A stretch of DNA of 36,643 nucleotides from an uncultured Eubacteriales bacterium (GTDB taxonomy: Bacteria > Bacillota > Clostridia > Christensenellales > Aristaeellaceae). Both the position numbers and the translations under genes were made by a program. The number at the start of each line of letters is the position of its first letter. Position 1 is the stretch's first letter. Shown one piece after another: positions 1 through 36,643 of this stretch. The stretch is from contig CADASI010000006.1 of NCBI GenBank assembly GCA_902790525.1, positions 1 to 36,643 on the forward strand, given 5' to 3'. The notes below the pieces were generated by a model, which made no database searches, was not told where the DNA came from, and saw only the letters and a program-made list of their open reading frames with translations.

Positions 1-6
1 TACACC

Positions 7-100
7 ATCAGGGGCTCGATTCTCGCCTGCGGGCTCGGTCAGGGCGGGCTCTGGAAGCCCACTGGGCTTCCATTCACTCCCCGCCCTTCGAGCCCCTGAT
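7..100. repeat. Nested inverted repeats at recombinase 3' end (candidate attachment-site region)
   Basis: A perfect 13-bp inverted repeat (7-19 with 88-100, arm ATCAGGGGCTCGA) encloses a second 7-bp repeat (41-47 with 81-87) and a third hairpin (53-60 with 64-71, GGAAGCCC/GGGCTTCC). The right arm lies inside the last codons of the recombinase gene. Large serine recombinases act on sites of about 50 bp with partial dyad symmetry, and these usually lie beside the recombinase gene, so this is the best candidate for the phage attachment end. The seen part is the symmetry; the att role is inference, because the other end of the prophage is not in the window. A transcription terminator is less likely, as no T-run follows. 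Confidence 0.4.
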
Positions 101-1624
101 AAACAATGAAGCCACCCTCACGGGTGGCTTTGGTACAGCGTCCGCTTTCAAATCCGAACCTTCTGATTCTGTGGGAAGGTCGGAGGAGTTGATGATGTCG
201 ATATAGGAAACCTGCTTGCCGCCCTTGATATTGTAGAAGATCAGCACCCTATCGTCATACAGATAGATGGCGTTGATGAACACGTCGATAATACGGCGGC
301 GGAAATTCTCGTCCATCGGATCGCCTACCGTGAATTGCTTTAGCCAGGCGCGGACTTCCGATTCGGTTAGCTGGATCGCCTGGGCAATGCGCAGCTTGGC
401 AAGGTCGGTTTCGATGTCGGCCTTTTGCGCTTCCAGGACTTCCATGCGGTCATAGATTCTCTTGTGCGCCGCCTTGGGCGCGTCGATCAGCGCGTCAACC
501 AGCTTATCCAATTCACGGTCAATCTGAGCGACGGCCTTTTCCAGATCGGTGATCCTGGTGTCTGAAAACTCTTTTTTGTATTCCTCAACCACAGCCCGCG
601 CCACGCGCTCGATCCTTCTGGGCGTGAGGATATATTGCAATGTTTGCTCGACCACATACCACTCGATGAAATCCTTGCGCTCGTTTTTCTTGTGGCAGCC
701 GCGCCGCTTCTTCTTGGCGTGGCAGGCGTAGTAATTATATATCGCGCCGGTATGAGACCGGCCACTCTCCCCAACCATCGGTGTCCCGCAATATCCGCAG
801 AACGCTTTACCTTGCAGCAGATAGGACACCTTCGCCTTTTCCGCTGCCGGGGATCGCGCATTGCGCTTTAGTCGCTCCTGGACCACGGCGAACAAATCCC
901 GGTCTATCATCGGCTCCGCGAGACCAGGAACAACGTTGCCCGCGTATTTATACTCCCCGATGTAGACAGTATTCGGGAGGACATGCGTCATGCTGTTATA
1001 CGACAGCGGCTTCCCGAAGCGGCCCATGCAGCCGCGCCGGTTCAATTCGTCGATGATGTCTTTCTTGCTGGTGCCCTTCGCATATTCCTCAAACATATAG
1101 CGGATCATGGGCGCGGTCTTATCGTCAATCACCAGCTTCTTGTTCTCCACGCGGTAGCCATACGGGATCGTGCCGCCGCAGAAATTCCCTTTTGCGATGC
1201 TTTCACGCAGGCCGCGCCTGACGTTCTGTGACAGGTTGGCGGAGTAGTATTCCGCCATAGATTCCAACAGCCCTTCCAGGATAATGCCCTCCGGGCTGTC
1301 CGTGATGTTCTCCTTGACGGACACGACCTTGACGCCGTACTTCTTCAGCTTCGCCTTATAGATGGCGCTGTCATAGCGATTGCGGGCAAACCTGTCCAAC
1401 TTCCAGACAATGACCATTTCAAACTGTTTCTTCGCGGCATCCTCGATCATCCGCTGGAAATCCGGGCGCTGATCCTTCGTGCCGGACAATGCCCGGTCAA
1501 TATATTCTCCCACGATGGTCACGCCCTGCTGCTTCGCCCAGGCGTAGTTATCGCGCAACTGGCCCTCGATGGATTGCTCGGTCTGGCCGTGGGAAGAATA
1601 CCTGGCATAAATTACTGCGTTCAC
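74..1624 (-). CDS. Large serine recombinase (phage integrase)
   Basis: Site-specific recombinase that would integrate and excise the prophage in the cytoplasm. From the chosen start the protein has 516 residues. The resolvase N-domain (1-145) shows the YARYS motif with nucleophile Ser10 and the conserved LDRFAR segment (Arg78, Arg81). A recombinase domain (about 150-255) follows, then a zinc ribbon with Cys276, Cys279, Cys301 and Cys310, and a coiled coil (about 375-445), which is the normal layout of this family. The start is GTG at 1624: it has an AAGGAG site 7 nt upstream and begins directly at the N-domain, whereas the longer ORF adds 20 unlikely residues. It is the outermost gene of the prophage, transcribed outward. 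The 3' end overlaps a nested inverted repeat. No good promoter is seen on this strand just upstream. Confidence 0.95.
   Translation of the reverse strand: MNAVIYARYSSHGQTEQSIEGQLRDNYAWAKQQGVTIVGEYIDRALSGTKDQRPDFQRMIEDAAKKQFEMVIVWKLDRFARNRYDSAIYKAKLKKYGVKVVSVKENITDSPEGIILEGLLESMAEYYSANLSQNVRRGLRESIAKGNFCGGTIPYGYRVENKKLVIDDKTAPMIRYMFEEYAKGTSKKDIIDELNRRGCMGRFGKPLSYNSMTHVLPNTVYIGEYKYAGNVVPGLAEPMIDRDLFAVVQERLKRNARSPAAEKAKVSYLLQGKAFCGYCGTPMVGESGRSHTGAIYNYYACHAKKKRRGCHKKNERKDFIEWYVVEQTLQYILTPRRIERVARAVVEEYKKEFSDTRITDLEKAVAQIDRELDKLVDALIDAPKAAHKRIYDRMEVLEAQKADIETDLAKLRIAQAIQLTESEVRAWLKQFTVGDPMDENFRRRIIDVFINAIYLYDDRVLIFYNIKGGKQVSYIDIINSSDLPTESEGSDLKADAVPKPPVRVASLFIRGSKGGE
109..130. repeat. 9-bp perfect hairpin inside recombinase 3' end
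   Basis: AAGCCACCC (109-117) pairs with GGGTGGCTT (122-130) around a TCAC loop. It sits in the last 20 codons of the recombinase. There is no adequate T-run on either strand, so a terminator role is weak; it may contribute to folding near the putative attachment region. Confidence 0.4.
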
Positions 1625-1636
1625 GGAAATTTCTCC

Positions 1637-1665
1637 TTGCAATTTGCCCGGACACATGCTATAAT
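1637..1665 (+). promoter_or_regulatory. Plus-strand promoter facing away from the recombinase
   Basis: TTGCAA (1637-1642), 17 bp, then a perfect TATAAT (1660-1665) on the plus strand. Its -10 lies in a perfect dyad, ATGCTAT-A-ATAGCAT (1656-1670), that could bind a dimeric regulator. The -35 overlaps the ribosome site of the divergent recombinase gene, so polymerase or repressor here could also affect recombinase expression. Transcription would start near 1672 and meet a terminator within about 60 nt. Confidence 0.6.
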
Positions 1666-1671
1666 AGCATT

Positions 1672-1735
1672 GCGATTGGGACAAGTGGTGTTGGCTCTTT
1701 CGTTACCCGCACGGGAAACCGGGCGGGGTTTTTTA
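1672..1735 (+). ncRNA. Candidate small RNA (about 60 nt)
   Basis: This stretch starts one step after the 1637-1665 promoter and ends at a strong intrinsic terminator (1706-1734). No open frame of use fits in it. It is antisense to the region between the UPF0145 stop codon and the recombinase leader, so it would pair fully with any lysogenic-operon read-through into the recombinase gene. A role as an antisense RNA controlling recombinase expression is inference. It could instead be an orphan promoter-terminator pair left by recombination. Confidence 0.45.
1706..1734 (+). terminator. Intrinsic terminator with GAAA tetraloop
   Basis: The stem CCCGC-A-CGG (1706-1714) pairs with CCG-G-GCGGG (1719-1727), with one A/G mismatch and a GAAA loop, and is followed by six T (1729-1734). 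It works only in the plus direction: on the minus strand the run is upstream of the hairpin. The T-run overlaps the UPF0145 stop codon (TAA, 1733-1735 on the minus strand). Confidence 0.75.
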
Positions 1736-2428
1736 TTCTCCGAATATTGACGCTCGAATTATATTCCGAAGATTGCTTGCTTCTCCTGGCATCTTGCCAT
1801 ACATCCTTTCGGAGTCTTTCTGAATTTTGATCTTTCTGGTTATTTCCGCATATTTTCTATCCAGCCCAGCCGATAACCAATAATCCCAAATTTGAGCCAC
1901 AGAATCAACGCTGTCAATATCCTTCAAAAACCTTTCTTCACTGGAGTATTCGCCCGCTGCCTTGCGTTTCTGAATATCATCCATGCGCTGCTTGCGTTCT
2001 AATTCAAGCCTCTTATCTTCTACTTCCTTCTTCTCACGCGCTTCTTGCTCAATCCTTATTTGGTTTTCATAATCATCTTCCGACACAGCCTTGACGGCTG
2101 TACCGTACAGAGACAAATACATGATGTCGCCACCGAACGTATTATCAGAATCTATGGCGATAATTGCGTTTGCGCCTCTATTCTTTGCTTCTCGTATCAT
2201 CTTATCATAAGCGAATTCCCTTGCGTTTTCTATAAGCTCCATTGATCCTGACATTTCACGCGATCCCCATGAAAGTGTGTCTACTGCGTTTGATAATCCC
2301 GCCCCGAATCTTGATATGAAGCCATGCTTAAAGACGGTCTCTCCGAAAACGAGGCCGCATTGCGCAATAATCTTATACCCTTCGATTGACGATGCCGTGG
2401 TAAGTATCATATCGCCATATTGTTTCAT
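1733..2428 (-). CDS. UPF0145/YbjQ-type protein with C-terminal coiled coil
   Basis: The N-terminal 110 residues match the UPF0145 (YbjQ, 'heavy-metal-binding') fold: a short strand after TTASSIEGY, then a helix-rich part and the RGANAIIAID core followed by a glycine-rich strand. Residues 115-165 are highly charged and probably helical (E/K/R-rich), and the last 65 residues are not recognised. The family forms small pentamer-like oligomers; its biochemical role is unsettled. The gene begins 19 nt after the repressor stop with an AGAGGGA ribosome site, so it is probably co-transcribed with the repressor in the lysogen. That position is typical of a 'moron' expressed by a resident prophage. Any host-benefit function is inference. 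The codons are more AT-rich than those of the late genes, which suggests separate acquisition. Confidence 0.8.
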   Translation of the reverse strand: MKQYGDMILTTASSIEGYKIIAQCGLVFGETVFKHGFISRFGAGLSNAVDTLSWGSREMSGSMELIENAREFAYDKMIREAKNRGANAIIAIDSDNTFGGDIMYLSLYGTAVKAVSEDDYENQIRIEQEAREKKEVEDKRLELERKQRMDDIQKRKAAGEYSSEERFLKDIDSVDSVAQIWDYWLSAGLDRKYAEITRKIKIQKDSERMYGKMPGEASNLRNIIRASIFGE

Positions 2429-2447
2429 TGTAATTTCCCTCTACCTT

Positions 2448-2813
2448 CTATGCTTCTTCCACCATTTCAGGGAAGTTGAATTTTTTATATTTCCCGGTAG
2501 CATAAAGATCATCCACATACTGGATAACCTTCTCCTGCCCTTCGTCATTAAACTGGCGAAAAGCATCCATCAGGTGCCTTTCCAATGTTGATTGGGCTAT
2601 GTCTGTTGCGTCTGCCATTTCATCCTGAAACAGATAATTGGCATCACACTGGAGAACATCAAACACTCTATACAAAATGTCAGCTTTAGGAGAACTGATG
2701 CCGTTTTCATAATTGCCTATCGCAGAGCCGGTGATGCCCAGCATCCGCCCCAGCTCGCTTTGTTTCAGAGACAACGCCTCGCGGCGTTCTCGAAGCCTGC
2801 TTCCGAAGCTCAT
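2448..2813 (-). CDS. CI-like repressor (XRE family)
   Basis: A 121-residue protein with a canonical XRE helix-turn-helix (about residues 7-60; KQSELGRMLGITGSAIGNYE) and a short C-terminal part that could dimerise. No Ala-Gly peptidase site is seen, so it lacks the self-cleaving domain of lambda CI and needs another induction route. The start ATG at 2813 lies 8 nt after AAAGGA; the longer form (2849) has no such site. It heads the leftward lysogenic operon, is driven by the promoter at 2836-2863, and would bind the two CAAGTTTCTTG operators in the divergent control region. Confidence 0.9.
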   Translation of the reverse strand: MSFGSRLRERREALSLKQSELGRMLGITGSAIGNYENGISSPKADILYRVFDVLQCDANYLFQDEMADATDIAQSTLERHLMDAFRQFNDEGQEKVIQYVDDLYATGKYKKFNFPEMVEEA

Positions 2814-2835
2814 ACCATCATTCCTTTCATGTTTG

Positions 2836-2863
2836 ATTATACCATCCAATATTGAAAAGTCAA
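2836..2863 (-). promoter_or_regulatory. Repressor (leftward) promoter
   Basis: On the minus strand TTGACT (2863-2858), 16 bp, TATAAT (2841-2836). The start would be near 2829, giving a leader of only about 16 nt before the repressor ATG. Operator 1 lies 12 bp upstream of the -35, in a position suited to activation or mild autoregulation. Confidence 0.75.
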
Positions 2864-2874
2864 TAAAAAGTCAT

Positions 2875-2887
2875 CAAGTTTCTTGTA
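2875..2887. promoter_or_regulatory. Operator copy 1
   Basis: CAAGTTTCTTGTA, identical over 13 bp to the copy at 2936-2948. The core is a perfect CAAG/CTTG dyad with a TTT spacer. It lies between the two divergent promoters. Probable binding site of the repressor or the Cro-like protein (inference). Confidence 0.7.
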
Positions 2888-2895
2888 ATCTATTA

Positions 2896-2924
2896 TTGAC
2901 AGGCAAAGATTCCTGTACTATAAT
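2896..2924 (+). promoter_or_regulatory. Rightward early promoter (PR-like)
   Basis: A perfect TTGACA (2896-2901), 17-bp spacer, TATAAT (2919-2924) promoter. Transcription would start near 2931 and run into the Cro-like gene and the early operon. Operator 2 covers about +6 to +18, so a bound repressor would block initiation or promoter escape. Confidence 0.9.
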
Positions 2925-2935
2925 TCTACATACAC

Positions 2936-2948
2936 CAAGTTTCTTGTA
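2936..2948. promoter_or_regulatory. Operator copy 2
   Basis: The second identical 13-bp CAAGTTTCTTGTA, 61 bp from copy 1 (close to six helical turns). It overlaps the start region of the early promoter and the leader of the Cro-like gene. Cooperative looping between the copies is possible but inferred. Confidence 0.7.
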
Positions 2949-2964
2949 GTTTGGAGGTGGGCGT

Positions 2965-3195
2965 GTGACTGGAAGCGTTGCCGCAGGGATCGAACGGATC
3001 ATCCGGGACAAGGGTTTCGTGCAGGGCGCAATCGCAGCGAGGGCCGGTTTTTCCGATCAGCAGTTTTGCGACATGCTCAAAGGGCGGAAGATCATCCGGG
3101 CCGATTATCTGGTTCCTATTGCAAAGGCGTTGGGGGTTTCAGTCCAAGAAATCTATGACGCCGGAAAAGAATACCAGCCCCAGGAGGCGGTGTAA
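2965..3195 (+). CDS. Cro-like HTH regulator (XRE family)
   Basis: A 76-residue protein with a helix-turn-helix of the XRE type (about residues 20-62; AAIAARAGFSDQQFCDMLKG then a second helix). It is the first gene of the early operon, divergent from the repressor, which is the place of Cro in temperate phages. It starts at GTG 2965 with GGAGG 7 nt upstream. By family and position it would repress the leftward promoter and commit to lytic growth; that role is inferred. Confidence 0.85.
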   Translation: MTGSVAAGIERIIRDKGFVQGAIAARAGFSDQQFCDMLKGRKIIRADYLVPIAKALGVSVQEIYDAGKEYQPQEAV

Positions 3196-3197
3196 TC

Positions 3198-3404
3198 ATG
3201 ACAGAGAAGTACATACAGGTCGGCGTCACAGCCCTGCGTGATCCGGCAACGGGCGAATTTCTGCCCGCTGTGCCCCTGTACATCAAGGCCGAGGACGGCG
3301 CGGAGGAAGCCGAGGAAAAGCTGATCGAGGACCTGGGCAAGCTGTTCGCCCAGCGGATCAAGGCATACAAGGACGGCTGCAAGGCGGCGGGGGTTGAGGT
3401 ATGA
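3198..3404 (+). CDS. Hypothetical early phage protein
   Basis: A 68-residue protein with an N-terminal beta part (YIQVGVTALRDPATGEFLPAV) and a charged C-terminal helix. It begins 2 nt after the Cro-like stop with AGGAGG upstream and ends in an ATGA overlap with the HAD gene, so the three genes are translationally coupled. It looks like a small conserved phage protein of unknown function; no catalytic motif is visible. Confidence 0.75.
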   Translation: MTEKYIQVGVTALRDPATGEFLPAVPLYIKAEDGAEEAEEKLIEDLGKLFAQRIKAYKDGCKAAGVEV

Positions 3405-3847
3405 AGATCATCGCCGTTGACTTCGACGGTTGCCTGTGCCGGGACGAGTGGCCGGATATTGGACAGCCGAATTTGGAGATCATTCACGAGCTGGTGAAAC
3501 GGCAGGCCGAGGGCGACAAGGTGATCCTGTGGTCGTGCCGCTGCGGGGCCGCGCTGGCCGCTGCCGTGATGTGGTGTCTCAACCACGGACTGAAATTCGA
3601 TGCCATCAACGAAAACTTGCCGGAGAACATCGAGAAGTACGGCAACGATTGTCGGAAAGTGTTCGCCCATGAGTATTGGGACGATAAATCTGTCATGACG
3701 CGGGGCGGAGATGTTCCGTTGATGGTATGGTTCCAGGACAACGGTAACGTGTGCGTGAGGCGCTGGTGCAAGGGCACGTTGAAAGTGAAGGGCGAAACGC
3801 TGGTCGAGAAGATCAAAGGGCGGTGGCATAAGTGGCGCTGCGAATGA
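3401..3847 (+). CDS. HAD-like phosphatase family protein
   Basis: A 148-residue protein that starts with the HAD motif I, hhhhDFDGxL (Asp7, Asp9). It has a plausible motif II segment, VILWSCR (about residues 40-46), and a later helix region. The family uses the first Asp as nucleophile on phosphate esters, often nucleotides; small phage members of this type may act on nucleotides or nucleic-acid ends, but the substrate is not predictable here. The C-terminal 40 residues (rich in Trp, Arg and Lys) are not typical. Its ATG overlaps the previous stop and its stop overlaps the next start (ATGA at 3844-3847). Confidence 0.75.
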   Translation: MKIIAVDFDGCLCRDEWPDIGQPNLEIIHELVKRQAEGDKVILWSCRCGAALAAAVMWCLNHGLKFDAINENLPENIEKYGNDCRKVFAHEYWDDKSVMTRGGDVPLMVWFQDNGNVCVRRWCKGTLKVKGETLVEKIKGRWHKWRCE

Positions 3848-4260
3848 CCGAGGAAGAATACGCGGACATGATGAAGCGGCGGGCGCTGCCCTGTGTTCCT
3901 GCGAAGCCCTCCGGCGTGTCGGTGGCCGACATGGACGCGCCGAGGAAGCGGAGCAAATACGGCAATCGCAAGGTCACGGTGGACGGCATGAGTTTTGACA
4001 GCCAGCATGAGGCTGATTACTACTTCGGTGTGCTGATGCCCCGTGTCAAGGCGGGCGAGTTGAAATGCGTATGCCGCCAGGTGCCCATTGACTTGCCGGG
4101 CGGGATCAAGTACATAGCGGATTTCGTAACCGTCAAGCCGGACATGACCATCGAGGCCGTGATCGACGCAAAGAGCGAAGCCACTCGGAAGGACAGGGTA
4201 TACATCAACAAGCGGAAGCAGGTACGATCCTGCTGGGGCATCGAGATACAGGAGGTTTGA
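3844..4260 (+). CDS. DUF1064 protein (PD-(D/E)XK nuclease-like)
   Basis: A 138-residue protein. After a basic N-terminal stretch, residues 38-138 match the phage DUF1064 family: KYGN, then FDSQHEADYY (Glu56), IADF (Asp93) and a DAK motif (Asp108, Lys110) in order. That is the layout of a small PD-(D/E)XK endonuclease, and a role as a Holliday-junction or other recombination nuclease in early DNA metabolism is the usual guess. ATG 3844 is chosen for its ATGA overlap with the HAD gene; an in-frame GTG at 3832 is possible. Confidence 0.8.
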   Translation: MTEEEYADMMKRRALPCVPAKPSGVSVADMDAPRKRSKYGNRKVTVDGMSFDSQHEADYYFGVLMPRVKAGELKCVCRQVPIDLPGGIKYIADFVTVKPDMTIEAVIDAKSEATRKDRVYINKRKQVRSCWGIEIQEV

Positions 4261-4262
4261 AG

Positions 4263-4559
4263 ATGGCCGCCAAGAGATTTCACGTCGCCTCCCCGGCTGA
4301 CCTTGCCAGCCTTGCGGAATTTGCGAAGGATGGCAAGGAATCCATCGGACGCATGGTATCCGTATGGACGGCGACCATGCGGCGCAAAGGTGAAACGCGC
4401 TGGGACAGGGCCATCTACGCCGGTTTCTGCGGTACGCGGCGGAGAGACGCGGAGATCGTGCGCATATCCGCCGACGGAAATATCGTGTACGTCGGCACGC
4501 TGCAATACAACAAGGCACTAAATTGGTGCGAGCAGCATCTACGGCAAGTGTTTGATTAG
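4263..4559 (+). CDS. Hypothetical early phage protein
   Basis: A 98-residue protein, start ATG 4263 with GGAGG 7 nt upstream (overlapping the DUF1064 stop region). It has a helical N-terminal half with a WTATMRRKGETRWDRA segment and a beta-type C-terminal half. It is basic enough to bind nucleic acid, but no known domain is recognised. It lies in the early operon between the nuclease-like gene and a small beta protein. Confidence 0.7.
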   Translation: MAAKRFHVASPADLASLAEFAKDGKESIGRMVSVWTATMRRKGETRWDRAIYAGFCGTRRRDAEIVRISADGNIVYVGTLQYNKALNWCEQHLRQVFD

Positions 4560-4571
4560 GAGGATATTACC

Positions 4572-4790
4572 ATGTTTGAGCCTGGAGATAAAGTCCGCCT
4601 GACCGAAAAGGGCGATATGCCGGACTATGATCCCGGCAAAGTATGGGTTGTGATAAGCTACCCTCGCAAGCTGTGGCATGACATGTATGTGACCATAGGC
4701 GACGAGGACGGACGCGAAAAGACGGTGAACGTCGAGCATCTGCAAAAGGTCGATGACGGTGGCGATCAATGCGCGGGCTGCTCGTTATGA
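4572..4790 (+). CDS. Small SH3/KOW-like hypothetical protein
   Basis: A 72-residue, mostly beta protein opening with FEPGDKVRLTEKGD, which resembles the first strand and turn of SH3-like or KOW barrels. It has good spacing from AGGAGG (4559-4564). There is a CxxC near the C-terminus (QCAGC). The function is unknown. Confidence 0.7.
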   Translation: MFEPGDKVRLTEKGDMPDYDPGKVWVVISYPRKLWHDMYVTIGDEDGREKTVNVEHLQKVDDGGDQCAGCSL

Positions 4791-4821
4791 GCATCCGGCA
4801 TGAGATTGGAGGACGTGCATC

Positions 4822-5316
4822 ATGTGGGTAAGGTGCGATGCCGCAGAGTGCGAACATCAGCGTGACGGGTATTGTCATTTGCATTGCGTGTATATCGAGG
4901 ATGGCAAATGCTCTGATTACAAGGATTATTTTGTGAATAACCCGCTTTACCAGGACGTGTACTTCAAGCGGTGCCACACGTTGATGGATGGCAAGCCTCT
5001 TGAATACAGGGCGCAATCGAAAGGTATGCGCTACGAGTGGAAGGGGTTTGTGCTGTATACCGAGGACGATATAAGAAACACCATCGACAACGCCAGCTTT
5101 ACCGAGGAGATCACAGGGCTGTTAATGTCCGGCGGAGATATGCGAACCCGTGAAGGGTTTGATGAAGTCGTGCGTGAGGTTATCAAAATGAATCGCCCTG
5201 TCCTTGAATATCCGTGGTATGAGATCGACAAAAGGACAAAGAAGCTGGTGCCTCACAAGCAAAGCATTGACGAAATCCTTGCTCCAAACGGAGTTTCTGG
5301 CGACCTTGCACCTTAA
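4822..5316 (+). CDS. Cysteine-rich N-terminal hypothetical protein
   Basis: A 164-residue protein. The first 35 residues hold five cysteines in a pattern like DUF1540-type zinc-binding repeats (CxxxxC, then HLHC, then C). The rest is acidic and helical and is not recognised. The ribosome site GGAGG lies 4809-4813. It is the last gene before the first tRNA-like module; its transcript would run straight into that structure. Confidence 0.7.
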   Translation: MWVRCDAAECEHQRDGYCHLHCVYIEDGKCSDYKDYFVNNPLYQDVYFKRCHTLMDGKPLEYRAQSKGMRYEWKGFVLYTEDDIRNTIDNASFTEEITGLLMSGGDMRTREGFDEVVREVIKMNRPVLEYPWYEIDKRTKKLVPHKQSIDEILAPNGVSGDLAP

Positions 5317-5337
5317 TGCTCCATGGCAGGGCTAACA

Positions 5338-5353
5338 GCCGGGTGAGACCGGC
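5338..5353 (+). repeat. Module 1 upstream hairpin
   Basis: GCCGG (5338-5342), six-nt loop, CCGGC (5349-5353), placed exactly 5 nt before the tRNA-like element. The same hairpin with the same 5-nt spacing recurs at 6123-6138 and 6869-6884. Confidence 0.8.
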
Positions 5354-5358
5354 GACAT

Positions 5359-5473
5359 GGGAATGTAGCGCAGCCCGGAAGCGCGGTTGGGACGAAGGAC
5401 GGGCCGGGCCTTGATCTCGCTCACGGCACCACCACCCAGCAGGCCGCCGGTTCAAATCCGGCCATTCCCGCCA
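5359..5473 (+). tRNA. tRNA-like element 1, with enlarged anticodon loop
   Basis: The fold has a perfect 7-bp acceptor stem (5359-5365 with 5463-5469), discriminator G5470 and encoded CCA (5471-5473). TA follows the acceptor at positions 8-9, and a D arm GCGC/GCGC (5368-5371, 5381-5384) has GG in the loop. The T arm is GCCGG-TTCAAAT-CCGGC (5446-5462), with a 5-nt variable loop. The anticodon stem GTTGG/CCAGC (5386-5390 with 5436-5440, one G-U) encloses 45 nt where 7 are expected. No anticodon can be assigned. It may be a tRNA with an insertion or tiny intron, or a non-decoding tRNA mimic. No group I intron core fits in 38 extra bases. Confidence 0.65.
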
Positions 5474-5475
5474 AA

Positions 5476-5487
5476 GCCCATAAGGGC
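5476..5487 (+). repeat. Module 1 downstream hairpin
   Basis: GCCC-ATAA-GGGC two nt after the CCA, followed by an AGGAGG ribosome site and the ATG of the DUF6273 gene. The stretch from the CCA to the ATG is almost the same as that at 6217-6261. Confidence 0.65.
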
Positions 5488-5511
5488 AATACATCATAGG
5501 AGGCTAACACC

Positions 5512-6093
5512 ATGAAATACTATTCGACCATTGAGCTCCCGGACAAGAAAGAGGGCTTCGCTATAGGCGACGTCATATCCTTTGACCTGAATGACGGAGA
5601 ACACTTTGAAGCCATGGCCATGCAGCCGGAGGATGGCGGAATGATCTTCTGCGCCGTGGATTGCCTCGCGGAGGAATACCCCATGATGCGGGAATCCGGC
5701 AAGCAGGGCGACTATAAAACATCCGATCTGCGCGAAATCCTGAATACCACCATCCTGCGGCGATTCCCGAAAGAATTGGTCAGGCAGATGGTTCCTTTCG
5801 CTGACGGCGATCTGTTGCGCATACCCACGGAGAAGGAGATTTTCGGCACGAACGAATACGGCGAGGACGAGTCTGATGACGTAACACAATGGAAGCCCAT
5901 GAAACTACGGCGCAACCGCGTAGCTTTTCAGGGCCACAACGGCGCATGGGAATGGTATTGGCTACAAAACAGGTTGCGGGATGTTGCGTCCGCGACGTAC
6001 TTTGCCGTTGTGAACAGCTACGGCATTGCGTACTACGGCTACGCCTCCTACTCTCTTGGCGTTCGCCCGGCTTTCAAGATCAAGAATCTTTAA
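5512..6093 (+). CDS. DUF6273-domain protein
   Basis: A 193-residue protein. Residues about 1-125 form a beta-rich part with a helix, and the C-terminal 70 residues carry the DUF6273 signature: WEWYWLQNRLRD, then FAVVNSYG, then SLGVRPAFKI. This resembles C-type-lectin-like folds used as ligand-binding or variable proteins. The last 35 residues are rich in Tyr, Ser, Gly, Asn and Ala encoded by NNC codons, as in targets of diversity-generating retroelements, but no reverse transcriptase or template repeat is in the window. It is an odd cargo for an early operon. It lies between tRNA modules 1 and 2, with a strong AGGAGG 11 nt upstream of the ATG. Function unknown. Confidence 0.8.
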   Translation: MKYYSTIELPDKKEGFAIGDVISFDLNDGEHFEAMAMQPEDGGMIFCAVDCLAEEYPMMRESGKQGDYKTSDLREILNTTILRRFPKELVRQMVPFADGDLLRIPTEKEIFGTNEYGEDESDDVTQWKPMKLRRNRVAFQGHNGAWEWYWLQNRLRDVASATYFAVVNSYGIAYYGYASYSLGVRPAFKIKNL

Positions 6094-6095
6094 TC

Positions 6096-6114
6096 TCGCC
6101 CCCTTGTGGGGCGA
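6096..6114 (+). repeat. 7-bp hairpin after the DUF6273 gene
   Basis: TCGCCCC (6096-6102) pairs with GGGGCGA (6108-6114), loop CTTGT. No T-run follows, so it is not a clear terminator. It lies directly before module 2. Confidence 0.5.
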
Positions 6115-6122
6115 TTGAGACA

Positions 6123-6138
6123 GCCGGGAAAGACCGGC
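6123..6138 (+). repeat. Module 2 upstream hairpin
   Basis: GCCGG-GAAAGA-CCGGC, 5 nt before the tRNA, the same as at 6869-6884 and nearly the same as at 5338-5353. Confidence 0.8.
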
Positions 6139-6143
6139 ATCAC

Positions 6144-6219
6144 GGGAAGGTAGCTCAGATGGCAAGAGAGCGGGTTGATAAGCCCGAGAACGCTGGTTCG
6201 AGTCCAGCCCTTCCCACCA
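6144..6219 (+). tRNA. tRNA-Ile (GAU)-like
   Basis: A 76-nt cloverleaf. The acceptor GGGAAGG/CCTTCCC is perfect (6144-6150 with 6209-6215), with discriminator A and encoded CCA (6217-6219). TA is at 8-9. The D arm GCTC/GAG has A14, G18G19 and A21. The variable loop is AGAAC, and the T arm is GCTGG-TTCGAGT-CCAGC (6192-6208). The anticodon arm reads CGGGT (6171-6175), TGATAA, GCCCG (6182-6186); aligned to bacterial tRNA-Ile it gives U33, anticodon GAU (6177-6179), A37, A38, with position 32 missing or a G-U closing pair in an 8-nt loop. Whether it is charged and decodes is open. It lies in the early operon, not in a tRNA cluster. Confidence 0.8.
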
Positions 6220-6221
6220 AA

Positions 6222-6234
6222 GCCCATAATGGGC
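6222..6234 (+). repeat. Module 2 downstream hairpin
   Basis: GCCCA-TAA-TGGGC, two nt after the CCA, followed by AGGAGG and the ATG at 6259. Near-copy of 5476-5487 and its flank. Confidence 0.65.
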
Positions 6235-6258
6235 AATACAACATAGGAGGCTGACACC

Positions 6259-6560
6259 ATGAGCAACTATCGCATCCACATCGAACCTCTCAACGACGAA
6301 GTGCAACTCCCCGAAGAATTGCGGGGGGGGTCTGCATTGATGGCTTTAGCCTGATCTACGGTGATGGAGAGAAAACATCTACCGTAGCCATCCAGCACAT
6401 GACAACGCTGGATGTCGCAAAAGCCGTCGCATCCTGCCCGACGATGCGCGCTGCCGCCCGACTCGCCGAAGGTTTGAGGGAAGCTATGGAGATCGAGCGC
6501 AAGGGCAGCATGGACGGACTGCTGGAGAAGCTGCGCCAGGCAGTAGAGCAGAAAGGATAA
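6259..6560 (+). pseudogene. Small early gene interrupted at a G8 tract
   Basis: The ATG at 6259 follows a strong AGGAGG. The frame reads MSNYRIHIEPLNDEVQLPEE and then enters eight G (6323-6330). In frame 0 it stops soon after (TGA near 6352). In the -1 frame from the same tract it continues through SLIYGDGEKTSTVAIQHM to a helical C-terminus ending at TAA 6558-6560, giving a coherent protein of about 100 residues. Nine or six G would restore the frame. The cause may be a homopolymer sequencing error, phase variation, -1 slippage during expression, or decay. The C-terminal half (ASCPTMRAAARLAEGLREAM) is a regular amphipathic helix. Function unknown. Confidence 0.7.
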
Positions 6561-6568
6561 GTGATACT

Positions 6569-6856
6569 ATGACACAAGAGAGACATCCGCTGGCCGGTCA
6601 GACCGTCCGGCTGAAAGAAGGAATCGGGAAATTCTTGCAAGGAGACGCTGGTGGCGCTGAATTTGTCGTTGAGGATTGGGCGGATAACGTGATGGGACGC
6701 TCTATTTGGTCGCTCAACGGCAATCCTGCCGCACTGGAATACGCTGTGCGCATAGGCGCGAACGGTAACGGTGTACCCATCGACGATAAAGCCGTGTATG
6801 GCAAGGTCGGCGGATTCGGCCACATCGTACACGACAGCGAGATCATCAGGGAATAA
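6569..6856 (+). CDS. Conserved hypothetical phage protein
   Basis: A 95-residue protein beginning MTQERHPLAGQTVRLKEG, with segments VEDWADNVMGRSIW, NGNPAALEYAVR and a C-terminal VYGKVGGFGHIVHDSEI. This combination is seen in small early proteins of many Firmicutes phages, but no function is known to me. It is basic to neutral and beta-rich with one central helix. It starts 8 nt after the frameshifted gene ends. Confidence 0.75.
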   Translation: MTQERHPLAGQTVRLKEGIGKFLQGDAGGAEFVVEDWADNVMGRSIWSLNGNPAALEYAVRIGANGNGVPIDDKAVYGKVGGFGHIVHDSEIIRE

Positions 6857-6868
6857 AGCCCTGTGGCA

Positions 6869-6884
6869 GCCGGGAAAGACCGGC
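6869..6884 (+). repeat. Module 3 upstream hairpin
   Basis: GCCGG-GAAAGA-CCGGC, 5 nt before the third tRNA-like element. Third copy of the module hairpin. Confidence 0.8.
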
Positions 6885-6889
6885 ATCCT

Positions 6890-6957
6890 GCGAGAGATTG
6901 GTATTGCCTGGGTCCGCCCATGCCCCGGCAGTAGGTTCAAATCCTGCCTCTCGCCTC
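6890..6957 (+). tRNA. tRNA-like element 3, collapsed D arm, no CCA
   Basis: The 7-bp acceptor stem GCGAGAG/CTCTCGC is perfect (6890-6896 with 6948-6954). The T arm is GTAGG-TTCAAAT-CCTGC (6931-6947) with the normal T-loop, and there is a 5-nt variable loop. The D region has only 11 nt (6899-6909), enough for a 2-bp GG/CC arm. The anticodon-like stem GGGT/GCCC (6910-6913 with 6922-6925) has an 8-nt loop; the same GGGT/GCCC pairing occurs in element 2. The 3' end reads CTCA, so CCA is not encoded. It is either a decayed tRNA or a tRNA mimic. The third match of the 5-nt hairpin spacing favours a conserved module. Confidence 0.55.
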
Positions 6958-6962
6958 AATGC

Positions 6963-6978
6963 GCCCGCGAAATCGGGC
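6963..6978 (+). repeat. Module 3 downstream hairpin
   Basis: GCCCG-CGAAAT-CGGGC shortly after the third tRNA-like element, before the ribosome site and ATG at 7006. Different in sequence from the module 1 and 2 downstream hairpins but in the same place. Confidence 0.6.
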
Positions 6979-7005
6979 ATGATTCGCCAGGAGGATAACG
7001 GGCAC

Positions 7006-7260
7006 ATGGACAGCTTCGAGGAAATCAAGATCAAAGCGCCGAGGCCGGGGGCTTGTAAGATATGCGCCACGGTACATAAGCCCGGACAGCCTCATGACAG
7101 GGACAGTCTGTATTATCAAAACTGGTTCCGTAAGCGCCATAAGCGTTTCCCAACCTGGACCGACGCGATGGCGCATTGCACCGAGGACGTGAAAGCCGAA
7201 TACACGGCCATACTCGCAAAGCGTGGGATCGTGATTGAGAAGGGAGGCGACGATGGATAG
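7006..7260 (+). CDS. Small zinc-finger-like phage protein
   Basis: An 84-residue protein with a CxxC-x3-H-x4-H pattern (CKICATVHKPGQPH) near residue 17 and a conserved-looking block, FPTWTDAMAHCTEDVKAEY. It resembles a small protein found in many Firmicutes phages, of unknown role. ATG 7006 follows AGGAGG by about 11 nt; it is the first gene after tRNA-like element 3. Its stop overlaps the start region of the next gene. Confidence 0.75.
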   Translation: MDSFEEIKIKAPRPGACKICATVHKPGQPHDRDSLYYQNWFRKRHKRFPTWTDAMAHCTEDVKAEYTAILAKRGIVIEKGGDDG

Positions 7261-7606
7261 CGGCTGGATTGATATAAAGAACAGTCCAATCGCGGCCGGG
7301 GACGAGCCGGTAATCGTCTGGCACGTCCACAACGGCGTCATGGTAGAACGTCGAGATCATGCACAGCGCAACCGTTTTGTGACCCATTGGCGGGAAATTG
7401 AAACGGGAGCATGGATCGACGCTGGAGATCGCAAGCCTACCAGCAAGGACGCCGACGTTTACAGTTGCGTTATATCGCTCAATAAGTGTGGCGATGTATC
7501 GACGGCGGGATGGCACAGGTTTTGGAATGAAACAAGCCTGATTCGATGGCAGCATACGCCGGAGCCACCCGCAAACTACCTGGAACTGCGCAGGAACGCG
7601 CAATAG
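7253..7606 (+). CDS. DUF551-like hypothetical protein
   Basis: A 117-residue protein, start ATG 7253 overlapping the previous gene, with GGGAGG 5-6 nt upstream. It opens with SGWIDIKNSPIAAGDEPVIVW and closes with WQHTPEPPANY, which together match the pattern of DUF551 proteins (a 'W...P.G..V.V' strand and a 'W.PLPEPP' end). The function of the family is unknown. It is typical of early phage gene clusters. Confidence 0.7.
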   Translation: MDSGWIDIKNSPIAAGDEPVIVWHVHNGVMVERRDHAQRNRFVTHWREIETGAWIDAGDRKPTSKDADVYSCVISLNKCGDVSTAGWHRFWNETSLIRWQHTPEPPANYLELRRNAQ

Positions 7607-7620
7607 AGGAGGAATTGGAG

Positions 7621-8616
7621 TTGAACGAAATAGCCAACACCAACACCAAGGCCCCGTCTGTTCTGGACAGTCTGGCGATGCAAGCACAGATGTTCGCACA
7701 GAACGCGGCCATGAATCTACTGCAATTAGGTCGAGTCCTGACAGAGGCGCGACCTCTTATCCCCCACGGCCAATTTGATGCGTGGTGTAAGCAGCACGCG
7801 AAAATGAGCAAGCGGACGGCAGAACAGTACATGCAGGCATACGCGAATTTTGGTCTTGACGCCAGGATCGCGGAACTCGGAACGACAAAGATCATTAAGC
7901 TGCTCCCGATGACAGAAGATGAACGGGAAAAGCTGTTAGCCGACAACGACGTTTCCAGCATGACCACACGGCAGCTTGACGCTGCAATCCGTGAACAGAG
8001 GGAAAAACTGCGCGAGGAAGCCATGGAAGAGGCTCGGGACGCCATCATCGAGGCGGAAAGAGAGGCAGAAGAAGCCCGAGAGGCCATGATCGAGGCACAG
8101 AAACGTGCAGAAGAAGCGGAGAACCGGCCACCACAGGTGCCGGAAAGGCTGACACAGGAACTTGTGCAAAACCGAGAAACAATACAGGCTCAGCAGGCGG
8201 AGATTGCCCGCCTTGCAGACGTCGGACGCACGGCATTGAATGAGAAGCAGCGGCTTGTCCAGGAGAACGCCAACTTGCGACGCGACCTCAAAGAGCGCGA
8301 CGAGGATATGGAGGCTATGCAGGCGGATTTTGACCGTGCACAGGAAGAACTGCTCAACCTCCAGAGCGCCCAGGCCAGAGGCGACGCAGAACACAAACCC
8401 GCCGATGTGCTGACGCCGGATGTGTTTACCGCGGCTGTCAATGGGTTTGTGGGAACGTGCTGCCGCCTGCCGCAGATGGGCAGAGTATTCAGCGCCATGT
8501 CCGAAGCGGACAGGGAGCAGTACAACCAATCCCTCCGGGTGTTAGAGGATTGGATCAAAGGCGCACGCCAGGCAATGAACACGATTGAATACGGGGAGGC
8601 GATTTTCGTTGGATGA
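7621..8616 (+). CDS. DUF3102 protein with long coiled coil
   Basis: A 331-residue protein. Residues about 10-105 match DUF3102 (AAMNLLQLGRVLTEARPLIPHGQFDAW, then KMSKRTAEQYMQAY), a domain with a helix-turn-helix character like KorB/ParB-type DNA binders. Residues about 110-265 are almost pure Glu/Ala/Arg/Gln coiled coil, and the last 65 residues form a compact helical end. The start TTG 7621 is chosen for GAGGAGG 8 nt upstream; the longer in-frame ATG at 7546 lies inside the previous gene with no site. It may act in DNA partition or transcription; that is inference. Confidence 0.8.
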   Translation: MNEIANTNTKAPSVLDSLAMQAQMFAQNAAMNLLQLGRVLTEARPLIPHGQFDAWCKQHAKMSKRTAEQYMQAYANFGLDARIAELGTTKIIKLLPMTEDEREKLLADNDVSSMTTRQLDAAIREQREKLREEAMEEARDAIIEAEREAEEAREAMIEAQKRAEEAENRPPQVPERLTQELVQNRETIQAQQAEIARLADVGRTALNEKQRLVQENANLRRDLKERDEDMEAMQADFDRAQEELLNLQSAQARGDAEHKPADVLTPDVFTAAVNGFVGTCCRLPQMGRVFSAMSEADREQYNQSLRVLEDWIKGARQAMNTIEYGEAIFVG

Positions 8617-9163
8617 CTTGATGAAACGTCAGGATGCGGCACTGTCCCCCGAGACTGTGGAGATCATATCCGTTGTTGTGCGGGATATGATGGCCCCTAT
8701 CGTTAAGAGCATCGGCACGATGCTGGAACACAATACGCAGGCGATGGAGCAGATTGCCGCCGCCCAGCAGATCACCAGTGAACGTATTGCGTCCCTGGAA
8801 AAGCGGGTACGTCTGCAAACCCCCATGAGCAAATCCCAGGAAAACTGTATTAACGGAGCAATCCGCGCCAGGGCGCGGGAGCTTCTCGACCCTCGCGGCT
8901 TTTCAGAGGACAAAAAGGCCGTAACGAAGCTATGCGGGATCATACGCAAGAGCGTATTGGCCCGGTACGGCGTGGGGAGCCTGCGCGAGGCACCGGCTTA
9001 TGACTACGAAACAGCCATGAAGCAGGTCGGCATGTGGAACGACAGGCTCGCCATACGCGACGTTGAGAAGGAGGCGCGTGCCCGTGAAGAAGCTGCTCTG
9101 GCGCTGGCTGAACAGTCTGCGGGTGTGGATGGTACGCCGGCGGATGCGGGCCAGGCTGATTAA
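8609..9163 (+). CDS. ORF6C-domain protein (antirepressor-type C-terminus)
   Basis: A 184-residue protein. The N-terminal 80 residues are helical, and residues about 75-160 match the ORF6C domain (SKSQENCINGAIRARARELL, then KKAVTKLCGIIRKSVLARYGVGSLREAP). This domain is found at the C-terminus of phage antirepressors and related DNA-binding proteins; here the usual Bro-N/KilA-N domain is missing. Start TTG 8609 has GGAGG 9 nt upstream and overlaps the DUF3102 stop. It may control the lysis-lysogeny switch or late genes (inference). Confidence 0.75.
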   Translation: MDDLMKRQDAALSPETVEIISVVVRDMMAPIVKSIGTMLEHNTQAMEQIAAAQQITSERIASLEKRVRLQTPMSKSQENCINGAIRARARELLDPRGFSEDKKAVTKLCGIIRKSVLARYGVGSLREAPAYDYETAMKQVGMWNDRLAIRDVEKEARAREEAALALAEQSAGVDGTPADAGQAD

Positions 9164-9206
9164 CCGCGTGAGCGCGGTGTGTGTGCGTTTGCGGAGGGAT
9201 TGGTGA
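9084..9206 (+). CDS. Overlapping very basic 40-residue protein
   Basis: The GTG at 9084 has AAGGAGG (9068-9074) at 9-nt spacing, and the TGA (9204-9206) overlaps the ATG of the next gene (TGATG). The frame differs from the ORF6C gene whose 3' end it overlaps. The peptide begins KKLLWRWLNSLRVWMVRRRM and holds about 12 Arg or Lys and four Trp, so it is an amphipathic basic helix that could bind nucleic acid or membrane. The ribosome site and stop-start coupling are the reasons to call it; no family is recognised. Confidence 0.5.
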   Translation: MKKLLWRWLNSLRVWMVRRRMRARLINRVSAVCVRLRRDW

Positions 9207-9679
9207 TGGACAAGATCAGGATGACGGCGAGCGACAGGGAGGCCCTGATTCGACTGAATATCGCCTATGAGATATTGGAGACCGAGGGAGAGCATTTAGA
9301 CCGACGCTTCCGTGCTATCGAGGGGGGGCGGCGAGACCTGGGGATGCTCAAAGCGAAGATCAATAAGCTGATGGAGCGCGTCATTGACACGATCCCGGAC
9401 GATCAACTAAAAACCTACATAAACTCATTGAAGATGGCGAGCTACACCGTAGGCATCAAGAAGCCCGGCAACATGGGCAGGGACGAGAAGAACTACGGCA
9501 TGTGGTTGAGCTACGACGTAATCAACGCCCTTCTGTGCGGTTGTCACGATCATTGCATGATGTGTCCTTCGGACAAATCTGCGCGTATGTCGTGCAAGCT
9601 GCGCAAGGCGCTGACTTCGATTCCCAACGACGCGCCGGAGAGGAGCGACGGGGATTGCCCATTCTATACGATCATGTGA
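9206..9679 (+). CDS. Cysteine-motif hypothetical protein (DUF5651-like C-terminus)
   Basis: A 157-residue protein, start ATG 9206 with GGAGG 8 nt upstream. The first 90 residues are helical. The C-terminal part has a zinc-binding-type cluster (CGCHDHCMMC, then C, then DGDCPFY) that resembles DUF5651 phage proteins. The coding sequence includes a run of seven G without loss of frame. It is part of the early operon before the MazG-like gene. Function unknown. Confidence 0.7.
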   Translation: MDKIRMTASDREALIRLNIAYEILETEGEHLDRRFRAIEGGRRDLGMLKAKINKLMERVIDTIPDDQLKTYINSLKMASYTVGIKKPGNMGRDEKNYGMWLSYDVINALLCGCHDHCMMCPSDKSARMSCKLRKALTSIPNDAPERSDGDCPFYTIM

Positions 9680-9694
9680 GGAGGATATTTCGAT

Positions 9695-10333
9695 ATGCTT
9701 ATTTCTGAACTGGCAAAGGAAGTACACGAGAACGCCGTCGCGCATGGCTGGTGGGACGAGGCGCGGGAGTTGCCGGAGCTGGTGGCACTGATTCACAGCG
9801 AATGGAGCGAGGCGCTGGAGGAGGCGCGAGCTGGCAGGCCGTTGGTTTGGTATGCCTGCGGAGAATCAGAAAACGGAACCATACCTTGCAACCCGGCAGA
9901 TGATAATGAGTGCCGTATGTATGGCCGTGAAGAACAGTGTGAATACAGAGGCCATAAGCCGGAAGGAATCGCCGTGGAGCTGATTGACGGTTGCATCCGC
10001 ATATTGGACGTTATCGGCTACAAAAACGCCAAGCTGCTTGATCCGGAAACTGGGCTGCCCTCCGATATGGCGAGTTTGATGGACGAGGAAGTGATCGAGG
10101 CAAATTATGATTTGCCCGATGACACGCCGTCGTTGATCGCATGGCTGCACGCTGCCACTTCTCAGGCGCTCCTGGAAGATGGGGACGATGCGGAGAGGAT
10201 TTTATATCTGATCACAGCTATGAGCATGGCGTTGGTATGGGTGAAGAAACAGGGCATTGATCCTCTGACGCTGCTGCTGGAGAAGCACGAATACAACAAA
10301 GGCAGACCATACAAGCACGGCAAGAAATTCTGA
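9695..10333 (+). CDS. MazG-like nucleotide pyrophosphohydrolase family protein
   Basis: A 212-residue all-alpha protein. The first helix pair (AKEVHENAVAHGWW, then ELVALIHSEWSEALEEARAG) gives the ExxE metal motif (Glu36, Glu39), and VELIDGCIRILD gives the ExxD motif (Glu95, Asp98), as in MazG/dUTPase-superfamily enzymes that hydrolyse NTPs to NMP and pyrophosphate. An insertion with three cysteines separates the two. Phage members may adjust nucleotide pools or lower alarmone levels; the substrate is unknown. ATG 9695 follows AGGAGG closely. Confidence 0.75.
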   Translation: MLISELAKEVHENAVAHGWWDEARELPELVALIHSEWSEALEEARAGRPLVWYACGESENGTIPCNPADDNECRMYGREEQCEYRGHKPEGIAVELIDGCIRILDVIGYKNAKLLDPETGLPSDMASLMDEEVIEANYDLPDDTPSLIAWLHAATSQALLEDGDDAERILYLITAMSMALVWVKKQGIDPLTLLLEKHEYNKGRPYKHGKKF

Positions 10334-10377
10334 CGGGCCGCATGGGCGGCCCAATCTATCGAAAGGCGTACACCACT

Positions 10378-11391
10378 ATGAGCCAACAGAACTTTGTAGA
10401 GCAATTTAGATTGTTCATGGAATATGCGCGGAAAAATTCGATGCACAGCCGCGAATGTATGCTTTGGATGAGCCTGTTTTACCTTGCCAACGAGGAGGCG
10501 ACGTATAACGCCGACACCCAAACATATGAGTGGCCCGATGATTTTTTCGCAGTTTCCAATGGCGAACTAAATTCTTACGGGAAGTTTGATAAACAGGCCG
10601 TGGAAAGCCTGCGGAATCGGCTTAAACAGCGTGGCCTTATTGATTTTATCAAGGGGAATCGCAACAGCACGACGCCGATGTACAAAATCCATTACTTTAT
10701 CAGGTTTGGGAATAAAATTATACCCAATAACCACGCCAACAATATACCCAACAACACACCCAACCATACCCCAAACAATACACCCAATAACCACGCCAAC
10801 AATATACCCAACAACACACCCAACCATACCCCCCTTAGATTAAATATAAATAATACTATACCTGGAAATCCCTTTTCAGGTACAGGTTATTTTGACGATG
10901 AAGAAGATCAGGAGGAGGAGCAGCGCGTGCAGGCGCAGGCGCGAGCGTGCGAGGAAATCCGGGGAACCTGGAAACAGTGCTTTGGCCGGGAGCCGTCGCC
11001 GTACATCGTGGGCGAGCTGGCAAGACGCTTCGCTGGCATGGGCTTCGAGGACAGCGTTTTGACAACAGCTATCAAAGCAGCGGCATGGAGCGAGGCAAAA
11101 AGCCCGATGGCCTTTATCTGCTCAATACTCGTTGATTGGCATGAACACCACATCCGAACACAGGAGGATGTGGACGAATACATGACGCTGATCGACATGG
11201 AACGGGGAAAGATGGGTGAAGCGGCTTCCTTTGGTTCCTACGACAGGATCAAGAAGTTTACCGAGGATCGGGAAACGCCAGATCAGCGCGAGAGCAGGGA
11301 GAGGTTGGAGCGTTACCAGGAGGAGCAGCGAGAGAAGCAGCGGGCATTGATAGCGTCAAATCAGGCGGCGAGGGCCGCAAACGAAACGTAA
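10378..11391 (+). CDS. DnaD-type replication initiator
   Basis: A 337-residue protein. Residues 1-110 look like a winged-helix N-domain (MLWMSLFYLANEEA, then ELNSYGKFDKQAVESLRNRLKQRG). Residues about 115-151 are an Asn/Pro/Thr/His repeat region encoded by iteron-like DNA. Residues about 195-265 match the DnaD/DnaB_2 domain (TWKQCFGREPSPYIVGELAR, then SPMAFICSILVDW), and the rest is a charged tail. Such proteins bind the phage origin and load the host helicase. The start ATG 10378 follows GAAAGG by 11 nt. Placement before ssb fits a replication module. No phage helicase is seen, so host DnaC/DnaB is presumably used. Confidence 0.85.
   Translation: MSQQNFVEQFRLFMEYARKNSMHSRECMLWMSLFYLANEEATYNADTQTYEWPDDFFAVSNGELNSYGKFDKQAVESLRNRLKQRGLIDFIKGNRNSTTPMYKIHYFIRFGNKIIPNNHANNIPNNTPNHTPNNTPNNHANNIPNNTPNHTPLRLNINNTIPGNPFSGTGYFDDEEDQEEEQRVQAQARACEEIRGTWKQCFGREPSPYIVGELARRFAGMGFEDSVLTTAIKAAAWSEAKSPMAFICSILVDWHEHHIRTQEDVDEYMTLIDMERGKMGEAASFGSYDRIKKFTEDRETPDQRESRERLERYQEEQREKQRALIASNQAARAANET
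10722..10832 (+). repeat. Iteron-like repeats, candidate replication origin
   Basis: A 51-bp unit (10722-10772) recurs exactly at 10782-10832 (period 60). Within it the short motif ACCCAAY-A-rich recurs about every 11-13 bp, roughly seven times in all. The array sits in the middle of the initiator gene and is followed by an AT-rich stretch (about 10835-10860) suited to unwinding. This matches the in-gene origins known for lactococcal and lambdoid phages. The repeats are seen; the origin function is inference. Confidence 0.65.
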
Positions 11392-11406
11392 GGAGGAACC
11401 AACGCC

Positions 11407-11796
11407 ATGAACAAGATTACGATCATCGGGAACCTGACCGAAAACCCGGAGAGCCGGGTTGTGAACACCGGCAAAGGCACGTCGAATGTGTGCAACTTTA
11501 CAGTGGCGACAAACCGCTTTGCACACGGGCAGAAGCGAACCACCTACTTCCGCGTTTCCTGCTGGGGAAAGCAGGCGGACAACGCTATGAAGTATCTGCT
11601 GAAAGGCAGAAATGTGGCCGTGGTCGGTCCCGTGGAGGCCAGCGCATACAACGCCCAGGACGGATCAGCACGGGCCAGGCTGGAGATTTACGCGGAAGAG
11701 ATCAAGTATTTGGGAGGCAGGCAGGACGATGGACGGCAGGCTCCGCCGCCGGGCGACGAGTACGCGCCGCCCTATGACGATGAATTGCCGATTTGA
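11407..11796 (+). CDS. ssb: Single-stranded DNA-binding protein
   Basis: A 129-residue protein with the OB fold of bacterial SSB: MNKITIIGNLTENPESRVV, then NFTVATNRF, FRVSCWGKQADNAMKYLLKG and LEIYAEEIKYLG. A short Pro/Gly/Asp linker leads to the acidic tip DDELPI, the protein-docking tail of SSB (usually ending in LPF). It coats single-stranded DNA during phage replication and recruits repair and replication partners. It lies just downstream of the initiator with AGGAGG upstream of the ATG. Confidence 0.95.
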   Translation: MNKITIIGNLTENPESRVVNTGKGTSNVCNFTVATNRFAHGQKRTTYFRVSCWGKQADNAMKYLLKGRNVAVVGPVEASAYNAQDGSARARLEIYAEEIKYLGGRQDDGRQAPPPGDEYAPPYDDELPI

Positions 11797-11810
11797 CGGG
11801 AGGGCCCATC

Positions 11811-12185
11811 ATGGCTGAACTGTACGAGCGCCGCCAGGTGACGGCACACAGGCCACACAAGTGCCATCTGTGCGACGAGAGCATCCCGCCGGGCGCGGTC
11901 TACATCCGCGAGAAGTGGCACGACGATGGATTTAACGAGGTCAAGCGCCACATCCATTGCGACGCACTGCTGGACGAGTTTCTGAGCAGCGACAGCTTTG
12001 TCGGCGAATACTACGATGACGAAGTATGGGAATGGATCAGGGACAAGTGTCTGGAGCTGTGCGGCTGGGATAAGCGCGAGGATTGCGAATGCGATCCATT
12101 CTCGTGCGAGCGCATGATCGAGAGTATCCCGAACGTCAACAGCCGGAATGCCGCAATGGATTCCATTCGGGCTTGCAAAGATTAG
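11811..12185 (+). CDS. Zinc-finger-like hypothetical protein
   Basis: A 124-residue protein. The N-terminal half has CHLC (about residues 18-21) and HIHC (about 46-49), a likely zinc site with LIM/treble-clef-like spacing; the C-terminal half is acidic with more cysteines (CECDPFSC). ATG 11811 follows GGGAGGG. Early-operon position after ssb. Function unknown. Confidence 0.7.
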   Translation: MAELYERRQVTAHRPHKCHLCDESIPPGAVYIREKWHDDGFNEVKRHIHCDALLDEFLSSDSFVGEYYDDEVWEWIRDKCLELCGWDKREDCECDPFSCERMIESIPNVNSRNAAMDSIRACKD

Positions 12186-12202
12186 AGAAGGAGGCCAACA
12201 CC

Positions 12203-12703
12203 ATGAAATGCAGCAGATGCCCATATTTGCCGATGCAAAGCGAGGCAGGAGATTACCCGGACTGTCCAGCGCCGGAGGAAAAAATGACAACCTGGAAGGA
12301 CGGCGAGGACGGATGTACGCTGACGCGGCGGCAGCTCGACAAGATGGACGAGGAATACAGCCGCTATCTGGGGAACATGGGCGACGACATGGGAATCCAG
12401 ATGGATTTTGACAACAAGGGTTGGAGGCTGGAGAACGCCCTGGACGATATGCGTCACATGATCGGGCTGGATATGCTTAAACACAAGCCATACAAGCGGC
12501 ACGGGAAGCTGTTCTACAAGCCCTATCGCAACCATTGGGCAGGGCCAAACAAGTACCTGGACTATCTCAGCGGTGTGCTTGGAATGGTTGAGAAGCAAGA
12601 GCCGAAGCTGCTGGGCGGGATGCCCTATTACTACCTGACGCGGCGTGGGCTCAACTTCCTGGGGCGGCATATCGGCGTGGCGATACACGACATTGAGGAT
12701 TGA
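12203..12703 (+). CDS. Hypothetical early phage protein
   Basis: A 166-residue protein, start ATG 12203 with AAGGAGG upstream. The N-terminus has four cysteines (CSRCPY, then DCPAP, then GCTL), and the middle part holds several Met- and Asp-rich helices. The C-terminal segment (GMPYYYLTRRGLNFLGRHIG) resembles the end of small phage proteins of unknown role. No catalytic motif is visible. Confidence 0.65.
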   Translation: MKCSRCPYLPMQSEAGDYPDCPAPEEKMTTWKDGEDGCTLTRRQLDKMDEEYSRYLGNMGDDMGIQMDFDNKGWRLENALDDMRHMIGLDMLKHKPYKRHGKLFYKPYRNHWAGPNKYLDYLSGVLGMVEKQEPKLLGGMPYYYLTRRGLNFLGRHIGVAIHDIED

Positions 12704-12706
12704 CTT

Positions 12707-12949
12707 ATGCGAATACATCTCTGCATGAACGTCCGCGGTGCGCTGGCACAAAGCGACGTTGAGCTGAAACGGTGGGTTGGCTGCATCGAACACGACGGCG
12801 TGAAGTGCCGGAACGTCCGGGAAGTGCGGCAATTCCTGATCGAAGCGCTGGGCGAGGGATATGAGTATCTCGTGCCCGCGGAGTGTGACAACTACGATCC
12901 GAAGAAGGGATGTTTGGGACATCCAAGTGAGGGAATAAAACATGGGTAA
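12707..12949 (+). CDS. Hypothetical protein
   Basis: An 80-residue protein three nt after the previous stop. It starts MRIHLCMNVRGALAQSDVEL and has a segment, EHDGVKCRNVREVRQFLIEA, with a possible strand-helix pattern. Its 3' end overlaps the start of the DUF5131 gene by 8 nt, which suggests translational coupling. It is not recognised. Confidence 0.6.
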   Translation: MRIHLCMNVRGALAQSDVELKRWVGCIEHDGVKCRNVREVRQFLIEALGEGYEYLVPAECDNYDPKKGCLGHPSEGIKHG

Positions 12950-13853
12950 CAAAACGAAAATTGATTGGTGTGACGCCACCTGGAACCCCGTTACCGGCTG
13001 CCTGCATGGGTGCGAGTATTGTTATGCACGGGGAATCACGCGGCGCTTTGGCGGACATTTGCAAGAATGTATAGAGCCCGGGAATTACGAGCTTGTGCAG
13101 CCCATGTATGATATCACGCCCATGAGCCATGATATCTCCCGCGTGGGAAGGATACTCCCATATCCCTATGATTTTGAACCGACCTTCCACCGCTACCGGC
13201 TGGAGGAGCCGCAGCGATGGAAGAAACCCCGCACGATCTTTGTATGCTCCATGGCTGATCTGTTCGGTGAGTGGGTGCCGGACGAGTGGATCAAGGCCGT
13301 GTTTGACGCCTGCGCCGCAGCGCCGCAACACCGCTATCTGTTTCTGACAAAAGACCCAGGGCGATACTGCGATCTTGAACGCTCCGGTCTGCTGCCGAGC
13401 GGGGACAATTACTGGTTTGGCGCGACCTACGATCATTCCAACTGGCCGGGGCTCGACGGGCCGCACAAGATACCGGGCAGGCCGACCACCTTTGAGATCG
13501 ACGGCAAGCGCGTACATGACGCGGGCGATTTCTGGTTTCCGGGTATCTTCTGGAAGAACTCATATAAAAGATGCCCGGAAGTGGCGCACGGTGAACCGCG
13601 AAACAGCTTTGTCAGCTTTGAGCCGCTGCTGTTCGACATAGGAGCGCATATCGGATCATCAGGCGGGGACTGGCTGATAGTCGGCGCGGAAACCGGCAAC
13701 AGGAAGGGAAAAGCGATATGCAAGCGCGAGTGGGTGGAGCATATCGTCGAATATGCCGATAAAGCAGGGAAGCCTGTGTTCATGAAGGAATCATTGCGCG
13801 AGATCATGGGGGCGGACTTTCGGCAGGAATTTCCATGGGAGGTAACGAGGTGA
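12942..13853 (+). CDS. DUF5131 / phage Gp37-Gp68 family protein
   Basis: A 303-residue protein of the family known as phage Gp37/Gp68 (DUF5131). It opens KTKIDWCDATWNPVTGC and carries a CxxxCxxC triad (Cys20, Cys24, Cys27; CLHGCEYCYAR), like the iron-sulfur site of radical-SAM enzymes. Later it shows the FVCSMADLFGEWVP, YLFLTKDP and SFEPLL blocks typical of the family. The reaction is unknown; members are often linked to three-Cys-motif partner proteins, none of which is seen here. The start overlaps the previous gene by 8 nt. Confidence 0.85.
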   Translation: MGNKTKIDWCDATWNPVTGCLHGCEYCYARGITRRFGGHLQECIEPGNYELVQPMYDITPMSHDISRVGRILPYPYDFEPTFHRYRLEEPQRWKKPRTIFVCSMADLFGEWVPDEWIKAVFDACAAAPQHRYLFLTKDPGRYCDLERSGLLPSGDNYWFGATYDHSNWPGLDGPHKIPGRPTTFEIDGKRVHDAGDFWFPGIFWKNSYKRCPEVAHGEPRNSFVSFEPLLFDIGAHIGSSGGDWLIVGAETGNRKGKAICKREWVEHIVEYADKAGKPVFMKESLREIMGADFRQEFPWEVTR

Positions 13854-14230
13854 GCACAAAGGAGAAGGTAAACCACCCGTCACACTACAACATGGGCGGG
13901 ATTGAAGTCATTGACGCCATCGAATCTTGGGGGCTTGGCGAGGGATTCAACAAGGGCAATGCAATCAAGTATATTGCCAGGGCCGGACACAAAGACACGG
14001 AAACAGAGATCGAGGATTTGCGCAAAGCTGAATGGTACATCGACAGGGAAATAAAGCGGCTGGGCGGAGCGGGTGATCGCTTTACTGCCAGTGAAGTATG
14101 CTTTATTCTCGGTAAATACGGGAGGAATGATCCACGGTTTGAAGCATGGGAAACCATAAAATACAGCCCATCAGAAGTACAGAAAATACTTGAACAGGAG
14201 GCTCGCAATGGCAGATCAGAGGACGAGTGA
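13850..14230 (+). CDS. DUF3310 protein
   Basis: A 126-residue protein. Residues about 5-70 match DUF3310 (VNHPSHYNMGGIEVIDAIES, then NAIKYIARAGHKD, then EDLRKAEWYIDREI), a helical family found in many phages and sometimes called nucleotide-kinase-like, with no proven role. The C-terminal 55 residues are extra. Start GTG 13850 overlaps the previous TGA, with GGAGG 7 nt upstream; an in-frame ATG at 13835 lacks that spacing. Confidence 0.85.
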   Translation: MSTKEKVNHPSHYNMGGIEVIDAIESWGLGEGFNKGNAIKYIARAGHKDTETEIEDLRKAEWYIDREIKRLGGAGDRFTASEVCFILGKYGRNDPRFEAWETIKYSPSEVQKILEQEARNGRSEDE

Positions 14231-14236
14231 TATACC

Positions 14237-14446
14237 GTGAACAACAAGCCAACACCAAACGAGTTGCTGGTTGCTATCCACGCGAAATGCCTTGATTGCA
14301 GCGGCGGCAGCAGGAAGGAAGCGCATAACTGCAAGCTGCGCGATTGCCCGCTATGGCCGTACCGGCGCGGCGAGGCAAGGAAAAAGCAGACCCAGGCGAA
14401 GGGACAGATCAGCCTATTCGACATCGAAAAGAGGGCGGGCGCATGA
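14237..14446 (+). CDS. Cysteine-motif mini-protein
   Basis: A 69-residue protein with CLDC, then NCKLRDCPLWPYR, the pattern of a small zinc-binding phage protein common in Firmicutes phages. It is very basic, so nucleic-acid binding is plausible. It starts at GTG 14237 and ends in an ATGA overlap with the next gene. First of four consecutive Cys-rich small genes. Confidence 0.7.
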   Translation: MNNKPTPNELLVAIHAKCLDCSGGSRKEAHNCKLRDCPLWPYRRGEARKKQTQAKGQISLFDIEKRAGA

Positions 14447-14658
14447 AGGTGAGTATTTGCCGGAAATGCCGGTATTTTCGGGAACGGCGATGGAGCCAGT
14501 ATTACGAGCCGAGGAACTATCACCCGATAGGCATGACGCATAAATACGCCTACTGCGCCCTTCGGAAGTTACGATGCACAGAAGTCAGAGAGCGGGATTG
14601 CCTACCTAACCAAACAACGATATTCGGAGGGAATATTGAAAGTGGGAAGATGCTGTGA
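14443..14658 (+). CDS. Cysteine-rich mini-protein
   Basis: A 71-residue protein (KVSICRKCRYFRERRW, later YAYCALRKLRC and RDC). The CxxC-x(n)-C pattern suggests one zinc site. It overlaps the gene before (ATGA) and the gene after. Function unknown. Confidence 0.7.
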   Translation: MKVSICRKCRYFRERRWSQYYEPRNYHPIGMTHKYAYCALRKLRCTEVRERDCLPNQTTIFGGNIESGKML

Positions 14659-14773
14659 AACATGCAGATATGATCTTGGCGGTGGCTACAATAATTGCCG
14701 GATCAATCTGGAGAAAGAGTGCGGAGACGGCGGATTTGAAGCCTGGGAACCGAAGGAGGACAAAGAAGAATGA
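14636..14773 (+). CDS. 45-residue cysteine-rich mini-protein
   Basis: A small gene that starts at TTG 14636 (CGGAGGG just upstream; GTG 14642 is possible) and ends at TGA 14771-14773, overlapping the next ATG. The peptide has CCETCRYDLGGGYNNC then C and a FEAWEP end, the same layout as other single-zinc mini-proteins of phages that end in 'F..W.PK'. Its tight overlaps on both sides support it as real despite its length. Confidence 0.65.
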   Translation: MKVGRCCETCRYDLGGGYNNCRINLEKECGDGGFEAWEPKEDKEE

Positions 14774-15273
14774 GCATAGAGGCATGGAAAGATACAGGGA
14801 ATTGTTATGAGTGTCGGCGACAAAGGTATTGCCGCAATGTATGTTCAGCCAAAAAGAGGAAGAATAAAGCGGACGCGGAAAAAATGGCGGCGGCGTCCTT
14901 GATGATGGCAACCAGAGAGAAAATGCTACAAGAACTCGCAGAACGCTCAAAACAAATCAAAAGCGAACCGCCGAAAATCAAAAAGAAAATCATCATTCAC
15001 GGGGCGATGATTTACGGTTGCCGCGATTGTGGGAGCAGATGGGTGATGTTTCTTGAAAAAGGATTAGAAGAACCTTGCGATGATAGAAAACCCGTGCCGT
15101 TCGGTATTCTATGTCCGTTCTGCGGGGGCTTTCACGCATACGATATTTCGGGATATTTGCCGCTGCCAGATACAAAATACGCGGAATTGCCGGATGGGGA
15201 ATCATATTTTGAGAACAGACCGGACAGAGATTGCGGGACACCGAGGATTGCAAACCCACCAAAGCGGTTATAA
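14770..15273 (+). CDS. Zinc-ribbon hypothetical protein
   Basis: A 167-residue protein with an N-terminal CYECRRQRYCRNVC cluster, a basic helical middle and a C-terminal zinc ribbon (GCRDCGSRW, then GILCPFCGGFHAYDISGY). The C-terminal block is shared by a group of phage proteins of unknown role. It is the last of the Cys-rich run and is followed by a 6-bp hairpin (15288-15303) before the late regulator. Confidence 0.75.
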   Translation: MSIEAWKDTGNCYECRRQRYCRNVCSAKKRKNKADAEKMAAASLMMATREKMLQELAERSKQIKSEPPKIKKKIIIHGAMIYGCRDCGSRWVMFLEKGLEEPCDDRKPVPFGILCPFCGGFHAYDISGYLPLPDTKYAELPDGESYFENRPDRDCGTPRIANPPKRL

Positions 15274-15287
15274 GCATAGATCAAAAA

Positions 15288-15307
15288 GCGCGAGCGTTCG
15301 CGCATTT
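15288..15307 (+). repeat. Hairpin that is the inverted copy of 27459-27478
   Basis: GCGCGA-GCGT-TCGCGC (15288-15303) plus ATTT. Its 20 nt are the exact reverse complement of 27459-27478 upstream of the tail chaperone gene. It lies just before the ribosome site of the late regulator. Confidence 0.7.
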
Positions 15308-15320
15308 GGAGGGATGAACC

Positions 15321-15833
15321 GTGAAGAACGACAACAATCAACTGCTGGGCAGCGGGGCCGTCGAAAAGGAAATCAGGCCAGTGGTGATCCACAATCGGGA
15401 CATTCCCCTACTGGCCGATGTGCTGTCCATCATGCAGGAGATATGCCAAATCGAGCAGCGGCGCGACTGGCAGCGCGACAGGATGCTCAATATCACCCAG
15501 CACTTGACGGGGATGCCGGGCGGAGGTGGGACGCCGAAGGGCCTTGATGAAGCGTTTGCGCTCCTGTCGGAGTTGGACGAGGAGCATGAGCAGCGATGCA
15601 AGGATTATGTGCGCCAGCTAAAGGCCGCACAGAAGATTCTAAACGGGATCGAGAGCCGGAGCATGAGAGCCTTTGTCACGATGAAATACGTGATGGACGT
15701 GCCGGACGCGCAGATACGCGAAGAACTGAATATGACGCGGACGGGATTCAACCGGGCGCGGCGCTGCGTGGAGAGCGCGGAGTGCATGGCGATGGTCAAG
15801 TGGCACGAGCGTTACATACTTGCGAAATGTTAA
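15321..15833 (+). CDS. Late-transcription regulator, ArpU/RinA-like
   Basis: A 170-residue protein. The C-terminal 65 residues resemble a sigma-70 region 4-like helix-turn-helix (FVTMKYVMDVPDAQIREELN, then MTRTGFNRARRCVESA). The N-terminal half is helical with a glycine-rich turn. Proteins of this kind in Gram-positive phages sit at the end of the early operon and activate the late promoter directly downstream; the gene has exactly that position. The start GTG 15321 follows GGAGGG by about 5 nt. An overlapping ATG at 15314 opens a different, unlikely frame. Confidence 0.75.
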   Translation: MKNDNNQLLGSGAVEKEIRPVVIHNRDIPLLADVLSIMQEICQIEQRRDWQRDRMLNITQHLTGMPGGGGTPKGLDEAFALLSELDEEHEQRCKDYVRQLKAAQKILNGIESRSMRAFVTMKYVMDVPDAQIREELNMTRTGFNRARRCVESAECMAMVKWHERYILAKC

Positions 15834-15840
15834 AAAGTTA

Positions 15841-15887
15841 TGAAATTGTAAAAATGTGTTGAAATGACAAGGCGGTTATGCTAAAAT
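15841..15887 (+). promoter_or_regulatory. Probable late promoter with direct-repeat element
   Basis: TTGAAA (15859-15864), 17 bp, TAAAAT (15882-15887). TGAAAT occurs at 15841-15846 and again at 15860-15865, 19 bp apart, in an AT-rich stretch unlike its surroundings. This is the expected site for the late regulator encoded just upstream. Transcription would start near 15894. Confidence 0.65.
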
Positions 15888-15911
15888 GCTATCGTCGGTA
15901 GAACTGTAAAG

Positions 15912-15949
15912 AGCCGGACAACGAAAGTTGCCCGGCTTTCCGTATTTTT
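15912..15949 (+). terminator. Hairpin terminator between late promoter and first late gene
   Basis: AGCCGG-A-CAAC (15912-15922) pairs with GTTG-C-CCGGCT (15927-15937) around a GAAA loop, with one A/C mismatch, followed by a broken T-run (15937-15939, 15945-15949). It can end early transcription. Because it also lies about 20 nt downstream of the late promoter, it may act as an attenuator that needs antitermination. Confidence 0.65.
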
Positions 15950-15962
15950 GGAGGTGTGCGAT

Positions 15963-16577
15963 ATGTCGATACCGATTGACATTACGATTGATTCCTCCGA
16001 TTTTTGGGATAAAGTCAACCGCCTGAAAGCCGTGATGACGCAGGAGCAATTTGAACGCGCTATGTATGGCATATTCCGGCGCACAGGCCGACATGTCGCG
16101 CAGATTCTCCGCAAAGACCTTCCGCAGAAATACGAGGTAAAGCCGGGAGATATAAGCGCCGCAGTAAAAAGCCCGCAACTCTCTATGGGCTTTGGCGGCG
16201 TCGGCTGTTCCATTCCGATTCGCGCCGTGCGCGGCAAGATCGGCAGCCAGTACAGGGCAAGCGGCGGCGCTCATGGCTGGAACAGCAAGCATCGGAAATA
16301 CAAGGTCAAAGCCCGCGTATTGAAGGGCGCACAAAGCACGCTGCCTGATAAATGGCACTCCGGCTATCCACCATTCAGAAACCTTGGATCAAAGCTGGGC
16401 AGCATAGCCTATGCGAGAAGCAGCAAGGCACGCGGGCCTATTTTGAAGCTGACCGGCATTGCAATTCCACAGATGCCCATGAACAGGTCTGAGCCAGAAG
16501 TACAGCAGGACATCAAGGAATACCTGGAGAAGCAGATGGAGGAGCGCTTCATGGCGCTTATGAGGATCGGCAAATGA
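15963..16577 (+). CDS. Minor tail protein Z-like
   Basis: A 204-residue protein with the pattern of the phage minor tail protein Z family: an N-terminal helix pair (FWDKVNRLKAVMTQEQFERA, then IFRRTGRHVAQILRKDLPQK), a central basic strand-rich part and a C-terminal helix. In lambda, Z helps finish the tail tip for joining. Here it lies before the terminase genes as first gene of the late operon, which is not its usual place. ATG 15963 follows GGAGG by 8 nt. Confidence 0.6.
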   Translation: MSIPIDITIDSSDFWDKVNRLKAVMTQEQFERAMYGIFRRTGRHVAQILRKDLPQKYEVKPGDISAAVKSPQLSMGFGGVGCSIPIRAVRGKIGSQYRASGGAHGWNSKHRKYKVKARVLKGAQSTLPDKWHSGYPPFRNLGSKLGSIAYARSSKARGPILKLTGIAIPQMPMNRSEPEVQQDIKEYLEKQMEERFMALMRIGK

Positions 16578-17101
16578 GCGTTGAGATGACGAAAAAGGAC
16601 CTTGCATCCCTTACGGGGTACACCTACCGTCGAATATACGACATAGACCGGGACCTTCCATCTGACAAGAAATTGTTTGTAGCGGGCGATGGCGGCAAAT
16701 ACGATGCCGCCACTTTTGTGCAGCGATGGGTGGATTTTAAGGTCAACCGGGAAACGGAAGATATTGAGGATTTGGATGTCGTAAAGGCGCGCCACGAGGC
16801 CGTCAAGATCGAAAAGACCGAGCTGGAAGTCGCCAGGATGCGCGGGGCGCTGATCGACGTGCAGGACGTGAAGCGCCTTTGGGGCGACATCGCCAACACG
16901 GTCATGCAAAACATGATCCACCTGGCAAGCAAGATTGCGCCCATGCTGCGCATGATGGACAACACGGAGGTCATCGCAAACCTGATCGACACAGAAGTGC
17001 GCAAGACCCTGACGGACATAGCCAATACCCCGCTGCCATCCTACGCGGCGGATGAATCCGAGACCGAGGAAAGCGAGGAGGAGGACGACGAGGAGGTGTA
17101 A
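16574..17101 (+). CDS. Terminase small subunit (Nu1-like)
   Basis: A 175-residue protein. The N-terminal 60 residues form a winged-helix with the KKDLASLTGYTYRRIYDIDR turn, as in Nu1-type small subunits that recognise the packaging site. The middle is a long helical dimer region (ARHEAVKIEKTELEVARMRG), and the C-terminus is acidic. It overlaps the previous gene by 4 nt and ends 2 nt before the large subunit. It gives the packaging motor its DNA specificity. Confidence 0.85.
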   Translation: MSVEMTKKDLASLTGYTYRRIYDIDRDLPSDKKLFVAGDGGKYDAATFVQRWVDFKVNRETEDIEDLDVVKARHEAVKIEKTELEVARMRGALIDVQDVKRLWGDIANTVMQNMIHLASKIAPMLRMMDNTEVIANLIDTEVRKTLTDIANTPLPSYAADESETEESEEEDDEEV

Positions 17102-17103
17102 AG

Positions 17104-18963
17104 GTGAGCGCGTTATCTGAACTCGCCCGGTACACCTTTGCAATGTTCCGACCACCGGCCCGCCAGACGGTTTCAGAATGGGCCGATGAAAACCGCGTGC
17201 TGGTATCTGAGAGCAGCGCGGAACCAGGCGCATGGCGCACAGATCGCGCCCCATACCAGCGAGAGATCATGGACGCCTTTACCCAGGCGGGTATATGGCA
17301 GATCGTCATAATGGCGAGCGCCCAGGTGGGCAAATCCGAGATCGAATTGAACATGATGGGCTGCGCCATCGACAACGACCCCGGCCCGATGCTGTACATC
17401 CAGCCGACGGACAAGGTGGCCGAGGACTATTCAAAGCGCCGTATCGCGCCCATGATAAACGCCTGCCCTACCCTGCGGCAAAAGGTATTCAAGGCGCGTA
17501 GCCGCGACGCGATGAATACCATCACCATGAAAACCTTTCCCGGCGGCAGCCTGGCGATCATAGGCGCGAACAGCCCGGCAGACCTGTCCAGTAAACCCGT
17601 GCGGTACATCTTCATGGACGAAACCGACAGATTCCCGGCCAGCGCCGGAACCGAGGGCGATCCGCAGGAATTGGCCGAGAGGCGAACCGAGACCTTCCGG
17701 CACAACCGAAAGATCGTCAAGACTTCCACGCCGACCATAAAGGGGGCGTCCAAGATCGAGACGGATTACATGAACGGCACGCAGGAGGAGTGGCACACCG
17801 AATGTCCGCATTGCCACACATTTAGCTATATCCGTTTTGCTGATATTCACTTTGAAAAAGAGGACTATACCAACCAGAACGGCGACGAGGACTATCACGT
17901 TAAGGTCGTGACATGGCGCTGCCCCATATGCAAGCGCGACATCGGGGAATACGAGTGTAAGCGCTTGCCCGCAAAGTGGGTCAGCAAGAATCCAAAGGCC
18001 GTCGAGAACGGCATCCGCAGCTTCAGACTGAACGCCTTTATGTCGCCGTGGAGCGACTGGAAGGACATCATCTGGAAATTCCTGAAAGCCCACAAGGACG
18101 CCACAAAACTGCAAACCTTCTACAACACCATTCTGGGCGAGAGCTGGGAAATCCACACCAATAACGGGCTTGAAGAGGTACTGTTCAAGCGACGGGAGCA
18201 TTACCCCGCCGAGGTGCCGCCGGGCGTGCTGCTGCTGACAATGGGCATGGACACGCAGGACAACCGCCTGGAATACGAGGTCGTGGGCTGGGACCGGCAA
18301 GGGCAAAGCTGGGGCATCAGCCGGGGCGTCATCCCCGGACGGCCGGACGCGCCGGACGTGTGGAAGGAAGTGGACACCCTGCTTGACCGCGAATGGAAAT
18401 CCACGAACGGCATCAAATTCCGAATCCTGGCAACGTTCATCGACTCCGGCGGTCACTTCACCACCACGATCTATAAGCAATGCGCCCGCAGATCATCCAA
18501 GAAGATATGGGCCATCAAGGGCGAGCGCGGCGAAGGTAAGGACGAGTGCAGGCCCATGAAGCGCGGCCAGGGCGACGGCGCAAAATTCATGGTGGGCGTT
18601 GACGCGGGCAAGGCAGGCATTATGTCTGACGCACAGATCGAGGAGCCAGGGCCGAACTACATGCACTTCCCCATCGACTACCGCGCCGGTTACGACATGG
18701 AGTATTTCAAGGGCCTTATCTCGGAACGCCTGGAAATCCACCGGCGCAACGGGCAGGGCGTGGCCGTGTGGGAACAGTTCTACGAACGCAACGAGCCGCT
18801 GGACTGTCGCAACTACGCCCGCGCAGCCTATCGCTATTTCCATTGGCGATTCGACGAGCTGGAGCGTTACATCAACGGCGAGGACACCCCGCAGATCGTC
18901 ACCAGGCAGCAAGAGACCAGACGAAAAACCCGGCACATCGTCAGCCGGGGAGTACAAGTATAG
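17104..18963 (+). CDS. Terminase large subunit (GpA family)
   Basis: A 619-residue packaging motor of the lambda GpA family (usual length 600-700). Walker A is ASAQVGKSE (residues 71-79), and Walker B is YIFMDETDRF (168-177, with Asp172-Glu173). A CxxC pair at 234-237 and a CPIC later form a zinc site. The nuclease domain is C-terminal (GMDTQDNRLEYEVVGW, then IDSGGHFTT). It pumps DNA into the prohead by ATP hydrolysis and cuts concatemers. Start GTG 17104. This family predicts cohesive-end or related packaging, though no cos site is identified here. Confidence 0.95.
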   Translation: MSALSELARYTFAMFRPPARQTVSEWADENRVLVSESSAEPGAWRTDRAPYQREIMDAFTQAGIWQIVIMASAQVGKSEIELNMMGCAIDNDPGPMLYIQPTDKVAEDYSKRRIAPMINACPTLRQKVFKARSRDAMNTITMKTFPGGSLAIIGANSPADLSSKPVRYIFMDETDRFPASAGTEGDPQELAERRTETFRHNRKIVKTSTPTIKGASKIETDYMNGTQEEWHTECPHCHTFSYIRFADIHFEKEDYTNQNGDEDYHVKVVTWRCPICKRDIGEYECKRLPAKWVSKNPKAVENGIRSFRLNAFMSPWSDWKDIIWKFLKAHKDATKLQTFYNTILGESWEIHTNNGLEEVLFKRREHYPAEVPPGVLLLTMGMDTQDNRLEYEVVGWDRQGQSWGISRGVIPGRPDAPDVWKEVDTLLDREWKSTNGIKFRILATFIDSGGHFTTTIYKQCARRSSKKIWAIKGERGEGKDECRPMKRGQGDGAKFMVGVDAGKAGIMSDAQIEEPGPNYMHFPIDYRAGYDMEYFKGLISERLEIHRRNGQGVAVWEQFYERNEPLDCRNYARAAYRYFHWRFDELERYINGEDTPQIVTRQQETRRKTRHIVSRGVQV

Positions 18964-18975
18964 GAGCGTGACAAC

Positions 18976-19218
18976 ATGGCGATCACATCCGCGTACACCC
19001 TTTCGGAAGCCCAAGAGATGTTGGGATTATGGAAAAGCGCCGAAAAGGCGCTGGCGAGCGGGCAAGTCACCAGCTACCGCGTAGGATCACGGGAATGCAC
19101 CCTTGTGGATTTAGAGGACATCCGGGCAGCGATCAACTATTTCTCGAACCTGGTAGAAGCTCTCTCAGGCACCGTGAGAACCAAGCGCGTGACCCGCGTC
19201 GTGCCGCGTGATTTGTAA
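18976..19218 (+). CDS. gpW-like head-tail joining protein (DUF6148 type)
   Basis: An 80-residue protein with the gpW/DUF6148 layout: YTLSEAQEMLGLWKSAEKAL, then a strand around SYRVGSRECTL, then DLEDIRAAINYF. Such proteins sit between terminase and portal genes and plug or join the head to the tail. It is in the expected place. The next gene is preceded by an unusual run of seven G. Confidence 0.8.
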   Translation: MAITSAYTLSEAQEMLGLWKSAEKALASGQVTSYRVGSRECTLVDLEDIRAAINYFSNLVEALSGTVRTKRVTRVVPRDL

Positions 19219-19237
19219 AGGGGGGGCGAGAGAGCAC

Positions 19238-20902
19238 ATGAATACCAAGCCGAAATTGAGAGAACGCGCCCTTTACCTGTTCAGCCCGAAGCGCGGCAAC
19301 GACGCCTATAACAAGCGACTGAACCAGGAAAAAGAGCAGGAACAGAAAACCGCAGGCCGCAGGCAGGCAGCGAATCCGCGTATGAGCTACGGCAGCCACG
19401 GCGCAAGCACGACGAAGAACTCCCTGCTGGGCTGGATCATCGACGCGGGCAACGCCGAGGACAGCATCGACCTGTATTCCTCCGCCCTGCGCCAGCGATC
19501 CCGCGATCTCTATGAGGGCGGCGGCCTTGCCAGAAGCGGCGTGAACACGCTAACAACCTCCGTGTGCGGATGGGGAATCATGCCGAAGCCGAAGATCGAC
19601 GGCGATTTCCTGGGCCTGACGGACGAAGCCAGGGAGGAAACGGAGCGAAATATCCTCCGGGAATGGCGGCTTTGGGCCGAAAACAAAATGTGCGACGCGG
19701 AGCGGCAGCAAAACTTCTATGATTTGCAGCAGCTCGCTTTCCTGTCGATGCTGATGTCCGGCGATGTGTTTGTGCTGTTCGGCATGAAGGAAAACCCCAG
19801 GACGCCTTATCAGACCACCATCCGACTGATTGAAGCAGACCGCATCTGCAACCCGGATTCCAGCGGCAACAGCGAGAGTAAGGAATCGGACAGCGGCGGG
19901 CGAATCATCGACGGCGTGGAGATCGACAAAGAGGGCGTCGTGATCCGCTATTATATCGCCAGCCGAAGCCCCATAGCAGCGAACGACAACAGCGAATTGA
20001 CGTGGACGCCCATAGACGCCTTTGGCAGCGATACGGGGTATGAGAACATACTCCACATCATGACGCACGAAAGGCCGGAGCAGAGGCGCGGCGTGCCCCT
20101 GGTAGCCGCGGAGATCGAGGGCTTGAAGCAGTTTTCGCGCTACATGAACGCGGAAATCGCTGGCAAGCTGGTGTCCGCCATGCTGACCGTGTTCATCACC
20201 AGCAAGGACGATGACGGCAAGGCGGGCATGGAGGACGCTGTGAATGAGGACGAGAAGGTCACAGACGACGAGCTGAAACTCGAACTCGCCCCCGGCGCGA
20301 TCTACGATCTGCCGCCCGGAAAGCACCCAGAAACCGTTGACCCGAAGCGCAGCGATACGCAATTCGAGGTCTTTGTAAACACCTTTATCATGGTCATAGC
20401 ATCGAGCATGGGGATTCCCAAAGAGGTGCTGGTCAAGAAGTACGAGAGCAACTACACCGCCGCCCGTGCGGCCCTGCTGGACTTCTGGCGGACCGTGAAG
20501 GTATACCGCAGGCGATTCAACAGCGGATTCAATCAGCCGATATATGAGCAATGGCTCGCGGAGGCCGTGGCAGCCGGACGCATCGAAGCGCCCGGCTTTT
20601 TTGATGACCCGATTGTGCGCCAGGCGTGGTGCGGGTGTTCCTGGATGGGCGCGAGCATGGGCCACGTTGACCCGTTGAAGGAGGTCAACGCAGCGGAGGC
20701 CCGGATCAGGAACAACATCAGCACCGAGGAACAGGAAGCCATGGAATACAACGGCAACAACTGGGACGAGGTTGTGCGCCAGCGCGACAAGGAAATCACC
20801 ACCTGCGCAATGATGGGCGGCAGCACAGAGCCGGACGGAAGCGACGGCCCGACGCCGGATGACGGCGACGAGGACGAGAAGGAGGAAAAGGACGATGAAT
20901 AA
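19238..20902 (+). CDS. Portal protein (lambda GpB family)
   Basis: A 554-residue protein matching lambda-type portals: an N-terminal region with AGNAEDSIDLYSSALRQRSRDL, LARSGVNTLTTSVCGWGI, then IRLIEADRICNP and HIMTHERPEQRRGVPLVA, and an acidic C-terminal tail. It forms the dodecameric ring at the capsid vertex through which DNA passes. ATG 19238 is preferred over 19208; the ribosome site is weak and G-rich (AAAGGGGGGG). Its stop overlaps the protease start by 8 nt. Confidence 0.92.
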   Translation: MNTKPKLRERALYLFSPKRGNDAYNKRLNQEKEQEQKTAGRRQAANPRMSYGSHGASTTKNSLLGWIIDAGNAEDSIDLYSSALRQRSRDLYEGGGLARSGVNTLTTSVCGWGIMPKPKIDGDFLGLTDEAREETERNILREWRLWAENKMCDAERQQNFYDLQQLAFLSMLMSGDVFVLFGMKENPRTPYQTTIRLIEADRICNPDSSGNSESKESDSGGRIIDGVEIDKEGVVIRYYIASRSPIAANDNSELTWTPIDAFGSDTGYENILHIMTHERPEQRRGVPLVAAEIEGLKQFSRYMNAEIAGKLVSAMLTVFITSKDDDGKAGMEDAVNEDEKVTDDELKLELAPGAIYDLPPGKHPETVDPKRSDTQFEVFVNTFIMVIASSMGIPKEVLVKKYESNYTAARAALLDFWRTVKVYRRRFNSGFNQPIYEQWLAEAVAAGRIEAPGFFDDPIVRQAWCGCSWMGASMGHVDPLKEVNAAEARIRNNISTEEQEAMEYNGNNWDEVVRQRDKEITTCAMMGGSTEPDGSDGPTPDDGDEDEKEEKDDE

Positions 20903-22028
20903 AGAGCGATACCGCATCTGCTTCACCATGAAAGCCGAGGGCGAGGAAGCCGAGGTATTGGTGTACAGCGAGATTTCCAACGACAAGTGGTGGGGTGACG
21001 AGACCACGCCCGGCGATTTCGACAAGGCACTGAAAGAGGCGCGGAAGAACGGCGCGACCAAGCTGAACGTGCGCATCAACAGCGGCGGCGGTGAGGTCTA
21101 CGCCGCCGTAGCCATGCGAAGCATGATTATCAACGCAGGCTTTGACAGCGTGCGCGTGATGATCGAGGGCCTTTGCGCCAGCGCCGCGACGCTGTTTGCA
21201 ACGGTTCCAAACGCCCATGTGGTGATTGCCGAGGGCAGCGAGTTCATGATCCACAACCCCATGACGATCACGTGGGGAAACGCCGACGAGATCATGAAAA
21301 CCGTGGATCACCTTCACAAGATGGAGGATCAGTTTCACCAGATGTATTCCGCAAAGACCGGCGAGAGCGAGGAGCAGATCAAGGAATGGATGGACGCGGA
21401 AACCTGGTTCACGGCAAAGGAAGCCTGCGAACGCGGCTTCTGCGACGAGCTGCTGGCGAGCGAGCCGGTAGCGGCCTGCGTGACGGCGCGGGAAATGGGC
21501 GTGATGAAGGACATCTACAAGACCGTGCCGGAGTGCATCGCCGTCAAAGACCAGTCCCCTACCCCCAATATCAGTAACGGTACTCCTGTTGCCGGGGCAC
21601 CGACTGAAATAAAAAATCACGAGGAGGAAGATTCACACATGGACATCAAGGACATCAATCTGGATCAGCTTCGTGCGGATAACCCGGCCCTGTTCGATCA
21701 GATCAGGCAGGATGCCGTTTCCGCCGAGCGCCAGCGCATTGAGGACATCGACGCGCTGACCCTGCCCGGATATGAGGCTATGGCTGCCGAGGCCAAGGCG
21801 AATGGCACGTCCGCAATGGACTTCCAGCGCCAGGTCGTGCAGGCCCAGAAGCAGAAGGGCAAGGACTTCATCACCAACCGCCAGCAGGAAACCGCGCCCG
21901 CCGCGAACGTGCCGGGCAGCGCGGCCCAGAACGGCAAGACCGAGGAACAGGAAATCCTGGACAATGCCAAGGAGATCGCGGCCTATGCCCAGGAGTATTC
22001 CGGCAGCAACAATGAAAGCATGTTCTAA
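20895..22028 (+). CDS. ClpP-type head maturation protease with C-terminal scaffold part
   Basis: A 377-residue protein. Residues 1-200 form a ClpP/S49-like serine peptidase with strand NVRINSGGGEV, nucleophile Ser96 in GLCASAAT and His120 in FMIHNP. The C-terminal 130 residues are helical and Gln/Ala-rich, like capsid scaffolds. The fused order matches lambda C/Nu3: the protease processes head proteins and the scaffold part guides shell assembly. An in-frame internal start (21639) would make the scaffold alone. ATG 20895 follows AGGAAAAGG and overlaps the portal gene. Confidence 0.9.
   Translation: MNKERYRICFTMKAEGEEAEVLVYSEISNDKWWGDETTPGDFDKALKEARKNGATKLNVRINSGGGEVYAAVAMRSMIINAGFDSVRVMIEGLCASAATLFATVPNAHVVIAEGSEFMIHNPMTITWGNADEIMKTVDHLHKMEDQFHQMYSAKTGESEEQIKEWMDAETWFTAKEACERGFCDELLASEPVAACVTAREMGVMKDIYKTVPECIAVKDQSPTPNISNGTPVAGAPTEIKNHEEEDSHMDIKDINLDQLRADNPALFDQIRQDAVSAERQRIEDIDALTLPGYEAMAAEAKANGTSAMDFQRQVVQAQKQKGKDFITNRQQETAPAANVPGSAAQNGKTEEQEILDNAKEIAAYAQEYSGSNNESMF
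21639..22028 (+). CDS. Nested scaffold protein (internal in-frame start)
   Basis: ATG 21639, codon 249 of the protease gene, has GAGGAGG at 21621-21627 (11-nt spacing), a site far too good for chance inside a coding region. It would give a 129-residue helical protein, MDIKDINLDQLRADNP to the shared C-terminus. This copies the lambda C/Nu3 arrangement, where scaffold is needed in larger amounts than protease. The site is seen; expression is inferred. Confidence 0.7.
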   Translation: MDIKDINLDQLRADNPALFDQIRQDAVSAERQRIEDIDALTLPGYEAMAAEAKANGTSAMDFQRQVVQAQKQKGKDFITNRQQETAPAANVPGSAAQNGKTEEQEILDNAKEIAAYAQEYSGSNNESMF

Positions 22029-22054
22029 TACATGCGGAAAGGAGCAACAGAGCT

Positions 22055-22711
22055 ATGAGCAAACTGTTTGATACCATCGGAACCAGCGTCTACGATCAGA
22101 TTCTGGCGAAAGTCGAAGCCGATCCGATTGCCGTCAATCTTCTGCCCGGCCAGGGAGAACTCAAGCGCGGCATGCTGCTGTACAAGAACGCCAGCGGCTT
22201 TTATGCCAAGGCGGGCACGAGCCAGATCAGCACGAGCTACGACCTGGTTGTGCTGAACGAGGACGTGGACACCGGCAACGACGGGACCGCCGTGGCCGAG
22301 GTTGCCGCCGCGTACCGCGAGGGCACGTTCATCGCGGGCAAGGTGACCTACGACGACAGCGGCACGGCGACCGTCGTGACCGAGGCGCACAAGGTTGTGC
22401 TGCGGATGCAGGGCATCAAGTTCAACCAGAGCGTGGACAAGGCCGGGACCTTCCCGAACGGCCCCGTGACGATCACCTACAAGGCGAACAACGAGATTAC
22501 CCCCGCCGAGGCCGACGTGGCCGTTGCGGCGCAGCGCGGCAGCAGCTACACCATCCTGAACAATTCGGACTCCAGCCTGGGCTTCACCGCCCCCGCCACC
22601 AAGAGTTTCAGCAAGTGGAACACCAAGGCCGACGGCTCCGGCACGGACTACGCGGCTGCGGCCAGCTACACCGCGAGCGCGGACCTGACCCTTTACGCGG
22701 TCTGGGCCTAA
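22055..22711 (+). CDS. Head decoration protein (gpD-like) with InlB-type C-terminal repeat
   Basis: A 218-residue protein. Residues 1-130 match the lambda gpD-type decoration family (HDPD): LLPGQGELKRGMLLYKNASG, then VLNEDVDTGNDGTAVAEVAA and YREGTFIAGKV. Residues about 137-217 form a Listeria-Bacteroides (InlB B-type, Flg_new) repeat: VTITYKANN, FSKWNTKADGSGTDY and LTLYAVW. gpD trimers clamp the expanded shell from outside, so the extra domain would be displayed in many copies on the head. Binding to mucus, host cells or sugars is inference. Confidence 0.85.
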   Translation: MSKLFDTIGTSVYDQILAKVEADPIAVNLLPGQGELKRGMLLYKNASGFYAKAGTSQISTSYDLVVLNEDVDTGNDGTAVAEVAAAYREGTFIAGKVTYDDSGTATVVTEAHKVVLRMQGIKFNQSVDKAGTFPNGPVTITYKANNEITPAEADVAVAAQRGSSYTILNNSDSSLGFTAPATKSFSKWNTKADGSGTDYAAAASYTASADLTLYAVWA

Positions 22712-22747
22712 TTCGCGTGACAACAACAGCGAAAGGAGAAAATGAAT

Positions 22748-23785
22748 ATGGATCTGTATGACGTTCGGAGCCAGCTCAAGGCCATTGAGCTGATGCCCCG
22801 TGAGTGCAGCGTACTGGCTGATTTTTTCTGCAAAGAGGAGAGCGTGCAGGAAAAGGACAAAGCCATCTATGATTTCCGCAAGGGAACCAAGCCCATGGCC
22901 CCGACCGTGCATCCCGGCACGGGCGGCGTCATCATGGAGCGCACCGGCTACGAAACCCGCGAGATCGGGTTCTGCACCATCGCCCCGGAGCGTCTGATCG
23001 AGGATCAGAACCTCGCAGGCAGGATGTTCGGCGAAGCTGTGATGGGCGCTATGACGCCCGAACAGCGCGAGAAGAAGATGCTGGCGAAGGACCTGGCCGA
23101 GATGCGCCAGGCCATTCAGCGCCGCAGGGAGTGGATGGTGCGCCAGGTACTCCTGACCGGCAAGCTGAACATCTTTGAGTACACCAACGAAGGCCGCAGC
23201 GCCAACGCGACTATGGTGGCTGATTACAGCTTCACCAACTTCTTCACCCCCGATACCGCATGGAATCAGGCGGGAGCCGACATTCTGAGCGACATGGAGG
23301 CAATCTACGATCTGGTCTACGACGGCCTGGGCGAAGTGGAAAAGATCGTGATGGCCCCCGACGTTTGGGCGGCTATGCGCAACAACGAGTCTTTCATGAA
23401 GCACTTTGACAGGGCCAAGGAGGACGTGGGCAACTTCAAGCAGAAGTATCGCGGCAGCGGGCTTCGCTACCTGGGCATCAATGCCGACGGCGTGGAGCTG
23501 TTCAGCCTGTCCGGCACGTTCACCGACGACGACAACCTGAAAAAGCCCATCATGCCTGCCGGTACGCTGATCGCGGGTGCGAGCGACATCCTGCGGATGC
23601 CCTACGGCCCTGTGACGCAGGTCGAGGAGGAAGGCTCCAACGCAAAGCACAAGACCTACATCAAGAAGGAGGTTCCGCTCCGTCATGGCAGTATCGACGG
23701 AAACAGCATCAAGAACCGCCTGACCAGCCGCCCGACTGTGATCCCGTTCAACGTGGACGCCTGGGCCGTTGCCAAGGTGAAGTAA
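22748..23785 (+). CDS. Major capsid protein (lambda gpE family)
   Basis: A 345-residue protein of the gpE family with an HK97-type fold (MDLYDVRSQLKAIELMPREC, then APTVHPGTGGVIMERTGYET, and C-terminal FNVDAWAVAKVK). It builds the icosahedral head with the decoration protein encoded just before. ATG 22748 is preferred, 9 nt after AAGGAG; ATG 22742 is only 3 nt from the site. No N-terminal delta domain is visible, in line with the separate scaffold. Confidence 0.93.
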   Translation: MDLYDVRSQLKAIELMPRECSVLADFFCKEESVQEKDKAIYDFRKGTKPMAPTVHPGTGGVIMERTGYETREIGFCTIAPERLIEDQNLAGRMFGEAVMGAMTPEQREKKMLAKDLAEMRQAIQRRREWMVRQVLLTGKLNIFEYTNEGRSANATMVADYSFTNFFTPDTAWNQAGADILSDMEAIYDLVYDGLGEVEKIVMAPDVWAAMRNNESFMKHFDRAKEDVGNFKQKYRGSGLRYLGINADGVELFSLSGTFTDDDNLKKPIMPAGTLIAGASDILRMPYGPVTQVEEEGSNAKHKTYIKKEVPLRHGSIDGNSIKNRLTSRPTVIPFNVDAWAVAKVK

Positions 23786-23803
23786 GCGGAAAGGAGCAGG
23801 GAA

Positions 23804-24196
23804 ATGTATATCGCAGTCACCTACATCGGCGGCAAATACGTTCCCGGCGAAGTCATCCCCGACGATATGCCGAGGGATAAGCTGGACTGGCTGATCCGGG
23901 CCGGTGCGGTACGACAAGCCGCATCTGACCCGGACAGTCGGCAGCGCTACGAGGCGGCGGAAAAGCAGGAAGCGGAAGCACCTGACCCCATGAACGCGCC
24001 GGACGATGCCGAGGAACCGGAGGACATCCAGGAGCCGGAGGACGAGATTGACGAGGACGAGGAAGCCCCGGAGATCGACGTGATGGCCGGGATCGTGCGG
24101 GGCAGCGGGAAGGACGCCGAGAAACCCGCGCCTGCGCGTAAGCCCCGTACCGCATCCGGCAGCAAAAAAGCGCCGAAAGGAGGTAAAACCAAGTGA
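23804..24196 (+). CDS. Hypothetical head-region protein with acidic and basic tails
   Basis: A 130-residue protein. Residues 1-45 form a small beta domain (YIAVTYIGGKYVPGEVIPDD), 60-95 are strongly acidic (Glu/Asp/Pro), and the last 30 are basic (Lys/Arg/Pro/Ala). The position after the capsid gene is that of lambda FI or head-completion genes, but no family match is clear. It ends in a GTGA overlap with the next small gene. Confidence 0.65.
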   Translation: MYIAVTYIGGKYVPGEVIPDDMPRDKLDWLIRAGAVRQAASDPDSRQRYEAAEKQEAEAPDPMNAPDDAEEPEDIQEPEDEIDEDEEAPEIDVMAGIVRGSGKDAEKPAPARKPRTASGSKKAPKGGKTK

Positions 24197-24336
24197 AGGT
24201 GCTGGAATTGAAAACTAAGCAGATCATCGAGGTCAACGATTCCTACGGTGCGCGTCTGATCGAGCAGAACAAGGCAATCCTGCCGCCGGTATCTCCGAAG
24301 ATGGAGAAGGAGCCGCGCAAAAAGGGTGGTGCCTGA
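24193..24336 (+). CDS. 47-residue hypothetical protein
   Basis: GTG 24193 overlaps the previous TGA and follows AAAGGAGG by about 8 nt; the TGA (24334-24336) overlaps the next ATG. The peptide is MKVLELKTKQIIEVNDSYGA, then RLIEQNKAILPP and a basic end. The 'strand, Y-A-x-R-L-I-E-x-x-K-A' layout is common in short proteins of phage head-completion clusters. No function known. The dense overlaps support it. Confidence 0.7.
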   Translation: MKVLELKTKQIIEVNDSYGARLIEQNKAILPPVSPKMEKEPRKKGGA

Positions 24337-24680
24337 TGGCCTTAAAGGACCGCATTGCGGAGGATATTGACCGTATCTTCATGCAGATGGACCACTTTGC
24401 GGAGACCCATTACTGGAACGGCTACGCGATCACCTGTGTGCCCGATGACGAAGAATCCTTGAAGCGCAAGAACAATAATGTGAATGATATATCGTGGGAC
24501 AACAACACCCGGCAGATACTCATTCACACGCCCCTTGCCACCTTCCCAGGGGGCAGGGAGCCGGAGCCGAACACCCATGTCATGTTTGACAACCGCCCAA
24601 TGAAGGTGCTTGACATACAACACAACATGGGTCTTTTGGATATTCTTCTTACGGCGCATGACCCCAGGGAGTTGATGTAA
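24336..24680 (+). CDS. Head-tail connector (neck) protein
   Basis: A 114-residue protein with an N-terminal helix (LKDRIAEDIDRIFMQMDHFA) and a beta barrel-type C-terminal part (RQILIHTPLATFPGGREPEP, then MKVLDIQHNMGLLDILL). It resembles the lambda FII/ATP-binding Gifsy-type attachment family in length and order. The ATG overlaps the stop before it (TGATG). It probably closes the head and offers the tail docking site. Confidence 0.65.
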   Translation: MALKDRIAEDIDRIFMQMDHFAETHYWNGYAITCVPDDEESLKRKNNNVNDISWDNNTRQILIHTPLATFPGGREPEPNTHVMFDNRPMKVLDIQHNMGLLDILLTAHDPRELM

Positions 24681-24681
24681 T

Positions 24682-25341
24682 ATGCGATTCAGCGAACGCC
24701 TCATAGGAATAAAGAAGTGGGCCACAAAGGAGCTTTGCACAGGACGCATCCTGAAAGCACCGGCGCAGAACATGAACATTGGCGAGATTGTGCGCAAGGA
24801 ACCGAGTTGCTACCTTGGATGGGCGCCTGGCCGCGTAAACCAGACCGGAGAGATCGAGGAAATTCCGCAAACGGCAGTGCCAGGCATCCTTATCATGCCC
24901 AATCAAGCCTATGCAAAGTTCATGGAAGAAAAGCGTTTTGACCGTTACAACAATGTGCATAGGCCGTCAGAGATGGGGCAGCATCTCGCCGTGAGCATAC
25001 TTTTCAGCGTTTACGAACCCGGCATCCGCCTACCGGGATTCGTTGACAGCGTTGGCGATAGAGGCCAGGGCCTTGATATGTCCCTGATACTGGACGGGAC
25101 AGAACAGGGGCTTTTGACGCTGTTCAACTGGATGGATGATTGCATGGAAAAACTACTCGGCCAAAAGATGATTCCCAAGACTGATCTTTCGGTCGAGGAG
25201 GAGACCGTGACCTACAGCCTGTACACGGATCAAAGCTATGTGGTGGATCGGCGACCCGTTTACTACGGATTCGTAAACGTATCCTTCAATTGCTATGCAG
25301 ACGAGGGCGTGAATCCGGAAATCGACCAATACTTGAACTAA
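24682..25341 (+). CDS. Tail completion or terminator-type protein (uncertain)
   Basis: A 219-residue protein placed between the connector and the tail sheath, where a tail terminator or completion protein is expected. It shows HLAVSILFSVYEPG, a helix, LLTLFNWMDDCMEKLL, and a final beta part (YGFVNVSFNCYADEG), a strand-helix-strand pattern like gpU/gp22-type terminators. No firm family is recognised. It starts one base after the previous stop. Confidence 0.55.
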   Translation: MRFSERLIGIKKWATKELCTGRILKAPAQNMNIGEIVRKEPSCYLGWAPGRVNQTGEIEEIPQTAVPGILIMPNQAYAKFMEEKRFDRYNNVHRPSEMGQHLAVSILFSVYEPGIRLPGFVDSVGDRGQGLDMSLILDGTEQGLLTLFNWMDDCMEKLLGQKMIPKTDLSVEEETVTYSLYTDQSYVVDRRPVYYGFVNVSFNCYADEGVNPEIDQYLN

Positions 25342-25355
25342 GGAGGATATAATCC

Positions 25356-26864
25356 ATGTCTGACATCTACAAGCATGGCGCATACGGCCAGATTCAGGCC
25401 GTCGGCAGCCGCGTACCGAACGCGAGCCGCAGCGCCATTGTCTACATCGGCACGGCCCCGGTTCACACGCTGGCGCTGGGCACCGGCGAGAGCTACAACG
25501 TGAACAAGCCCGTGGTCGTGAACAACATCTCCGAGGCGCGGCAGCTTTTCGGCTACTCGGACGATTGGGCCAGCTATACGCTGTGCGAGGCGATGAAGGT
25601 CCATATGGAAAGCAAGGGCGTCGGCCCGCTGGTGCTGATTAACGTCCTTGACCCCACCAACACCAACCATAAAAACACCACCGCTGTTTCCAATGACATG
25701 ACCCCGGACAACGGGCGCATCGTCATTTCCAGCGCGGAGAGCATCATCCTGGAATCCGTAGTCATCCAGACCAAGGATGAGACCCCCGTGACGAAGGTCA
25801 AGGGCACGGATTACACCATCGCGTACAACATCGACAAGAAGCAGATCGTGATTACCGAGATCGGCACCGGCCTGGGCACCTCCGCGCTGGCCGTAACGTA
25901 TTACACGATCAAACCCTCCGGCGTAACCAACAGCGACGTGATCGGTTCGTCCGACGGCCTGGGTCTCAACACCGGCACGTTCGCGGTAAAGAATGTGTAC
26001 CAGATGACCGGCTACATCCCGTCCTTCCTGGGCGCTCCCGGCTTCTCCTCCGTTCCCGCCATCCATACCGCGATGTACCAGAACAGCCAGAAGATCAACG
26101 ATCATTGGGATGCCTATATGTTCGTCGATCTGCCGCTAACCAACAGCGGTACGGTCCTGACGCTGGACAGCGCGGTGACGTACAAGAACGCCAACGGCTA
26201 CACCAAGCAGAACGAGACCGTGTACTTCCCCATGGCGAAGGGCACCGACGGCGCGTATTACCACCTGTCCGTGCTGGCCGCTGCGAACTTCCAGGAGTTG
26301 CTGCTCGCGCAGGACGGCGTGCCTTTCAAGACCGCCAGCAACACGGATTGCTCGATCATCGAGAATCTGTACACCAGCGCGAGCGACACCGGGCGCGTCT
26401 ACGATGACGCAATCATCAACGCGAAGCTGAACAAGAACGGCATTGCCAGCGCGGCCTATGTCGGCGGGCGGTGGGCCATCTGGGGCGCATCCAGCGCTGA
26501 CTACAACCAGACCGACGGCGACAGCATTAACGTCGCCGAGACCAACCGCATGATGCTGTTCTACATCAGCAATGATTTCCAGCATCGCCGCACGCGGGAC
26601 GTTGACAAGCCCATGACGTCGAACGACCTGCAAACCATCGTCGCAGAGGAGCAGGCCCGGCTTGACGCGCTGCGCAAGATGGGCGCTTTGCTGTACGGCA
26701 ACGTGTTCCTGGATGCCAGCGCAAAGGCCAAGAGCGACATCATGAACGGTGACTATGCTTTCACCTTCAATGTCACGACCACGCCGCTTGCCAAGAGCCT
26801 GACGGCCATTGTCAACTGGACGGACACCGGATTTGCGACCTACTTCGAGAGCCTGGGCGATTAA
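25356..26864 (+). CDS. Tail sheath protein
   Basis: A 502-residue contractile sheath protein. It has the N-terminal KHGAYGQIQAVGSRVPNASR, a central inserted beta domain and a conserved C-terminal end (MTSNDLQTIVAEEQARLDAL, then NVTTTPLAKSLTAIVNWTDT). The sheath surrounds the tube and contracts to drive it through the envelope, so the phage is a myovirus. A strong AGGAGG precedes the ATG. Confidence 0.93.
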   Translation: MSDIYKHGAYGQIQAVGSRVPNASRSAIVYIGTAPVHTLALGTGESYNVNKPVVVNNISEARQLFGYSDDWASYTLCEAMKVHMESKGVGPLVLINVLDPTNTNHKNTTAVSNDMTPDNGRIVISSAESIILESVVIQTKDETPVTKVKGTDYTIAYNIDKKQIVITEIGTGLGTSALAVTYYTIKPSGVTNSDVIGSSDGLGLNTGTFAVKNVYQMTGYIPSFLGAPGFSSVPAIHTAMYQNSQKINDHWDAYMFVDLPLTNSGTVLTLDSAVTYKNANGYTKQNETVYFPMAKGTDGAYYHLSVLAAANFQELLLAQDGVPFKTASNTDCSIIENLYTSASDTGRVYDDAIINAKLNKNGIASAAYVGGRWAIWGASSADYNQTDGDSINVAETNRMMLFYISNDFQHRRTRDVDKPMTSNDLQTIVAEEQARLDALRKMGALLYGNVFLDASAKAKSDIMNGDYAFTFNVTTTPLAKSLTAIVNWTDTGFATYFESLGD

Positions 26865-26880
26865 GGGGAGGTGAAGAACA

Positions 26881-27411
26881 ATGCCGCAGAGAGTTTACAA
26901 CAATGTTGAAGGCCATCGGCTGCTCGATACCGTGGCCGGTACGCAGCGCGTGGTTGAGGACGTTACCAAGGTCGGCCTGCCGACTTTGAAGCACCCCACG
27001 ACAGAGCTGAAGAACATCGCGGGTATGGCGATGGACGTGAACATGCCCACCGACACCCACCTGGAAGCCGCCGACTATACGATCTACCACAACAACGGCG
27101 TCAACGGGCGCTACCTGTCCACGCCCGGCAAGCACTTCGACGAGTTCCGTACCGTCCGCCAGCGTTACAACAACGCGACTGGCGAGATCGAGCATGAGAG
27201 CGTGAAATACCGCCTCACGGGCACGCACGTCGAGACGCAGAAAGGCGACATCGAAACCGGCTCCCCGTATGGCAGCACGGATAAGTATTCCCTGCTCCGT
27301 TACGAGGAGGAGGTTGACGGCGAGGTTGTGACCATCGTTGACGCGATGGCAGGCATCCTCAAGTGGAACGGCGTCGAGTTTACCGATGTCGTTGAGAGTA
27401 TGCTGAACTAA
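26881..27411 (+). CDS. Major tail tube protein
   Basis: A 176-residue protein of the P2 FII type: an N-terminal strand (VYNNVEGHRLLDTVAG), then VGLPTLKHPTTELKNIAGMA and a C-terminal EVVTIVDAMAGILKWNGVEF. It forms the inner tube through which DNA leaves. It lies directly after the sheath gene as in P2. A structured 131-nt gap follows. Confidence 0.9.
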   Translation: MPQRVYNNVEGHRLLDTVAGTQRVVEDVTKVGLPTLKHPTTELKNIAGMAMDVNMPTDTHLEAADYTIYHNNGVNGRYLSTPGKHFDEFRTVRQRYNNATGEIEHESVKYRLTGTHVETQKGDIETGSPYGSTDKYSLLRYEEEVDGEVVTIVDAMAGILKWNGVEFTDVVESMLN

Positions 27412-27422
27412 GCACCGCCCTG

Positions 27423-27518
27423 GGGAAATGCGCGAACGAAGCCGCGCACGCTCTGATGAAATGCGCGAACGCTCGCGCATTTGAACGATTGCAGACGCGG
27501 CGGCAACGCGCATTTCCC
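27423..27518 (+). repeat. Nested inverted repeats between tube and chaperone genes
   Basis: GGGAAATGCGCG (27423-27434) pairs with CGCGCATTTCCC (27507-27518), 12 bp perfect. Inside is a 10-bp perfect hairpin AAATGCGCGA-ACGC-TCGCGCATTT (27459-27482), whose left arm can also pair in place of the outer left arm, because AAATGCGCGAACG occurs twice (27426-27438 and 27459-27471). Two folds are thus possible. No T-run follows, so it is an RNA-processing or attenuation element rather than a simple terminator (inference). Confidence 0.7.
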
Positions 27519-27543
27519 ATATTTCCCATGAAAGGACAATACC

Positions 27544-28035
27544 ATGAGCGAAGAAATCATTAAGGCGGAAGCCGCAGATAAGCCGGAAAGCACCGGCGCA
27601 GAGAATGAGTATACCCCGGAACAGACAGCAGAACTCGTGAGGAAATCGCTGGAAGAAATACGCGCAAAGAGCAAGGAATCCCTGGAAGCCATGCGCGAGG
27701 GCAAGGGCCGGTTGAAGCTGGAGAAGCCCATCACCGCAGGCGACAAAGAGATCACCGAACTGGCGTATGACTTCAATGACCTTACGGGCGTTGAGTACAC
27801 CATGGCGATGGACAGCGACATGAACGCCAGGGAAACCTTCAAGATCACCTACCGGCAGAGCCTCGCGCTTTTCGCGGCAGCCGCCGCAAAGCACACCGAG
27901 GCGCTGGATTCGCGGGACATCATTGAAAAGATCGGCATGACTGACGCCGTGGAGGGCGTACAACTGGCAACGTCTTTTTTCGTTGCATCGACGCGAGCGG
28001 GCCGTTTGCGTATCTCGAAATGGTCATCCAAGTAG
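27544..28035 (+). CDS. Tail assembly chaperone, short form (P2 gpE-like)
   Basis: A 163-residue helical protein, acidic at the N-terminus (MSEEIIKAEAADKPESTGAE), with a core LKLEKPITAGDKEITELAYD and RETFKITYRQSLALFAAAAA. It sits between the tube and hub/tape-measure genes, the place of P2 E and lambda G. These chaperones coat the tape measure while the tube assembles. The gene holds a -1 slippery site at 27975-27981 that extends it into a second product. Confidence 0.88.
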   Translation: MSEEIIKAEAADKPESTGAENEYTPEQTAELVRKSLEEIRAKSKESLEAMREGKGRLKLEKPITAGDKEITELAYDFNDLTGVEYTMAMDSDMNARETFKITYRQSLALFAAAAAKHTEALDSRDIIEKIGMTDAVEGVQLATSFFVASTRAGRLRISKWSSK

Positions 28036-28145
28036 GCATGGTTACGCACACGTCGATCAAAGACTTCATGGAAATGCCTATCAAACAATTCTTGTACATA
28101 GCGGCAACGCTCGGAAGGGTGTTGGAAAAGCGGAGAGGCGGATAA
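27544..28145 (+). CDS. Tail assembly chaperone, -1 frameshift fusion (E+E' type)
   Basis: A -1 shift at T TTT TTC (codons TTT TTC of the short form) continues in a clean frame that reads RCIDASGPFAYLEMVIQVG, then SIKDFMEMPIKQFLYIAATL, and stops at TAA 28143-28145, giving about 200 residues. The extension has no good start of its own and ends 31 nt before the next gene. P2 E/E' and lambda G/GT use the same device to make a small share of the long form. The heptamer is seen; the frequency is unknown. Confidence 0.85.
27975..27981 (+). other. Programmed -1 frameshift heptamer
   Basis: T TTT TTC in the correct phase (X XXY YYZ) near the end of the short chaperone frame. Slippage puts the ribosome at CGT in the -1 frame. 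Confidence 0.85.
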
Positions 28146-28176
28146 CGCTTCTCCGCTTTTACGAGGAGGCGGCAGC

Positions 28177-29094
28177 GTGGAGATCACATACCAGGGCTAT
28201 GACATCACGGAATGGGCGCAAGCGCTTAAATGCGTGTGCCGCGACACGGCAGGGAATCGCTGCGACAGCCTGGACATCGAATTTGAAAACGCGGCAGGAT
28301 GGTACAACCTGGAACCCAAGGAGGACGATCAGATCATCGTTTCACATAACGGCTATGATACGGGCGTTATGTATGTGAACACGATATTGCCGGAGGACGG
28401 ACGATTCCGCATACTGGCCTCCTCTCTCCCCTGCGCCGCACGCGCAAAGGGCTATCAGAGCTTCACAGGAAAGACCATCGAGGAAATCATGCGCTCGTGC
28501 GCCATGAGCAGCGGCATGGACTTTCAGATTTTCGGCATTGACGGCAGCCTTGTGATCCCTTACATCCAGCGGGAAAACGAGAGCTGCGCCGCTTTTCTCT
28601 ACCGGCTGCTGCGATTGGAGGGCGCTGTCCTCAAATGCGTCAATGGGTTTTATACAGCCATCGGCATTGAATACGCGCAGGCGCGTGAAGCCCACCAGAC
28701 AATGGAGGTCACGGCGAATCAGACCAGCATGGAGTACAGGCGAAGCGGACAGACATACAGGATTGTGACCGTTGAAACGCCTTACGCCAGGGCGACAGCG
28801 CAGGACACAAACGTGCCAACAAATCACGCCAGCATCACAATCAGCGACGTACCGGCGCGGAACGACATCCTGGCCGGACGCTGGGCGAGAGGGCTGTTGC
28901 TTGACGAGAATCGGAAGTGCGAAACACTTATCGTGCCATCCACCTTCAATGTAGGCTATACGGCCATGACGCGGATCGACGTCGAGGGAAGCTCTGACGC
29001 TGTCGGCGAATGGCTGATCCAGGAAGCGGAGCATGATTTTATCGAATTGAAATCCACGGCGACGATGCACAGGTGCGTCGCGTCGATCCAATAA
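28177..29094 (+). CDS. Baseplate hub, late control gene D-like
   Basis: A 305-residue protein like P2 gpD and related hubs: N-terminal beta domain (MEITYQGYDITEWA, then CDSLDIEFENAAGWYNL), KTIEEIMRSCAMSSGMDF, and QRENESCAAFLYRLLRLEGA, a marker of this family. It links the tube to the central spike. GTG 28177 has GAGGAGG 7 nt upstream. In P2, D follows the tape measure; here it precedes it. Confidence 0.82.
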   Translation: MEITYQGYDITEWAQALKCVCRDTAGNRCDSLDIEFENAAGWYNLEPKEDDQIIVSHNGYDTGVMYVNTILPEDGRFRILASSLPCAARAKGYQSFTGKTIEEIMRSCAMSSGMDFQIFGIDGSLVIPYIQRENESCAAFLYRLLRLEGAVLKCVNGFYTAIGIEYAQAREAHQTMEVTANQTSMEYRRSGQTYRIVTVETPYARATAQDTNVPTNHASITISDVPARNDILAGRWARGLLLDENRKCETLIVPSTFNVGYTAMTRIDVEGSSDAVGEWLIQEAEHDFIELKSTATMHRCVASIQ

Positions 29095-29107
29095 AGGGGG
29101 CTGCCTT

Positions 29108-29296
29108 ATGGGCAATATCGAAAGAGGCAAGGTCAAGGAAATATCTGATTCCGGGTATGTGGTCGAATCCCTTGACCGAAAAGGCATTGTTTCCCCGCCC
29201 ATTGAACCCATCACGGAAACTACATACGCGCAGAACGACATGGTGCTGTTTGTGCTGTTCAGCGACGGCACGGGCAAGATCATTTCCGGCGCATGA
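29108..29296 (+). CDS. Small beta protein, possible OB-type spike or hub accessory
   Basis: A 62-residue protein (GNIERGKVKEISDSGYVVES, then YAQNDMVLFVLFSDGTGKII) with the strand pattern of a small OB or beta-barrel unit. It follows the hub gene where a spike (gpV-like) gene is expected but is far shorter than V. A minimal spike base is possible; unproven. Confidence 0.65.
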   Translation: MGNIERGKVKEISDSGYVVESLDRKGIVSPPIEPITETTYAQNDMVLFVLFSDGTGKIISGA

Positions 29297-29306
29297 GGAA
29301 AAGGCC

Positions 29307-29426
29307 ATGCTTAGAAAACTGAAAATACGAATCAGAAAAGCGATTGATTATATCGTGCCCCGGCTCTATTTCACGGCGAACGGCACGATCATCATGTGGA
29401 TCGGACGGGAGTTTTACTTCTCCTGA
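29307..29426 (+). CDS. 39-residue basic hypothetical protein
   Basis: ATG 29307 with a GGAAAAGG site upstream, TGA at 29424-29426. The peptide starts MLRKLKIRIRKAIDYIVPRL and ends with an aromatic strand (TIIMWIGREFYF). The basic amphipathic start could touch membrane or nucleic acid. It fills the gap before the tape measure gene and fits the operon; no family known. Confidence 0.55.
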   Translation: MLRKLKIRIRKAIDYIVPRLYFTANGTIIMWIGREFYFS

Positions 29427-29454
29427 TTGACAACTGCGAAAGGATGGTGAGACC

Positions 29455-32400
29455 GTGGCGCAGACGCTTGAAACCATAATCGCCATAAACGCGACAGTAG
29501 GCAACGGGTTTAGCGAGATCGGCAGTACGCTGACCCAGCTCGGGGCACAGATCGACGGTATCAGCGAAAAGCTGATCGGATTCGGCAAAGACAGCCTGAA
29601 AACCTACGAGGATTACGAAAAAAACATGGCCGAGGCCAGGGGCGCCCTCGCCACGAAGTACGGCAGAGACACCCAGGAATTGGATAACGTCATGAAGCAG
29701 CTTGACACCCAGGCGCGAGCGTGGGCGTCAAGCACCATCTTCCATACGGATGACGTGGGCAACGCAATCACAGAAGCGGCACGCGCCGGATGGGACTTGG
29801 AAAAGATATTGACGGGCATCCCGGCAGCCATGGAACTGGCACAGGCGGGAAGTATTGACCTCTCCGACGCGGTTTATTACATAACTGAGGCAGCAAAGGC
29901 CGGACAGATCGAATTTGGCGACCTCACTGAGTTTATTGATATGTGGTCTTACGCGGCCAACAACAGCAACGGCACCATTGAGAGTTTCGGAGATACCATG
30001 CTGCGCCTTGGAAGCGTGATGAACTTCGCCGGGAGCCGCGAAGAACTGCTCGCCTTGATCGCCGTCATGCACGAGACCGGCACCGAGGGCAGCACGGCGG
30101 CCACGCTGCTGCGCACGGCCATGATGAACATACTGGCCCCCTCCGGCACCGCGGGAAAAGTGCTTGAACAGCTTGGCGCAACCGAGGAAGAAATCGAATC
30201 GGTACGCCAGGACGCGAGCAAGCTACAGGCGCTCAATATCCTTGGCGAGCACGGATTCTCCGCTTTCGATGAAAACGGGCAAGCCAAAAACATTCTGAAT
30301 ATCTTTCATGATCTGCGGGAAGCTCTCGCGGACATCGCCGGTGGATATGATCTGATCGACAAAAACGAGACCTCGCTCGGCGTGCTGGGAACGATCTTCG
30401 GCAAGAGAGGCATCACCGGCGCACTTAACATCATGAATATGCTGGAATACGCCACGGGCCTTGAAAAAGACCTGATTGGCGGCGCTGCCGAGGGCTACGG
30501 CAGTTACCTTTCCGGCACGATGATGGACACGCTTTACGGGCGCATTGAGACCTGGGAGAGCAAGGTTGAAAATCTCAAGCTGCGCACCGGCGATACGCTG
30601 GCAGAACAATTAAAACCTGTTCTCGAAGCGGCTGGCGGGATCGCGGACAGCCTTGCCACTCTTGACACCGGCACATTCAACGCGCTTGTGTCCGGTCTGG
30701 AAGTCATCGCGGCGGCAGGCCCTGGGCTGATGCTGGCTGGCGGCGCTTTCCGTCTGATCGGCTATGCTCTGACGCCTGCGGGCGGACTTGGCCTTGGATT
30801 AGTCGCCCTGACCGCAGCGGCAGCGGCGATCAACGAACTGGAAAAGGCGGACTTCGCGGATAAATTCGGCAACCTGGAATTGGATTCTTCTCAAATCCAA
30901 TCCTACGTTACGACACTTAGCAGCGAGTTCAAGGAAGCGTATACCAACGTAGACGAGTTCAAGCGTGCGCTAAGTGAGGCTGTGGAGCAGTATACCACGA
31001 CCAGCAGCGCCTTTAAGAGCAATATCATCACCGACATGCTGACCGGCGTCGAGATCAAGGAAGGGACGCCGGAATACGAGAAGTTGGTCGGCATGGGAGA
31101 GGACATTATCGCTGCCGTGCGATCCGGCATCGAAAACAACTACACGGGCACGATGGAGGGCGTGACACAGAGCTTCGGCGGCGATCTGGAGAGCATCGAC
31201 AATCCAATATGGGCGCAGATCATCAGCATATTGGAACAGGGCTACGAAACAGACCTTGCCAGGGCGGAGGAACTGGGGCGGCAGCTTCGCAACGCCATGA
31301 CGGCTGCCTTTTCCGACGGTCATCTGACCGCAGAAGAGGTTTCCAACATCCAATCCATCATCGACGAGCAGAACGCCCTTCTCGCCCAACAGCAGGACAG
31401 GGAACACTTCCTTGAACGCCAGCGCATATTGCGCAAGGCGCAGACGCTTGGCCTTGAAGCGATCCGCGAGGCATCGGAACAGGTGGAGGCTGAGCGGGAT
31501 GCGGAATGGGAGGCGCTGCAAGACCGCCAGGCGGGCGACTACTACGATACCGCCGCATGGTATGACAAGGCCATAGAAAACGGCTGGATGGTGCCCAATA
31601 CGGACGGAACCGAGGGAGAACACGCCGCCACGCAAGCCGATAAAACAGCCGCTCTCGCTGAACTCTCTCAGCGCCAGGAGGATGAACGCTATCGCTGGGG
31701 CGCAAATTTCAGCGATTACCTGATGGGCGTCTGGACGGAAGGTATCACGTCCAGCGAATTGAGCGGAACGTGGGACGCGCTGCAACAACTCGGAAAGGAT
31801 TTCCGGGAAGCGGGCGGCATCATCACACAGGACGCCGCCAATCGTTATGCAGAGGGCATGGGCACGCCGAGGGAATCCCTACAAGCACAGCAATACCTTC
31901 AGGAGATGGTTGCGGCGCTCGGTGGCTATGACGTTTTGCAAGGCTATGCAGACTATTTCATGTCCCAGGGCAATACCGAAATGGCCCAACGCTATCAAAA
32001 CATCATGGACATATACGACGCGATGGGCCGCGTCACCCATGTCGAAGCGCAAACAGGCACCCAGGGGCAGGGCGACTATTCCGAAGTAACAGGTACTTAT
32101 GAACAGATTGCGGCGCTGCTGCGCGGTGCATACGGTTCCGAAACGAGTATGACGCCGGAAGTCCTGGCAGATTACATGGCGGAACAGCGCGGCATGGGCA
32201 TGGAACCTGACTGGAAAACCTACATGGGCGACGAACTGTGGAGCCAATTCAATTCCATCGCTCAGGCCACTGGATCAACCATATCAGATATTGTCGCAGC
32301 AGCCGTGTCCACTCCATCATCTCCCGTTTCGCTCTCTCCATACACAGGTGAAGGCGACGCCGCTCAATCCCTGCGGGATCAGGGCGTCCAGGTCCAGGTC

Positions 32401-32979
32401 AACGGAGACGCCACCGAATTGCAGGCCGTCATCGACGGCGCAGACGGTCAAAACCTGATGACCTACATCGACGGCGATGCTACAAATCTCAACGCCACAA
32501 TCCAGTCCGCGGACGGCCAGCACATCACAACGATTGTCGATGGCGATGTCTCACAGGTACAGTCAGCCCTTGATTCTCTCCGAAACCAGACGATCAGCGT
32601 GTCGATACGAGCCAATACGACGAGCGTCCCGGGTGCTTCCGTAAAGGGCTATGCGACCGGCGGCCGAGCCACGGAACCATCCATCTTCGGCGAGGGCGAC
32701 ACCGCTGAATGGGCCATACCGGAGGAACACAGCGAACGCACGGCGCAACTTCTGGACGCGGCGAGAGCGGCCAGCGGCTTCACCTGGCCGGAAATCATCA
32801 GCCGTTACGGAGGACTGAACGCCAACCCGAACAATGTACCCGCGACGCTTGTCTACTCGCCCACCATCTACGCGCAGGACGCCGAGGGCGTGGAGGATAA
32901 GTTGATGGAGGACAAGGCGCGGCTTGACAAGTGGTATCGGGAAAAGAATATGATGGACGAAATGGAGGTATACGCATGA
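29455..32979 (+). CDS. Tail tape measure protein (TP901-type)
   Basis: A 1174-residue protein. Residues about 50-290 match the TP901 tape measure core (ARAWASSTIFHTDDVGNAIT, then AAKAGQIEFGDLTEFIDMW and GTEGSTAATLLRTAMMNILA). A hydrophobic Gly/Ala-rich segment (about 410-465) is a likely membrane-inserting part. Long helices follow, then a C-terminal beta-like repeat part (DATELQAVIDGADG, DATNLNATIQSADG) and a conserved end, IFGEGDTAEWAIPEE. It sets tail length. Start GTG 29455. The stop overlaps the next ATG. Confidence 0.92.
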   Translation: MAQTLETIIAINATVGNGFSEIGSTLTQLGAQIDGISEKLIGFGKDSLKTYEDYEKNMAEARGALATKYGRDTQELDNVMKQLDTQARAWASSTIFHTDDVGNAITEAARAGWDLEKILTGIPAAMELAQAGSIDLSDAVYYITEAAKAGQIEFGDLTEFIDMWSYAANNSNGTIESFGDTMLRLGSVMNFAGSREELLALIAVMHETGTEGSTAATLLRTAMMNILAPSGTAGKVLEQLGATEEEIESVRQDASKLQALNILGEHGFSAFDENGQAKNILNIFHDLREALADIAGGYDLIDKNETSLGVLGTIFGKRGITGALNIMNMLEYATGLEKDLIGGAAEGYGSYLSGTMMDTLYGRIETWESKVENLKLRTGDTLAEQLKPVLEAAGGIADSLATLDTGTFNALVSGLEVIAAAGPGLMLAGGAFRLIGYALTPAGGLGLGLVALTAAAAAINELEKADFADKFGNLELDSSQIQSYVTTLSSEFKEAYTNVDEFKRALSEAVEQYTTTSSAFKSNIITDMLTGVEIKEGTPEYEKLVGMGEDIIAAVRSGIENNYTGTMEGVTQSFGGDLESIDNPIWAQIISILEQGYETDLARAEELGRQLRNAMTAAFSDGHLTAEEVSNIQSIIDEQNALLAQQQDREHFLERQRILRKAQTLGLEAIREASEQVEAERDAEWEALQDRQAGDYYDTAAWYDKAIENGWMVPNTDGTEGEHAATQADKTAALAELSQRQEDERYRWGANFSDYLMGVWTEGITSSELSGTWDALQQLGKDFREAGGIITQDAANRYAEGMGTPRESLQAQQYLQEMVAALGGYDVLQGYADYFMSQGNTEMAQRYQNIMDIYDAMGRVTHVEAQTGTQGQGDYSEVTGTYEQIAALLRGAYGSETSMTPEVLADYMAEQRGMGMEPDWKTYMGDELWSQFNSIAQATGSTISDIVAAAVSTPSSPVSLSPYTGEGDAAQSLRDQGVQVQVNGDATELQAVIDGADGQNLMTYIDGDATNLNATIQSADGQHITTIVDGDVSQVQSALDSLRNQTISVSIRANTTSVPGASVKGYATGGRATEPSIFGEGDTAEWAIPEEHSERTAQLLDAARAASGFTWPEIISRYGGLNANPNNVPATLVYSPTIYAQDAEGVEDKLMEDKARLDKWYREKNMMDEMEVYA

Positions 32980-33224
32980 CGTTGAGCGGAGAGACCCACG
33001 TTTGCAGCGCCGGTGAAACCTTCGACAGCATTGCGTTGGTGGAATACGAGGACGAAAAGTACGCCGCCGATCTTCTGAACGCGAATCCAGCATATTGCAG
33101 AACGCTCATTTTCACAGGCGGCGAAGTGCTGCTCCTGCCCGTTGTGGAAGCCCCGGAGGACGAGGAGGACGAGGACTTGGACGAGGACGATTATGTGCCC
33201 GCCGTGGCCCCGTGGAAGGAGTGA
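32976..33224 (+). CDS. LysM/gpX-like tail protein
   Basis: An 82-residue protein with a LysM-like layout: a 'SAGETFDSIALVEYEDEKYA' helix, LLNANPAY and a closing strand, GGEVLLLP. P2 gpX and similar tail proteins share it. The C-terminus is acidic. ATG 32976 overlaps the tape measure stop (ATGA). It probably binds the hub or tube; other uses of LysM (peptidoglycan binding) are less likely here. Confidence 0.8.
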   Translation: MTLSGETHVCSAGETFDSIALVEYEDEKYAADLLNANPAYCRTLIFTGGEVLLLPVVEAPEDEEDEDLDEDDYVPAVAPWKE

Positions 33225-33230
33225 TAGCGC

Positions 33231-33974
33231 ATGGCGGAAATCGGGCGCTGGAACGGCTATAAGTTCCAAATAACATCGAACGTGATTAGAGGCTTTACAG
33301 GCCTGACGGTCAAGGGAGCTTGTGAAACCGAGGACAAGAAGAAAAAGAAAAGTTTAGGATACGTCAAGCGCAAGCAAGGGAAACCGTCAGAAGTAAGCCT
33401 TACCGTTGTGTTGAGTGCCGCTATCGGGTGCGATGTCAGAAACGAGGCAATGAACCTGGTTAATAGCGCAACTGCCGGCGCAAAGGATTATTTCTACATC
33501 GGAAGCCATAAACTGCTCGCCTGTAAGCTGATGCTGGTCGAAGCGTCCCTAAAAGAGGTTTCTGTCGGCATGGGCGATACCTGGATTGCCGCGCAGGTTC
33601 AATTAACCATGAAGCAATGCGACAAGGGCGGCAGCAGTTCTTCCGGCAGCGGCAAGAAGAAAAAGAGCAAAAAGAAATCCGTCAAGAAAAAAAGCACCAA
33701 GAAAGCGAAATCGTCCGGCGGTTCCGGCAAAGCGAAATCGTCCGGCGGTTCCGGCAAGAAATCCGAAGTGGACGCCGTTACCGGCGCTGCGCCATCCGTC
33801 ACAAAGATGCAAGTGAAGGTGGCGCAGACCGCCAAGAAAGCCGTGACGAGCGCAACCGCCACCATCAAGAAGATCACGACGGCGGCGAAGAAGCTGACGG
33901 CATCCAAGAAATCGACAACGAAGGCAACGAATCCATCATCGTCATCCCGCGGAATTACGGGAGCGAAAAGGTAA
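33231..33974 (+). CDS. gpU-like tail protein with long Lys/Ser-rich tail
   Basis: A 247-residue protein. Residues 1-130 have the gpU-type pattern (GRWNGYKFQITSNVIRGFTG, then SLTVVLSAAIGCDVRNEAM, KDYFYIGSHKLLACKLMLVE and a final strand). Residues about 132-247 are almost only Lys, Ser, Gly, Thr and Ala, with a 27-bp tandem repeat at 33702-33755. A tail of this length and charge is unusual for the family; it could interact with DNA, the cell wall or the acidic tail of the gpX-like protein next to it (inference). Confidence 0.65.
   Translation: MAEIGRWNGYKFQITSNVIRGFTGLTVKGACETEDKKKKKSLGYVKRKQGKPSEVSLTVVLSAAIGCDVRNEAMNLVNSATAGAKDYFYIGSHKLLACKLMLVEASLKEVSVGMGDTWIAAQVQLTMKQCDKGGSSSSGSGKKKKSKKKSVKKKSTKKAKSSGGSGKAKSSGGSGKKSEVDAVTGAAPSVTKMQVKVAQTAKKAVTSATATIKKITTAAKKLTASKKSTTKATNPSSSSRGITGAKR
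33702..33755 (+). repeat. 27-bp tandem repeat, two copies
   Basis: Two exact 27-bp units (33702-33728, 33729-33755) inside the Lys/Ser-rich tail, each encoding a KSSGGSGKA-type unit. A site of easy expansion or loss. Confidence 0.75.
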
Positions 33975-33986
33975 GGGGGCGGCATC

Positions 33987-34301
33987 ATGGCACAATATCA
34001 GATCGACAACGTGGCCTCCCCCATCAACTTCCAGGAGGATGACATCATTCTCCGCACGCTCCAGAACGCGAAAAACCTGTTGATGTGCCACATGGGAGAA
34101 GTCCCGTATGACAGATACAGAGGCTTCGATCCGGCGCTGTTCGACCTTCCGATTGAGCAGATTCGTGAAGAACTGCTGCCGGAGCTGGACCGCGTGATGA
34201 TGTGGGAGCCGGACGTGGAGGTAGTGGACGCGGATGCGACGCTATTCAATGACGGAACCGTGTACATCAAGGCCATCGTGGAAGTGACCATAGACGAATA
34301 A
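33987..34301 (+). CDS. Baseplate wedge protein (gp25/gpW family)
   Basis: A 104-residue protein of the GPW/gp25 family: ASPINFQEDDIILRTLQNAK, then GEVPYDRYRGFDPALFDLP and VYIKAIVEVTI. It has lysozyme-like shape but no catalytic function in this family, and forms the wedge of the contractile baseplate. It lies before gene J as in P2. Confidence 0.88.
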   Translation: MAQYQIDNVASPINFQEDDIILRTLQNAKNLLMCHMGEVPYDRYRGFDPALFDLPIEQIREELLPELDRVMMWEPDVEVVDADATLFNDGTVYIKAIVEVTIDE

Positions 34302-34313
34302 GGGGGCGCTGAC

Positions 34314-35414
34314 GTGGACAATACCGAACTTCATTACGTTACATACGATCCCGAAGAAATATGGAATGAGATGATGCTCGCCTATGTGGAAGCGGGCGGC
34401 GACATCCTCTATCCCGGCGACGAAAAGGAAATCCTGCTCAGGAGCGTGCTGGCCGACATCGTTCAGGTATTCGCGGGCGTGGACAACGGCCTGCGGATGC
34501 AGACGCTACGCTATGCCGTGAGCGATTATCTGGACATATTGGGCGAACAACGTAGCTGCGAGCGCATCCGGGCGCAGGCGGCCACCGCCACCGTAACCAT
34601 TACCACGAACGCCACCGGCCAGATCGACAAGCTGGATGCGGGAACGGCCATGACCGCCGACGGCGAAGTGTTCTATCTGCTGGTGGAGGACATGACCATC
34701 ACCGGCTACGCGCAGAGCATGACCGTGGAGGTGGTTGCGGATAGGACGGGCAGCGTGGGCAACGGCCTTGTGGCCGGAGCGCAGATGCAGATGCAATCCC
34801 CGCATCCGGCGATCAACAGCATCATCGCCGCCACCAGCGCCACCGGCGGGCAGGAGCGCGAGGCCGATGATAGCTACCGCGAACGCATCCGTCAGTACGG
34901 CCTTACCCGGGTCTCCACCGGTCCCGCCCAGCAGTACGAAGCAGCTGCAAAGGCCGTCAGCAGCATCATCGTGGACGCCAAAGCGATTCGGTTGAGCGCG
35001 GGCAGCGTGGGTGTTTACCTGATCCTGTCCACCAGCACCGGCGCGGCGGCGCTGATCCAGCAGGTCGTGGACGCGCTGAACGCGGAGAACGTGCGCCCGC
35101 TGACCGATACCGTTTCCGTGTATCAGGCGACGGACGTAACCTATACCCTCAACGTGAAGTATGCCGCCGACAATTCCAGCGCCACCAGCCAGGCCATCGC
35201 CGACGCCGTGACCGCCTACCAGGAATGGCAGGACAACACCATCGGCCTTGCTTTCAACCCTGACCGGCTGATGGCCGCGATCTATCAGGCGGGCGCGACG
35301 CGGGTCATATGGGACACGGGAAGCGAGTTTGACGGCGGCGACGTGGAGTATACCACCATCGCCTCAAACGAACGCTGCAAGGGCACGATCACGCTGACGG
35401 CCATGACCACATAA
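34314..35414 (+). CDS. Baseplate assembly protein J
   Basis: A 366-residue protein matching the baseplate J family (gp47/JayE-like): an N-terminal helical part (LADIVQVFAGVDNGLRMQTL), a DYLDILGEQRSCERI turn, then the domain with GQEREADDSYRERIRQYGLT, the best marker of the family. It joins wedge and fibre parts of the baseplate. Start GTG 34314. Confidence 0.92.
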   Translation: MDNTELHYVTYDPEEIWNEMMLAYVEAGGDILYPGDEKEILLRSVLADIVQVFAGVDNGLRMQTLRYAVSDYLDILGEQRSCERIRAQAATATVTITTNATGQIDKLDAGTAMTADGEVFYLLVEDMTITGYAQSMTVEVVADRTGSVGNGLVAGAQMQMQSPHPAINSIIAATSATGGQEREADDSYRERIRQYGLTRVSTGPAQQYEAAAKAVSSIIVDAKAIRLSAGSVGVYLILSTSTGAAALIQQVVDALNAENVRPLTDTVSVYQATDVTYTLNVKYAADNSSATSQAIADAVTAYQEWQDNTIGLAFNPDRLMAAIYQAGATRVIWDTGSEFDGGDVEYTTIASNERCKGTITLTAMTT

Positions 35415-35428
35415 GGCGGTGATGATTC

Positions 35429-35983
35429 ATGTTCACAATCAACATCGCCCAATGGGTGCCGAAGTTTATACTCGGCGACAAGAACGGGTACGCGCTGGCA
35501 AAGGCCATCGAGGCCGGTTTGCAGAAGATGAACGATGTCGTGCTGGAGGGCTTTGAGTGCATCACCAATTACGACACGATGCCGGAATGGCGTCTGGATG
35601 AACTGGCCTGGGAATACAACATCCTCTACGATTACGCCGCGCCCGTCGAATCGAAGCGGGACTGGATCAGGAACGCCGTCAACTATTATTCGATCTACGG
35701 CACGCCCGCGGCCATCACGGCATATCTGGGCGGCGTGTTCGATTCCGTTGTCGTGCAGGAATGGTGGGAGTATGGCGCCGACCCCTATCATTTTCAGGTG
35801 GTCGTTACCGGCGAATGGAGCGAGGCGGCGGACGATTGGGCCCGGAAAGCCGTCGCTGCTGTCCAGAACACCCGCTCGGTGCTGGACACCATAATTTTCA
35901 ACGCGGGCAGCGTCACAATCCCGCTTTACGTCGCGGCGGCGGCATGCGGCGTGGAGATCGAATGCGACGCGCTCATGATGTAA
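35429..35983 (+). CDS. Tail protein I (baseplate)
   Basis: A 184-residue protein of the P2 gpI family: DTMPEWRLDELAWEYNILYD, then KRDWIRNAVNYYSIYGTPAA and VVQEWWEYGADPYHF. It follows J directly as in P2 and links the wedge to the fibres. The C-terminal part is a beta pair. Confidence 0.88.
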   Translation: MFTINIAQWVPKFILGDKNGYALAKAIEAGLQKMNDVVLEGFECITNYDTMPEWRLDELAWEYNILYDYAAPVESKRDWIRNAVNYYSIYGTPAAITAYLGGVFDSVVVQEWWEYGADPYHFQVVVTGEWSEAADDWARKAVAAVQNTRSVLDTIIFNAGSVTIPLYVAAAACGVEIECDALMM

Positions 35984-35996
35984 GGAGGGAAAACAC

Positions 35997-36566
35997 ATGG
36001 CATGGATTGGAGTTGTGACCAACGCCGGGAGCGCGCTGCTGGAGAGCTACGCCCAGGGCGGGCACACGCTCACGCTGCTGGGCGCGACGGTCGGCAGCGG
36101 CACGGTGGCCGAGACGAATCTGAGGCTGCAAACGGCGCTGACGGACACCGAGGACGACGCCTCGATCATCAGCGCCGAGCACGTCACCGGCGGCGTGAAG
36201 TACAAGATTCAGGTCGGCCCGGCCAGCGCGTCCGTAGGGGCCTACACAGCCCATCAGATCGGCCTTTGGGCGAAGCTGGACAACGGCAGCGCAACGCTGC
36301 TCATGCTGTCGCAGGACAGCGCAGCGGGCGTCAGCGTGCCGCTGGCAAGCGTCTCGCCCAACTTCGCGTTCGGCCTGTATCTGGTGTTGGCCGTGGACAA
36401 TACCGGGGATCTGGTCGTCAACATCGACGACAGCACATTCGTCTCGCTGGGCACGATGAACGCGGCCCTGGCGGCGCAGCGGGCGCACTATGACAGCGCC
36501 CTGGCAAAGATCGGTCTGACGGTCTACGACGACCAGTTTTACATTATGCCCTACGAGGGCGAGTAA
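35997..36566 (+). CDS. Tail-collar/fibre N-terminal protein (gpH-like)
   Basis: A 189-residue protein matching the N-terminal domain of P2-type tail fibres (tail-collar fibre family): VVTNAGSALLESYAQGGHTL, then TAHQIGLWAKLDNGSATLLM and FGLYLVLAVDNTGDLVVNI. It attaches to gpI; receptor-binding parts are probably encoded by the genes to the right. It is short for a whole fibre, so it is likely an adaptor. AAGGAGGG precedes the ATG. Confidence 0.85.
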   Translation: MAWIGVVTNAGSALLESYAQGGHTLTLLGATVGSGTVAETNLRLQTALTDTEDDASIISAEHVTGGVKYKIQVGPASASVGAYTAHQIGLWAKLDNGSATLLMLSQDSAAGVSVPLASVSPNFAFGLYLVLAVDNTGDLVVNIDDSTFVSLGTMNAALAAQRAHYDSALAKIGLTVYDDQFYIMPYEGE

Positions 36567-36581
36567 AGGAGGATATGGCAC

Positions 36582-36643
36582 ATGAGTACCCCCGACACCC
36601 CTTTTTACCCAATGACGCACGACGACGCGCTTGCCCTGATCGC
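36582..36643 (+). CDS. Partial gene at the window end (fibre region)
   Basis: ATG 36582 lies 9 nt after AGGAGG (36567-36572) and opens a frame that runs off the window after about 20 codons (MSTPDTPFYPMTHDDALALI). Another ATG at 36575 is only 2 nt from the site and is less likely. Probably a further fibre or baseplate-distal protein, but too short to identify. Confidence 0.55.
   Translation, partial: MSTPDTPFYPMTHDDALALI

Follow-up and report, generated by a model that had tools for sequence, protein, structure and literature searches.

A two-hairpin RNA element and tRNA-like folds in the gaps of an early phage operon

Three gaps between early genes of a prophage in the window, a 36,643-nt stretch of contig CADASI010000006.1 from an uncultured Eubacteriales bacterium, each carry a small two-hairpin RNA element followed by a tRNA-like fold, and the interesting part of these modules is the upstream hairpin: a covarying element without an Rfam match where tested. 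Its relatives share its anatomy and the covariation of its stem, lie in leaders, keep a preferred spacing to the folds and are enriched in terminators and tRNA-like folds directly downstream. We tentatively propose, at somewhat short of an even chance, that each gap combines a put-like antiterminator with a tRNA-like RNase P cut site. By analogy to put of HK022, the element would most likely help RNA polymerase through untranslated phage RNA, and the tRNA-like folds, as far as their sequences tell, probably let host enzymes cut the phage mRNA between genes.

Organization of the three gaps

A preliminary description of this DNA had assigned one layout to the three gaps, and this holds: in each, a hairpin (P2, at 5338–5353, 6123–6138 and 6869–6884 in modules 1, 2 and 3, respectively) is followed by a linker of exactly 5 nt, a tRNA-like fold with perfect acceptor stem and T arm (7/7 and 5/5 pairs in every module), a small hairpin, an AGGAGG site (5498, 6245 and 6989) and an ATG (5512, 6260 and 7006; Table 1). 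The flanks after modules 1 and 2, described as nearly identical, indeed agree at 88% across 40 nt. The pattern GCCGGNNNNGACCGGCNNC occurs five times genome-wide, three of them in these gaps, and its reversed control not at all, which places the layout beyond chance. The alignment of model R1, by which the elements are scored, contains the letters of module 2, with modules 1 and 3 outside it.

Table 1. Features of the three modules and the intervening DUF6273 gene (window coordinates)
Feature	Position	Strand	Support and remarks
Module 1 P1 hairpin	5318..5332	+	weak by folding; abuts U-AACA
Module 1 element UAACA-GCCGG-GUGAGA-CCGGC-GAC	5333..5356	+	model R1, 20.4 bits, E 8e-4
Module 1 tRNA-like fold	5359..5473	+	RF00005, 46.8 bits; GCCA 3′ end; insert for anticodon arm
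Module 1 3′ hairpin	5476..5487	+	folding, z −2.8
DUF6273 gene	5512..6093	+	PF19789, 30 bits
Module 2 upstream hairpin	6096..6114	+	folding; comparison with C135 by eye
Module 2 element AGACA-GCCGG-GAAAGA-CCGGC-AUC	6118..6141	+	R1, 36.8 bits, E 1e-8; own sequence in model
Module 2 tRNA-like fold	6144..6219	+	RF00005, 53.3 bits; ARAGORN; fold z −2.9; ACCA 3′ end
Module 2 3′ hairpin	6222..6234	+	folding, z −3.1
Module 3 P1 hairpin	6847..6863	+	folding with element, z −3.3; overlaps stop codon of gene 6569–6856
Module 3 element UGGCA-GCCGG-GAAAGA-CCGGC-AUC	6864..6887	+	R1, 31.4 bits, E 5e-7
Module 3 tRNA-like fold, without D arm	6890..6958	+	fold z −3.1; 7/7 acceptor, 5/5 T-arm pairs
Module 3 3′ hairpin	6963..6978	+	folding, z −1.5

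The DUF6273 gene that separates module 1 from module 2, previously suggested to be cargo of the modules, is cargo of another kind. Contig C135 carries both the template of its variable region (about 5972–6075) and a reverse transcriptase (PF00078, 46.8 bits), and 13 of the 14 differences from the template fall at A, the remaining one lying at the 3′ edge; by these sequence features, the gene is the target of a diversity-generating retroelement. The hairpin upstream of the module 2 element, which resembles one found 3′ of the variable gene on C135, may belong to the target site.

This region also bears on the earlier idea that a mobile or duplicating unit of DNA carries cargo genes in, which we consider extremely improbable. 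The similar 3′ flanks of modules 1 and 2 do surround an extra gene that is missing from the corresponding stretch of another locus (L014), but the tRNA-like bodies differ between modules, the L014 gaps corresponding to modules 2 and 3 also hold elements, and the stem pairs described below (G-U without A-C) point to RNA. The flanking genes of L014 are 77% and 51% identical to those of the window, the former being the homologue of gene 6569–6856; a back-translated search of viral contigs returned no relatives of that gene and, as this 77% identical homologue indicates, such a search misses relatives.

Anatomy and setting of the element

The element consists of a variable hairpin (P1), U, GACA, a 5-bp hairpin (P2) with a GARAGA-type loop, and A; it sits in a noncoding stretch and recurs in phages and genomes from many phyla. 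In a scan that made no demand for pairing, 25 of 100 sites were fully paired and 72 had 0–3 pairs; with the GCCGG stem excluded, 24 fully paired sites displayed 18 distinct stems, with G-U in 11 and A-C in none, a combination that indicates an RNA read from this strand. The P2 stem covaries, and these pairs argue for an element of RNA rather than DNA. Covariation, which the preliminary description had named as a check, is thus present, with compensation among relatives in the element stem as well as in acceptor and T-arm pairs. A stem ends at the place of P1 in 57% of 135 sites, compared to 24% of shuffled ones, so that P1 is not universal by this test.

In a new self-cleaving ribozyme, the GACA linker, GARAGA-type loop and 3′ A would form a core cutting near the 5′ end of the tRNA. 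Conserved unpaired letters and several copies per phage would agree with this, as would the absence of a tied gene family, which follows from the spread of 87 downstream proteins over 152 PHROG families (several each, the commonest in 5), and neighbouring tRNAs and mobile elements, features known from theta ribozymes (PMC10879173). The apparent invariance of the letters was, however, partly fixed by the search patterns, and only two hairpins were found, the search for another conserved helix, for pairing of loops or for contacts of the P2 loop with a flank having given no sign of any; we regard a ribozyme as very unlikely.

At the element, neither the window nor any of 48 other loci gave a match to an Rfam 15 family that reached its threshold, in line with the initial impression that no named system has this layout. 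Three sub-threshold small-RNA matches over the element in L079 (isrJ, MicX and BSnc120) were discarded as driven by the terminator that follows, and Mu-gpT-DE, considered as a candidate, was dropped after the Rfam test. HEARO (RF02033) has no match in the window, and Rfam finds no HDV-type ribozyme in the module region; lying 5′ of the tRNA and without an HDV-family match, the element is not a theta ribozyme. A mascRNA match in L403 (26.8 bits) is below the threshold of 42.5 and is not counted as evidence. A stop-codon or recoding element was rejected, the TGA frame being open upstream to no greater extent than the two remaining frames, and the short pattern GCCGGGNNAGACCGGC proved unspecific (13 of 100 related genomes versus 5 for its reversed control), several of its matches lacking the GACA linker. 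No description of the element was found in the literature, including passages of PMC9378689, PMC10879173, PMC13192938, PMC11893012, PMC2864571 and PMC8040213, and none of four variants of the core string occurs in the paper texts searched, a scope outside which most subscription papers and supplements lie.

The nearest downstream gene is codirectional with the element at 130 sites versus 47 where it is not, the corresponding numbers for the nearest upstream gene being 96 and 76, and in mEp390, Medea1 and BUCT708 the element precedes early genes and lies on the side of the repressor. A Shine-Dalgarno motif plus start within 100 nt shows a modest rise (68/200 versus 271/1203), and promoters are not clearly enriched upstream (25/160 versus 18/160); the leader of the module 2 orthologue in L139 measures about 33 nt, which speaks against the combined antiterminator and cut-site reading. 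Folding is stronger than control downstream of the element (mean z −0.94 versus −0.32) and close to it upstream (−0.56 and −0.36), so that structured RNA was rejected as a general upstream partner. Terminators lie within 300 nt downstream of 20 of 144 sites, compared to 45 of 2474 in the control, and HEARO RNA is found 31–95 nt 5′ of the element in 8 of 16 chosen loci, a rough HEARO-like signature preceding 6 of 280 sites.

These neighbours could also suit a shield, in which the two hairpins would protect a 3′ end made by RNase P or a terminator and leave RNA polymerase unaffected: two makers of 3′ ends, the tRNA-like folds and the terminators, are enriched directly downstream, HEARO lies upstream in the loci just mentioned, and the short linker would be accounted for. 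We nevertheless rate it rather unlikely, since the orientation of the neighbouring genes fits operon starts better than ends and the 120 nt upstream are hardly more folded than control.

The tRNA-like folds

Modules 1 and 2 exceed the threshold of RF00005 (29 bits), module 3 has no match to the Rfam tRNA, and ARAGORN calls module 2 only. The alignment to RF00005 puts 45 nt where the anticodon loop of module 1 would be, the anticodon loop of module 2 comes out at 8 nt when aligned and at 4 nt when folded, and module 3 combines a long central arm with the absence of a D arm; none of the three has the 5-bp anticodon stem and 7-nt loop of a decoding tRNA. What they do have are the features of an RNase P substrate: the acceptor/T-arm stack and, in two of three modules each, U at −1 (T, C and T in modules 1, 2 and 3) and CCA (3′ ends GCCA, ACCA and CTCA). 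The energy of the module 1 fold is no better than that of shuffles (z +0.4), and its support comes instead from the Rfam match and a compensatory T-stem change relative to L403, where the orthologue of module 3 has two such changes. In seven orthologue pairs, picked by eye, 72 of 84 acceptor and T-stem pairs are unchanged, 8 show double compensatory and 3 single changes that keep the pair, and 1 is broken.

Beyond the window, a tRNA-like fold lies downstream of 40 of 281 sites (18/153 and 22/128, module 2 among them), against a background of 10 in 3060 shuffled stretches and 34 in 3834 displaced ones. Across 200 non-similar sites, the strongest sign of pairing beyond the element itself comes from a tRNA acceptor that begins 5 nt past P2. 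Among 42 linked folds, 59–140 nt long and often with an absent or enlarged anticodon arm, 27 have T at −1 and 30 have a linker of 4–6 nt. The exact 5-nt spacing claimed before, true of the window's three modules, is found in 18 of the 42 with these included, the full range being 2–12 nt; the variability that would weaken the claim is thus partly seen, yet around a preferred value. The 3′ hairpin, present in 8 of 41 relatives versus 11% of shuffled sequences, is local to the three modules and was given up as a general part of the element. With no tRNA-like fold found downstream of 241 of 281 elements, variable spacing and a local 3′ hairpin, the proposed single hairpin–tRNA–hairpin unit does not stand. 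Of 200 sites, 152 lack both a tRNA-like fold and a terminator in their vicinity, which counts against the combined antiterminator and cut-site reading.

The folds could instead be real or decoy tRNAs, serving translation or feeding host tRNA-cutting defences, with the hairpin as tRNA leader. ARAGORN accepts 18 of the 42 linked folds, calling some of them as normal tRNAs (Lys TTT in L306, Ser GCT in L354, Pro TGG in L344), and the fold of module 2 is that of a complete tRNA; but the other 24 are rejected, the module 1 insert and the missing D arm of module 3 recur in the respective orthologues, and the element loop is just upstream of only 22 of 171 ARAGORN tRNAs in the loci, making this explanation unlikely; on the decoy role by itself, the data speak neither for nor against. 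The tRNA-like folds would thus be processing signals rather than decoding tRNAs, and cutting of the mRNA, already suggested at the outset, has become the best-supported part of that proposal, in that acceptor stem and T arm are selected as RNA and the anticodon arm is dispensable; cleavage itself we infer.

In the combined mechanism, a member of this two-hairpin family, which phages place in untranslated leader RNA, would serve as a put-like antiterminator for the RNA polymerase that transcribes it. The tRNA-like fold, usually 4–6 nt later, is often pared down to the acceptor stem and T arm that RNase P requires, commonly with U at −1 and CCA. Host RNase P would make the cut at the 5′ end of the fold, with RNase Z or other nucleases trimming the 3′ end, splitting the long transcript between genes into an upstream piece that ends in P2 and a downstream gene with a new 5′ end.

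Relation to known systems and meaning

Put-type sites act over kilobases, which leaves the module copies every 200–750 nt unexplained by antitermination; nor does antitermination supply a reason for the short linker, and promoter enrichment, likeness to the part of HK022 scanned, upstream folding and P1 universality, all weak or absent, also count against a put-like role. In an early leader, the boxB of lambda nut likewise forms a hairpin of 5 bp whose purine loop is GNRA-like, and the element differs from it by its hexaloop, the upstream P1 and the same core across phyla. In mascRNA/MALAT1 and mitochondrial tRNA punctuation, a tRNA-like fold within a longer RNA is an RNase P cut site, and in MALAT1 a structure just 5′ of the new 3′ end shields that end; the modules likewise have such a fold with structure directly upstream, but in phage mRNA, in repeated copies and with an element mostly without tRNA.

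With HK022 put, of about 70 nt and with bulged stems (PMC9378689), the element shares two hairpins, a place in phage early-operon leaders and no evident partner protein; it differs in its 5-bp P2, near-fixed hexaloop and spread over many phyla, and its core, even when up to 6 changes are allowed, matches nothing in HK022 26000–31500, a stretch in which putL/putR were not located. Theta (HDV-like) ribozymes are similarly small phage RNAs adjoining tRNAs, but at the tRNA 3′ end (PMC10879173), in contrast to the element at the 5′ side. The tie to HEARO/omega RNA consists of the element's place 3′ of it in the chosen loci, from which this window differs. A broader reading, possible though doubtful, is that of an undescribed RNA family in phages and HEARO elements across phyla, a pan-bacterial put acting alone on the RNA polymerase common to all its hosts, to which some phages would have joined RNase P sites to cut operons.

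A covarying element that recurs among phages of many phyla, next to unrelated genes and without an Rfam match where tested, must affect the host in some general way, and phage mEp390 makes it accessible to tests in E. coli. Should it prove to be an antiterminator, antitermination by RNA alone would cease to be an oddity of a handful of lambdoid phages, and the tRNA-like folds would bring tRNA punctuation of mRNA into phage gene expression.

The two-hairpin element and its spread

The hairpin element preceding each tRNA-like fold of the window is a separate family, in which a variable hairpin (P1) and U-GACA are followed by a 5-bp hairpin (P2) with a GARAGA-type loop and a final A. A scan with the open-stem pattern TGACANDNNNGAAAGANNNHNACC yielded at least 100 distinct sites; among the matches listed, pairing in 100 sites is two-peaked (25 with five pairs, 3 with four and 72 with three or fewer) and, with the GCCGG stem set aside, 24 fully paired sites carry 18 different stems, all 24 retaining the inner G-C pair, 11 containing G-U and none A-C. 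An A-C on one strand corresponds to a G-U on the opposite strand. The element is an RNA structure; its covariation score is 0.744 versus 0.155 after shuffling, for an alignment of 36 sequences that is biased by their selection for full pairing. Part of its seeming invariance is set by the search patterns, but positions that the patterns did not fix are also strongly conserved: the pattern-free letters before CA are G in 94% and A in 89% of 133 sites, preceded by T in 80% (78% of 120 genome sites), and the two free places of the P2 loop are AA or AG in 123 of 131 loop-pattern matches. Loops of 7 nt occur in the second mEp390 copy of the element (17 bits) and, by eye, in L403 (L-numbers denote loci in phages and genomes). 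P1 ends directly upstream of the core: of 135 sites, 57% have a scoring stem whose end falls at −6, versus 24% when shuffled.

Pattern CAGCCGGGNNAGACCGGCNNC matches at least 120 stretches of viral contigs, and GACAGCCGGGARAGACCGGCA at least 118 stretches of one-per-species genomes. Titles among the listed genome matches name Proteobacteria, Bacteroidales, Clostridia (including L354 and L307), Anaerolinea, Spirochaetes, Planctomycetes, Blastocatellia, Patescibacteria and Omnitrophota, many of the records being metagenome assemblies whose individual taxon assignments may be wrong. Annotated phages gave a partial match or better in 90 records (E up to 10), some weaker ones, inside genes, probably being due to chance. 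In the genus of the window's host the element was found in 3 of 28 genomes (a search model including module 2, E 0.05), and in the class the exact pattern occurs in 1 of 391, the window's own; because of this rarity, it looks accessory and phage-borne. That 3.75-Mb genome holds three copies in contig C6, whose first 36643 bases are the window, two in C4 and one weak partial match in C39.

tRNA-like folds downstream of the element

A serine recombinase lies at the left end of the window, and the three modules are set among prophage early genes. All three gaps show the layout ascribed to them in the preliminary description, hairpin and fold always being exactly 5 nt apart. The module 2 fold is a good tRNA by Rfam (53.3 bits) with an unusual anticodon loop; that of module 1 scores 46.8 bits and has its anticodon loop replaced by 45 nt; that of module 3, which has no Rfam match, combines perfect acceptor and T stems with the absence of a D arm, a shape shared by its L403 orthologue. 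Across sites the spacing varies, and the 3' hairpin proves to be a local feature. A tRNA-like fold follows the element at 18 of 153 sites (module 2 included), at 22 of 128 in a second set and at 36 of 200 once similar sites are removed; for 42 folds (40 from the two sets, together with modules 1 and 3) linker lengths of 2-12 nt were read, exactly 5 in 18 and 4-6 in 30, although for one of them, L139, the script used a wrong acceptor and the true fold starts about 33 nt after P2. These 42 folds span 59-140 nt; 27 have T at −1, 18 encode a 3' NCCA (ACCA 9, GCCA 6, TCCA 2, CCCA 1) and ARAGORN accepts 18.

Among seven orthologue pairs picked by eye (window 1 and 3/L403, window 2/L139, L014/L073, L024/L307, L126/L354 and L014/contig C4), 84 acceptor and T-stem pairs could be compared, and 12 of them differ: in 8 both partners are replaced and in 3 only one, pairing being retained in all 11, and 1 pair is broken. 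As judged from these comparisons, the tRNA-like folds are conserved as folds. Bacterial RNase P requires mainly the acceptor and T arm, and folds that retain these parts despite a missing or enlarged anticodon arm are consistent with a processing signal.

Anticodon loops of 8 nt, like those of frameshift-suppressor tRNAs, were read in module 2 and its L139 orthologue, for which ARAGORN gives four-letter anticodons. The small gene after module 2 has its frame broken at a G run relative to its L014 homologue, and a similar run is present in L354. By eye, the enlarged fold centres of L298, L316 and L140 hold a Shine-Dalgarno-like sequence and a short reading frame. Phage DIBBI (L150) has several tRNA-like sequences, unannotated in its record and Ser-, Asn- and Asp-like by eye, between its primase and terminase genes, one of them directly after an element.

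A diversity-generating retroelement and related regions

A diversity-generating retroelement, whose other parts lie on contig C135 of the same genome, targets the DUF6273 gene of the window; differences fall at template A in 13 of 14 cases for the window gene and 11 of 12 for the C135 gene, which is separated from the other parts by one unassigned frame. C135, which also carries an endolysin-like gene, may continue the window prophage. A similar GC-rich hairpin, perhaps the retroelement target hairpin, follows both variable genes by eye; its window copy also serves as the module 2 upstream hairpin.

Coordinates of features in the window and in related loci
Feature	Location	Remark
DUF6273 gene	window 5512-6093	
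Second DUF6273 variable gene	C135 36-1004	
Retroelement template	C135 1733-1836	
Reverse transcriptase	C135 2023-3180	PF00078, 46.8 bits
GC-rich hairpins	window 6094-6116; C135 (L408) about 1010-1035	by eye
Module 2 fold	window 6144-6219	anticodon loop read as 8 nt
Small gene after module 2	window about 6260-6560	G run
Similar untranslated stretches	L403 3920-4140; L354 2120-2240; L014 4830-4960; L073 7060-7200	
tRNA-like sequences of DIBBI	L150 1640-2385	
HEARO then element	L019, L294, L303, L309, L346, L382, L384, L391	31-95 nt apart

Homologous small genes occur in L014, L073, L403 and L354 (77% and 51% identity for two genes between window and L014; other homologies by eye). The L014 gaps corresponding to modules 2 and 3 contain elements, and the DUF6273 gene is missing from that region. 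Relatives hold up to five elements per 1.5 kb and several tRNA-like folds consecutively; untranslated stretches between folds are alike between phages, L014 and L073 sharing one of 136 nt at 90% and one of 123 nt at 79%, and L403 and L354 one of 88 nt at 85%. These stretches have no Rfam match in the four loci and are possible further phage noncoding RNAs.

Surroundings of the element and its possible action

By a simple rule, intrinsic terminators lie within 300 nt downstream at 20 of 144 sites, some of the 20 being related to each other, versus 45 of 2474 in the background; among 200 non-similar sites 12 have one, those with tRNA-like folds set aside, and 152 have neither nearby. Promoters show no clear enrichment upstream of element sites. 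HEARO RNA (RF02033) lies upstream of the element in 8 of 16 loci, chosen for a common downstream end sequence, at distances of 31, 31, 31, 43, 43, 50, 51 and 95 nt. Sequence resembling an IS605-type right end follows in these eight loci by eye; in L019 and L294, the two examined, there is no room for a nuclease gene between. The element is surrounded by a noncoding stretch, and 87 downstream proteins, taken from 155 candidates, hit 152 PHROG families in all, with several families per protein and the most frequent one shared by 5 proteins.

The nearest gene is codirectional in 130 cases to 47 downstream and in 96 to 76 upstream, directions that agree less well with hairpins shielding the 3' end of a cut RNA than with an element acting on RNA polymerase in the manner of put, the RNA antiterminator of phage HK022, although such a shield accounts better for the short linker. 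Action on RNA polymerase would fit the element's place in leaders, the terminators downstream, the untranslated nature of its cargo, the absence of a linked gene and its spread across phyla. In a combined reading that we hold tentatively, as slightly less than an even chance, the tRNA-like fold would be cut by RNase P as a natural consequence of its shape, and the two-hairpin element would act on RNA polymerase as put does.
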